A stretch of 37,150 nt of DNA from Patescibacteria group bacterium (GTDB lineage Bacteria; Patescibacteriota; Doudnabacteria; UBA920): contig JAMDAY010000018.1 of assembly GCA_023484515.1 (NCBI GenBank), positions 1-37,150 of the forward strand, in the 5' to 3' direction. The notes beneath the pieces were generated by a model. The model had not been told where the DNA came from. It did no database searches and saw only the letters and a program-made list of their open reading frames with translations. Position 1 is the first letter of the stretch. The number at the start of each line of letters is the position of its first letter. Below are positions 1 to 37,150 of the stretch, piece by piece. The position numbers and the translations under genes are program-made.

Positions 1-2
1 CG

Positions 3-1118
3 CCTTACGCTTTCTGCCTTGATCCAGCAAAAAAAGATACGCCTTATTTTGCCGGCTCACATGCACTGACAACGGCTTTTTGCCTCGAAGCTATGCATAA
101 GTACCTGCTTTTACAAAAACAGGCTCATGCAGAGACAATAAAGAAAAGACAGTTTACCCCGCAGGAAAATCAAATTTACCGGAAAGTAATTAATCTGGCG
201 AAAAAAAGATTTTCTGCTCTTGGAACTGAAATCAAAAATCCCGCACTCGAAATTTTGGAAAAGACTGTTGCAAAAGACGCCGACCGGCAAATCGTACTTT
301 TGCCTTTTTGGTTCAGGCAAACTTTGAGGGAAAATGGAAAGTTCATTACAGACGAACAGATCACTGCTTTAGGCTTGGCCAACTTATACGGCTGGATCGC
401 TTATACGATTTATGATGATTTTTTCGATGGCGAGGGTAAAATAGATCTTCTGCCGGTAGCCAACATTGGCCTTCGGGAAGTAACAACTTTTTATGCGCAG
501 ATACTTGGAAACAACAATGATAATTATAAAACCATTAAGAAAATTTTGGATAATATTGAAAACTCAAACGCTTGGGAAAGCAAATACTGCCGGGGCGTAC
601 TGATTGATAGCAAACTGGTTATTCCCAGACAATTGCCTGATTTTAAAAATCTTCGGCAACTGGCCGACAAGAGCCTGGGCCACGCTCTGGGACCCGTGAC
701 GATTTTAATGCTGCTGAATTTTAAACACATCTCCTGGCAAATTAAGGAGATCTTGTCATTTTTCACCCATTACCTGATAGCCCGCCAGCTCAATGACGAC
801 GCGCATGACTGGCTGGAAGACCTCCGGGCAGGCAGAATCAACAGCGTTGGCGCAAGTATACTGGCGGCTATGGACAGAAAAACGATCAACCTCCAGCGTG
901 ACGAGCGGAAACTGCAAAAATTATTCTGGAATGATATCCTGCCCCATGTGGCGGAGAATATTTTTAAACACACCAAATTAGCACGGTTAGCATTATCACA
1001 TATTGGCGTTATTGAAAAACCGGATTTACTTTTAAACCTGTTGGCCAGGCCGGAAGCAGCCGCCAGACAGGCTTTGGAAGAAGCTAAAAAGATGCGGGAC
1101 TTTTTATCAAGCTATTAA
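3..1118 (+). CDS. class I isoprenoid synthase-like protein (5' partial)
   Basis: The reading frame is open from the left window edge to the TAA at 1116-1118, so the true start is probably outside. The ATG at 93 is internal and has no ribosome binding site in front of it. Two aspartate-rich motifs of the trans-isoprenyl diphosphate synthase fold are visible: DDFFD at bases 414-428 and DDAHD at 795-809, the second inside NDDAHDWLED. In this family the two motifs bind Mg2+ and the diphosphate of the allylic substrate. The rest of the chain is largely helical with little clear similarity, so the product (polyprenyl diphosphate, terpene or other) cannot be told. The class I fold is well supported and the substrate is not. 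Confidence 0.7.
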   Translation, partial: PYAFCLDPAKKDTPYFAGSHALTTAFCLEAMHKYLLLQKQAHAETIKKRQFTPQENQIYRKVINLAKKRFSALGTEIKNPALEILEKTVAKDADRQIVLLPFWFRQTLRENGKFITDEQITALGLANLYGWIAYTIYDDFFDGEGKIDLLPVANIGLREVTTFYAQILGNNNDNYKTIKKILDNIENSNAWESKYCRGVLIDSKLVIPRQLPDFKNLRQLADKSLGHALGPVTILMLLNFKHISWQIKEILSFFTHYLIARQLNDDAHDWLEDLRAGRINSVGASILAAMDRKTINLQRDERKLQKLFWNDILPHVAENIFKHTKLARLALSHIGVIEKPDLLLNLLARPEAAARQALEEAKKMRDFLSSY

Positions 1119-1148
1119 CCGCAGAACAAAGAAAAGGGGGAACAAGAG

Positions 1149-1265
1149 ATGAGAGTGCTGATATTCTTATTTCTCATTGCCGGCGAAGGGCTGAGAAGCC
1201 TGTTCAGGCCATATCACCCTCCGCCAAAGCACCAGCGCCGCTGGGCATTCTTCGACATAGACTGA
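1149..1265 (+). CDS. 38-residue putative membrane or secreted microprotein
   Basis: A short ORF starts 31 bases after the isoprenoid synthase-like gene, with a purine-rich AAGGGGG stretch ending about 7 bases before its ATG. The predicted peptide has a hydrophobic N-terminus (residues 3-11, VLIFLFLIA) followed by a basic, proline- and aromatic-rich tail ending FFDID. It is followed directly by a hairpin. No family is recognised. It could be a genuine small membrane peptide cotranscribed with the upstream gene or a chance ORF. The ribosome binding site and the tight fit between the stop codon and the terminator favour a real gene. Confidence 0.4.
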   Translation: MRVLIFLFLIAGEGLRSLFRPYHPPPKHQRRWAFFDID

Positions 1266-1275
1266 AGAGCCAGAA

Positions 1276-1310
1276 GAAAAGCCGCGGGTAAGTGGTTTTT
1301 ACCCGCGGCT
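1276..1310. terminator. bidirectional intrinsic terminator
   Basis: A perfect 12-bp GC-rich stem (1280-1291 with 1299-1310, AGCCGCGGGTAA) has a 7-base loop. On the minus strand it is followed by TTTTCTT, so it should stop transcription of the response regulator gene. On the plus strand the tail is weaker (GTCTTTAAATTT). It lies between two convergent transcription units. Confidence 0.75.
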
Positions 1311-1339
1311 GTCTTTAAATTTGCCTATTAGCCCAAATC

Positions 1340-2002
1340 TTAAATTTTATAACCTCGCCCCGAAACGGTTTCTATCAATTTATTTTTTCCGTTTAAGTTA
1401 ATTTTACGTCGCAGGCTTAGAATATGAGACTCAATCGTCTTGGAAAACGGATCGGCTTCGTTATCCCATACGTGCTCGTTTATCATGCCGCGGGAAATCA
1501 CATCTCCCTGATTATGCATTAAGAGGCCCAGCAGCATAAATTCTTTCCGGGTCAAATGAATTCCCTTATCGCCTCTGGTTACGGTATGGGTTTTTGTATT
1601 AAGCTTAAGGTCGCCAACGGCGAGCACTTCAGCTTCAATTTTATTCGGCCGGCGGAGCAGAGCCCGGATGCGCGCCATTAATTCTTTAAAAGAAAATGGC
1701 TTGTTCAAATAATCATCGGCTCCGCCATCCAGCATCTTAACCTTCAAATCTGTTTCCGATTCTATGGATAGTACCAACACGGGAACGGTTTTACCTTTAG
1801 CCCTAATATCTGCTAAAACTTCATGCCCGTTCTTTTTTGGCAGGGACACGTCCAGGATTATCAAATCGTAATCGTTGGCCCGGCCCATAGAAGACCCTTC
1901 CTCGCCGTCAGTGGCAACGTCCACGGCAAAAAGTTCGGTCTCCAAACCGTTTTTAAGAACCCTTACTATGGATTCGTCGTCTTCGACCAGCAGGATTTTC
2001 AT
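1340..2002 (-). CDS. OmpR/PhoB-type response regulator (orphan)
   Basis: This is a 220-residue two-domain response regulator. The receiver domain (about 1-115) shows the acidic pair D8/D9, the phosphoacceptor D51 in LIILDVSLP, the switch serine S79 and the conserved lysine K101 before PF. The C-terminal winged-helix DNA-binding domain (about 125-220) has the family pattern LTRKEFMLL and ends ETVSGRGYKI. Length is normal. No histidine kinase gene lies next to it, so its partner must be elsewhere. It starts at an ATG with no strong Shine-Dalgarno, behind a promoter-like pair at 2026-2054, and converges on the terminator at 1276-1310. The regulated genes are unknown. Confidence 0.93.
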   Translation of the reverse strand: MKILLVEDDESIVRVLKNGLETELFAVDVATDGEEGSSMGRANDYDLIILDVSLPKKNGHEVLADIRAKGKTVPVLVLSIESETDLKVKMLDGGADDYLNKPFSFKELMARIRALLRRPNKIEAEVLAVGDLKLNTKTHTVTRGDKGIHLTRKEFMLLGLLMHNQGDVISRGMINEHVWDNEADPFSKTIESHILSLRRKINLNGKNKLIETVSGRGYKI

Positions 2003-2025
2003 GAAAAAAATATCCCTTCAACTAA

Positions 2026-2054
2026 ATTTTAACACAAAGCTCCGCTTTTCACAA
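2026..2054 (-). promoter_or_regulatory. putative promoter of the response regulator
   Basis: On the minus strand TTGTGA (2054-2049) and TAAAAT (2031-2026) are separated by 17 bases, with TGTGT just before the -10 hexamer. Transcription would start about 17 bases before the ATG at 2002. Pattern match only. Confidence 0.4.
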
Positions 2055-2156
2055 TTTTTTAGGGCTTATGTAAAGCAAAAACTTTGAAAAAATTTTACCA
2101 AATCTTTGACGAAAATTTGACTGCTATGGTTTATAATCCAAACCGGAAACAAAAAT

Positions 2157-2201
2157 AAAAATTCGCCTTTAACAGCCCGGACAGGCTACAGACGAATTTT
2201 T
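2157..2201. terminator. hairpin in the gap before the recombinase
   Basis: AAAAATTCG at 2157-2165 pairs with CGAATTTTT at 2193-2201, enclosing a smaller AGCC/GGCT hairpin. It has terminator shape (A/T-rich outer arms) and lies in the 466-base gap between divergent genes. I see no gene in 2003-2468. Confidence 0.35.
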
Positions 2202-2322
2202 AAGTTATCCACTTCGCCCCGGTTTGACTTCTTCCGGACGGCGGTCTAGTGTTAGGTGAAAACAGCGTTTCACCTTAAAAACTTAAGCGATTCCGTTGCC
2301 CGCAAGGGTCACCCTAACAGGG

Positions 2323-2352
2323 TTGAGACAAACGACGGTTTTGTAGTATAAT
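2323..2352 (+). promoter_or_regulatory. promoter of the tyrosine recombinase
   Basis: TTGAGA (2323-2328) and a consensus TATAAT (2347-2352) are 18 bases apart. The start point would be about 2359, giving a 110-base leader before the recombinase ATG at 2469. Confidence 0.6.
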
Positions 2353-2358
2353 GGTGGC

Positions 2359-2461
2359 TGTAAGAGCTTCATGGCTCTTTCCACGCCCTATGTCCGCCGC
2401 GAGGCGGGCGCAGGAACGTACTCAAAACCTCCCGTTGATTTGTCTTGGCGGCGAGGTTTTG
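2359..2461 (+). promoter_or_regulatory. structured leader of the recombinase with a hidden ribosome binding site
   Basis: Three successive hairpins are visible: AAGAGC/GCTCTT (2362-2367 with 2374-2379), GTCCGCC/GGCGGGC closed by a GCGA tetraloop (2392-2409), and CAAAACCTC/GAGGTTTTG (2423-2431 with 2453-2461). The only Shine-Dalgarno-like GAGG before the ATG lies inside the right arm of the last one, so the stem would occlude ribosome binding. Function is inferred from position. Confidence 0.45.
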
Positions 2462-2468
2462 TGGTTTT

Positions 2469-3554
2469 ATGGATCCAATTCAGACACATCATTATTTCAG
2501 ACAAATTGCCCAGGAATTTCTGGTGTATTGCCAGTTTGGAAAAGAAACCCCGATTGCCAAAACGACTCTGGTAGGCTACACGCGCGGGATGAAACTGATA
2601 AATAAAGTATTCGGCGACAAGGCAATAGAAGAACTGGATGCCAACGATGTCCTGCTTTTGAGGAAATCTATTCTGGAACGCGGCTGCGCCCTGAGCTACC
2701 TGCACAAAATTTTGAGCATGCTCCGATCCGTCCTACGGTACTGCCGGGAGGAAAGGGACATGGAACTATTCCCTCTGGAGAAAATCAAACTGCCAAAAAT
2801 CAAATGGCGGGACGTGGAGTTCTACAGCGTCAGCCAGGTGGAAAAAATTATTTTGGCTATCGAAACGCAGACAATTCATGGCATCCGCCTGATGGCGGTT
2901 GTGGCCGGCTTCTTGGACAGCGGCATGCGCATATCAGAACTGCTTTCCCTGGACCGCAACAGCATAGATTACGGAGACGGCAGCGCGTATATAATCGGCA
3001 AGGGCGGCAAGCAAAGAAAAGTGTTCTTTAGGAAATGGTCAATGGACTGGATACAAAAATATCTTGCCCAGAGAGCCGACAGCCACCAGGCGATGTTCGT
3101 GGTCCACCACGCAGGCTATGAGCTGGCAAGACTTCGGCCGGAAGACGTCCGGAAAATGCTGAGGCGGATTTCCAAAACACTCGGTTTTAAAGTCAGACCT
3201 CACGCCCTGCGGAGAACTTTTGCCACCCTCCTGCACGGCAATGGCGTGGACATCAGGTTTCTGCAAGCCCTGCTTGGCCATTCTTCCGTGCAGGTGACGG
3301 AACGCTATGTGGGCGTAGACCAGGTCATGCTCAAGGCAATGGTTAACACCAGAATGAATTATGGACTGGCTGAAGCGGTTACCTCCCAGATGGCAAATAT
3401 CCGGTGGGCCAAGGGTTACGACCAGTGTACAGAATGTGGACAAACCCGGCGGCCTCACCTGGCCAGAGGTTACTGCGACAGCTGTTACATGAACGCGCGG
3501 AATCACAAAGAACTCAATAAACCGGGGGTTTTGGCGCTACAGGGAGTTGTTTAG
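2469..3554 (+). CDS. tyrosine recombinase/integrase with C-terminal zinc ribbon
   Basis: This 361-residue XerC/D-like recombinase has a SAM-like core-binding N-terminal domain (about 5-105) and a catalytic domain with R154 (GMRISELL), K178 in the beta-hairpin, H245xxR248 (HALRRTF), H271 (LLGHSS) and nucleophile Y280 (ERYVGV). All expected active-site residues are present, so it should cut and rejoin DNA. After the catalytic domain comes an unusual tail with C320xxC323 and C336xxC339, which looks like a zinc ribbon. An upstream in-frame TTG at 2445 exists, but the ATG at 2469 begins where the usual N-terminus does. The position beside orphan genes and a tRNA-end-like sequence suggests an integrated element; a chromosomal Xer role is also possible. 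Confidence 0.88.
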   Translation: MDPIQTHHYFRQIAQEFLVYCQFGKETPIAKTTLVGYTRGMKLINKVFGDKAIEELDANDVLLLRKSILERGCALSYLHKILSMLRSVLRYCREERDMELFPLEKIKLPKIKWRDVEFYSVSQVEKIILAIETQTIHGIRLMAVVAGFLDSGMRISELLSLDRNSIDYGDGSAYIIGKGGKQRKVFFRKWSMDWIQKYLAQRADSHQAMFVVHHAGYELARLRPEDVRKMLRRISKTLGFKVRPHALRRTFATLLHGNGVDIRFLQALLGHSSVQVTERYVGVDQVMLKAMVNTRMNYGLAEAVTSQMANIRWAKGYDQCTECGQTRRPHLARGYCDSCYMNARNHKELNKPGVLALQGVV

Positions 3555-3573
3555 AGATATCCACTTATTCGAC

Positions 3574-3601
3574 TTGCATTATTCGGTAGTTGGGGTATAC
3601 T
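3574..3601 (+). promoter_or_regulatory. promoter placed for a leaderless transcript
   Basis: TTGCAT (3574-3579) and TATACT (3596-3601) are 16 bases apart. Seven bases downstream of the -10 is the A of the ATG at 3608, so transcription would begin at the start codon. Confidence 0.45.
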
Positions 3602-3607
3602 GGACTT

Positions 3608-3883
3608 ATGAATTACCCAAAGGAAATAAGAAACAAGGCTATAGTGATCCTCAGAAAACTTGATCCCGATACCTACAAATACAAGGTTTTGGGAGAACTA
3701 ATGCCCACTAAAATAGGCTCTGAATACAGACCAATGCACCCTTCTACTGTTGAGGAAATCTATAAACGGGATATCAAGAAATACAACCTCTTGCCAACCC
3801 GCAAAGCCATAAAACAGGCAGAAGAGGCATTGTCCAAAAACGATGAAATATTGTCAGAATTTTCTGGAGTTGACGGTAAGTAA
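3608..3883 (+). CDS. small orphan protein, 91 residues
   Basis: The ORF encodes a charged, mostly helical protein (start MNYPKEIRNKA; lysine-rich middle; acidic C-terminus). An in-frame TTG at 3590 would overlap the promoter, so the ATG at 3608 is preferred. No Shine-Dalgarno is present and the predicted start of transcription falls on the ATG, which suggests leaderless translation. It sits 53 bases after the recombinase gene on the same strand and may belong to the same accessory segment. The N-terminal helices could form a small DNA-binding fold, but no family is recognised. Confidence 0.6.
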   Translation: MNYPKEIRNKAIVILRKLDPDTYKYKVLGELMPTKIGSEYRPMHPSTVEEIYKRDIKKYNLLPTRKAIKQAEEALSKNDEILSEFSGVDGK

Positions 3884-4000
3884 CATTTGACTTCTTTCGG
3901 GAGTTCGTATAAGCTGGTCAATGTAAGCTGTTTAACAACCAAGGTTTAACAAAGTTGTAAGAGACATTTACTTCCCGGGTTCATTGGGTTTTTATGGCAG

Positions 4001-4033
4001 ATGTTCCGAGTCCGATCCCCACCCGACCCACCA
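4001..4033 (+). other. tRNA-3'-end-like sequence ending in CCA
   Basis: The stretch has a T-loop-like TCCGATC (4011-4017), an acceptor-like CCGACCC and a final A plus CCA at 4030-4033, and is followed at once by a terminator, as tRNA genes often are. No matching 5' half is seen upstream and the T-stem does not pair, so it is not a tRNA. It may be a remnant or attachment site linked to the recombinase. Confidence 0.25.
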
Positions 4034-4073
4034 AATTAAAATACTCAAGCCATTGGCTTGAGTATTTTAATTT
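4033..4073. terminator. strong bidirectional terminator
   Basis: A perfect 19-bp stem (4033-4051 with 4055-4073) has a 3-base loop, a GC-richer top (CTCAAGCC) and A/T-only outer arms that supply a U-run on either strand. Confidence 0.8.
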
Positions 4074-4074
4074 G

Positions 4075-4100
4075 CCCTACGAAGCCTTGGCGAAGTAGGG
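4075..4100. repeat. short palindromic repeat, copy 1
   Basis: CCCTAC (4075-4080) pairs with GTAGGG (4095-4100) around GAAGCCTTGGCGAA. A similar core in the other orientation (TTCGCTAAAGCTACGAAG, 11543-11560) follows the tRNA-Val gene, suggesting a dispersed short element. Confidence 0.35.
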
Positions 4101-4242
4101 CTGCTAAAGCCAAGATTTATCCTACTAAGCTTTATATGGAGCAGGGCTTTTTGCGTTATAATAAGGATATGTATTTTCATTTTTTAGGCCTTGCCCGGAT
4201 AAAGGATTGAAGTGTGAACTATATCATGAGCGAGTGCAGTCA

Positions 4243-4271
4243 TTGCAGTAAAATGGAAATTTTGCTATAGT
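4243..4271 (+). promoter_or_regulatory. promoter of the 81-residue orphan gene
   Basis: TTGCAG (4243-4248) and TATAGT (4266-4271) are separated by exactly 17 bases, with TGC before the -10 (extended -10 form). The leader would be about 30 bases long and contains the ribosome binding site AAAGGAGG. Confidence 0.6.
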
Positions 4272-4306
4272 CAAGCAAACAAAGTTTGGGTGCAAAGGAG
4301 GCGCAA

Positions 4307-4552
4307 ATGCCGCAAATGCAAAGTAAAGAGAAACAGAGCTGCCTAGTCGAACCCGGACTAGGCATGACGCTGGAAGGTTTCGTCGCTGTGGCAGAAGAGG
4401 CGGGAATTTTAGATTCCGATGTTCATTCCCTTTCGGGGAATTTCTACAGCCTCAGGTTGGATGACCGACAGAGACAAATTCTGTCGAAAGCAGGCTGCAC
4501 GGTTACGGAGTCGATAAATTCGCGGCTTCCAGACCCGTCACGATGGCGCTAG
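4307..4552 (+). CDS. orphan protein, 81 residues, in a complete single-gene unit
   Basis: The ATG at 4307 follows AAAGGAGG (4294-4301) at good spacing, so this start is preferred over the in-frame TTG at 4286. The protein is soluble and mixed alpha/beta in appearance (LEGFVAVAEEAGILD; FYSLRLDDRQRQILSKAGC) with two cysteines. No family is recognised. It has its own promoter (4243-4271) and a textbook terminator (4567-4597). The strong Shine-Dalgarno and codon choice differ from the core genes nearby, which mostly lack a Shine-Dalgarno, suggesting an acquired gene. The pattern ILSKAGCTV resembles small DNA- or RNA-associated proteins only superficially. Confidence 0.65.
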   Translation: MPQMQSKEKQSCLVEPGLGMTLEGFVAVAEEAGILDSDVHSLSGNFYSLRLDDRQRQILSKAGCTVTESINSRLPDPSRWR

Positions 4553-4566
4553 CCTGGATACCGTTG

Positions 4567-4597
4567 GGGCGGCGTGCGCGTCGCCCTATTTTTTTTT
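4567..4597 (+). terminator. intrinsic terminator
   Basis: GGGCGGCG (4567-4574) pairs with CGTCGCCC (4579-4586) around a TGCG loop and is followed by a run of nine T (4589-4597). Confidence 0.9.
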
Positions 4598-4703
4598 ATG
4601 ATTGATTAGCAAGCTGCTTGTAGTTGCCTAATTTATCAGATCATTAGAGACTCATAAATAAGTCAACCAACCCCAGAGCCCAATAGATTTGGCAACTATA
4701 GAA

Positions 4704-5903
4704 TCAAGGTTTAATAATAGCATTAGTTTGCCCAATTTTTTTCAAAATGCTTTTTGTTTCATCCGCCGTGGCCGGGCGGGGGGTGGAGTAGTTTTCTATA
4801 ATTACCGGGATTAGTTCTATGGCATCAAGCTTTGCCGCAATGCGCGGGCCCTGCAGGGTTGTTCCCGGGGCTGCCTGGTTTCCGTTTTGGTTTTGCGGGC
4901 CGGCGGCAGGCGCCCCGCTTTTGGACAAGGTAATTTTTAGCGCCAGGCCTTCTTTGGTGTCCCGGCTCCACTCCTGGTCAAAAATAAAATTTCCCAGGGA
5001 ATAAAAAATATACTTGCCGCGGTATTTTTCCACGGTCTGAACCCAGTGCGGATGCCCGCCTATTACCAGGTCCGCGCCGTCGTCTATGGCTGCGCGGGCA
5101 AAGTTAATCTGCGCCTCGCTGGGCTGGCGCGTGTATTCCGTACCCGCATGCATGGTGGCAACCACAAAATCGCAGGAAGATTTAAGGCTGGAAATTTCAG
5201 ACTTCAGGCTGGAAAGATTTTCAATCCTGGCCACGTAGTTGTTTGCGGTCTTGCCGTTGTCGTTGACGGAAGCGTAAGACGCGCCAGCAAAGCAGATTTT
5301 TATCCCGTTGGCGTCAACCGCGGCCGGCTGCCAGGCTTCCTTTAAATTGTCCCCCGTGCCAACGTGCCGGATGCCGTTTCGGTCCAGGTATTGCATGGTG
5401 TAATCCAGGCCGCTTATGCCTTGGTCAAGCGCGTGGTTATTCGCAAGGTTAAGAATTTTAAAATTAAAATCAACCAGGCCCTGGGCGTAGTCTGCGGGAG
5501 CGGCAAAGGCCAGGGAATGTCCGCCTACAATGCCGCTGCCGGGAGAAAGAGGGGATTCCAGGTTGCCAAAACTGAAATTTACCGATTTTAAAATATCGGC
5601 CATGTCCCGGAAAGGCAGTTCATTGTCCGCAGATTTCCGGATAGCGCCGGCAACGCTGCGCGACAGCATAATGTCGCCTACGGCCAGGAAAGATGCCGTG
5701 GCCGGAGAATTTTGCGGGGTCAATTCCTGCGATCTTTGGTAATAGTTTTCCAGGCTGCCGTTGCTCTCCGGCAGCTCGGTCAGGCCTTTTTCCCGCGGCC
5801 CCTGTCCGGCATAAGGGTCTAGTCCGTGCTGCCACAACCCGAATGCCGCAGCCAGGACAAAGGCAATGGAAATAAAAATTTTCAAAAACGATTTTTTGGA
5901 CAT
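4704..5903 (-). CDS. CapA/PgsA-type membrane-anchored metallophosphatase
   Basis: This 399-residue protein has an N-terminal membrane anchor (about 6-24) and a CapA-family calcineurin-like domain. Motifs in order are AVGDIMLSR, FGNLESPLS, LANNHALDQG, ATMHAGTEY, GGHPHWVQ and YSLGNFIFDQ, which carry the Asp, Asn and His metal ligands of the family. CapA proteins take part in poly-gamma-glutamate or other envelope polymer synthesis, with the domain outside the membrane; here no polymer synthetase (CapB/CapC) is nearby, so the substrate is unknown. A low-complexity Gln/Asn/Pro/Gly stretch near residues 330-350 interrupts the C-terminal part. One copy of an 83-bp repeat lies 30 bases upstream of the ATG. 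Confidence 0.88.
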   Translation of the reverse strand: MSKKSFLKIFISIAFVLAAAFGLWQHGLDPYAGQGPREKGLTELPESNGSLENYYQRSQELTPQNSPATASFLAVGDIMLSRSVAGAIRKSADNELPFRDMADILKSVNFSFGNLESPLSPGSGIVGGHSLAFAAPADYAQGLVDFNFKILNLANNHALDQGISGLDYTMQYLDRNGIRHVGTGDNLKEAWQPAAVDANGIKICFAGASYASVNDNGKTANNYVARIENLSSLKSEISSLKSSCDFVVATMHAGTEYTRQPSEAQINFARAAIDDGADLVIGGHPHWVQTVEKYRGKYIFYSLGNFIFDQEWSRDTKEGLALKITLSKSGAPAAGPQNQNGNQAAPGTTLQGPRIAAKLDAIELIPVIIENYSTPRPATADETKSILKKIGQTNAIIKP

Positions 5904-5933
5904 TTTGTAAAATAGTTTAAGATGGGTGCTTCC

Positions 5934-6016
5934 CTATTGATCTCCGCAAAATCAGTTGAACAAATTTCGGCTTACTGATAACAAAAATTATTCAAGATAA
6001 TATGCGGGCCTCAATA
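5934..6016. repeat. 83-bp dispersed repeat, copy 1
   Basis: The reverse complement of this segment matches 14565-14647 at 81 of 83 bases by eye. Here it lies just upstream of the CapA-like gene, and the other copy lies just upstream of the yqeY-like gene, both in the same orientation relative to the gene. The two differences fall at the -10-like TATACT of copy 2, which reads TCAACT here. Confidence 0.9.
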
Positions 6017-6041
6017 GGCATATTCGCACGAATTAGCCTAT
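6014..6041. repeat. REP-like palindrome, copy A
   Basis: ATAGGCATATTCG, CA, CGAATTAGCCTAT: the arms pair except for a 2-base internal loop. Related palindromes occur at 16490-16515 and 16821-16850. This copy abuts the 83-bp repeat. Confidence 0.6.
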
Positions 6042-6134
6042 GGAAGGGGCACTATACTGCCTAAACAAATAATTGCATGCGGCAGCCGCAATTGGCCATT
6101 GTAAATGATTTTAGCTCTTTGTGAAAATAAACCG

Positions 6135-7226
6135 TCATCTCGCCAGCACGTATTGCTGGCCGCCCAGGTTCCTAACTTTACCTTTAATTTCCAAAAAAGT
6201 CAAAGCTGACATTATTTCCTGGGCTGCCATTTCCGACTGCTTGATCAGCTCGTTAATATGGACAGGCTCAAAGCCCAGGATTTTCAAGATTAAAGTTTCG
6301 GCCGGGGAGTCGCCGAACATTTGTTGCGCGGTTTTTTCCTCGGGCAGCCGCTTTAAGTTAAGTTCCTCCAATATGTCGTTGGCGGAAGTTAAAGGCCGCG
6401 CGCCCATTTTGATCAAATTGTTCGGCCCCTTGCTGGTGTCGGCAAAAATCGGGCCCGGCACGGCGAACACGGCCCGGTTCTGTTCCAAGGCGTATTTGGC
6501 GGTTATGAGCGAGCCGCTTTTTAAATTGCACTCAATGATAATTGTAGCCACGGAGAGCCCCGAAATAATGCGGTTGCGGGACACAAAATGGTGCTTGAGC
6601 GGGGGAGTGCCAATGGGGTGCTCGCTTAAAATAGCGCCGCCGCATTTTAATATTTCTTCAGCCAGCCAAACGTGCTCTTTGGGATAAAAGGCTTTTTCGT
6701 CCAGCCCGCCTCCCAGGACGGCAATGGTGCGGCGGCCTTTTTGCACGGCCAGTTGCTGGACCGCGGAGTCCACGCCGTAAGCCAGGCCGGAAACCAGGGT
6801 CAGGCCGGCATCTGCCAGGGGCCCCACTGCGTAAGGTATTACGGTCCGCCCGTAATTGGTTATCATCCTCGTCCCGACGACTGACACGCACAGTTCCTCG
6901 GCCGAAAGCATTGTCCCTTTGTAATAAATAATCGGCGGGAATTTGGAGATTTCCAAAAGGAGCTTGGGATAATTGCTGTCCCGGAAATCCAGGATGTGAA
7001 TATTTTCCGCTTCCAATTTTTTTATTTCCTCGGCCAGGTCAATTTTTTCCCGATGGCTTAAAAACATCCGGGATATTTCCGGCTCTATGCCTGCGGCCGC
7101 AAGCTGGCTTTCCGAAGCCTGGTAAGCCCGGCTAAAATTGCCGAAATATCCGGCCAGATGCATCAGCCTGGCCGGCCCGAATTGGGGGAGCAAATTAAAA
7201 GCATGGAGATAAAATTTGTCTTCCAT
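6135..7226 (-). CDS. dprA: DNA-processing protein DprA
   Basis: DprA (also Smf) binds incoming single-stranded DNA and loads RecA during natural transformation. The protein has an N-terminal SAM/HhH-like region (LLPQFGPARLMHL), the Rossmann-fold DprA domain with VVGTRMITNYG, LVSGLAYGVDSAVQQLA, TIAVLGGGLD, YP, GTPPLKHHFVSRNRIISGLS and GSLITAKYALEQNR, and a C-terminal winged helix (from SPAETLILKIL) ending GGQQYVLAR. Start: the frame extends to a TTG at 7280, but the ATG at 7226 (363 residues, MEDKFYLHAFNLLP) starts where the family normally does. comEC at the right edge of the window is its expected partner. Confidence 0.93.
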   Translation of the reverse strand: MEDKFYLHAFNLLPQFGPARLMHLAGYFGNFSRAYQASESQLAAAGIEPEISRMFLSHREKIDLAEEIKKLEAENIHILDFRDSNYPKLLLEISKFPPIIYYKGTMLSAEELCVSVVGTRMITNYGRTVIPYAVGPLADAGLTLVSGLAYGVDSAVQQLAVQKGRRTIAVLGGGLDEKAFYPKEHVWLAEEILKCGGAILSEHPIGTPPLKHHFVSRNRIISGLSVATIIIECNLKSGSLITAKYALEQNRAVFAVPGPIFADTSKGPNNLIKMGARPLTSANDILEELNLKRLPEEKTAQQMFGDSPAETLILKILGFEPVHINELIKQSEMAAQEIMSALTFLEIKGKVRNLGGQQYVLAR

Positions 7227-7273
7227 AAGAAAAGCGGCATTTCTTCCCTTATATATAGCAAATTTAAGAAGCC

Positions 7274-7302
7274 TTGACAAACTGCTTTAAAAGGTGTATT
7301 AT
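7274..7302 (+). promoter_or_regulatory. strong promoter facing away from dprA
   Basis: A perfect -35 TTGACA (7274-7279) and TATTAT (7297-7302) are 17 bases apart. No coding gene lies downstream on this strand; the next genes are all on the minus strand. It therefore most likely drives the structured RNA at 7309-7545. Confidence 0.6.
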
Positions 7303-7308
7303 TATATA

Positions 7309-7545
7309 TACTAGTTTTTTAAGATTATCAAAAAAATAAGGGAAATTTGGGGGTTTTTATATTTCCCAGTTTGTCGGCCCGGCAGCGTCAAATAGTTGTA
7401 TCCGGCATCCTACATGCAAGTCGCGAAAGCAGGTGTCATCCCTCCTATCACTTGCTCCTAGCAACAAGCAAAGGTTTGCAGGCGATTGTCTACAGCCTTT
7501 CACTTGCAGGTAGGGTGCCGGGTATAAACAAATAGCCGCCTTTCC
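7309..7545 (+). ncRNA. putative structured non-coding RNA of unknown class
   Basis: This 368-base gap has no credible plus-strand gene but contains a long stem: 7396-7421 pairs with 7502-7527 at 25 of 26 positions, three of them G-U pairs, which indicates folding as RNA. Inside are small hairpins such as TTGCT/AGCAA and GCAAA/TTTGC. A separate hairpin GGGAAAT/ATTTCCC lies at 7340-7367. CCCGGCA at 7378-7384 could pair with TGCCGGG at 7516-7522 and so compete with the main stem. A pyrimidine-rich tract (7536-7552) may mark the end. I found no signature of SRP RNA, tmRNA or RNase P RNA. A 6S-like RNA is possible but unproven. Both ends are estimates. Confidence 0.45.
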
Positions 7546-7594
7546 TTTTTCTTTGAACCGCTGTATAGATCTTGCCTGGGCAAAGGCCGTAACA

Positions 7595-8170
7595 TCAATC
7601 CTGCAAAAATTTTTTTATTTCCATCCTGACTTTGGGAAAAATTTCATCCTGAAGTTTTTTTATTTCCTCGCCCGTAAAGTTTTGCAAGACAAAAGCTTCG
7701 GTCGGGGGAATAGCCTTGTCCGGGCGCGACTCTATGCCAATGCGGATGCGGCGGAAATTTTGCGTCCCCAGGCAGTCAATAATGCTTTGGACGCCTTTAT
7801 GCCCGGCGGCGGAAGAATCAACCGAGGAACGAAAAGTACCCAGCGGCAAATCTACATCGTCGTGGATAATCAGCAGGTCTGTTTTAAAGTCTAATTTGTA
7901 AAAATTACAAAAAAGCTTTAAAGCCTGCCCGGAATCGTTCATGTAGGTGAGCGGCTTCACGAATATTATTTTTTCTTGAGTTTGCCCCCCGCCGGCATTT
8001 GGAGAGGCAGGGGCAAGCCAAGAAAAAATATCGGATTTAAATTCCTTGCCCGGCCGCGCGGTCATAAAGCCGTCGTCGCCCAAAACATAGTCAACAGCCA
8101 AGAACCCCGCATTGTGGCGGGTATTTTTATATTGTTCTCCGGGATTTCCCAAGCCTGCGATAATTTTCAT
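7595..8170 (-). CDS. pth: peptidyl-tRNA hydrolase
   Basis: This 191-residue enzyme frees tRNA from prematurely released peptidyl-tRNA. It starts MKIIAGLGNPG, with N9, catalytic H19 in TRHNAGF, the YMNDSG motif and D104 in HDDVDLPLG. The loop usually written GHNG reads GHKG here, a substitution seen in some family members. Length is normal. It lies 86 bases downstream of der on the same strand, so the two may be cotranscribed. Confidence 0.95.
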   Translation of the reverse strand: MKIIAGLGNPGEQYKNTRHNAGFLAVDYVLGDDGFMTARPGKEFKSDIFSWLAPASPNAGGGQTQEKIIFVKPLTYMNDSGQALKLFCNFYKLDFKTDLLIIHDDVDLPLGTFRSSVDSSAAGHKGVQSIIDCLGTQNFRRIRIGIESRPDKAIPPTEAFVLQNFTGEEIKKLQDEIFPKVRMEIKKFLQD

Positions 8171-8256
8171 AAGGCGTCATTTTTTATACGTTTAATATTG
8201 TTCCATTAATATAGTTGTTCTTGTTTGGACTTTTTAGTCACCGCCGTTATATATCT

Positions 8257-9615
8257 TTATGCCTTGTCTTTGCCCCGCAACCTTAGGACGATCGGGGTGC
8301 CCCAGAAATCCAGGTTTTTAATTATGGAATTTTCCGCGAACTTGCGGAATTGCTGGGAAATGGCGGCGGGATGGTTGACTAAAAGTTCAAAGTGCGGGGG
8401 ATTAACGCCAGTTTGATGCAAAGAAAAAACCTTGGGCTTTTTTTGGTCGCGCAGCAGTTTGGGCGGGTTCTTTTTAAGCAGCCGGTTTAAAAATTCGCTC
8501 AAGGTTTGGTTGTCAACCTTTTTTTGTCGCCGGGCAAAAATGGGTTTTATGCCGGCAACCGCTTCGTCCAGGCTTTCGCCGGTCTTGCCGGAGACAAAAA
8601 ATACCGGGCACATCCAGAGGAAGGGGAAATGCAGGCTAATATAATCCTGCAATTTTCCGCGGTCGTCCGGATAAAGATCAATCTTAGTTGCTAGAATTAT
8701 GCAGCCTTTTTCCTGGGAAAAAATTTCCGCGGCCACGCGCTGGTCCTGCTTGGTTATTGGTTCGCTGGCGTCAATGACAAACAGGCATACGTCGCTGCGC
8801 CTGATAGATTTGAAGGTTTGGAAGCCGGCGTAAATGTCCGGCTGCTGCTGGCGGTATTCCTTTTTCTTTAATCCGGCAGTGTCTATAAAAGTATATTTTT
8901 GCCCGCCCGCCTCCATCTCGCTGTCAATGGCCGTGCGGGTAGTTCCGGGAACAGGGGATACTACCACCCTTTCTTCCTCAAGGATTCGGTTAAAGATGCT
9001 GCTTTTGCCCACATTGGGCTTGCCGACAATGGCTACGGAAATTTTTTCGCCTTCCAATTGTCGGTCAATCCTTTCCTTGTCTGTGGCGGCAGCCAAAGGG
9101 CGCAAAGTGTCGGCCAGATAATCCAGCATATCGCCAATCCCGCTGCCGTTTAAAGCGGAAACGGGGAAAATGGGTTTTATGCCCAGTGACCGGAATTCGG
9201 CCAACTTTTCTTCCCGTTGGGAAATTGACTCCAGCTTGTTTACCGCCAATAGGACCGGCTTAGGGATTTTGCGGAACTTGCGCAAAACCGGTTGGTCCAC
9301 GCTGGCGCGGTTAAGCCGGCCGTCCACCAAGAAAATTATGGTGTCGGCCTGGTCCAGGGCGGTTTGGATTTGCTCGTTTACGCTGCGCTCCAGCCCCTCG
9401 GAAGCGTCCAGGGACAGGCCGGCGGTATCCACTAGCGTAAAATTTACGCCATTCCACGAGGTGTCCGCATACTGGCGGTCGCGGGTAGTGCCAGGCACAG
9501 GCGAAGTAACGGCCAAGCGGTTTCCGCTGATCTTATTCAGCAGCGTGGACTTGCCCGCGTTCGGCTGCCCGACAATGGCGACTATGGGGAGGGTTTTTGG
9601 CGAGAGGGAACTCAT
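8257..9615 (-). CDS. der: ribosome biogenesis GTPase Der (EngA)
   Basis: Der is a double GTPase needed for 50S subunit assembly. The first G domain has GQPNAGKS (16-23), DTAG (63-66) and NKLE (126-129). The second has GKPNVGKS (198-205), DTAG and a TKID guanine-specificity motif. A KH-like domain follows (from about residue 360, LSEFLNRLLKKNPP), ending with the family pattern FWGTPIVLRLR. The 452-residue length is usual. In the first G domain the G4 motif NKxD has Glu in place of Asp, which could weaken guanine selectivity of that domain. The ATG at 9615 is followed closely by the first P-loop, as expected. Confidence 0.96.
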   Translation of the reverse strand: MSSLSPKTLPIVAIVGQPNAGKSTLLNKISGNRLAVTSPVPGTTRDRQYADTSWNGVNFTLVDTAGLSLDASEGLERSVNEQIQTALDQADTIIFLVDGRLNRASVDQPVLRKFRKIPKPVLLAVNKLESISQREEKLAEFRSLGIKPIFPVSALNGSGIGDMLDYLADTLRPLAAATDKERIDRQLEGEKISVAIVGKPNVGKSSIFNRILEEERVVVSPVPGTTRTAIDSEMEAGGQKYTFIDTAGLKKKEYRQQQPDIYAGFQTFKSIRRSDVCLFVIDASEPITKQDQRVAAEIFSQEKGCIILATKIDLYPDDRGKLQDYISLHFPFLWMCPVFFVSGKTGESLDEAVAGIKPIFARRQKKVDNQTLSEFLNRLLKKNPPKLLRDQKKPKVFSLHQTGVNPPHFELLVNHPAAISQQFRKFAENSIIKNLDFWGTPIVLRLRGKDKA

Positions 9616-9747
9616 AGTATTAAGTGTAGGAATTAGGGGGAGAACAAATAAATTGGCCTGATTAGTCCGAATAATGCTAAAACTGTATTGAAAATTGAAG
9701 ATTAAAAATTGAAAAATTAGATTAATTTAACATTTGACCTGCAAATA

Positions 9748-11190
9748 TTATCTAGCCGCTGAATTTCCGTTGTCCCCTAAAATTACCACCACATCCACCC
9801 GGCTTTTGTCTATCCTTAGGCCCGGCGGGGGAAGGGTGACTTCCGTGGCGTTAAGGGTATTCTTAATATATTCCACGGTGGCCGGTTTGGGGTTGACTTG
9901 GTATACAATAGTTTGGCTTAAAGGCTTGCCGCCGTAAGGAGCCTCCCATACCGTTAAGTTAGTGGATTTAAGTTTTTTGTCAGCCGCCTGGTAAATTGCC
10001 GCGTTGCCCGTGGAATTAGCCATCCAGACCACGCTTTTTTCTTCGTAAAGGCTGCCCATGGCAAAAGCGTTTTTAAAAAAGTTTTGGACATCTGCGCCGG
10101 TTTTGCCGGCGCAGGGGACTAAGACATAGGCGCCGTTGTCTTGTTGGATCTCCGGGCAAATGAGTTTGGTGTCCGGGTCCAGGCTTAAGGAAGTGATGTG
10201 GCTGATGTTCTTTTCCTTCACCAGGTTGTAAACGCGCAAAATTTCCCCGGGGCTCATGTTGGTGTGGAAGTGGTCGGCAAATATGCCCAGCAAGTCGTTT
10301 AAAGTGCCGGCATTGCTGACCATGTTAAGGTTTAAAGCTTTGTCCTTGAAAGCCTGGATAATTTTTTGCTGCCGCACGGAACGGGCGAAATCGCTGCCTT
10401 CTATGCCGGCGGCATGGCGCGAGCGAGCGAATTCCAAAGCCGTTTTTCCGTCCATATGCTGCCAGCCCGCCTGGAAAGCCAGAGGTGGAAGGTATCCTCC
10501 GGTAGCGTCGTTGGGATATTCGTAATCCGTAAAAGCATGTTCTACGTTGACATCTATGCCGCCCACTTTGTCTATTGCTTTTTCAAATCCGGCAAAGTCC
10601 GCCACCGCGAAATAGGAAATTTTAAGGCCGCTTAAATTTTCCACCGCCTGTTCGGCCCATTGCCCGGCTTCGGCAAAGTCTTTATGCCGGCTAAAGCCCA
10701 AGGCAAAGGCCGCGTTAATTTTTTGGCTGCCTAATCCTTCGGGAAGTTCTGTTAAATAATCGCGCGGAATGGAGGTTAAGGCAATTTGGCCTATGTCCGG
10801 CCTAATTTGCGCCAATATCATAGTATCGGTCAAGTAAGGCCCGTCGTGGCCTTCGCCGCCTATGCCCAGCAATAGAATATTTATTTGCCCCAAGTCTTCC
10901 CCTGACAGCTTAATACTGCCGCTGTTGCCGCGCAGGACGTCTTTAAGCTTGCCTAAAAAAGTGGTTTTTTGGCCGATAAATATTTTATTGGAAAGGTCGG
11001 TTGCCCGGGAAATCACGATCGCTGCCAAAATCAGGATTAGTACGGCAATGGCCGACAAAATAATTTTTAAAATTTTTTTAGGCTTCCGGCCTGAACTCCC
11101 GAGCAGGTTGGCTTGCTGCGGCTGTGCGGAGCCGGAAATTGCAATTTTCGGTCCGCGGCCGGATTGGCTGGCTGAATCTATGTGTTTCAT
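9748..11190 (-). CDS. LytR-CpsA-Psr (LCP) family protein with LytR_C domain
   Basis: This 480-residue protein has a cytoplasmic N-terminus of about 40 residues, one membrane segment (41-61) and an extracellular LCP domain. LCP enzymes transfer lipid-linked glycopolymers to peptidoglycan. Motifs: INILLLGIGG, DTMILAQI, LTSIPRDYLTELP, INAAFALG, VGGIDVNV, DGKTALEFARSRH and DFARSVRQQKII, which include the family's Arg and Asp residues. The C-terminal part (about 370-475) contains VWMANSTGNAAIYQAA, typical of the LytR_C extension. With the CapA-like protein it suggests that surface polymers are made and attached to the wall. It ends 132 bases before der on the same strand. Confidence 0.92.
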   Translation of the reverse strand: MKHIDSASQSGRGPKIAISGSAQPQQANLLGSSGRKPKKILKIILSAIAVLILILAAIVISRATDLSNKIFIGQKTTFLGKLKDVLRGNSGSIKLSGEDLGQINILLLGIGGEGHDGPYLTDTMILAQIRPDIGQIALTSIPRDYLTELPEGLGSQKINAAFALGFSRHKDFAEAGQWAEQAVENLSGLKISYFAVADFAGFEKAIDKVGGIDVNVEHAFTDYEYPNDATGGYLPPLAFQAGWQHMDGKTALEFARSRHAAGIEGSDFARSVRQQKIIQAFKDKALNLNMVSNAGTLNDLLGIFADHFHTNMSPGEILRVYNLVKEKNISHITSLSLDPDTKLICPEIQQDNGAYVLVPCAGKTGADVQNFFKNAFAMGSLYEEKSVVWMANSTGNAAIYQAADKKLKSTNLTVWEAPYGGKPLSQTIVYQVNPKPATVEYIKNTLNATEVTLPPPGLRIDKSRVDVVVILGDNGNSAAR

Positions 11191-11228
11191 ATCGTCTATT
11201 ATAGCTTAAACTTCAGTTTTCGTTAAGG

Positions 11229-11252
11229 CCTTTATGAATGCCTTTATGAATG
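11229..11252 (+). repeat. 12-bp tandem duplication
   Basis: CCTTTATGAATG occurs twice head to tail in the gap between the LCP gene and the tRNA gene. Nothing else is evident in 11191-11461. Confidence 0.6.
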
Positions 11253-11461
11253 CATTTTAACTTTGCGGATGCCCAGGAGAATTAAAATGCACCCATAAAG
11301 TAAAAAGGACAAGCTTGGCGGCTATGGCCTTGCCAGGAAGCGGCGTTGGTGGTATTCTTTACTAAGAAAATTTTTACAGACGCGTAATTCGGCAAGTCCG
11401 GACATTGCATTTGGCTTTTTGCCATTTTGCAGACTAAGGCATATTTACAGCGCATGGTATT

Positions 11462-11538
11462 GGATGATTAGCTCAGCTGGTTAGAGCGCTGCATTCACAT
11501 TGCAGAGGTCACTGGTTCGAATCCAGTATCATCCACCA
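11462..11538 (+). tRNA. tRNA-Val (anticodon CAC)
   Basis: A full cloverleaf is present: acceptor GGATGAT/ATCATCC, D-arm GCTC/GAGC, anticodon stem CTGCA/TGCAG with loop TTCACAT (anticodon CAC at 11496-11498), T-arm ACTGG-TTCGAAT-CCAGT, discriminator A and an encoded CCA at 11536-11538. It reads GUG codons. It is followed by a T-run and a short repeat. Confidence 0.97.
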
Positions 11539-11615
11539 CTTTTTCGCTAAAGCTACGAAGTGCAGGCACGGCTTAGGGATTAAATGTTGTTTTGATTATT
11601 GACACTGCTTACAGC

Positions 11616-11643
11616 TTTACAAACTTCCAATTATCTGTAAAAT
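11616..11643 (+). promoter_or_regulatory. putative promoter of the signal peptidase gene
   Basis: TTTACA (11616-11621) and TAAAAT (11638-11643) are 16 bases apart, about 40 bases before the ATG. A TTGACA at 11600-11605 lacks a matching -10 at normal distance. Confidence 0.35.
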
Positions 11644-11683
11644 TAGGTTGTATATTGCGTCCCATAAATTATCTAAAACGGTT

Positions 11684-12307
11684 ATGTCCAAAAACGAAAC
11701 TTTTCCCCAACCGACGCCGGATCCGGTCCCGGACAAAGGGAGTCCGTCGCCTATGCGGGCGGCCGGGTCTTTTATTTGGGATCTGGTGAAAATTTTAATT
11801 ATTGCCCTGGTTATTATTGTGCCTTTCCGCATGTTCATTGCCGAGCCGTTCGTGGTTTCGGGATATTCCATGATGCCCAATTTTCATGACAAGGATTATT
11901 TGATAATTGACCGCATCTCTTACCGGTTTTCCCCGCCGCAAAGGGGTGACGTGATAGTTTTTAAATATCCCAAGGACACCTCGCAGTTTTTTATTAAAAG
12001 GATAATCGGCCTGCCCGGGGAAAAAGTGCAAATTAAGCAGGGGCACGTGGTTATTTATAACAACGAACATCCCGAAGGGTTTGTCTTAAACGAGCCGTAT
12101 TTGCCCAGCCAGACGGAAACCTTGGGGTCGGGCAATATTGTGACTTTGGGGAGCGGCGAATATTACGTGCTGGGAGACAACCGAACTGCCAGCAGCGATT
12201 CCCGGGTTTGGGGCATTTTGCCTAAGGATGATATTGTAGGCAAGGTTTGGCTGACCGTTTTTCCGCCCAGCCGGTTCGGGTTTTTCCACAGGCCGAATTA
12301 CAATTAG
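11684..12307 (+). CDS. lepB: signal peptidase I
   Basis: This 207-residue type I signal peptidase (S26) has a proline-rich cytoplasmic N-terminus, a membrane segment (about 29-48), the nucleophile S62 in SGYSMMP, the general base K105 in FIKRIIGLPGE and the box E pattern GDNRTASSDSRVWG. It removes signal peptides from secreted proteins outside the membrane. Only one membrane segment is visible, as in Gram-positive-type enzymes. The in-frame TTG at 11648 would add residues not seen in the family, so the ATG at 11684 is used. Likely clients in this window are the signal-peptide proteins at 20098 and 21732. Confidence 0.95.
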   Translation: MSKNETFPQPTPDPVPDKGSPSPMRAAGSFIWDLVKILIIALVIIVPFRMFIAEPFVVSGYSMMPNFHDKDYLIIDRISYRFSPPQRGDVIVFKYPKDTSQFFIKRIIGLPGEKVQIKQGHVVIYNNEHPEGFVLNEPYLPSQTETLGSGNIVTLGSGEYYVLGDNRTASSDSRVWGILPKDDIVGKVWLTVFPPSRFGFFHRPNYN

Positions 12308-12386
12308 CTTATATTTGGCATATGGCATTTGACTTTGCCAAGCCTGCTTTGTCAATTGTCAATTGCCAAAAACCAAAGATTTCCCT

Positions 12387-13682
12387 ATGGGCAGACCGAA
12401 AAAAAACCTTACAACCACTTCTTACGTAGCGAAAAAAGTGCAAAGCCTGGCCGGCTTGGACGATATAATTTCCGAAACCGACGTTTTATGGGGTGCGGCG
12501 CTGAAGCGCTTCAACAAAATTTCCAGGATTTACGGCTTTGTGCCAATAGACGTCCCTTTGCTGGAAGACCGCCGCCTATACGAAAATTTTTACAAGGACA
12601 GCCCGGAAGACCTTGCTTCCGTGGTGGGGCTGGAAGCCGGCGGTAAAGCTGCGGGCGTGCGTCCGGCTTTTTTGCCTTCGGTTTTGCGGGCTTATTACCA
12701 GCATAAAATTTACGAACAAATCCCCTTAAGTAAATGGTCTTACTCGGGTTATACGGTAAAAAAAGACGCAGCCGGCGCTTTAAAAGAAGACCAGGAATTC
12801 GGCTTTGAAGTTTTCGGGAATTTTACCCATTTGACCGAAGCGCAGGTTATTGGCGCGGTTTGGGAATTTTTGCTGTCCTTGGGGCTGGAGGACTTAAGCC
12901 TGGAGATTAACAATATCGGCAGGGAAGACTGCCAGGCCGCTTACCAGGAAACCTTGCAGGGGTTTTTGTCGTCCAAAAAGTACGACTTATGCGACGCTTG
13001 CAATGACCACCTGCGCGGCAGGGCCTTAAACGTGTTCCGCTGCCCCAACTTGGACTGCCAGGCCGCCTTGAGCGAGGCTCCGGCCATTTTGGACTTTTTA
13101 GACCAGGAATCGCATAAGCATTTTACCAATATTTTGGAAGCATTGGATGAATTGGGCATCCCGTACCAGTTAAATCCGTTATACGCCGGTCCCAGCGGCC
13201 ACAGTAGGACCAATTTGGTAATAAAATACAAGCATAAAGGGGAAAATGCCGTTCTGGGAGAAGGCGGTTACCACGAAAGCCTGATGCAAAATTTGTGCGG
13301 CAAGAATTTTTGCTGTTTTGGTTTTGCCGGCAGCCTGAAAAAAATTAAAGGGCTGTTGGAAGACCGCAAGGTTACGGTTAGCCGGCAGCCGCGCAGCGAC
13401 GTCTTTTTGGTCCCGCTGGGCGAACTGGCGTCCAAAAAAAGCCTAAGGCTGTTCCGCGACCTGACCAGCCAAAAAATTTCCGTTTACGACCATTTCGGCC
13501 AGGCCGGGGTAAAAAACCAGCTCAAGCAGGCGGAAAGCTCCAAGGCGCCCATAGCCTTAATAATGGGGCAAAAGGAAGCCGTGGAAGAAATGGTCATTTT
13601 GCGCGACATAAAAAGCGGGATGCAGGAAATTATTTCTTATGATAAGATAGTGGAAGAGGTAAAAAAGCGATTGGGAAAATAA
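12387..13682 (+). CDS. histidyl-tRNA synthetase-like class II protein, altered His-binding loop
   Basis: The 431-residue protein has the HisRS layout: class II core (about 25-310), an insertion domain with four cysteines (CDACNDHLRGRAL and FRCPNLDCQ), and a C-terminal anticodon-binding-like alpha/beta domain (from about 335, DVFLVPLGELA). Motif 2 is altered (KEDQEFGFEVFG). The family signature RGLDYYTG, which contacts histidine and provides a catalytic Arg, is replaced by NPLYAGPSGHSR at the same place, and the later GGRYD reads EGGYHE. It may be a very divergent HisRS or a paralogue that no longer charges tRNA. It starts at an ATG 79 bases after lepB, with an alternative TTG at 12363. Confidence 0.75.
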   Translation: MGRPKKNLTTTSYVAKKVQSLAGLDDIISETDVLWGAALKRFNKISRIYGFVPIDVPLLEDRRLYENFYKDSPEDLASVVGLEAGGKAAGVRPAFLPSVLRAYYQHKIYEQIPLSKWSYSGYTVKKDAAGALKEDQEFGFEVFGNFTHLTEAQVIGAVWEFLLSLGLEDLSLEINNIGREDCQAAYQETLQGFLSSKKYDLCDACNDHLRGRALNVFRCPNLDCQAALSEAPAILDFLDQESHKHFTNILEALDELGIPYQLNPLYAGPSGHSRTNLVIKYKHKGENAVLGEGGYHESLMQNLCGKNFCCFGFAGSLKKIKGLLEDRKVTVSRQPRSDVFLVPLGELASKKSLRLFRDLTSQKISVYDHFGQAGVKNQLKQAESSKAPIALIMGQKEAVEEMVILRDIKSGMQEIISYDKIVEEVKKRLGK

Positions 13683-13703
13683 TATAAATGACAAAAATTA
13701 AAA

Positions 13704-13770
13704 AAATGACAAAAATAATAAAAATGAGAATTTGGTAGTTTTTGCTCATTTTTATTTATTTTTGTCATTT
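13704..13770. terminator. A/T-rich long hairpin between the HisRS-like and HIT genes
   Basis: 13704-13728 pairs with 13745-13770 over 25 bp with one bulged base, around a 16-base loop. The left part is a partial tandem repeat of AAATGACAAAAAT. It ends 16 bases before the HIT start codon, so it may terminate upstream transcription or shape the HIT leader. Confidence 0.5.
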
Positions 13771-13786
13771 TTACCCATTATTTTTT

Positions 13787-14122
13787 ATGGACGATTGCGT
13801 ATTTTGCAACATTATAAACCGCACCATTGAGTCGGCCATCTTGTTTGAAAACGACCGGGTTATTGTTATCCGCGACATTCTGCCCAAGGCGCCGGTGCAT
13901 TTATTGGTTATTTCCAAGGAACACATTGTTTCCTTAAACCACTTGGAGCCGAGGCATAAGGACCTGGTTTGGGACATTATTTCTACGGCCAAGGAAATGG
14001 CGCGGCAGCAGCAGATAGCCGATCCGGGGTTTAAGCTGGTCGTTAACGTCGGCCGCGACGGCGGCCAGGTTATCCCGCATTTGCACGTGCACGTAATGGG
14101 CGGAAAAAAATTCAGCGACTAA
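13787..14122 (+). CDS. HIT-family nucleotide hydrolase (HinT-like)
   Basis: This 111-residue histidine-triad protein begins MDDCVFCNII, with a CxxC metal site typical of HinT-like proteins, and has the catalytic triad HLHVHVMGG near its C-terminus. These enzymes hydrolyse purine nucleoside phosphoramidates and related AMP conjugates as dimers. Length is normal. The ATG at 13787 is chosen because the upstream extension to 13742 would run into the hairpin. Terminator-like pairing follows at 14133-14165. Confidence 0.93.
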   Translation: MDDCVFCNIINRTIESAILFENDRVIVIRDILPKAPVHLLVISKEHIVSLNHLEPRHKDLVWDIISTAKEMARQQQIADPGFKLVVNVGRDGGQVIPHLHVHVMGGKKFSD

Positions 14123-14132
14123 AAAAATTTTT

Positions 14133-14165
14133 AAAATCACCATCTTGCAATAAAGGGGTGATTTT
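14133..14165. terminator. terminator after the HIT gene
   Basis: AAAATCACC (14133-14141) pairs with GGTGATTTT (14157-14165), followed by AATATTT. Runs of A and T on both sides allow use in either direction. Confidence 0.65.
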
Positions 14166-14170
14166 AATAT

Positions 14171-14199
14171 TTGACCATTTGGAAAATTTATATTATAGT
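14171..14199 (+). promoter_or_regulatory. promoter of rpsU
   Basis: TTGACC (14171-14176) and TATAGT (14194-14199) are 17 bases apart, 23 bases before the ATG. A Shine-Dalgarno GAGGTG follows. Confidence 0.65.
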
Positions 14200-14222
14200 T
14201 AGACAGGAAAGAGGTGAATTTA

Positions 14223-14462
14223 ATGGTAGAAGTAAAAAGGAAAGAAAACGAATCATTTGAAAGTTTATTGCGGCGCTTTAACCGGAAGATCCAGCAAAGC
14301 GGCGTTTTGGTGCGCGCCCGCCGCATCCGTTTTTTTGAGCCGCCCAAGAGCCGCAACCTGCAAAAAGTCGCGGCGCGCAGGCGCAGCCAAATCAGGTCGC
14401 AAAAGGAAGAGTTAAGGAAGCTGGGCAAGCCCGTGGCGCCCAAGCGTTACGGCCGGAGATAA
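14223..14462 (+). CDS. rpsU: ribosomal protein S21
   Basis: This 79-residue basic protein has the S21 pattern ESFESLLRRFNRKIQQSGV followed by an Arg/Lys-rich helical tail. S21 sits near the anti-Shine-Dalgarno end of 16S rRNA in the 30S subunit. The start is set by GAGGTG at 14210-14215, 7 bases before the ATG at 14223; the in-frame GTG at 14214 lies inside that site. A yqeY-like gene follows, a pairing seen in many bacteria. Confidence 0.94.
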   Translation: MVEVKRKENESFESLLRRFNRKIQQSGVLVRARRIRFFEPPKSRNLQKVAARRRSQIRSQKEELRKLGKPVAPKRYGRR

Positions 14463-14465
14463 CAT

Positions 14466-14559
14466 GCTGAATGAACGCGGAATTGACCGCAACCGCTGAA
14501 TGAACGCGGAAAAAAGGTATCAGCGATAGGTCAGCGTAGCTATCAGCGACTAATCAGCG
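14466..14559 (+). repeat. direct repeats between rpsU and the yqeY-like gene
   Basis: GCTGAATGAACGCGGAA occurs at 14466-14482 and 14495-14511. Four copies of TCAGCG follow at 14520, 14531, 14543 and 14554 with spacings of 11, 12 and 11 bases, about one helical turn apart. This stretch carries no ORF. Confidence 0.6.
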
Positions 14560-14564
14560 GATAT

Positions 14565-14647
14565 TATTGAGGCCCGCATATTATCTTGAATAATTTTTGT
14601 TATCAGTAAGCCGAAATTTGTTATACTGATTTTGCGGAGATCAATAG
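14565..14647. repeat. 83-bp dispersed repeat, copy 2 (contains the yqeY-like promoter)
   Basis: This is the inverted partner of 5934-6016, 81 of 83 bases identical. It supplies a TATACT -10 (14622-14627) and a GGAG (14636-14639) just before the ATG at 14652, so this copy may serve as promoter and leader. The -35 is weak (TTGTTA at 14597, 19 bases away). Confidence 0.85.
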
Positions 14648-14651
14648 ATAT

Positions 14652-15095
14652 ATGTTAAGCCTAATCCAAATTGAATCAGATTTAAAAGATGCTTTAAAAG
14701 CCAAAGACGCGGTTAAGGCCAATGTTTTGCGCGGCCTGAAAACCCGTATCCAGAATGAGAAAATTGCCAAAACCAGGGATTTGGAGGAAGCCGAATTACT
14801 GGCTTTGGTTAAGTCAGAAGTTAAGCGCCGCAAGGAAGCAATGGCTGCGTTCCGGCAGGGCGGCCGGCAGGAGCTGGCCGACAAGGAGTCAAGGGAGGCG
14901 GAAATTCTTTCCGCTTTCCTGCCGCCGCAACTGTCCGAGCAGGCCATAGCCGAAGCCGTGGACAAGGTTATTGCCGAAACGGGAGCCTCGGCCGCTGACT
15001 TCGGCAAGCTTATGGGCAAGCTAAAGGCGCAACTAGGCAGCCAGGCGGACGGCGCGGTATTGGCAAAAATTTTGAAAGAAAAATTAAAAGACTAG
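14652..15095 (+). CDS. yqeY: GatB/YqeY domain protein
   Basis: This 147-residue helical protein matches the stand-alone GatB/YqeY family: LKDALKAKDAVKANVLRGLKTRIQNEKI at the N-terminus, an ELADKESREAEILSAFLPPQLSE hinge, and a C-terminal GATASADFGKLMGK-like segment. It resembles the tRNA-binding tail domain of the amidotransferase subunit GatB; its own cellular role is not settled. Its leader lies inside the 83-bp repeat. Confidence 0.92.
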   Translation: MLSLIQIESDLKDALKAKDAVKANVLRGLKTRIQNEKIAKTRDLEEAELLALVKSEVKRRKEAMAAFRQGGRQELADKESREAEILSAFLPPQLSEQAIAEAVDKVIAETGASAADFGKLMGKLKAQLGSQADGAVLAKILKEKLKD

Positions 15096-15204
15096 TCGCA
15101 AATATACAAATTTTAACAAATATACGAATCGCTGTTGATAATCCTATTATAATAGGATGGCCGCTATAGAATTTGTATATTATATTTAATTTGTATATTT
15201 GCGA
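15096..15204. repeat. symmetric array of four half-sites around a palindrome, upstream of ftsA
   Basis: The outer arms TCGCAAATATACAAATT (15096-15112) and AATTTGTATATTTGCGA (15188-15204) are perfect 17-bp inverted repeats. Inside are a second CAAATATACGAAT (15117-15129) and a second GAATTTGTATATT (15168-15180). Near the middle is an 18-bp perfect palindrome, ATCCTATTATAATAGGAT (15141-15158). The array ends 8 bases before the ftsA ATG, so it must contain the ftsA control region. Confidence 0.75.
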
Positions 15205-15211
15205 ATACTAC

Positions 15212-16459
15212 ATGCCAAAGGAACAACACATTGTCGGTTTGGATATTGGCACTTCCTCCGTTAGGGTAGTGCAGGCCAAATTTATGGCCCAGGAAGGCAG
15301 CTTGTCCGTGATTGGCGCTGGCGAGGCGCCGGCTTTTGGCATCCGCCGCGGCGTAATCGTGGACATAGAAGAGGCGGTGTCCTGCATTTCCGTGGCCTTG
15401 GAAAAATTGGAACGGATGACCGGCGTGCCTGTGTCCGAAGCGAACGTGTCCATTGGCGGCAACCATATTAGTTCCGTTTCCTCGCACGGCGTGATTGCAG
15501 TGTCGCGTGCGGATGGCGAAATTACGGAAAATGACGTAGTCCGCGCCGTGGACGCTTCGCAGGTTATTTCCATTCCGCAAAACAAGGAAGTGCTGCACGT
15601 GTTCCCGAAAAGCTTTACTTTGGACGGGCAGGCGGGCATTAAAGACCCCTTGGGCATGAGCGGCATCCGCTTGGAAGTGGACACGCTCATTGTGCAGGCC
15701 GGCTTGCCGTTCGTTAAAAATATGACCAAGGCCATTATGCAGGCGGGGCTGGAAATTGGCGATTTGGTTTTGTCCCCGTGCGCGGCAGCCGAAGCGGTCC
15801 TAAGCAAGAGGCAAAAGGACCTGGGCGTAGCGCTGGTGGACTTGGGCGCGGGCACGACCAGCCTGGCGGTTTATGAGGAAGGGGATTTGCTCCATACCGC
15901 GGTGCTGCCATTGGGCGGCATGCACATTACCAACGACATTGCCATTGGCCTGCGCTGTTCCATTGAAACCGCGGAAAAGGTCAAGCTGGTTTACGGGCAT
16001 TGCGACCCGAAAGCCGTTAACAAGGCCGAAGAAATAGACTTGTCGCAAATAGACCCGGCCGAGGAAGAGCGGACTTTGCGCAGCTATGTGGTGGAAATTA
16101 TAGAAGCCAGGCTGGAAGAAATATTTGACGCCGTAAATAACGAACTAAAAAAAATTAACCGCGACGGCAAACTGCCGGCCGGCATAGTCCTGACCGGCGG
16201 GGGCAGCAAGCTGCCCGGCGCGGTGGAGTTTGCCAAAAAGCGATTGAGGCTGCCGTGCGTGCAGGGCAAACCGCAAAACATTAACACCATAATTGACCGC
16301 GTGGACGACCCGGCGTTCGCCACGGCCGTCGGACTCATACTCTGGGGCAACAAGTTTTCCGCCGCCTCCGGCCGCGAATTCGCCGGCATGGTCAAAAACA
16401 TCCTTTCCAACCAAAACGTGGCCAAAATCCGCAAATGGTTCAAATCCTTCCTGCCGTAA
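15212..16459 (+). CDS. ftsA: cell division protein FtsA
   Basis: This 415-residue actin-like ATPase tethers FtsZ to the membrane. Motifs: phosphate-1 GLDIGTSSVRVV near the N-terminus, an FtsA-specific SHS2/1C domain (about 85-165), phosphate-2 LVDLGAGTTSLAVY, adenosine motif IVLTGGGSKLPG, and a C-terminal amphipathic helix IRKWFKSFL as membrane anchor. The ATG at 15212 (MPKEQHIVGLDIG) is preferred over the TTG at 15173, which lies in the repeat array. ftsZ is 11 kb away rather than adjacent. Confidence 0.96.
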   Translation: MPKEQHIVGLDIGTSSVRVVQAKFMAQEGSLSVIGAGEAPAFGIRRGVIVDIEEAVSCISVALEKLERMTGVPVSEANVSIGGNHISSVSSHGVIAVSRADGEITENDVVRAVDASQVISIPQNKEVLHVFPKSFTLDGQAGIKDPLGMSGIRLEVDTLIVQAGLPFVKNMTKAIMQAGLEIGDLVLSPCAAAEAVLSKRQKDLGVALVDLGAGTTSLAVYEEGDLLHTAVLPLGGMHITNDIAIGLRCSIETAEKVKLVYGHCDPKAVNKAEEIDLSQIDPAEEERTLRSYVVEIIEARLEEIFDAVNNELKKINRDGKLPAGIVLTGGGSKLPGAVEFAKKRLRLPCVQGKPQNINTIIDRVDDPAFATAVGLILWGNKFSAASGREFAGMVKNILSNQNVAKIRKWFKSFLP

Positions 16460-16479
16460 AATATTGGCAGGAAGTTTTT
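16447..16479 (+). terminator. terminator overlapping the ftsA stop
   Basis: CTTCCTGCC (16447-16455) pairs with GGCAGGAAG (16466-16474) and is followed by TTTTT. The ftsA stop codon lies in the loop region. Confidence 0.88.
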
Positions 16480-16489
16480 ATTTCTCTTC

Positions 16490-16515
16490 CATGCGCATAT
16501 TCGCACGAATATGCC
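16490..16515. repeat. REP-like palindrome, copy B
   Basis: GCATATTCG-CA-CGAATATGC is a perfect 9-bp stem, preceded by CATGC. It lies just before the small ArsR-like gene, with copy C just after it. Confidence 0.65.
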
Positions 16516-16528
16516 TAAAGAAGCATGT

Positions 16529-16789
16529 ATGAAAGAATTGGAAAGACAATTAAAAGCTTTGGCTAACCGCCGCAGGCTGGCAATATTAAAATTTTTAAAA
16601 AACCAGCGCAAGGCTTCGGTGGGGGATATTGCCAAAGAAATAAAACTTTCTTTTAAATCTACCTCCAGGCATTTAGCCGTTTTGCTCGCTGCAGATTTGG
16701 TGGAAAGAGAACAGGTTAATTTGAATATGTTTTATGCGCTACATTTACCCCTTGCCACGCCGGTAAAAGAAGTTCTTGGTTTGTTATAA
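16529..16789 (+). CDS. ArsR-family-like winged-helix regulator
   Basis: This 86-residue protein is a minimal winged helix: LKALANRRRLAILKFLKN (first helices), VGDIAKEIKLSFKSTSRHLAVLLAADLV (helix-turn-helix and recognition helix) and EREQVNLNMFYAL (wing). No cysteine or histidine metal-sensing site is evident, so it may sense something else or act by dimerisation alone. The ATG at 16511 lies inside palindrome copy B, so the ATG at 16529 is the likelier start; the Shine-Dalgarno is weak in both cases. REP-like palindromes flank the gene on both sides, and they could be its binding sites. Confidence 0.8.
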   Translation: MKELERQLKALANRRRLAILKFLKNQRKASVGDIAKEIKLSFKSTSRHLAVLLAADLVEREQVNLNMFYALHLPLATPVKEVLGLL

Positions 16790-16820
16790 AGGCCTGTTAT
16801 AAATCGGTTTGCAATGTTAC

Positions 16821-16850
16821 CATGCGCTAATTCGTGAGAATATGCGCATG
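16821..16850. repeat. REP-like palindrome, copy C
   Basis: CATGCGC-TA-ATTC, GTGA loop, GAAT-AT-GCGCATG: a 7-bp outer stem, a 2-base internal loop and a 4-bp inner stem. The 2-base internal mismatch is the same as in copy A. It lies 30 bases upstream of the DUF5715-like gene region. Confidence 0.65.
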
Positions 16851-16880
16851 TAATGAATGTTGACATTAAAAAGAATAAAT

Positions 16881-17975
16881 ATGTCTGAAAAATTCAGCGG
16901 AGAAGAATTTGATTCTAGGCCATCTCCTAAAGAGCCGGCTTCAGAGGCGCCGTCAAGGCCTTTAAAGATATCCAGGAGAGAAGCTGTCAAATTAGCAATA
17001 ATGGCTGCCGGCGGGGCGGTTTTAGAAAACAATTTGGAAAAGAATCTGCGGCAGGCCGAAAACGCGTCCGTAAAAGTCCCAGTTACTCCGGTTAAGCGCA
17101 AAGAAAAAGTTTCCCAACCAACCAAAAAAGAAACTTTGGAAATAAAAGCCGGGCATGCGAAAATTGTAAATTTAAGCCAAGAGGCTAAATTAATCCCTGC
17201 GGAGCTGTCCGGTTCCAGGCAATCTTTGGACAAGCAGAACAAAATGGCGGACTTAGACCATCTGGTGCGTTTGGAAAGTGAAAGCGGAATGAAAGCTTAT
17301 TTAAAGTATTACAGGGATCACCAAGGCAGGATCAAGGAGAATTCCAAAGGTTTTTTAGTAGAACTTCCCAAGGGAAAGCACCTCCGGGCAGATCCCTATC
17401 TGGGAGCGGAAGGGAATTTTACCTACCAGGCCGCAACTGGCAAGGGAAAGAAAAAAAGAACATTGGAATTAAAAGGGCGTAAATATCGCCGGGACTATTG
17501 TGCACAATGGACCGCGCAATTTCTGCAGGACTTGGCTCAAGACTATGGCAAAGAATTTCCCGAAGGCCCGGCTTTGGTCGTGTCTTCGGCTGTCCGTCCC
17601 AATGACGTCCAGGCCGATCTGCGGGGACGCATACAAAATAAAAACGCTTCCCGACGCTCGGTCCACCCGACAGGCGCGGCCATAGATTTAAATTGGGGGC
17701 GCTTGTTCAAAAGGAAGTTGGACGGAACCGCAATTTGGCAAAAAGACAGCCAAGGAAACATCAGGCGGGATCGGCATGGAAATCCGTTCCCGGAAATTTT
17801 ACAGGAAGAGCTGCCGTTGCCGCAAAGGAGATGGGTGGAAGGCAGGCTTATTTTGCTAAAAAAAATTGGTTTAATAGAGCCGGAACAGGAAGGCAGCCAG
17901 CCTTGTTACCATATTATGGTACCTAAGGCTTACGGGAATTTAATGGAGAAACATAAGAAAGAACTTTATTATTAA
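16881..17975 (+). CDS. putative exported peptidoglycan peptidase (DUF5715/M15-like) with Tat-type N-terminus
   Basis: This 364-residue protein has SRREAVK (31-37) followed by a hydrophobic stretch (LAIMAAGGAVL), which fits a twin-arginine signal. A low-complexity linker follows, then a C-terminal domain. There SSAVRPNDVQ leads to H262-P-T-G-A-A-I-D269 and a later CYH344IMV, matching the His/Asp/His zinc pattern of M15/LAS-type peptidases and of DUF5715. The likely role is trimming peptide stems of the cell wall; this is inferred from motif spacing. An upstream TTG at 16857 is possible. The next gene begins 18 bases after its stop, encodes a lytic transglycosylase and has the same kind of N-terminus, so they form an operon. 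Confidence 0.75.
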   Translation: MSEKFSGEEFDSRPSPKEPASEAPSRPLKISRREAVKLAIMAAGGAVLENNLEKNLRQAENASVKVPVTPVKRKEKVSQPTKKETLEIKAGHAKIVNLSQEAKLIPAELSGSRQSLDKQNKMADLDHLVRLESESGMKAYLKYYRDHQGRIKENSKGFLVELPKGKHLRADPYLGAEGNFTYQAATGKGKKKRTLELKGRKYRRDYCAQWTAQFLQDLAQDYGKEFPEGPALVVSSAVRPNDVQADLRGRIQNKNASRRSVHPTGAAIDLNWGRLFKRKLDGTAIWQKDSQGNIRRDRHGNPFPEILQEELPLPQRRWVEGRLILLKKIGLIEPEQEGSQPCYHIMVPKAYGNLMEKHKKELYY

Positions 17976-17993
17976 ATTGTTATCTAGAAAATT

Positions 17994-19352
17994 ATGAGAG
18001 AAGGCGAAGCGCAGCAACCAGCGCCCATTAGTCCCGAAAGAAGAGATGGCGGCAATAAAATGTCCCGCCGGAAGCTGCTAAAATACGGCGGCGCTGCCGC
18101 ATTGGGCGCGGGCGCGGAGTTTTTGTATAATCGTTTGAAGCAGGAGGAACCCGGGCCGGAAAAGCTTCCGTCGGACCAAGAGGCGGAAAGGTTGCTTAAA
18201 CCGCCTAAATTTATTTTTGGTGAAAGCTTAAGCAACGAAGACGAATATGTCAACCGGCCGGAAATTTTTGACCTGATTGACAGCGCCTGGGAAGCTTTGG
18301 AAAGCCAAGAGGCGGGTTTTAAAGTGCAAGAGAAAAAAGTCTTGCTCAAGCCTAAGGGCGGCAAGAAAGGCCAAAAGAGAAAGCCGCAATATAAAATGGT
18401 GCCATCTCTTCATTACAATGTTTTACTGGCGGTTACCGACACCAAACTGCATCCCAAAGAAGTGGAATTTGTCAAAGTTGATGAGAAAGGCATGCCAAGC
18501 ACGCCGGGATTTCAGATAAGTAAAGGCATGCCCTTAGGAGTAGGGACAAAATACGAAGTCGCCACTCCGGCAAATCACGTGGTGCTAGCCATTAAACGGG
18601 CTTTGCCCATTGCCGGCAACTACGAAGAAGTAATTTATACCCCTTATTCCGAAAATTTAGACACGCCAATTATCAGAAAAGAAGGATATGATTATTTGGT
18701 AAAAAATTTAATTGCCGCGCGCAATCAGCTAAAGGAAAAAGGTGTAAAATCAAAGGCCTTCCATGACAAATTAGTGGCAGACGTTATGCCTATGGACGTG
18801 GCTTTAAAGTTGTGCATGATTGAACATATAGACCCGTTTATTTTTAAACGGCAGGCAGCCGAATTGGCGAAAGAGACTAATTTGGGAAAAGGGGACGCGG
18901 AGCGGGAAGTAATGGGCGACATGGCTAACCAAGCTTTGACCGTAGTTGGCGCCAATCGCGAGTGGTCGTTTGTTTATGCTTACAGCAAAGCCGGAGCGGG
19001 CGGGCTGTTCCAATTTATTCCCAGTACATATCAGGCTGTCAGGGAACGGTATCCTAAGGCGGGTTTGCGCAAAGACTTTCGGGAAGGCATGGACGATCAT
19101 GTTAATGGGGCAAAAGCATCGTTATTATTATTTGATTCCGACCTAAGCTTTACCAACTCCGACCATCGGCAATTTCTTCTTAAGAATCCCCAGGCGTTGG
19201 GCATGTATTTAGCCTCCTGCTATAATGGCGGAGCCCCGCGGACGGTTCAGGCAATTATGGAACACAAAGGAGAGTGGGTAAATTATGTTCTGACGGAAAC
19301 TCAAATGTATATAGATAAATTCAATGCTTTGTCAGCGGTATTTAGCGAATAA
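17994..19352 (+). CDS. lytic transglycosylase-like protein with Tat-type N-terminus
   Basis: This 452-residue protein has SRRKLLK (24-30) followed by a glycine/alanine-rich hydrophobic segment (YGGAAALGAGAEF), another twin-arginine-like signal. An in-frame ATG at 18060 would place the twin arginine at residues 3-4 and may be the true start. The C-terminal SLT-type domain shows the putative catalytic E323 in REWSFVYAYSKAGAGGLFQF, then IPSTYQAV and the late motif CYNGGAPRTV. Lytic transglycosylases cleave the glycan strands of peptidoglycan. With the preceding peptidase-like gene it forms a two-gene wall-remodelling operon, closed by the terminator at 19395. Confidence 0.82.
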   Translation: MREGEAQQPAPISPERRDGGNKMSRRKLLKYGGAAALGAGAEFLYNRLKQEEPGPEKLPSDQEAERLLKPPKFIFGESLSNEDEYVNRPEIFDLIDSAWEALESQEAGFKVQEKKVLLKPKGGKKGQKRKPQYKMVPSLHYNVLLAVTDTKLHPKEVEFVKVDEKGMPSTPGFQISKGMPLGVGTKYEVATPANHVVLAIKRALPIAGNYEEVIYTPYSENLDTPIIRKEGYDYLVKNLIAARNQLKEKGVKSKAFHDKLVADVMPMDVALKLCMIEHIDPFIFKRQAAELAKETNLGKGDAEREVMGDMANQALTVVGANREWSFVYAYSKAGAGGLFQFIPSTYQAVRERYPKAGLRKDFREGMDDHVNGAKASLLLFDSDLSFTNSDHRQFLLKNPQALGMYLASCYNGGAPRTVQAIMEHKGEWVNYVLTETQMYIDKFNALSAVFSE

Positions 19353-19394
19353 GCTAGAAATTTAAAATTACCTATAATTATACTAATATTTTAC

Positions 19395-19420
19395 AAAAAG
19401 CCTTAAAACAAAGGCTTTTT
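19395..19420 (+). terminator. terminator of the wall-enzyme operon
   Basis: AAAAAGCCTT (19395-19404) pairs with AAGGCTTTTT (19411-19420) around a 6-base loop, followed by ATTTT. Confidence 0.85.
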
Positions 19421-19488
19421 ATTTTGGCTGTTTTTATGGCTGTATTTTAGTTATTCGGCTTATATTAGGCAATTTTAAGGAACAACTA

Positions 19489-19517
19489 TTGACAAATGGC
19501 GTATTTTTTGCTATAAT
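19489..19517 (+). promoter_or_regulatory. consensus promoter with a very long downstream leader
   Basis: TTGACA (19489-19494) and TATAAT (19512-19517) with a 17-base spacer match the sigma-70 consensus exactly, with TGC before the -10. The next good start codon is the ATG at 20098, about 575 bases downstream, so the transcript has an exceptionally long leader or first makes a separate RNA. Confidence 0.8.
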
Positions 19518-19701
19518 GATAGGTCAAAATTAATTGTTGTTCTTTGGGGAAAGTTTTAGCCTTATTTCCCATAAATTTTATGAACCTGATATTTTCCCAA
19601 TACCAAAGCTTAATTTTTCTCTATAATTTCGTAAAATCCAGCATTCTTTTAGTTAAGTAATTAAAGAGCAGGAAGTTGCCTTCCTATACACAAAGGAAGA
19701 A

Positions 19702-19756
19702 TGTAGGGGCAAGCTTTAGCTGCCCGCAGTTCGGGCGCCTGAAGGCAGCCCCTACA
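19702..19756. repeat. MITE-like imperfect palindrome
   Basis: TGTAGGGGC (19702-19710) pairs with GCCCCTACA (19748-19756), and the interior continues as an imperfect stem closed by CCCG/CGGG. Short palindromes opening with TGTAGGGGC are a common form of small dispersed bacterial repeat. It lies in the leader of the 459-residue gene. Confidence 0.55.
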
Positions 19757-19823
19757 CTACACGATAAAATTAATAGAAATTTTCCGCCTTTTTAAATAAT
19801 TTTTCCTTCCAGTTTCGTTCCGT

Positions 19824-20091
19824 GTCCGGCAATTTGCCGGACATTCACGAGCCTGGAAAACACCAGGCTCAAGCTCTTTAAAAGCTTTAGGAGGAATAGA
19901 AACGTTACTATAAGGTAACCTGTGCGATAAGGATTTAATCGGTTGGAAAATTAAGTTTTCCATTTTGAATTTTTATCGCAGAGGTTACCAGAAGTGCCTC
20001 TCGCCGAATTGGGCCTGTTATGGTCCATATTCGTAGGAGAGGTACCTGCCACGGTGCCTCGAACCTCTCGGGATTTCAAGTCATTTAGGAG
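19824..20091 (+). promoter_or_regulatory. structured 5' leader of the 459-residue secreted protein
   Basis: Successive RNA stems: GTCCGGCAA/TTGCCGGAC (19824-19842); GAGCCTGG/CCAGGCTC (19849-19870); AGGAGG at 19889-19894 with no start codon behind it; a 17-bp stem with one mismatch (19914-19930 with 19973-19989) enclosing TGGAAAA/TTTTCCA; then GTGCCTCTC (19994-20002) with GAGAGGTAC (20037-20045). GAGAGGT at 20037-20043 could instead pair with ACCTCTC at 20063-20069, so two folds exclude each other just before the real ribosome binding site AGGAG (20087-20091). It looks like a riboswitch-type or protein-bound leader, but no known class is recognised. Confidence 0.6.
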
Positions 20092-20097
20092 ATCACC

Positions 20098-21477
20098 ATG
20101 AAGCGCATCGTCACTTTCATTTTCGCGACCCTCATGCTCATCGCATGGGCCACCGCAACCGTTAACGCTCAGTTCGCCCGCCCGGACCGCCCGGAGACGG
20201 TGCAGGGTGCTTCAAGCGCTCCCGCCGCGCCTTCCTCGCCCGTAGAAAAGGTTTCAAAACCCCCAGAATCCCCAAAACCCCAGTGCGCCGATATTGATGA
20301 AGTGGCGGGGAAATATGAGAAGATGATCGGTACCCTCAGAAGTGAGCGCGATAAGGCGCTGGAAGAAGTAAATAGCCTTTGGTTGGTCCTGATCGGTTTA
20401 TTTCTGGTGTTCGGGGTCGTCATCGGCGTCCTGGTCTTCCGTCTTTTCCTGCGTAAGCGTCCGGTTTCCGGTACGGTTGCGAAGAAGGCGGCAGCTCCGC
20501 TCGTCGTGCTTGCCATTCTGGCGGCCGCGGCAGCGACGGCTCCAGCGCAGACCGTGAGTGTGGCAAAGGTGACTTCCACGAGCGACAAGATCCTCCGGAA
20601 GGACACCAGTGCCACGCCGCAGACTTTTACTCATCGGCTGGAGCTGCGCGGAACGGGCTTTAACCCGACCGGCGCCAAGCTTCTGGCCGTTGCAGTATCT
20701 CCCGCAACCGGAGTTGCTGTTTCCAATGCGAAACTGAGCAATACCAAGTTCGCGGGAGACGTCTTCGCGGGAGACGTCAGCGTGGCGCCGACCGCCGCAG
20801 TTGATCAGTGGTATGACATCCTTTTTACTTTTGACGGCGGCAGCGTCGTCAGAGTGAAAGATGCCTTTTTCGTGCCGTCAAGCACGACGGTCGGGTATCA
20901 GGAAGTATTCGACACCCGGTACTCCCGGAACGGCCACAACAGCAACGGCAACGGGGACTTGAGCAGGTCGCTTATTCACGGCCTATGCGAGTTCTACGGC
21001 GTGGACGAGGCCAAATTTACGGCCTTGCTCCGGAGCCCCAAATCGGGGACGTCCAAAGAAGCCGTGACTATGCTGGAATCCGCGCGGCAGAACGCCACTA
21101 TCAGCGCGGTCGTCAAGGACGATCGTCTGCTCGATGCCATTGCTGATAAGGCAGCTCAAGGGATTAAGCTCTATTTTAAGGACAATCCCATTACGGCACC
21201 GTCTGCTACTATCAGCGATGATCGTATCCGGGAAGTCGCCGGCGATGTGGTGGAGCCCGTCCGTGCCGCGGTCGTGGAAATGGGCGGTCTGTCGGCAAAG
21301 GTGGCCGAACAGGTCGCGGTCCTGGGAAACTCCCAGGTCACGGATACACGGAGCCGGTTACTCGGCATCGGGAAAAAGACCGAGCATCATCCCGTGAATC
21401 CCGCTGTTGCCGCGCAAGCTTCCGACCTCGCGGCGCAGATTCGCGCCGCCCAGGAGAAGGCTCGCACCGGCAAGTAA
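20098..21477 (+). CDS. secreted/membrane orphan protein, 459 residues
   Basis: The N-terminal signal peptide (about 1-24, cleavage near VNA-QF) is followed by a proline/serine-rich region, a short charged coiled segment, a strong membrane segment (about 94-114, WLVLIGLFLVFGVVIGVLVF), a basic stretch RKR and a second hydrophobic run (about 131-150) that also ends like a cleavage site (APAQT). The remaining 300 residues look like a beta-rich domain (THRLELRGTGFNPTGAKLL) and then helical segments. No family is recognised. The ribosome binding site TTTAGGAGATCACC is strong, and codons are rich in C- and G-ending forms, unlike the A/T-ending codons of neighbouring core genes. This suggests high expression or transfer. 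Confidence 0.75.
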   Translation: MKRIVTFIFATLMLIAWATATVNAQFARPDRPETVQGASSAPAAPSSPVEKVSKPPESPKPQCADIDEVAGKYEKMIGTLRSERDKALEEVNSLWLVLIGLFLVFGVVIGVLVFRLFLRKRPVSGTVAKKAAAPLVVLAILAAAAATAPAQTVSVAKVTSTSDKILRKDTSATPQTFTHRLELRGTGFNPTGAKLLAVAVSPATGVAVSNAKLSNTKFAGDVFAGDVSVAPTAAVDQWYDILFTFDGGSVVRVKDAFFVPSSTTVGYQEVFDTRYSRNGHNSNGNGDLSRSLIHGLCEFYGVDEAKFTALLRSPKSGTSKEAVTMLESARQNATISAVVKDDRLLDAIADKAAQGIKLYFKDNPITAPSATISDDRIREVAGDVVEPVRAAVVEMGGLSAKVAEQVAVLGNSQVTDTRSRLLGIGKKTEHHPVNPAVAAQASDLAAQIRAAQEKARTGK

Positions 21478-21614
21478 CGTTTTTTACCCCTACGGCCAAC
21501 CGCAGGGGATACGCTTGGAAGGGGGAGTCAGTCGCACACGCGCTGGCTCTCCCTCTCCCAAATTAATTGACAAGATTATTGAAAATTTTTAGTTCACCAT
21601 TGGCTCTTTAAAAA

Positions 21615-21738
21615 GTGCTAGCGGCGAGCTTGAAAAATCAGGCTCAAAGCACATTTATATTTTAAGGAGGAAATAAGTTACGGAAAATTTGTCATAGCAA
21701 TTTGGTTTTTTATGAAAGAAACTAGGTTGCTATGACAA
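21615..21738 (+). promoter_or_regulatory. structured leader of the 213-residue protein, with stem over the start codon
   Basis: GAGCTTG/CAGGCTC (21626-21632 with 21639-21645) inside GTGCT/AGCAC is followed 19 bases later by AGGAGG (21665-21670). The same arrangement, 18 bases, precedes the 459-residue gene. Next, TTGTCATAGCAA (21689-21700) pairs perfectly with TTGCTATGACAA (21727-21738), and the ATG at 21732 lies inside the right arm, so the stem would hide the start codon. Confidence 0.6.
21712..21735 (+). CDS. candidate 7-codon upstream ORF
   Basis: The peptide MKETRLL ends at a TGA (21733-21735) that overlaps the ATG of the next gene as ATGA. The ATG lies in the loop of the start-codon stem, 41 bases after AGGAGG. 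Ribosomes reading it would open the stem and could restart on the next ATG (translational coupling). Too short to judge by coding signal. Confidence 0.3.
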   Translation: MKETRLL

Positions 21739-22373
21739 ACAACATCGTCGCTCTCGCTATTAGCGCCCTTTTAGCCGCGTCTGCGGCGATGGGGCAGTTT
21801 TCAACCGCTACAACAAACCTCGCAGGTTGTCCGGTGCCGCCCGACGGATATGTAATCAATTGCACTACAATGCAATTGTATCCCAAGGTTACGGTAGCCG
21901 CCATTCCGGTGCCGGCAGCAGCCTCGGCCGTCAAACCCGTCGAAGCTTTTAAGGCAGCAGTTAACGACGGTATGGAGATGGAAAAAATGATGGCTGAACT
22001 CCGCGAGCCGGCGGGGGTAAGCTGGTCAGCTTACGGGTTCACGCTGATCATTGCCTTATTCCTGATCGCCGGAGCCGCTGTTTGGTCCTGGCGGGTGTCG
22101 CAACAACATCCTACAGTGCACGTCGCGATCCAGCCTGCGCAAGGCACAGCCACGGTCAACATGGTTCCCCAGGTTGTCGCTGCAGGCGCCGGAGTAGGAG
22201 CCGCTGCCGGAGCTGGCGCTCCCGCAATGGCCGCTGCCGCAGCAGCGGGCGCTGGACCCGGTGGCGGCGGAGGTATGGCCGCTGCGGCTGCTGGGCCGTG
22301 GGTGTGCGTTTGCGGCCGGAACAATCCGGCAGCAACCGCATTCTGCGGCGCCTGTGGCCGCCCGCATCCGTAA
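21732..22373 (+). CDS. signal-peptide membrane protein with C-terminal zinc ribbon
   Basis: This 213-residue protein has an N-terminal signal peptide (about 1-22, cleavage near AMG-QF), a short region with two cysteines (CPVPP, INCTT), a membrane segment (about 101-121, YGFTLIIALFLIAGAAVWSW), then an Ala/Gly-rich low-complexity linker (about 150-187) and a final treble-cysteine module CVCGRNNP...FCGACGRPHP resembling a bacterial zinc ribbon. Which side of the membrane the ribbon faces is uncertain; if the signal peptide is cleaved, it should be cytoplasmic. No family is recognised. It shares composition and leader design with the upstream gene, so the two probably work together. Confidence 0.75.
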   Translation: MTNNIVALAISALLAASAAMGQFSTATTNLAGCPVPPDGYVINCTTMQLYPKVTVAAIPVPAAASAVKPVEAFKAAVNDGMEMEKMMAELREPAGVSWSAYGFTLIIALFLIAGAAVWSWRVSQQHPTVHVAIQPAQGTATVNMVPQVVAAGAGVGAAAGAGAPAMAAAAAAGAGPGGGGGMAAAAAGPWVCVCGRNNPAATAFCGACGRPHP

Positions 22374-22382
22374 CATTTCTCC

Positions 22383-22423
22383 CCCAGTCCTAATATCATT
22401 CAAATAACAACTTTAGGACTGGG
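22383..22423 (+). terminator. first hairpin after the zinc-ribbon gene
   Basis: CCCAGTCCTA (22383-22392) pairs with TAGGACTGGG (22414-22423). There is no T-run directly behind it, so it probably protects the 3' end or acts with the next terminator. Confidence 0.55.
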
Positions 22424-22434
22424 CGGCAGACCAA

Positions 22435-22471
22435 GAGCCGGACAACACTCCAAGTGTTGCCCGGCTCTTTT
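22435..22471 (+). terminator. strong intrinsic terminator
   Basis: GAGCCGG and CAACACT (22435-22449) pair with AGTGTTG and CCGGCTC (22453-22467) with one internal mismatch, followed by TTTT. It closes the two-gene secreted-protein unit. Confidence 0.9.
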
Positions 22472-22497
22472 CATTGTTTGGGAATTTGTGCTATAAT
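22468..22497 (+). promoter_or_regulatory. extended -10 promoter
   Basis: TATAAT (22492-22497) is preceded by TGTGC. The -35 is weak (TTTTCA, 22468-22473, 18 bases away). It would drive the 109- and 1457-residue genes. Confidence 0.5.
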
Positions 22498-22517
22498 AAA
22501 AAGGCAAAAAATACCTT

Positions 22518-22847
22518 ATGTCCGGAAACCAACAAACAATTTACGGCTTGCCTATGCATGAAGAAATCCAAAAATATTTGGAAGATTTAATCGTGGACGC
22601 CAAATTGGGCAAGGCTGACCCGGCAATAAAAGAAATGATGTTAAACGACTTGTCGGAACGGTTAAACAAGTATTTGCTAATGGCCATGGCAAAGGCGTTA
22701 AGCGAACAGGAACTGGAAACCTATACGGCCCTGGCCGAAGTGGACCAGTCCCAGGCTTTGGCGTATTTGCACGACGTAAAACCGGAAATGCCGAAAATAA
22801 TTTTGCAGGCTTTGGCGGATTTCCGCCAGATGTTTTTAAAAGCGTAA
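22518..22847 (+). CDS. small helical orphan protein, 109 residues (DUF5663-like?)
   Basis: This all-helical acidic protein (LPMHEEIQKYLEDLIVDAKLG; LNDLSERLNKYLLMAMAKAL; LADFRQMFLKA) resembles small DUF5663-type proteins common in Patescibacteria, judged from layout and not from a search. No signal peptide or membrane segment is present. It lies 19 bases upstream of the 1457-residue gene and shares its promoter, so the pair is probably coexpressed. Confidence 0.7.
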   Translation: MSGNQQTIYGLPMHEEIQKYLEDLIVDAKLGKADPAIKEMMLNDLSERLNKYLLMAMAKALSEQELETYTALAEVDQSQALAYLHDVKPEMPKIILQALADFRQMFLKA

Positions 22848-22866
22848 AATAAAGTAAAAATTTCCT

Positions 22867-25800
22867 ATGGTTAGAAGAGAAGGATCCTTGGCGGAGATGG
22901 ATGTCCACTTTGACGCCGAAGAAGCGGCAGACGTGGCCAAAGGGCGCGCCAAGGCCAAATTAAAATTTAAAGAGCATAATATAAGCTTGCAGAATATTAG
23001 CAAGTCCACGACTGCGGCAGACATAGATGCCGCTGCTTTGGCAGAGGAACGGCACAAGGCCGCTGCCGTGGATGTAACTGCTATTGGCGAGCGTATGGCC
23101 GCCACTAAGGGACGCAAAAAGGCGGAAGAACATATAGAAGCGGCCGGCAAGAATATTTTTAAAAAAACTTTCCGCAGGCAGACAGCCAGCGGGCAAATAG
23201 AAAAATTCCGCAGGCAGGAGGCGGAAGAAATTTATAAGCGGGGAAGGCTTCTGGAAAACAGGGAAAAAAGCTATGAAATTGTGGACGAAGCCATAGAAGC
23301 CATGGAAGACGCCAGCATGCGGGCCGCAAGCGAAAACCCGGAAATTTACACGGGCGCGGCCGGAGCCGCTTTGGACGCGGCCGGCGCGGACTTAATTGCC
23401 GCTTTGGTGACCGGGGACATAAAAACCCGGGAAGAATTTGACGAGCGTTTTAACCGCGACATACTTCCTTCCATAAAAGGCGCGGCCACTGTTCCCGGTG
23501 AAAAATTAGACGGCAAACTGTATGGCAACAATATGTACGACTTAGCCGTTGCCTACAAGCGGCAGTTTGAAGAAAAGCTGGAAATTGTCAACCAGGAATT
23601 CGGTCCGGAACAGAAAGAAATTGTGCAAAAGTATTTGCACAAGGTTTTAAAATTAGACGTTTCTTTGGCCAAACAGGGAGCAGACCTATACGAATTAAAA
23701 TCAAACAGCAAGTGGCTGCGGGGGATGGAGGCGGCAATAAATTGGACGCAGAGTCCGGTGCTAAGCAGTATGGTATGGAAGGCGCGTAAATATCGTGAAA
23801 ATGCGGAAAAGAATAAAGTCAGTCGCGCCATAGATCGGATTGGAGGTTTAACTTTCGGCAACCCGGTTTTATACGCTTATATTGGCAATCGTTTAGGATA
23901 TATGGCTGCTTCCGGTTTGGGTGTTGCGGCGGTTAAAGGATTGGGAATAGGCGCGGCTGCCACAGTCGGTATTGTGCCGGGCTTAATAGCCGCGGCAGGT
24001 GCCGGTGCCGGTGCCGGTCTTTATATGGGTATTAGGGCCGCAGTGGAACACTACCGCGGCATCAGGCGCAGGGAAGAACAGGCAACCTTGGGCCAGCTTA
24101 AAGAAGAAGAAACTCCCCAGCGCGACGCCAGGATAGCCGCAGCCAAGCTGAACGAAATTACGGACAAACTTAACAGTGCAGGACTTATAACCGAAGGACA
24201 AAAATCCGAAGCGGCAAAAATTATTGCCACTTTAAATGTCCAGGACAAACAAAAAAGGAATCTGTTTAAGGTGGGTAAGGGCGAAGGCGAAGAATACCAG
24301 ACGAATTTTTTGGCAATCCAGGACCTGCGCCGCGCCATAAAGGAATTTGTAAAAACCAATAATGCCCAGGCCGAACCTGCCAGGATAGACGAAATGGTTG
24401 CGGCGGCGGAGAGGCAAATTTTAGAAAAAATAGAGAAAAGAGACAAGGAATTGCTTGCGGAAACGCGCAAGCAAGGTTGGAAAGTAGGATGGAGAAGCGG
24501 TGTGGTTGCTTTTGGCGCGGCTTGCCTTGCGCCGGGAATAGGGAAAATCCTTAAAGGCGGATGGAACAAAACATTGGACATTTTAGGCAGCCACAAATTC
24601 CATTGGGACACTTCCAAGGTTACTTTTACCGAACAGATTTGGCATTCACTGCGATCTAAAGGCGCGAATCACTATCAAGGAGAATATGCCAAGCAGGTAA
24701 TGCTGGGAACCGGAGGCAGGAAAGGGGATTATATATCATATCCAGACCCTAACAAGTCAGGCGGAATGGATATTATTAAAGACAAGGACCACTTGGATTT
24801 TGTTGTTAATAACCAGAAAGTATATACCGCGCGTATTGACGGCAGCGGACACATAAACGAATCGGATTTAATGCAGTTAAAAAACAGGTTCGGCTGGAAC
24901 GTTGAGCGGACCGTAGAGCATATTCCGCCTGTTGCGGCCGCTGCCAGCGCCAAGGGAAATTTTGAATCCTGGATTAGCCATTTTAAATCTTCCGGCCATA
25001 AAGGTATAGATGTTACGGAAGTCCATACCAAAGGATTCTATGACAATCCCGAAGTGGACGAAAGCGGAAACTTTATTAATCCCCATACCCATAACGTCAA
25101 TGAGTTAAGGCTGCACGTGACCAAGTTGGATAATGGAGGCGTAAAAATAGATTGCAGCAATTTAAAAGACCAGGGCTCCTGGCGGATTGCCGGAGAGACA
25201 GTTGACCAGCCGCATATGCTGGCTTTGCGCGGCGAGGGCAAGTTGAAATTCGTATTTATTCCGGATTCTATGCATCCGCACGACGCCATTGTTTGCGACA
25301 TGGATTCCGCCGGAAATTTAATAATTCCCCAAGGCGGCAAAATGCATGACTTAATTGACCCGGCCACCGGCCAAGTCCGCAGCGGCGTAGTTTATGGCAC
25401 GGCGCGGGTAGAACAAGGCAGCCAGGGCTTGGATTTATATTGGATAAACGCGCAAAAAGGCCAGGCCGGTTTGGGTATGGATTACGGCGCAGGCGCAGCA
25501 GGTGCTCCAGCCGGCGCCGGAAGCGAAGTTGTCGGCTACCGCCTAACCCCGCCGGTTTCCCATGAATTTGGAGAACCTTGGGTTTTGGCCGGCTGGCGCA
25601 AGGAAACAGACGAGGACGTGGAAGAATATCGTGAAGCCAGAAAGGAAAAGGAAAAAGCCAAAGAAGAAGCCAGGAAGCGCAAAGAAGATGAAAAAAGGCG
25701 CAAAAGAGAACTTAAGGAGCAGGCGGAAATTGTCCGCAAGCAAACCGAAGAAATGCTAAAGATCCCGCCGGAAGAACGCTACCGCCTGGCTGCGCAGGAA

Positions 25801-27240
25801 ATTCAGGAGATGTTTGACCAAAAGAAAGAAAACGACAAAGTATTTGAAGAAATTTGCATTCGCTACATCTTAACCGACGACCAGCGGAAAGCCCTGCGAA
25901 AAACCTTCCTTAAAGCGCATTTAGGCATGACTGACCAGCAGATAGACGAGGAGTTGGCCAAAAAGAAGCAGGAATTTGAAACGGTGCACGCTTCCGCGGA
26001 ATCCAGCGGCGGCGGGGGCGGCGGACACGACGAACAGGGAAAAAAGAAACCGGCCGCGCCGGAAAAAACAAAACCCAAATTTGACGAGGCCAAAGCCCTT
26101 CGGGAAATAATGCGGGAAAAAATCCAGGAGAAAAAAGCTAAGGAAGTAATTCGCGAGTCCACTCTCAAACCAGACCGCGCGATCTTGACAGAAATTAATA
26201 ACCGTAAGGAAGGACGCAAATACTTTGGTTTGCATTTGGAATTTGAAGCGGAAGATAAATTTGTAAAGGGCGAGGAATTGGAGAAGACCAATAATTTTGC
26301 TGAAAAGCTTTACAGTTTACTAAAGGCAGAGGGGTTGGATCCTTTAAAATATCGGGGTATCAGGGTGAAGGTAAAATTTACAGAGAATCCGCCTTTTGAC
26401 CGGGTAGTGAATAATGCGGAAAATTTAATTACTATCCCTGTCCAGCCTGGAAGTTCAGCCGAAGAAGTGTTTGTCGCTATGCTTCATGCATTAGGAGAAA
26501 GAGGGGAATTGACATATAAGTTTAAACAAATAGATATAATAAATAAGTTAAGCACCAACAAGGAGCCATGGTTAGATTTTGCTTATGAACCTTTACTTAC
26601 GGAAGTCGCTTCAGAGCAAAAAATTAGGGATTATGCCGCAGACGTACAAAGCAAACTTAGGGAGCATCCGGATGTAAAAAATAATGACAAATATAAACAC
26701 AGTACAGTTAAAATCCATTTAACCCGGGGACGCGCACCCAAAGAAGCTATGGTTGATGTCCATGGAAATTTGGTAATGGAAGTTGACTATGAGCAATTTG
26801 GCTCCAACCCTAAAGCCGCTGCGGACATAGTCGCCAGGCAAATGAAAAAAAAGCTTGAAGGCGAAGAACCTAAGGTAGGCCGAAAATTTTTACAAGAAAT
26901 AAACAACGATCCGGACAATAAAGAACCGCATGTGGGATATGATATGGATGATGAAATAATTAAAGATATGGGAGAGGCCGAGGCAAAAAATTATATTATA
27001 AATATTGCTATCAAAGTTAACAACAAGCTCCAAGAATTGAAGGCGGCAAACGGCGTCCGGAATAGGGCGATGTTTGAAGCTCAAATTCTTACAGTCAAAG
27101 TTACCAATAGGGGAGATTATCACGGCAAGGTAGAGCGCGACGGCACTTGGAGCCTGGCTTTTCCGCCCAAAAAGCCGATAAATGAAATAGTCGCCCGGAT
27201 AAATAATCAGTTTGAAGAAATTAGAAGAAGTAGCCCGTAA
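22867..27240 (+). CDS. giant orphan protein, 1457 residues
   Basis: Not recognised. There is no signal peptide. Residues 1-330 are mostly charged and helical. Residues about 342-392 form a Gly/Ala-rich hydrophobic region (GIGAAATVGIVPGLIAAAG) that may span the membrane twice, and about 541-563 is a second hydrophobic run (GVVAFGAACLAPGIGKIL). Between 570 and 900 lies a mixed beta-type region with many aromatic and Asp/Gly residues that may be extracellular or enzymatic. Residues about 915-965 are a long Lys/Glu coiled coil, and about 1050-1075 a poly-Gly/Lys/Pro linker. The last 380 residues look like two or three related alpha/beta repeats. Such large orphan proteins are typical of Patescibacteria. 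It may be an envelope or cytoskeletal scaffold; its position before ftsZ is the only functional hint. Confidence 0.8.
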   Translation: MVRREGSLAEMDVHFDAEEAADVAKGRAKAKLKFKEHNISLQNISKSTTAADIDAAALAEERHKAAAVDVTAIGERMAATKGRKKAEEHIEAAGKNIFKKTFRRQTASGQIEKFRRQEAEEIYKRGRLLENREKSYEIVDEAIEAMEDASMRAASENPEIYTGAAGAALDAAGADLIAALVTGDIKTREEFDERFNRDILPSIKGAATVPGEKLDGKLYGNNMYDLAVAYKRQFEEKLEIVNQEFGPEQKEIVQKYLHKVLKLDVSLAKQGADLYELKSNSKWLRGMEAAINWTQSPVLSSMVWKARKYRENAEKNKVSRAIDRIGGLTFGNPVLYAYIGNRLGYMAASGLGVAAVKGLGIGAAATVGIVPGLIAAAGAGAGAGLYMGIRAAVEHYRGIRRREEQATLGQLKEEETPQRDARIAAAKLNEITDKLNSAGLITEGQKSEAAKIIATLNVQDKQKRNLFKVGKGEGEEYQTNFLAIQDLRRAIKEFVKTNNAQAEPARIDEMVAAAERQILEKIEKRDKELLAETRKQGWKVGWRSGVVAFGAACLAPGIGKILKGGWNKTLDILGSHKFHWDTSKVTFTEQIWHSLRSKGANHYQGEYAKQVMLGTGGRKGDYISYPDPNKSGGMDIIKDKDHLDFVVNNQKVYTARIDGSGHINESDLMQLKNRFGWNVERTVEHIPPVAAAASAKGNFESWISHFKSSGHKGIDVTEVHTKGFYDNPEVDESGNFINPHTHNVNELRLHVTKLDNGGVKIDCSNLKDQGSWRIAGETVDQPHMLALRGEGKLKFVFIPDSMHPHDAIVCDMDSAGNLIIPQGGKMHDLIDPATGQVRSGVVYGTARVEQGSQGLDLYWINAQKGQAGLGMDYGAGAAGAPAGAGSEVVGYRLTPPVSHEFGEPWVLAGWRKETDEDVEEYREARKEKEKAKEEARKRKEDEKRRKRELKEQAEIVRKQTEEMLKIPPEERYRLAAQEIQEMFDQKKENDKVFEEICIRYILTDDQRKALRKTFLKAHLGMTDQQIDEELAKKKQEFETVHASAESSGGGGGGHDEQGKKKPAAPEKTKPKFDEAKALREIMREKIQEKKAKEVIRESTLKPDRAILTEINNRKEGRKYFGLHLEFEAEDKFVKGEELEKTNNFAEKLYSLLKAEGLDPLKYRGIRVKVKFTENPPFDRVVNNAENLITIPVQPGSSAEEVFVAMLHALGERGELTYKFKQIDIINKLSTNKEPWLDFAYEPLLTEVASEQKIRDYAADVQSKLREHPDVKNNDKYKHSTVKIHLTRGRAPKEAMVDVHGNLVMEVDYEQFGSNPKAAADIVARQMKKKLEGEEPKVGRKFLQEINNDPDNKEPHVGYDMDDEIIKDMGEAEAKNYIINIAIKVNNKLQELKAANGVRNRAMFEAQILTVKVTNRGDYHGKVERDGTWSLAFPPKKPINEIVARINNQFEEIRRSSP

Positions 27241-27253
27241 ATAACCACCATGA

Positions 27254-27281
27254 AAAACTCTCCTTTAAAAGGAGGGTTTTT
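27254..27281 (+). terminator. terminator of the giant-protein operon
   Basis: AAAACTCTCCT pairs with AGGAGGGTTTT (27254-27280) around a short loop, with T-run 27277-27281. Confidence 0.85.
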
Positions 27282-27308
27282 GTTATTATTAAAATTTAAA
27301 AGAACCTT

Positions 27309-27336
27309 TTGTGCTATTATGGTTTTGTGGTATAAT
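27309..27336 (+). promoter_or_regulatory. promoter of ftsZ
   Basis: TTGTGC (27309-27314) and TATAAT (27331-27336) are 16 bases apart, with TGG before the -10. The leader to the ftsZ ATG is about 250 bases and contains the palindrome at 27480-27527 but no other evident gene. Confidence 0.6.
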
Positions 27337-27479
27337 GCCTTGGGAAACGGGGTCGGGGAGTAGAGAAGGACGGGAAGTCTGACGGTTAAAGGGGGTTTGG
27401 TCGGGTATATTTATTCGCTTATTTTCAGATGTTATTGAAAATACGCTCAAGGCGGATGAAATATCTATTCCAATATAAG

Positions 27480-27527
27480 ATTGCCGTGCCTCTCCATTTT
27501 AACGCTAAAAATGGCTCGGCTCGCAAT
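27480..27527. repeat. palindromic element in the ftsZ leader
   Basis: ATTGC (27480-27484) pairs with GCAAT (27523-27527), GCC with GGC, and CCATTTT (27494-27500) with AAAATGG (27508-27514). The GATTGC...CGCAATGAC ends are typical of a widespread small dispersed repeat. Confidence 0.5.
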
Positions 27528-27594
27528 GACACAGGGCAGCGTATTGATTTTTTTATACAGATTAGTTATGCTTTTGATATAAGAATCATCAATC

Positions 27595-28785
27595 ATGAAA
27601 AAATCTATGGAAGTAAAACCGAAAATAGAGGCTTTTGCCCGTATAAAAGTAATGGGAATTGGGGGGTCGGGCACCAATGCGGTGAACCGGATGACCGAAT
27701 TGGGCATAAAGGGCGTGGAATTCGTTTCCATAAACACCGATGCCCAGGCTTTGCATAATAACCAGGCTGACCGCAAGGTCCACATTGGCAAGGGAATAAC
27801 TAAGGGTTTGGGCAGCGGCATGAACCCCGAGTTGGGGAGGCAGGCAGCGGAAGAATCCGTAGAAGAGCTGGAAGAAGTTATAGATAACGCTGACATGGTA
27901 TTCATTACTTGCGGTTTAGGCGGGGGAACAGGCACTGGCGCGGCTCCGGTAGTGGCTGAGCTGGCAAAAAATAAAGGCATTTTAACCGTTGCGGTCGTCA
28001 CAAAACCTTTCACCTTTGAAGGCAGCAAAAGGAAAGAAGTGGCAGAAAACGGGTATGACAACCTCAAAGATAAGGTGGATGCCATAATTTCTATACATAA
28101 CGACCGCATATTACAAATAATAGACAAGAAAACTTCCTTAGTAGATGCCTTTAAAACCGTGGACGAAGTGTTGCGCCAGGGCATCTCCGGCATTTCAGAC
28201 TTAATTACCACCCATGGTATTGTTAATGCTGACTTTGCGGACGTGCGCTCCATTATGCAGGACGCTGGCACGGCCCTTATGGGTATTGGCCGGGCGAGCG
28301 GCGAGAACCGCGCCCAGGAAGCGGCCAAGGGCGCTATTAATTCTCCGTTGCTGGAATTGACCATAGACGGCGCCAAGGGCGTGTTGTTCAATATTACCGG
28401 TGGTCCTTCCCTGGGCATGTTTGAAATAGACGAGGCTGCCAAAGTAATTACCAAGAGCATAGACAGCGACGCCAAGGTCAAGTTTGGCGCGGTCATAGAT
28501 CCGGAAATGGGAGAAGAAGTGCGTATTACCGTAATCGCCACGGGTTTTGACGAGGCCAACAAGCGTCCCAACCCCATGCAGATGGTATTCAACGACGAGC
28601 CGAAAAAAGCGCCGGTGAGCGAACCCAGGAATTTTCCGCAGCCTGTCCCGGCCGTGGAAATACGCAAACCTTTGTTTAACCCCAAGCCCGCGCCGCCCGT
28701 GGCCGCCATCCCGCAAGACCAGCCTGCGGACAACACGGAAGACGAGCTGGACATACCCGCGTTTATACGGAAGAAAATGAAGTAA
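27595..28785 (+). CDS. ftsZ: cell division protein FtsZ
   Basis: This 396-residue tubulin-like GTPase forms the division ring. It has IKVMGIGGSGTNAVNRM near the N-terminus, the tubulin signature GGGTGTG (109-115), the T7-loop catalytic region NADFADVRSIM, a normal C-terminal domain, a Pro-rich linker (about 335-380) and a conserved tail DELDIPAFIRKKMK, which binds FtsA. No Shine-Dalgarno is evident before the ATG. A perfect 19-bp stem begins at the last base of the stop codon. Confidence 0.98.
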   Translation: MKKSMEVKPKIEAFARIKVMGIGGSGTNAVNRMTELGIKGVEFVSINTDAQALHNNQADRKVHIGKGITKGLGSGMNPELGRQAAEESVEELEEVIDNADMVFITCGLGGGTGTGAAPVVAELAKNKGILTVAVVTKPFTFEGSKRKEVAENGYDNLKDKVDAIISIHNDRILQIIDKKTSLVDAFKTVDEVLRQGISGISDLITTHGIVNADFADVRSIMQDAGTALMGIGRASGENRAQEAAKGAINSPLLELTIDGAKGVLFNITGGPSLGMFEIDEAAKVITKSIDSDAKVKFGAVIDPEMGEEVRITVIATGFDEANKRPNPMQMVFNDEPKKAPVSEPRNFPQPVPAVEIRKPLFNPKPAPPVAAIPQDQPADNTEDELDIPAFIRKKMK

Positions 28786-28841
28786 CTTTTTGCACAATTT
28801 TGACACCTATTAATCCAAGGAATCAAAATTGCACAAAAAGT
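28785..28841. repeat. perfect 19-bp inverted repeat at the ftsZ stop codon
   Basis: ACTTTTTGCACAATTTTGA (28785-28803) pairs perfectly with 28823-28841, with a 19-base loop. No T-run follows, so it is not a classical terminator. It may stabilise the 3' end of the ftsZ mRNA, with termination at 28881-28919. Confidence 0.7.
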
Positions 28842-28880
28842 CCAAGTAGAGATGCTAAGGATTGGGATAGTCATATATAC

Positions 28881-28919
28881 AAAATAAAAATTTCCGCCTC
28901 TTGCGGAAATTTTTATTTT
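28881..28919. terminator. strong bidirectional terminator after ftsZ
   Basis: A perfect 17-bp stem (28881-28897 with 28903-28919) has a CTCTT loop, a TTTCCGC top and A/T-rich outer arms. Its right arm overlaps the -35 of the next promoter. Confidence 0.88.
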
Positions 28920-28929
28920 GTGCTATAAT
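28901..28929 (+). promoter_or_regulatory. promoter of the 146-residue membrane protein
   Basis: TTGCGG (28901-28906) and TATAAT (28924-28929) are 17 bases apart with TGTGC before the -10. It starts a leader of about 280 bases. Confidence 0.6.
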
Positions 28930-29063
28930 ATATATAGATTTAATAAAGGTCGGTCAGGCTTTTTTTGTCCGCTTAACGCGGGGCCTGAAAATCGCTTGTA
29001 AGAAACAAAAATCAAACAAAAATTAACAAAGAGGGATTTCCAAACTGCGCAAAGCGGGCTTTT

Positions 29064-29175
29064 TGCATCTTGTTTAAGGAGTGCGTGCGCAAACACTTCT
29101 CGTCCCCGAAATGGGAATGTAGCAATAAGATGCAGCCCAAGATCTAAGGAAGTAAAAATTTTAATCTTGGGCTGC
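29064..29175 (+). promoter_or_regulatory. structured leader of the 146-residue protein with competing stems
   Basis: TGCATCTT (29064-29071) can pair with AAGATGCA (29127-29134), enclosing AGGAGTG/CACTTCT and TCCC/GGGA hairpins. A second, perfect 12-bp stem, GCAGCCCAAGAT (29132-29143) with ATCTTGGGCTGC (29164-29175), shares bases 29132-29134 with the first, so the two compete at their edges. SD-like AAGGAAG lies in the second loop. The likely ribosome binding site GGAAGGAAT follows near 29190. Confidence 0.45.
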
Positions 29176-29213
29176 CGGCTTACGACAGTTGGAAGGAATA
29201 AAATAAGAATTTT

Positions 29214-29654
29214 ATGGAAAAATTTTTAATGCAAGAAACCCCGGAAAAAGTAGTGGCTTTGTTGGGGACCGCCTTGGCTTCGCTGTTCATGCTGTTCGTG
29301 GTCACCAGCACCAATGCCAGCTTTCAGGGACAGGAGTTAAGTTTTCCCGACCCTTTTGCTCCGGCAAAAGTGGTCAGTATGCTGGACAACGCGGCCCACG
29401 GCTACAGCCAGTTCGTGGCCGTGCAGTTGGTTCGGCCGGGCGCGCAAAGCTATGCCTTGGCAGCGGACAATATCCGCTGGGTCATAGACAACAGCGATGA
29501 GGCAATTTTAACCTATACCGGGTTAAAGCCCTTGGCCGCGGTGGACGCTTTCCAAACCGTGCCCAAGCCGCAAGTTGCCGGCGCCTTTACTTCGCGCCAA
29601 CCCGCGCCGCCAACTTCCCTCATAGATTCGCTTTACTCGTTCTTGATTAAATGA
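29214..29654 (+). CDS. small membrane-anchored orphan protein, 146 residues
   Basis: The N-terminal hydrophobic segment (about 13-31, VVALLGTALASLFMLFVVT) is an anchor or signal peptide. The rest is probably outside the membrane and ends with a Pro-rich stretch and a short amphipathic tail (LIDSLYSFLIK). No family is recognised. It has its own promoter, a long structured leader and a strong terminator. Its regulation resembles the secreted proteins at 20098 and 21732. Confidence 0.7.
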   Translation: MEKFLMQETPEKVVALLGTALASLFMLFVVTSTNASFQGQELSFPDPFAPAKVVSMLDNAAHGYSQFVAVQLVRPGAQSYALAADNIRWVIDNSDEAILTYTGLKPLAAVDAFQTVPKPQVAGAFTSRQPAPPTSLIDSLYSFLIK

Positions 29655-29684
29655 TTAGAATAAATTTTTTCTAATCCGTTTGCC

Positions 29685-29741
29685 AAACCCCCGGCTGTGC
29701 CACGTCGTTCGCGAACGACGTGGCGTGCCCCGGGGGTTTTA
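29685..29741 (+). terminator. terminator with a 24-bp perfect inner palindrome
   Basis: Outer arms AAACCCCCGG/CCGGGGGTTT enclose CCACGTCGTTCG-CGAACGACGTGG (29700-29723), and TTTTAATTTT follows. Confidence 0.88.
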
Positions 29742-29834
29742 ATTTTAGATTTATGATTTAAGATTGAAAATTTGCCTATAATCTTAGATGTGTTTGAAAA
29801 ATTTTTAACAAAGTCAGGTTTAGAATAGCTATTC

Positions 29835-29895
29835 ATTAAAACCGGTAAAAATTTACCGCTTTGCATCGCCAGGGTAAATTTTTACCGGTTTTAAT
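29835..29895. terminator. 23-bp perfect stem, bidirectional terminator-like
   Basis: 29835-29857 pairs perfectly with 29873-29895 (core ACCGGTAAAAATTTACC), with a 15-base loop and A/T-only ends. It separates the 146-residue gene from the nrdR unit. I see no gene in 29655-30160. Confidence 0.7.
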
Positions 29896-29955
29896 TGTGG
29901 ATATCTGCTTATGGAAACTGCCATTTTTGGGAAATTGCCGTAAAAAATTAAGTTT

Positions 29956-29984
29956 TTGACTTCTACTACATCTAGTATTATGAT
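29956..29984 (+). promoter_or_regulatory. promoter of the nrdR-nrdJ unit
   Basis: TTGACT (29956-29961) and TATGAT (29979-29984) are 17 bases apart. The leader before the nrdR ATG is about 170 bases. Confidence 0.6.
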
Positions 29985-30011
29985 AAGAAAGGTGTCTACC
30001 ATATATGGTAG
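29963..30011 (+). promoter_or_regulatory. pair of putative NrdR boxes on the nrdR promoter
   Basis: CTACTACATCTAGTAT (29963-29978) fills the promoter spacer, and the perfect palindrome CTACCATATATGGTAG (29996-30011) lies just after the start site. Their starts are 33 bp apart, about three helical turns. Known NrdR boxes are 16-bp palindromes with an ATATAT centre that occur in pairs at this spacing. The half-sites differ from the published ACACWAT form, so this lineage may have its own version. Confidence 0.6.
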
Positions 30012-30160
30012 AAAACCTTTTCTGGGAAATACAAATAAAATTGGTTGTAAGGCTAAAATTGGCCCGCTGGAGGGCTTAGCCCGTAAAGCCAGTAATTATA
30101 TAAGGGGAAGGCTTGCAAGAGGGTATTTTAATATCCTTCAAATAATCATAATAATCTTAT

Positions 30161-30607
30161 ATGCGATGCCCAAATTGCCAGAATGAAGACACCAAGGTCC
30201 TGGACAGCCGTCCCGTGGACGAAGGCAATGCCATCAGGCGCCGGCGCGAGTGCGAAAAGTGCGAATTCAGGTTTTCCACCTACGAAGAGATGGAAATTCT
30301 TGACCTTAGCGTAATAAAGAAGGACGGCCGTAAAGAATTATATAGCAGGGAAAAGCTGGAAAGGGGAATTCGCCGCGCGTTTGAAAAGCGCCCCCACACC
30401 GATGACACCCTGCGCAAGCTGGTTTCGGCCATAGAACAGGATATCCAAAAAAAGGCCTCTGGCGGGGAAATTAAGGCCTTGGAGATTGGGGAGGTTGTAA
30501 TGAAAAAAATCAAACGGGTGGACAAAATTGCCTACATCCGCTTTGCCTCGGTCTACCGCCAGTTTGAAGACGTGGAAGAGTTTAAGGCGGAACTGAAAAA
30601 ACTTTAG
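30161..30607 (+). CDS. nrdR: transcriptional repressor NrdR
   Basis: This 148-residue protein has a zinc finger C3xxC6 and C31xxC34 (MRCPNCQ; CEKCEFRF) followed by an ATP-cone domain (about 46-136) that senses ATP/dATP. NrdR represses ribonucleotide reductase genes when dATP is high. It is followed by the reductase gene, its expected target, 275 bases downstream. The palindromes at 29963-30011 suggest that it also controls itself. No Shine-Dalgarno is evident. Confidence 0.96.
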   Translation: MRCPNCQNEDTKVLDSRPVDEGNAIRRRRECEKCEFRFSTYEEMEILDLSVIKKDGRKELYSREKLERGIRRAFEKRPHTDDTLRKLVSAIEQDIQKKASGGEIKALEIGEVVMKKIKRVDKIAYIRFASVYRQFEDVEEFKAELKKL

Positions 30608-30678
30608 GCTTTGCAGGAAAAGGTGGTTAAGTTTTATAAGAGTAAGCCAGTTTTTAGTCAGTGGGTGATTTAAATTCC

Positions 30679-30791
30679 AAATTACAAATACCAAATAACA
30701 AACAAAATCCAAAATTTAAATATCAATTAGTAAAATTTGATGTTAAGAAATTGGAATTTGGCAGTTGGAGTTTATTTGAAATTTGTAATTT
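30679..30791. repeat. A/T-rich inverted repeat between nrdR and nrdJ
   Basis: AAATTACAAAT (30679-30689) pairs with ATTTGTAATTT (30781-30791). The interval is low-complexity (CCAAAT, AACAAA units). A similar CCAAAT-rich tract lies at 34380-34440. I see no gene and no B12 riboswitch in 30608-30882. Confidence 0.45.
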
Positions 30792-30882
30792 GAGATTTGA
30801 AATTTATCCTTACAATTAACTTGTCCGCGACGTGTTCCGCGAGGGGAAAAGGAATAACGAAAGGACTGGAAATTAGAACGAT

Positions 30883-33579
30883 ATGCAACTGAAAGAAAAT
30901 CTGCAAGCAAGAAAGGCCAATGCCTTAAGCGAATTGGGGGAGAAAATATTTTTGGACCGTTACGCGCTGAAAGACGTCAAGCGCGCGACTTTGGAAGAAG
31001 GCGACACGGTCGTGGTCATGGTCAACCCCAAAACCGGGCAGCGGGAAATTGGGGCCATTGAATCCATAGACCGGGGCAACCGGCAGGCAATGGTGCGCTT
31101 GCGTGACGGCCAGGTGGAACAGCGGGCGTTTGAACACATAGACAAGCCTTTGGAAGTTTTGCCGGAGCAGATGTTCCAGCGCGTGGCTAAACATATTTCC
31201 AGCGCGGAAAAAACCGGAGAAAAGCGCGCGGAGTGGGAGGAGAAATTCAAGTTTTTAATGGATGACTGGAAATACACGCCGGGCGGCAGGATTTACGCGG
31301 GTTCCGGTTCCAGCAACCTTTCTTTTTACAATTGTTTTGTCATTCCCAACCCGCATGACAGCCGCAACGGGATTTTTGAAACCTTGCGCCAGATGGCCGA
31401 AATAATGTCGCGCGGCGGCGGCGTGGGTATTAACGTATCTTCCCTGCGCCCGCGCTATTCTTACGTAAAAGGCGTAAACGGGCGGTCGTCCGGAAGCGTG
31501 TCCTGGGCTTCGCTTTACAGTTTTGTCACCGGCTTAATTGAGCAGGGCGGCAGCCGGCGCGGCGCCCTTATGCTAATTTTAAACGTTTGGCATCCGGACA
31601 TAATGGATTTTATTAATGCCAAAAAGGAAGCGGGCAAAATAACCAATGCCAATATTTCAGTGGGGATAACCGACGACTTTATGCAGGCGGTCAAGGAAGA
31701 TTTGTCCTGGGACCTGGTCTTTCCGGACACGACCGACCCGCTTTACGAAAAAAATTGGGAGGGGAATTTGGCCAAATGGAAAGAGCAGGGCGGCAAGGTT
31801 ATAAAGCACAAGACCGTGCGCGCCGCGGACATTTGGGACACCATTATTTCTTCGGCCTGGTCCAGCGCCGAGCCCGGGGTCTACTTTATTGACCGCGCCG
31901 CGCATTTTTCCAATTCCTGGTATTTTGCGGATTTGCCCTGTACCAACCCTTGCGGCGAGCAGCCGTTGCCGGCCTGGGGCGTGTGCAATTTGGGCCATGT
32001 GAATTTGGCCAAACACGTAAGCGAGGAAAGCGGAGAGGTGGCGTGGAACGAGTTAAAGCAGACCGTGCAATACGCGGTCCGGTTCCAGGACAACGTGGTG
32101 GACGCGACTCCGTACTTTTTTGAGGAAAACAAGCGCCAGCAAATGTCGGAAAGACGCATCGGCTTGGGTACTATCGGTTTGGCCGAGATGCTGATTAAAT
32201 TAGGTTTGCGCTACGGCAGCGAAGAGGCGGTAAAATTTATTGACAAGCTGTACCAATTTATTTCGGTAACGGCTTATGAAACTTCCGTGGAATTGGCCCG
32301 CGAAAAAGGCCCGTTCCCCAAGTTTGAGGCGGAAAAATATTTGCAAAGCGGGTTTATGAAAGCCATGCCGCAGTACATTCGCGACCTGGTGGCCAAGTAC
32401 GGCATCCGCAACGTGACCATTTTAACCCAGGCTCCCACGGGGTCGGTCGGCACCATGGTCGGTACTTCCACCGGCATTGAGCCGTTCTTTTCCTGGACGT
32501 ATTTCCGGAAGAGCCGTATTGGCGTGCACCAGGAAAAAATTAAAATTGCCCAGCAGTGGGCAGACCAGCATCCCGGGCAGGAATTGCCGAAATTTTTTGC
32601 CACGGCCATGGAGCTTACGCCGGAAGAACACGTGCGCGTGCAGGCCGCAGTGCAGCGCTGGACCGACAGCGCCATTTCCAAAACCGTAAACGCGCCTGCC
32701 GACTACACCGTGGAGCAGACCAAACAGCTTTACACTTTGTTATTTGATTTAGGCTGCAAGGGCGGCACTATTTATCGTGACGGATCGCGTGATGAACAAG
32801 TGTTGGCGACTGACCATAAAAAGTTGGGCAAGGACGCGGCGCAGCAGGTGGAAGCCAAAATGAAAAGCCTGGCGGCCGGATCGGAAGGCGCGGCTGCACC
32901 TGCCGCAGCCAAGCCGCAGGAAGTAATGTCCGTGACCGGCGACAACGTGCAAATTAAATACATCCCGCGCCAGCGGCCCGACATTATGGCCGGCATCACT
33001 TATAAGATGAATACGGCTTACGGCAACCTTTACGTGACCATAAACGAAGACGCGCAGGGGCCGTTTGAGGTGTTTGCCCAAATGGGCAAGGCCGGCGGGT
33101 TCTTTAGCGCGCAGACCGAAGCCATTACCAGGATGATTTCCCTGGCTTTGCGTTCCAACATTGCCATAGAGGAAATTGTGGACCAGCTCAAGGGTATCCG
33201 CGGCCCGGAAGTAAGTTTTAGCGGCGGCCAGGTGGTGTTTTCCCTGCCCGACGCCATTGCCAAAGTTTTGGAAAAGCACTTAAAGCGGGAAGACAAGCAG
33301 TTAAGCCTGGACCTGCCCGCACCTGAAAATCCCAAAGAACTTTTGTCCCCGGATATTCCTCTTAAAGCCAAGGAAGCGGCTATGGTAAAAGAAGAGATCC
33401 GCGAAACCGTGGCCGAAGAAAAAATTAAAACGAATGGAAGCTTAACTTACAAGAAAACGCAAAAAGTTTCCATTGCCAACTTGGGTAACGCGCCGGTCTG
33501 CCCGACCTGCGCCAGCATGATGCTGTTTGCCGAAGGCTGCATGAAATGCGACGTGTGCGGGTATTCCAAGTGCGGCTAG
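30883..33579 (+). CDS. nrdJ: B12-dependent (class II) ribonucleotide reductase
   Basis: This 898-residue enzyme reduces ribonucleotides to deoxyribonucleotides with adenosylcobalamin as radical source. It has C151 (SFYNCFV, one of the redox pair), the active-site loop N355-P-C357-G-E359, the finger-loop TQAPTGSVGTMVGTSTGIEP, a TSCPD-type domain from about 714 (GNLYVTINEDAQGPFEVF), and a C-terminal cysteine tail: C873xxC876, C886, C889, C892, C897. Relative to usual members an extra beta-rich segment of about 60 residues (31-91, DTVVVMVNPKTGQ to RAFEHIDKPL) is inserted in the N-terminal region. A variable Ala-rich linker lies near 660-690. A cobalamin adenosyltransferase gene follows 101 bases downstream, so cofactor and enzyme are made together. 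Confidence 0.96.
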   Translation: MQLKENLQARKANALSELGEKIFLDRYALKDVKRATLEEGDTVVVMVNPKTGQREIGAIESIDRGNRQAMVRLRDGQVEQRAFEHIDKPLEVLPEQMFQRVAKHISSAEKTGEKRAEWEEKFKFLMDDWKYTPGGRIYAGSGSSNLSFYNCFVIPNPHDSRNGIFETLRQMAEIMSRGGGVGINVSSLRPRYSYVKGVNGRSSGSVSWASLYSFVTGLIEQGGSRRGALMLILNVWHPDIMDFINAKKEAGKITNANISVGITDDFMQAVKEDLSWDLVFPDTTDPLYEKNWEGNLAKWKEQGGKVIKHKTVRAADIWDTIISSAWSSAEPGVYFIDRAAHFSNSWYFADLPCTNPCGEQPLPAWGVCNLGHVNLAKHVSEESGEVAWNELKQTVQYAVRFQDNVVDATPYFFEENKRQQMSERRIGLGTIGLAEMLIKLGLRYGSEEAVKFIDKLYQFISVTAYETSVELAREKGPFPKFEAEKYLQSGFMKAMPQYIRDLVAKYGIRNVTILTQAPTGSVGTMVGTSTGIEPFFSWTYFRKSRIGVHQEKIKIAQQWADQHPGQELPKFFATAMELTPEEHVRVQAAVQRWTDSAISKTVNAPADYTVEQTKQLYTLLFDLGCKGGTIYRDGSRDEQVLATDHKKLGKDAAQQVEAKMKSLAAGSEGAAAPAAAKPQEVMSVTGDNVQIKYIPRQRPDIMAGITYKMNTAYGNLYVTINEDAQGPFEVFAQMGKAGGFFSAQTEAITRMISLALRSNIAIEEIVDQLKGIRGPEVSFSGGQVVFSLPDAIAKVLEKHLKREDKQLSLDLPAPENPKELLSPDIPLKAKEAAMVKEEIRETVAEEKIKTNGSLTYKKTQKVSIANLGNAPVCPTCASMMLFAEGCMKCDVCGYSKCG

Positions 33580-33680
33580 GAAAATATATTAACACGGATA
33601 CTGCAAACGTTAGAAAACATTGCCGATTAAAAAAGAACCACCTATTCAAAAAATGATTGAGAGTTTGGAAGTTTGAATTT

Positions 33681-34325
33681 ATGCCCAAAACAAAATCCCA
33701 CAATTTGCCGGTTGGCGGAAAAATGCCGGAAATTTTTTCCGACCAAACCAGGGGTTTGGTTATCTGTTATATTGGCGCGGGCAAGGGGAAGACCAGCGCG
33801 GCCATGGGTTTGGCCGCGCGCGCGGCGGGCAGCGGCAAGAATGTTTATATTTTGCAGTTCGTTAAAGCCAAGCCGGAAACGGGATTCGATGTAAAGAAAG
33901 GCGAATGGCCGCTTTCCAATGAAATTAATTTTTTTACCGAAATTTCATACCCGCGCACTGTTGGCAAAATAGAAACCGAACAGGCGGGCCTGGGGTTTGT
34001 GGGCATTTTGGGTGACGCCAAAGAGAAGCAAACCCATATCCGACAGGCGCTGCAAGGGCTGGAGCGCGCGCGGAACATAATTTTGTCAGGCAATTACGAG
34101 GTGGTAGTTTTGGACGAAATAATTTCCGCGCTGGAGTTAAAGTTAATAGAAGAGCGCGACATTTTGGACCTTATTGCCTTAAAGCCCAAAAATTTGCACT
34201 TGGTATTGACCGGACACAACAAATTCCCTAAAATTATAAAAGCGTGCGACCTGGTTACGGAAATGAAAATGGTCAGGCATCCTTACTACAAAGGCATTTT
34301 GGCGCAGGAGGGGATAGACTACTAA
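33681..34325 (+). CDS. cob(I)alamin/corrinoid adenosyltransferase (CobA/BtuR type)
   Basis: This 214-residue P-loop enzyme (GAGKGKTS at 32-39) has the CobA features NVYILQFVKAKPETG, a long helical middle (HIRQALQGLERARNIILSG), YEVVVLDEIISALELKLI and LVLTGHN, and ends with a tail carrying VTEMKMVRHPYYKGI. It transfers the adenosyl group of ATP to reduced corrinoid to make adenosylcobalamin, the cofactor of the reductase just upstream. The ATG at 33681 is used; a TTG at 33657 would add eight residues. No corrin ring synthesis genes are seen, so it should act on scavenged corrinoid. Confidence 0.93.
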   Translation: MPKTKSHNLPVGGKMPEIFSDQTRGLVICYIGAGKGKTSAAMGLAARAAGSGKNVYILQFVKAKPETGFDVKKGEWPLSNEINFFTEISYPRTVGKIETEQAGLGFVGILGDAKEKQTHIRQALQGLERARNIILSGNYEVVVLDEIISALELKLIEERDILDLIALKPKNLHLVLTGHNKFPKIIKACDLVTEMKMVRHPYYKGILAQEGIDY

Positions 34326-34420
34326 AATTTAGAGATTTAAGATATAAGATATAGGATATAAGATGTAAGATATCTTTATAAATTTCCAATATCAAATAAC
34401 CAATTTCCAATAAATTCCAA

Positions 34421-34861
34421 ATGACAAATTCCAAATTAAAAAAAGTAGGGAAATTACTGTTATTGTCAGCCGTTGTTTTTTTAGCCGCGGGATGCGGGAA
34501 AACGCAGCAGGCAAGCAATCCGCCGTCCGGCCAGCAGCAATTACAGCAGCCCGCCGGGCAGGACCGGGTAAAAATTATCAGCGTTTTCCAGACTGTCCAG
34601 GCTTCCAATTTTAACCAGCCCGGGCCTTATAATATAGAGGAAGGAAAGAGCACTCTGGATTTGCTGAAAACAACGCACCAGGTTGTTGCCAAGTCATACG
34701 GCGACATGGGGGAATTTGTGGAAAGCATAGACGGCATAAAGCCGGACAGTCAACACTTTTGGGCGTTTTATTTAAACGACCAGTCCAGCGACATAGGCGC
34801 TTCATCCTATGTTTTAAAGGATGGGGACAGGGTTGCGTGGAAAATGGAGGCAATAAAGTAG
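34421..34861 (+). CDS. DUF4430-type lipoprotein (transcobalamin-like domain)
   Basis: This 146-residue protein has a lipoprotein signal peptide with lipobox LAAGC (Cys at about residue 25), a Gln/Pro linker and one DUF4430-like domain (about 50-146): GKSTLDLLKTTHQ, SIDGIKPDSQHFWAFYLN, VLKDGDRVAWKME. DUF4430 is related to the C-terminal domain of the B12 carriers transcobalamin and intrinsic factor. Placed after the adenosyltransferase gene and before an ECF-S-like gene, it may be an outer-surface corrinoid-binding protein. The domain and lipobox are visible; B12 binding is inferred. Confidence 0.85.
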   Translation: MTNSKLKKVGKLLLLSAVVFLAAGCGKTQQASNPPSGQQQLQQPAGQDRVKIISVFQTVQASNFNQPGPYNIEEGKSTLDLLKTTHQVVAKSYGDMGEFVESIDGIKPDSQHFWAFYLNDQSSDIGASSYVLKDGDRVAWKMEAIK

Positions 34862-34896
34862 TTTCTACGAAATACTAAAATAACGAAATACGAAAT

Positions 34897-35412
34897 ATGA
34901 TTTACTTGATTATTGCTTTGGCCATAGCGGCACGTTTTATTCCTCATATGCCCAATTTCGCGCCGGTGACCGCGCTGGCAATTTTCAGCGCGGTATATTT
35001 GCCCAAAAAGCAGGCGGTTGCCATACCTTTGGCCGCAAGGCTTGTAAGCGATATTTTCTTGGGATTCTTCCAGTGGCCGTTAATGGTTGCGGTTTACGCT
35101 TCCCATCTAATTGGGGTTCTGTTCGGATTATGGATCAAGCGCACCAAAAATTATCGCTGGATAAAAATAGTCGGTTCCTCCTTGGGCGCTTCAATTATTT
35201 TTTTTGCGGTTACCAACTTCGCCTTTTTCTATCCTTATTATTCCCATAACATTGCTGGAATAATCCATTCCTATATAAACGCCTTGCCGTTTTTGCGCGG
35301 CACCGTGCTGGGGGATTTATCCTACACAACCGCCTTGTTTGGCAGCTATGAATTGGCGCGATATTTGTTGCGGCAAAAGGCAAAAAATCTCTTACCCCAA
35401 AACTCCGCTTAA
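34897..35412 (+). CDS. ECF transporter S-component-like membrane protein (DUF6580-like)
   Basis: This 171-residue protein has five or six hydrophobic segments. The pattern FAPVTALAIFSAVYL and RLVSDIFLGF near the N-terminus matches small substrate-binding S-components of energy-coupling factor transporters (DUF6580 group). S-components capture a vitamin and pass it to a shared EcfT/EcfA module, not present in this window. Its position 35 bases after the DUF4430 lipoprotein gene suggests that the substrate is a corrinoid. It ends in a hairpin whose loop contains the stop codon. Confidence 0.82.
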   Translation: MIYLIIALAIAARFIPHMPNFAPVTALAIFSAVYLPKKQAVAIPLAARLVSDIFLGFFQWPLMVAVYASHLIGVLFGLWIKRTKNYRWIKIVGSSLGASIIFFAVTNFAFFYPYYSHNIAGIIHSYINALPFLRGTVLGDLSYTTALFGSYELARYLLRQKAKNLLPQNSA

Positions 35413-35424
35413 GGCGGAGTTTTG
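35398..35424. terminator. terminator overlapping the ECF-S-like stop codon
   Basis: CAAAACTCCGC (35398-35408) pairs with GCGGAGTTTTG (35414-35424), with the TAA in the loop. The T4 in the right arm and A4 in the left suit use in either direction. Confidence 0.75.
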
Positions 35425-35462
35425 AATTATGCTGACAAAGTAGTCTTTTTTACAATCTGTTG

Positions 35463-35500
35463 TTGTTTCATTGCTGCTCGGCCGAGCAGCAATGAAACAA
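35463..35500. repeat. 38-bp perfect palindrome
   Basis: Bases 35463-35481 and 35482-35500 are exact reverse complements without a spacer (half-site TTGTTTCATTGCTGCTCGG). It lies in the gap between the B12 group and the DUF167 gene. Confidence 0.9.
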
Positions 35501-35553
35501 AGGTTTGGTTTATGTTAAATGGGGACAATCTCGCTTAATTTTGGGTTTTTTTG

Positions 35554-35559
35554 TATAAT
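35554..35559 (+). promoter_or_regulatory. -10 element of the DUF167 gene
   Basis: TATAAT preceded by TTTTTTTG, 28 bases before the ATG. No good -35 is seen, though the upstream region is T-rich. Confidence 0.45.
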
Positions 35560-35586
35560 GTATTTATAGAGAAAAACTTTAAAACA

Positions 35587-35838
35587 ATGAAAATAACCGT
35601 TATTGCCCATCCCAATTCCAAAAAGCCGCGGGTGGAAAAAGATTTGCTCGGGACTTTAAACGTTTACGTCAGCCAGCCGCCTTTGGAAGGCCGCGCCAAC
35701 CATGCGGTATTGGAAGCGCTGGCCGATTATCTCCACGTTAAAAGATCACAAGTCCGGCTGGTGAGAGGAGAGAAATCAAAAATTAAAGTGTTTGAAATTG
35801 AGAGTTGGGGGCCGTCTTCCGGGATAAACAAACTTTAG
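35587..35838 (+). CDS. DUF167/YggU family protein
   Basis: This 83-residue protein has MKITVIAHPNSKK, LNVYVSQPPLEGRANHAVLEALADYL and VRLVRGEKSKIKVFEIE, the full DUF167 pattern. The family is widespread and its biochemical role is not established. The ATG at 35587 is used because the upstream TTG at 35551 overlaps the promoter. Confidence 0.9.
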   Translation: MKITVIAHPNSKKPRVEKDLLGTLNVYVSQPPLEGRANHAVLEALADYLHVKRSQVRLVRGEKSKIKVFEIESWGPSSGINKL

Positions 35839-35941
35839 ATTATAAGATTATGATCATCATCAACCGGTCTTAAGATAGGTAGTCTCGGAAAATAGCTTTC
35901 AATTGCGGGAATTGATGGGAATTAAGACTTAGGCGAATAAA

Positions 35942-37150
35942 ATGTCCAAAAGTAAAATTTTTATTTGGCTTTGCGTGAGTTTCGCCTTGGGGGTGTGGCT
36001 GGCCTCGCGTTTTAATTTGCCCCGCGAATATGTTTACGGGCTTTTGGCTTTTGCTTCAACCATTCTAGTGCTGGCCGTGTTGGCCGCCCGGCATGCCGCG
36101 TCATTGGCCGCGGTTTTTTTATTGGCGGCTTGTTTAGGGGCGCTGCGCTTGCAGGCGTCCCAAATTCCCAATGAATTTTCGGATTTGTTTGGGGCCAAGC
36201 AGCGACTGGAAGGTTATGTAGTGGAGGACCCGGACATCCGCCCCGAAAAGCAAATGGTAACATTCCGCCCCAAGGGATACGGCCAGAACGTCTTGGCTAC
36301 GCTGCCTTTGACCCAGGAATATTTTTACGGCGACTGGATAGTGGCCGAAGGCAAAGTGGCGGAGCCGAAAAATTTTGAGGATTTTGACTACCAGAAATAT
36401 CTGGAGCGTTTTAACGTTTACGCTACCATGTCGTATCCGAAAATTTTAATATTAAAAAGCCACCAGTTAAATCCGGTCAAGGAAAATCTGTTAAAAATAA
36501 AGCACGCCTTTGCCCAAAGGATTTCCAATTTTTTAAACGAGCCGCAGGCCAGCCTGCTTATGGGCATTTTAATCGGCGCCAGGAAAACTTTACCGCAAAA
36601 TGTGGTTGATAATTTTAACGCCACGGGCGTTTCCCACATAATCGCCATATCCGGGTATAACATTAGCATTATCATTAAAGCCTTGGAATATTTAGCCAGA
36701 CTGCTGGGCAGGAAAATGAGTTTTTGGCTGTCTTTACTGGTTATTGCGGGGTTTGTTATAGTTTCCGGGGCTTCGGCTTCGGTAATCCGCGCGGCTATTA
36801 TGGGCGGTTGCCTGCTTTTGGCCTTTTACATTGGCAGGCAGTATTCCATTTCCCCGATTTTGTTTTTTTCCGCTTTCGTGATGCTGTTGCTGAATCCGAA
36901 AATTCTGTATTGGGACATTAGCTTTCAGTTGTCTTTTGCGGCCACGGCGGGAATAGTATATTTTTCCCCGCTGCTGGAAACGGCAACGGCAGGCTGGCCT
37001 GGCCTGCTGAAAACCAAAGACATCTTTTTAACGACCATGGCCGCCATTGTCGTGACGTTGCCCCTTATCTTGCTATATTTCGGCCGCTTGAGCCTGGTGG
37101 CGCCGGTTACCAACATCTTACTGCTGCCTTTTATACCGTTTACCATGCTG
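35942..37150 (+). CDS. comEC: competence protein ComEC (3' partial)
   Basis: The frame runs from the ATG at 35942 to the right edge without a stop (403 codons). It opens with membrane segments (FIWLCVSFALGVWLA and two more), continues into an OB-like DUF4131 region (RLEGYVVEDPDIRPE; YGDWIVAEGKV; FDYQKYLERFNVYA) and then the ComEC membrane domain: LLMGILIGARKTLPQ, TGVSHIIAISGYNISI, VIRAAIMGG, PKILYWDISFQLSFAATAGIVYF. ComEC is the channel that imports single-stranded DNA. With dprA earlier in the window it points to natural transformation. Confidence 0.93.
   Translation, partial: MSKSKIFIWLCVSFALGVWLASRFNLPREYVYGLLAFASTILVLAVLAARHAASLAAVFLLAACLGALRLQASQIPNEFSDLFGAKQRLEGYVVEDPDIRPEKQMVTFRPKGYGQNVLATLPLTQEYFYGDWIVAEGKVAEPKNFEDFDYQKYLERFNVYATMSYPKILILKSHQLNPVKENLLKIKHAFAQRISNFLNEPQASLLMGILIGARKTLPQNVVDNFNATGVSHIIAISGYNISIIIKALEYLARLLGRKMSFWLSLLVIAGFVIVSGASASVIRAAIMGGCLLLAFYIGRQYSISPILFFSAFVMLLLNPKILYWDISFQLSFAATAGIVYFSPLLETATAGWPGLLKTKDIFLTTMAAIVVTLPLILLYFGRLSLVAPVTNILLLPFIPFTML

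Follow-up and report, generated by a model that had tools for sequence, protein, structure and literature searches.

Gene sets comparable with the one described here are known from lactobacilli, and this kind of module is therefore already known. In Lactobacillus delbrueckii, the cluster nrdJ-cbrS-cbrT-pduO goes with the B12 transporter ECF-CbrT, whose S-component, CbrT, requires the ECF module, giving no growth when solitary (PMC5997447). For Lacticaseibacillus rhamnosus, a gene described as DUF4430 'of unknown function' has been placed close to rtpR in a report that also lists an 'additional lipoprotein component of putative cobalamin ECF transporter', which is not equated with the DUF4430 gene (PMC9963975). 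A further precedent is BtuM, which occurs in organisms without an ECF module, is encoded beside btuR, and possibly works by trapping through adenosylation; the accessible part of the BtuM report assigns the protein mostly to Gram-negative Proteobacteria with BtuB and describes there no DUF4430 partner (PMC6072759). For Patescibacteria, no corrinoid uptake route was found in the literature searched, nor was anything found there on Doudnabacteria and cobalamin; DUF6580 was likewise not mentioned in that search, which excluded subscription papers and preprints. A class II ribonucleotide reductase was nevertheless detected, by the thresholds used, in 214 of 315 evenly drawn patescibacterial genomes, about two thirds, so that corrinoid should be needed.

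The window analyzed here, a stretch of 37,150 nucleotides that represents contig C15 of a Candidatus Doudnabacteria genome (uncultured; 1.30 Mb, 98% complete), carries five genes in a row on the + strand, and all five, as listed in the earlier note, were confirmed by family profiles over the Pfam/TIGR cut-offs. They are nrdR, the repressor of ribonucleotide reductase genes (30161..30607; TIGR00244, 183 bits with a cut-off of 125; PF22811 and PF03477), nrdJ, the adenosylcobalamin-dependent class II ribonucleotide reductase (30883..33579; TIGR02504, PF02867, PF00317, and PF12637), cobA/btuR, the ATP:corrinoid adenosyltransferase (33657..34325; PF02572, 173 bits with a cut-off of 26), a DUF4430 lipoprotein gene (34421..34861; PF14478, 57 bits with a cut-off of 24), and a DUF6580 membrane protein gene (34897..35412; PF20221, 145 bits with a cut-off of 27), followed downstream by yggU and then comEC. 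A B12-dependent reductase, an extra component, an S-component-like protein, and an adenosyltransferase are found together, as in the L. delbrueckii cluster, from which the locus differs in that the adenosyltransferase is CobA/BtuR instead of PduO and that EcfT is absent from Doudnabacteria. As in L. rhamnosus, DUF4430 is encoded near a B12-dependent reductase; the L. rhamnosus locus has no DUF6580.

The enzyme calls made previously for NrdR, NrdJ, and the adenosyltransferase were upheld by the TIGR00244, TIGR02504, and PF02572 scores. NrdJ (898 aa, with a TSCPD domain and C-terminal cysteines) reached 604 bits with TIGR02504 (cut-off 400) and is a class II enzyme; CobA is a member of the CobA/CobO/BtuR Pfam family, lies below the stricter equivalog TIGR00708 (135 bits, cut-off 168), and has an uncertain start codon (TTG 33657, ATG 33681, or ATG 33723). 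The module had been taken to start at 29956, where no gene was found and the ORF was without support. The region 29956-30160 is non-coding but contains an NrdR-box pair (29963..30011, + strand), composed of box 1, CTACTACATCTAGTAT (29963-29978), and box 2, CTACCATATATGGTAG (29996-30011), at an offset of 33. Initial scans of the window at offsets of 20-22 and 30-32 found no such pair; the offset of 33 was taken from the offset spectrum over relatives, and a matrix built from 26 relatives, with the window excluded, then located the site at 26.6 bits, compared with 4.1 bits for the second-best separate site anywhere in the window. The score of the pair was matched by 0 of 2000 shuffles.

The DUF4430 protein of the window (146 aa) consists of a lipobox (LAAGC), a linker, and a C-terminal transcobalamin-beta-like domain, which was modelled mostly with pLDDT >90. 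Below E 1e-3, Foldseek matched this model only to the three carriers transcobalamin, haptocorrin, and intrinsic factor and to a single bacterial protein (3u7z); the rmsd to the isolated transcobalamin beta domain (5no0 and the cyanocobalamin-bound 5np4) was 1.9-2.0 Å. Family score and fold both place the protein among the transcobalamin-like beta domains (PF14478), the same Pfam family and the same fold as the beta domains of the three carriers. Unlike transcobalamin, it is a lipoprotein from a bacterium and has the beta domain alone; identity is ~20%, and the protein was rejected as a whole transcobalamin or intrinsic factor for want of the alpha-alpha toroid domain. Long relatives found elsewhere possess both the alpha-alpha toroid and the beta domain. 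The DUF4430 protein carries a lipobox in family f1 and most of f3, and an N-terminal hydrophobic helix takes its place in f2 and f4; tethering is therefore kept, and its chemistry is not.

The model of the DUF6580 protein (pLDDT 93) matched best with BtuM containing cyanocobalamin (8c7p; probability 1.00 and TM 0.63, at a modest E of 0.02); BtuM bound to hydroxocobalamin and further S-components ranked next. The S-component fold was thereby recognized, with BtuM and 4huq_S at the top and FolT and ThiT scoring lower. With the generic ECF S-component profile PF12822, the protein scored 17.7 bits, under the cut-off of 30.7, and falls outside that sequence family. Its earlier description as 'ECF-S-like' applies to the fold, but not to an ECF module, which is missing. 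Moreover, when the DUF6580 profile was run against PDB sequences, only one match was obtained, 6FNP chain A (E 2.4e-5, in a partial alignment of profile positions 4-76 with CbrT residues 16-91), which is ECF-CbrT itself (PMC5997447). In an alignment of 123 DUF6580 proteins, D52, F102, N107, Y115, and F132 were essentially invariant, and H17 was conserved in 88%. The AxxxA motif in helix 1, which docks S-components to EcfT, was rare (11 of the 123 proteins). No conserved cysteine was found, the best column having Cys in 34 of 123 proteins, whereas an invariant cysteine ligates cobalt in BtuM; DUF6580 is therefore BtuM-like, and its identification as a BtuM proper was rejected. The other features of BtuM, as represented by the Thiobacillus denitrificans protein, are shared, namely the fold, an organism without the ECF module, and a gene close to btuR, which adjoins btuM in T. 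denitrificans (PMC6072759). A plasmid search with DUF6580 gave no match.

Conservation of the locus was examined in 49 Doudnabacteria genomes, where NrdJ over the cut-off was found in 40, CobA in 44, DUF4430 in 35, and DUF6580 in 31. The block ftsZ..nrdR-nrdJ-cobA-DUF4430-DUF6580-(yggU)-comEC is common to about 30 of these genomes, a recurrence that places the arrangement far beyond chance. Apart from contig ends, the short DUF4430 gene and the DUF6580 gene are either both present or both absent within the class. Ten genomes (G022, G024, G025, G029, G039, and G044-G048) keep nrdR, nrdJ, and cobA at the locus and are devoid of the pair, which is therefore not strictly required, and another uptake route must serve there. 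In G043, nrdR is followed instead by genes for a class I NrdA (1272 bits against a cut-off of 965) and for NrdB, and cobA, DUF4430, and DUF6580 are all missing. This single replacement lies in the predicted direction, the DUF4430 and ECF-S-like genes having been expected to be absent where a class I enzyme replaces NrdJ.

Across the 315 patescibacterial genomes, DUF6580 and DUF4430 occurred together in 82, DUF6580 alone in 7, DUF4430 alone in 6, and neither in 220 (odds ratio 430); both were thus present in 82 of the 95 genomes having either one. The two genes lay within 500 bp on the same strand in 57 of the 82 genomes, with DUF4430 upstream in 55. The odds ratio for association of DUF6580 was 4.2 with NrdJ and 5.7 with CobA. 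RTPR is the other reductase family that depends on adenosylcobalamin; E-values decided whether it or NrdJ was counted as present, and its matches lie under the curated cut-off of the family. When RTPR was added to the NrdJ count, DUF6580 and a class II reductase were found together in 81 genomes, DUF6580 alone in 8, the reductase alone in 133, and neither in 93 (odds ratio 7.1, p 8e-9, a p-value that is too small because such tests ignore shared ancestry). The odds ratio was 6.5 outside Doudnabacteria and stayed at 4.7 to 7.1 on shifting the NrdJ threshold, and the pairing of DUF4430 with DUF6580 is too tight for shared ancestry to matter much. These results answer positively, for class II reductases, the earlier suggestion that the two genes cluster with nrdJ across the phylum; the clustering, though strong, has exceptions, as NrdJ and CobA occur without the pair in several Doudnabacteria. 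Among the 16 genomes with DUF6580 and NrdJ under the threshold, 8 have RTPR and 2 a partial NrdJ match. No class II enzyme was detected in G042, G062, G069, G199, G269, and G300; G069 and G300 have B12-radical SAM genes beside DUF6580, and G042 and G199, both at assembly breaks, have cobA nearby.

The window itself contains no B12 riboswitch at either the gathering or a permissive threshold, and the sole result among 11 Doudnabacteria loci searched was a distant and partial match to AdoCbl-II. For comparison, 46 patescibacterial loci outside Doudnabacteria, chosen by DUF6580 and not by riboswitch, were searched with Rfam, and 11 B12 riboswitches were found at the gathering score. Ten of them immediately precede the DUF4430/DUF6580 genes and share their strand (L125, L138, L140, L184, L186, L197, L202, L203, L204, and L205), and the eleventh lies just behind DUF6580 (L176); the chance of such placement, if uniform, is of the order of 1e-17. 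RTPR adjoins the pair in five genomes lacking NrdJ (L176 and L179-L182, with a different order in L179 and L181), and a B12-binding radical SAM gene adjoins DUF6580 in two loci without NrdJ (L175 and L183). Outside Patescibacteria, a DUF6580 gene lies downstream of a cobalamin riboswitch in Gemmataceae, an Omnitrophota genome has a riboswitch that separates DUF6580 from a TonB receptor gene, and DUF6580 is close to metH in Emticicia; many other Bacteroidota loci show no obvious link to B12 among the neighbours of DUF6580.

Collectively, co-occurrence, riboswitches, B12-enzyme neighbours, both folds, the CbrT match, and G043 support the earlier suggestion that the DUF4430 and DUF6580 proteins may handle corrinoid, and the pair very probably performs corrinoid uptake. 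We regard the locus as a whole, with good confidence, as a corrinoid scavenging-and-use module, for which we infer ligand binding, transport direction, hand-over, energetics, and co-transcription of the genes. Presumably, corrinoid would be bound by the transcobalamin-beta-like domain of the DUF4430 lipoprotein, anchored on the outside of the membrane, and be passed to DUF6580, a hand-over that we favour with some reserve. DUF6580, with its S-component fold, would then carry the corrinoid inward with no ECF ATPase module involved, a mode also proposed for BtuM, whereupon adenosylation by CobA would trap it in the cell and yield the cofactor that NrdJ would use to reduce ribonucleotides. Through the box pair in front of its own gene, NrdR may link expression to dNTP status. 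The wider proposal of a previously undescribed two-part, Patescibacteria-wide B12 uptake driven by adenosylation, with a tethered relative of the transcobalamin domain and an ATPase-free importer of S-component fold, appears to us evenly poised.

The proposed energetics have to be weighed against a reading in which corrinoid is imported by the pair, but with DUF6580 drawing its energy from an unrecognised ATPase or another partner and so not acting as a solitary transporter. An ECF module is required by most S-components, and no growth was supported by CbrT alone, the sole PDB sequence match of the DUF6580 profile. On the other hand, EcfT was found in 0 of 49 Doudnabacteria genomes by a search that did detect it in 10 of 14 control genomes and was run at the Pfam threshold, below which a diverged EcfT would escape; import is therefore probably ECF-free. 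The rarity of the AxxxA motif in DUF6580 and the ECF-independent function of BtuM, its best fold match, argue in the same direction, and an energised DUF6580 seems rather unlikely to us. The nature of the ligand is a separate matter: the pair could handle cobinamide, pseudocobalamin, or some other cobamide and not cobalamin itself, as CbrT (which takes up cobinamide) and the human carriers are promiscuous and corrinoid forms are not distinguishable from sequence. Nothing decisive speaks against such a substrate, complete cobamides being likelier by parsimony only, and we hold it for a minority possibility of some weight.

It might also be argued that DUF4430 and DUF6580 serve an unrelated nutrient and adjoin nrdJ and cobA through inherited gene order only, given that gene order in Doudnabacteria is conserved well past the B12 genes, to ftsZ, yggU, and comEC, and that B12 neighbours are missing from some DUF6580 loci of Bacteroidota. 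The B12 contexts recur, however, outside this neighbourhood, with riboswitches, RTPR, B12-radical SAM genes, and metH of Emticicia; both folds, moreover, match B12-binding proteins first, and the DUF6580 profile finds CbrT, all of which makes an unrelated nutrient very improbable.

Beyond the modules known from lactobacilli, the new elements under corrinoid uptake by the pair are the likely role of DUF6580 as a corrinoid importer, its apparent independence of the ECF module, and the tight DUF4430-DUF6580 pairing through Patescibacteria, together with the riboswitch evidence. A B12 role for these two unnamed families would make the corrinoid dependence of Patescibacteria testable with established E. 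coli assays and would place transcobalamin-type domains in minimal bacteria; if true, a solitary family of S-component fold would join the two examples in the literature, BtuM and some BioY. As for the use of the cofactor, NrdJ had been regarded as the only visible B12 user, which is not strictly right: contig C11 of the same genome carries a second candidate, a B12-binding/radical-SAM-like ORF with both domains below the curated cut-offs, and NrdJ therefore may not be the sole corrinoid user of this genome.

In the sample, class I ribonucleotide reductase genes for NrdA and NrdB were found behind nrdR in only one Doudnabacteria genome (G043; 4323–8460 of its neighbourhood L085), and in this genome the genes for cobA and for the proposed corrinoid capture and import pair, DUF4430 and DUF6580, are all gone. 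In genus g5 (G028, and also G026 and G027), the NrdJ encoded at this locus has a length of 1163 aa, as compared with roughly 900 aa in other members. This protein (in G028: L054, 6487–9978, minus strand) matches PRK07562 above the cut-off (1799 bits), and the nrdJ of this genus looks like a replacement by a foreign one. Furthermore, some Patescibacteria carry 3 or 4 NrdJ-like genes in tandem, surrounding cobA and the DUF4430–DUF6580 pair, as in G114 (L212, 2008–11750) and also in G061, G081, and G260.

Large DUF4430-related proteins of about 600–790 aa are encoded in the loci L088 (2001–3842, minus strand), L089, L090, and L093, and in L190 (4097–6463), L192 (3510–5468), and L184 (1831–4041). 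In the L088 protein, a squalene-cyclase/prenyltransferase-type toroid is followed by DUF4430, which is how the domains are ordered in transcobalamin and intrinsic factor. In the proteins of L190 and L192, DUF4430 is at the front. In six loci (L181, L184, L190, L192, L194, and L200), a gene for such a large protein separates the short DUF4430 gene from DUF6580, and that of L184 is under an AdoCbl riboswitch.

A possible second corrinoid user in the window's genome is a 455-aa ORF on contig C11 (50742–51041; L215, 750–2117, minus strand), whose B12-binding and radical SAM domains are both weak. In one Doudnabacteria genome, a partial AdoCbl-II riboswitch (L056, 906–960, minus strand) lies about 2.8 kb upstream of nrdR and does not adjoin the DUF4430–DUF6580 pair. 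Between ftsZ and nrdR of the window, a 146-aa ORF (29214–29654), which gave no match on comparison with Pfam and NCBIfam, is kept in Doudnabacteria family f1 and in some genomes of family f5.
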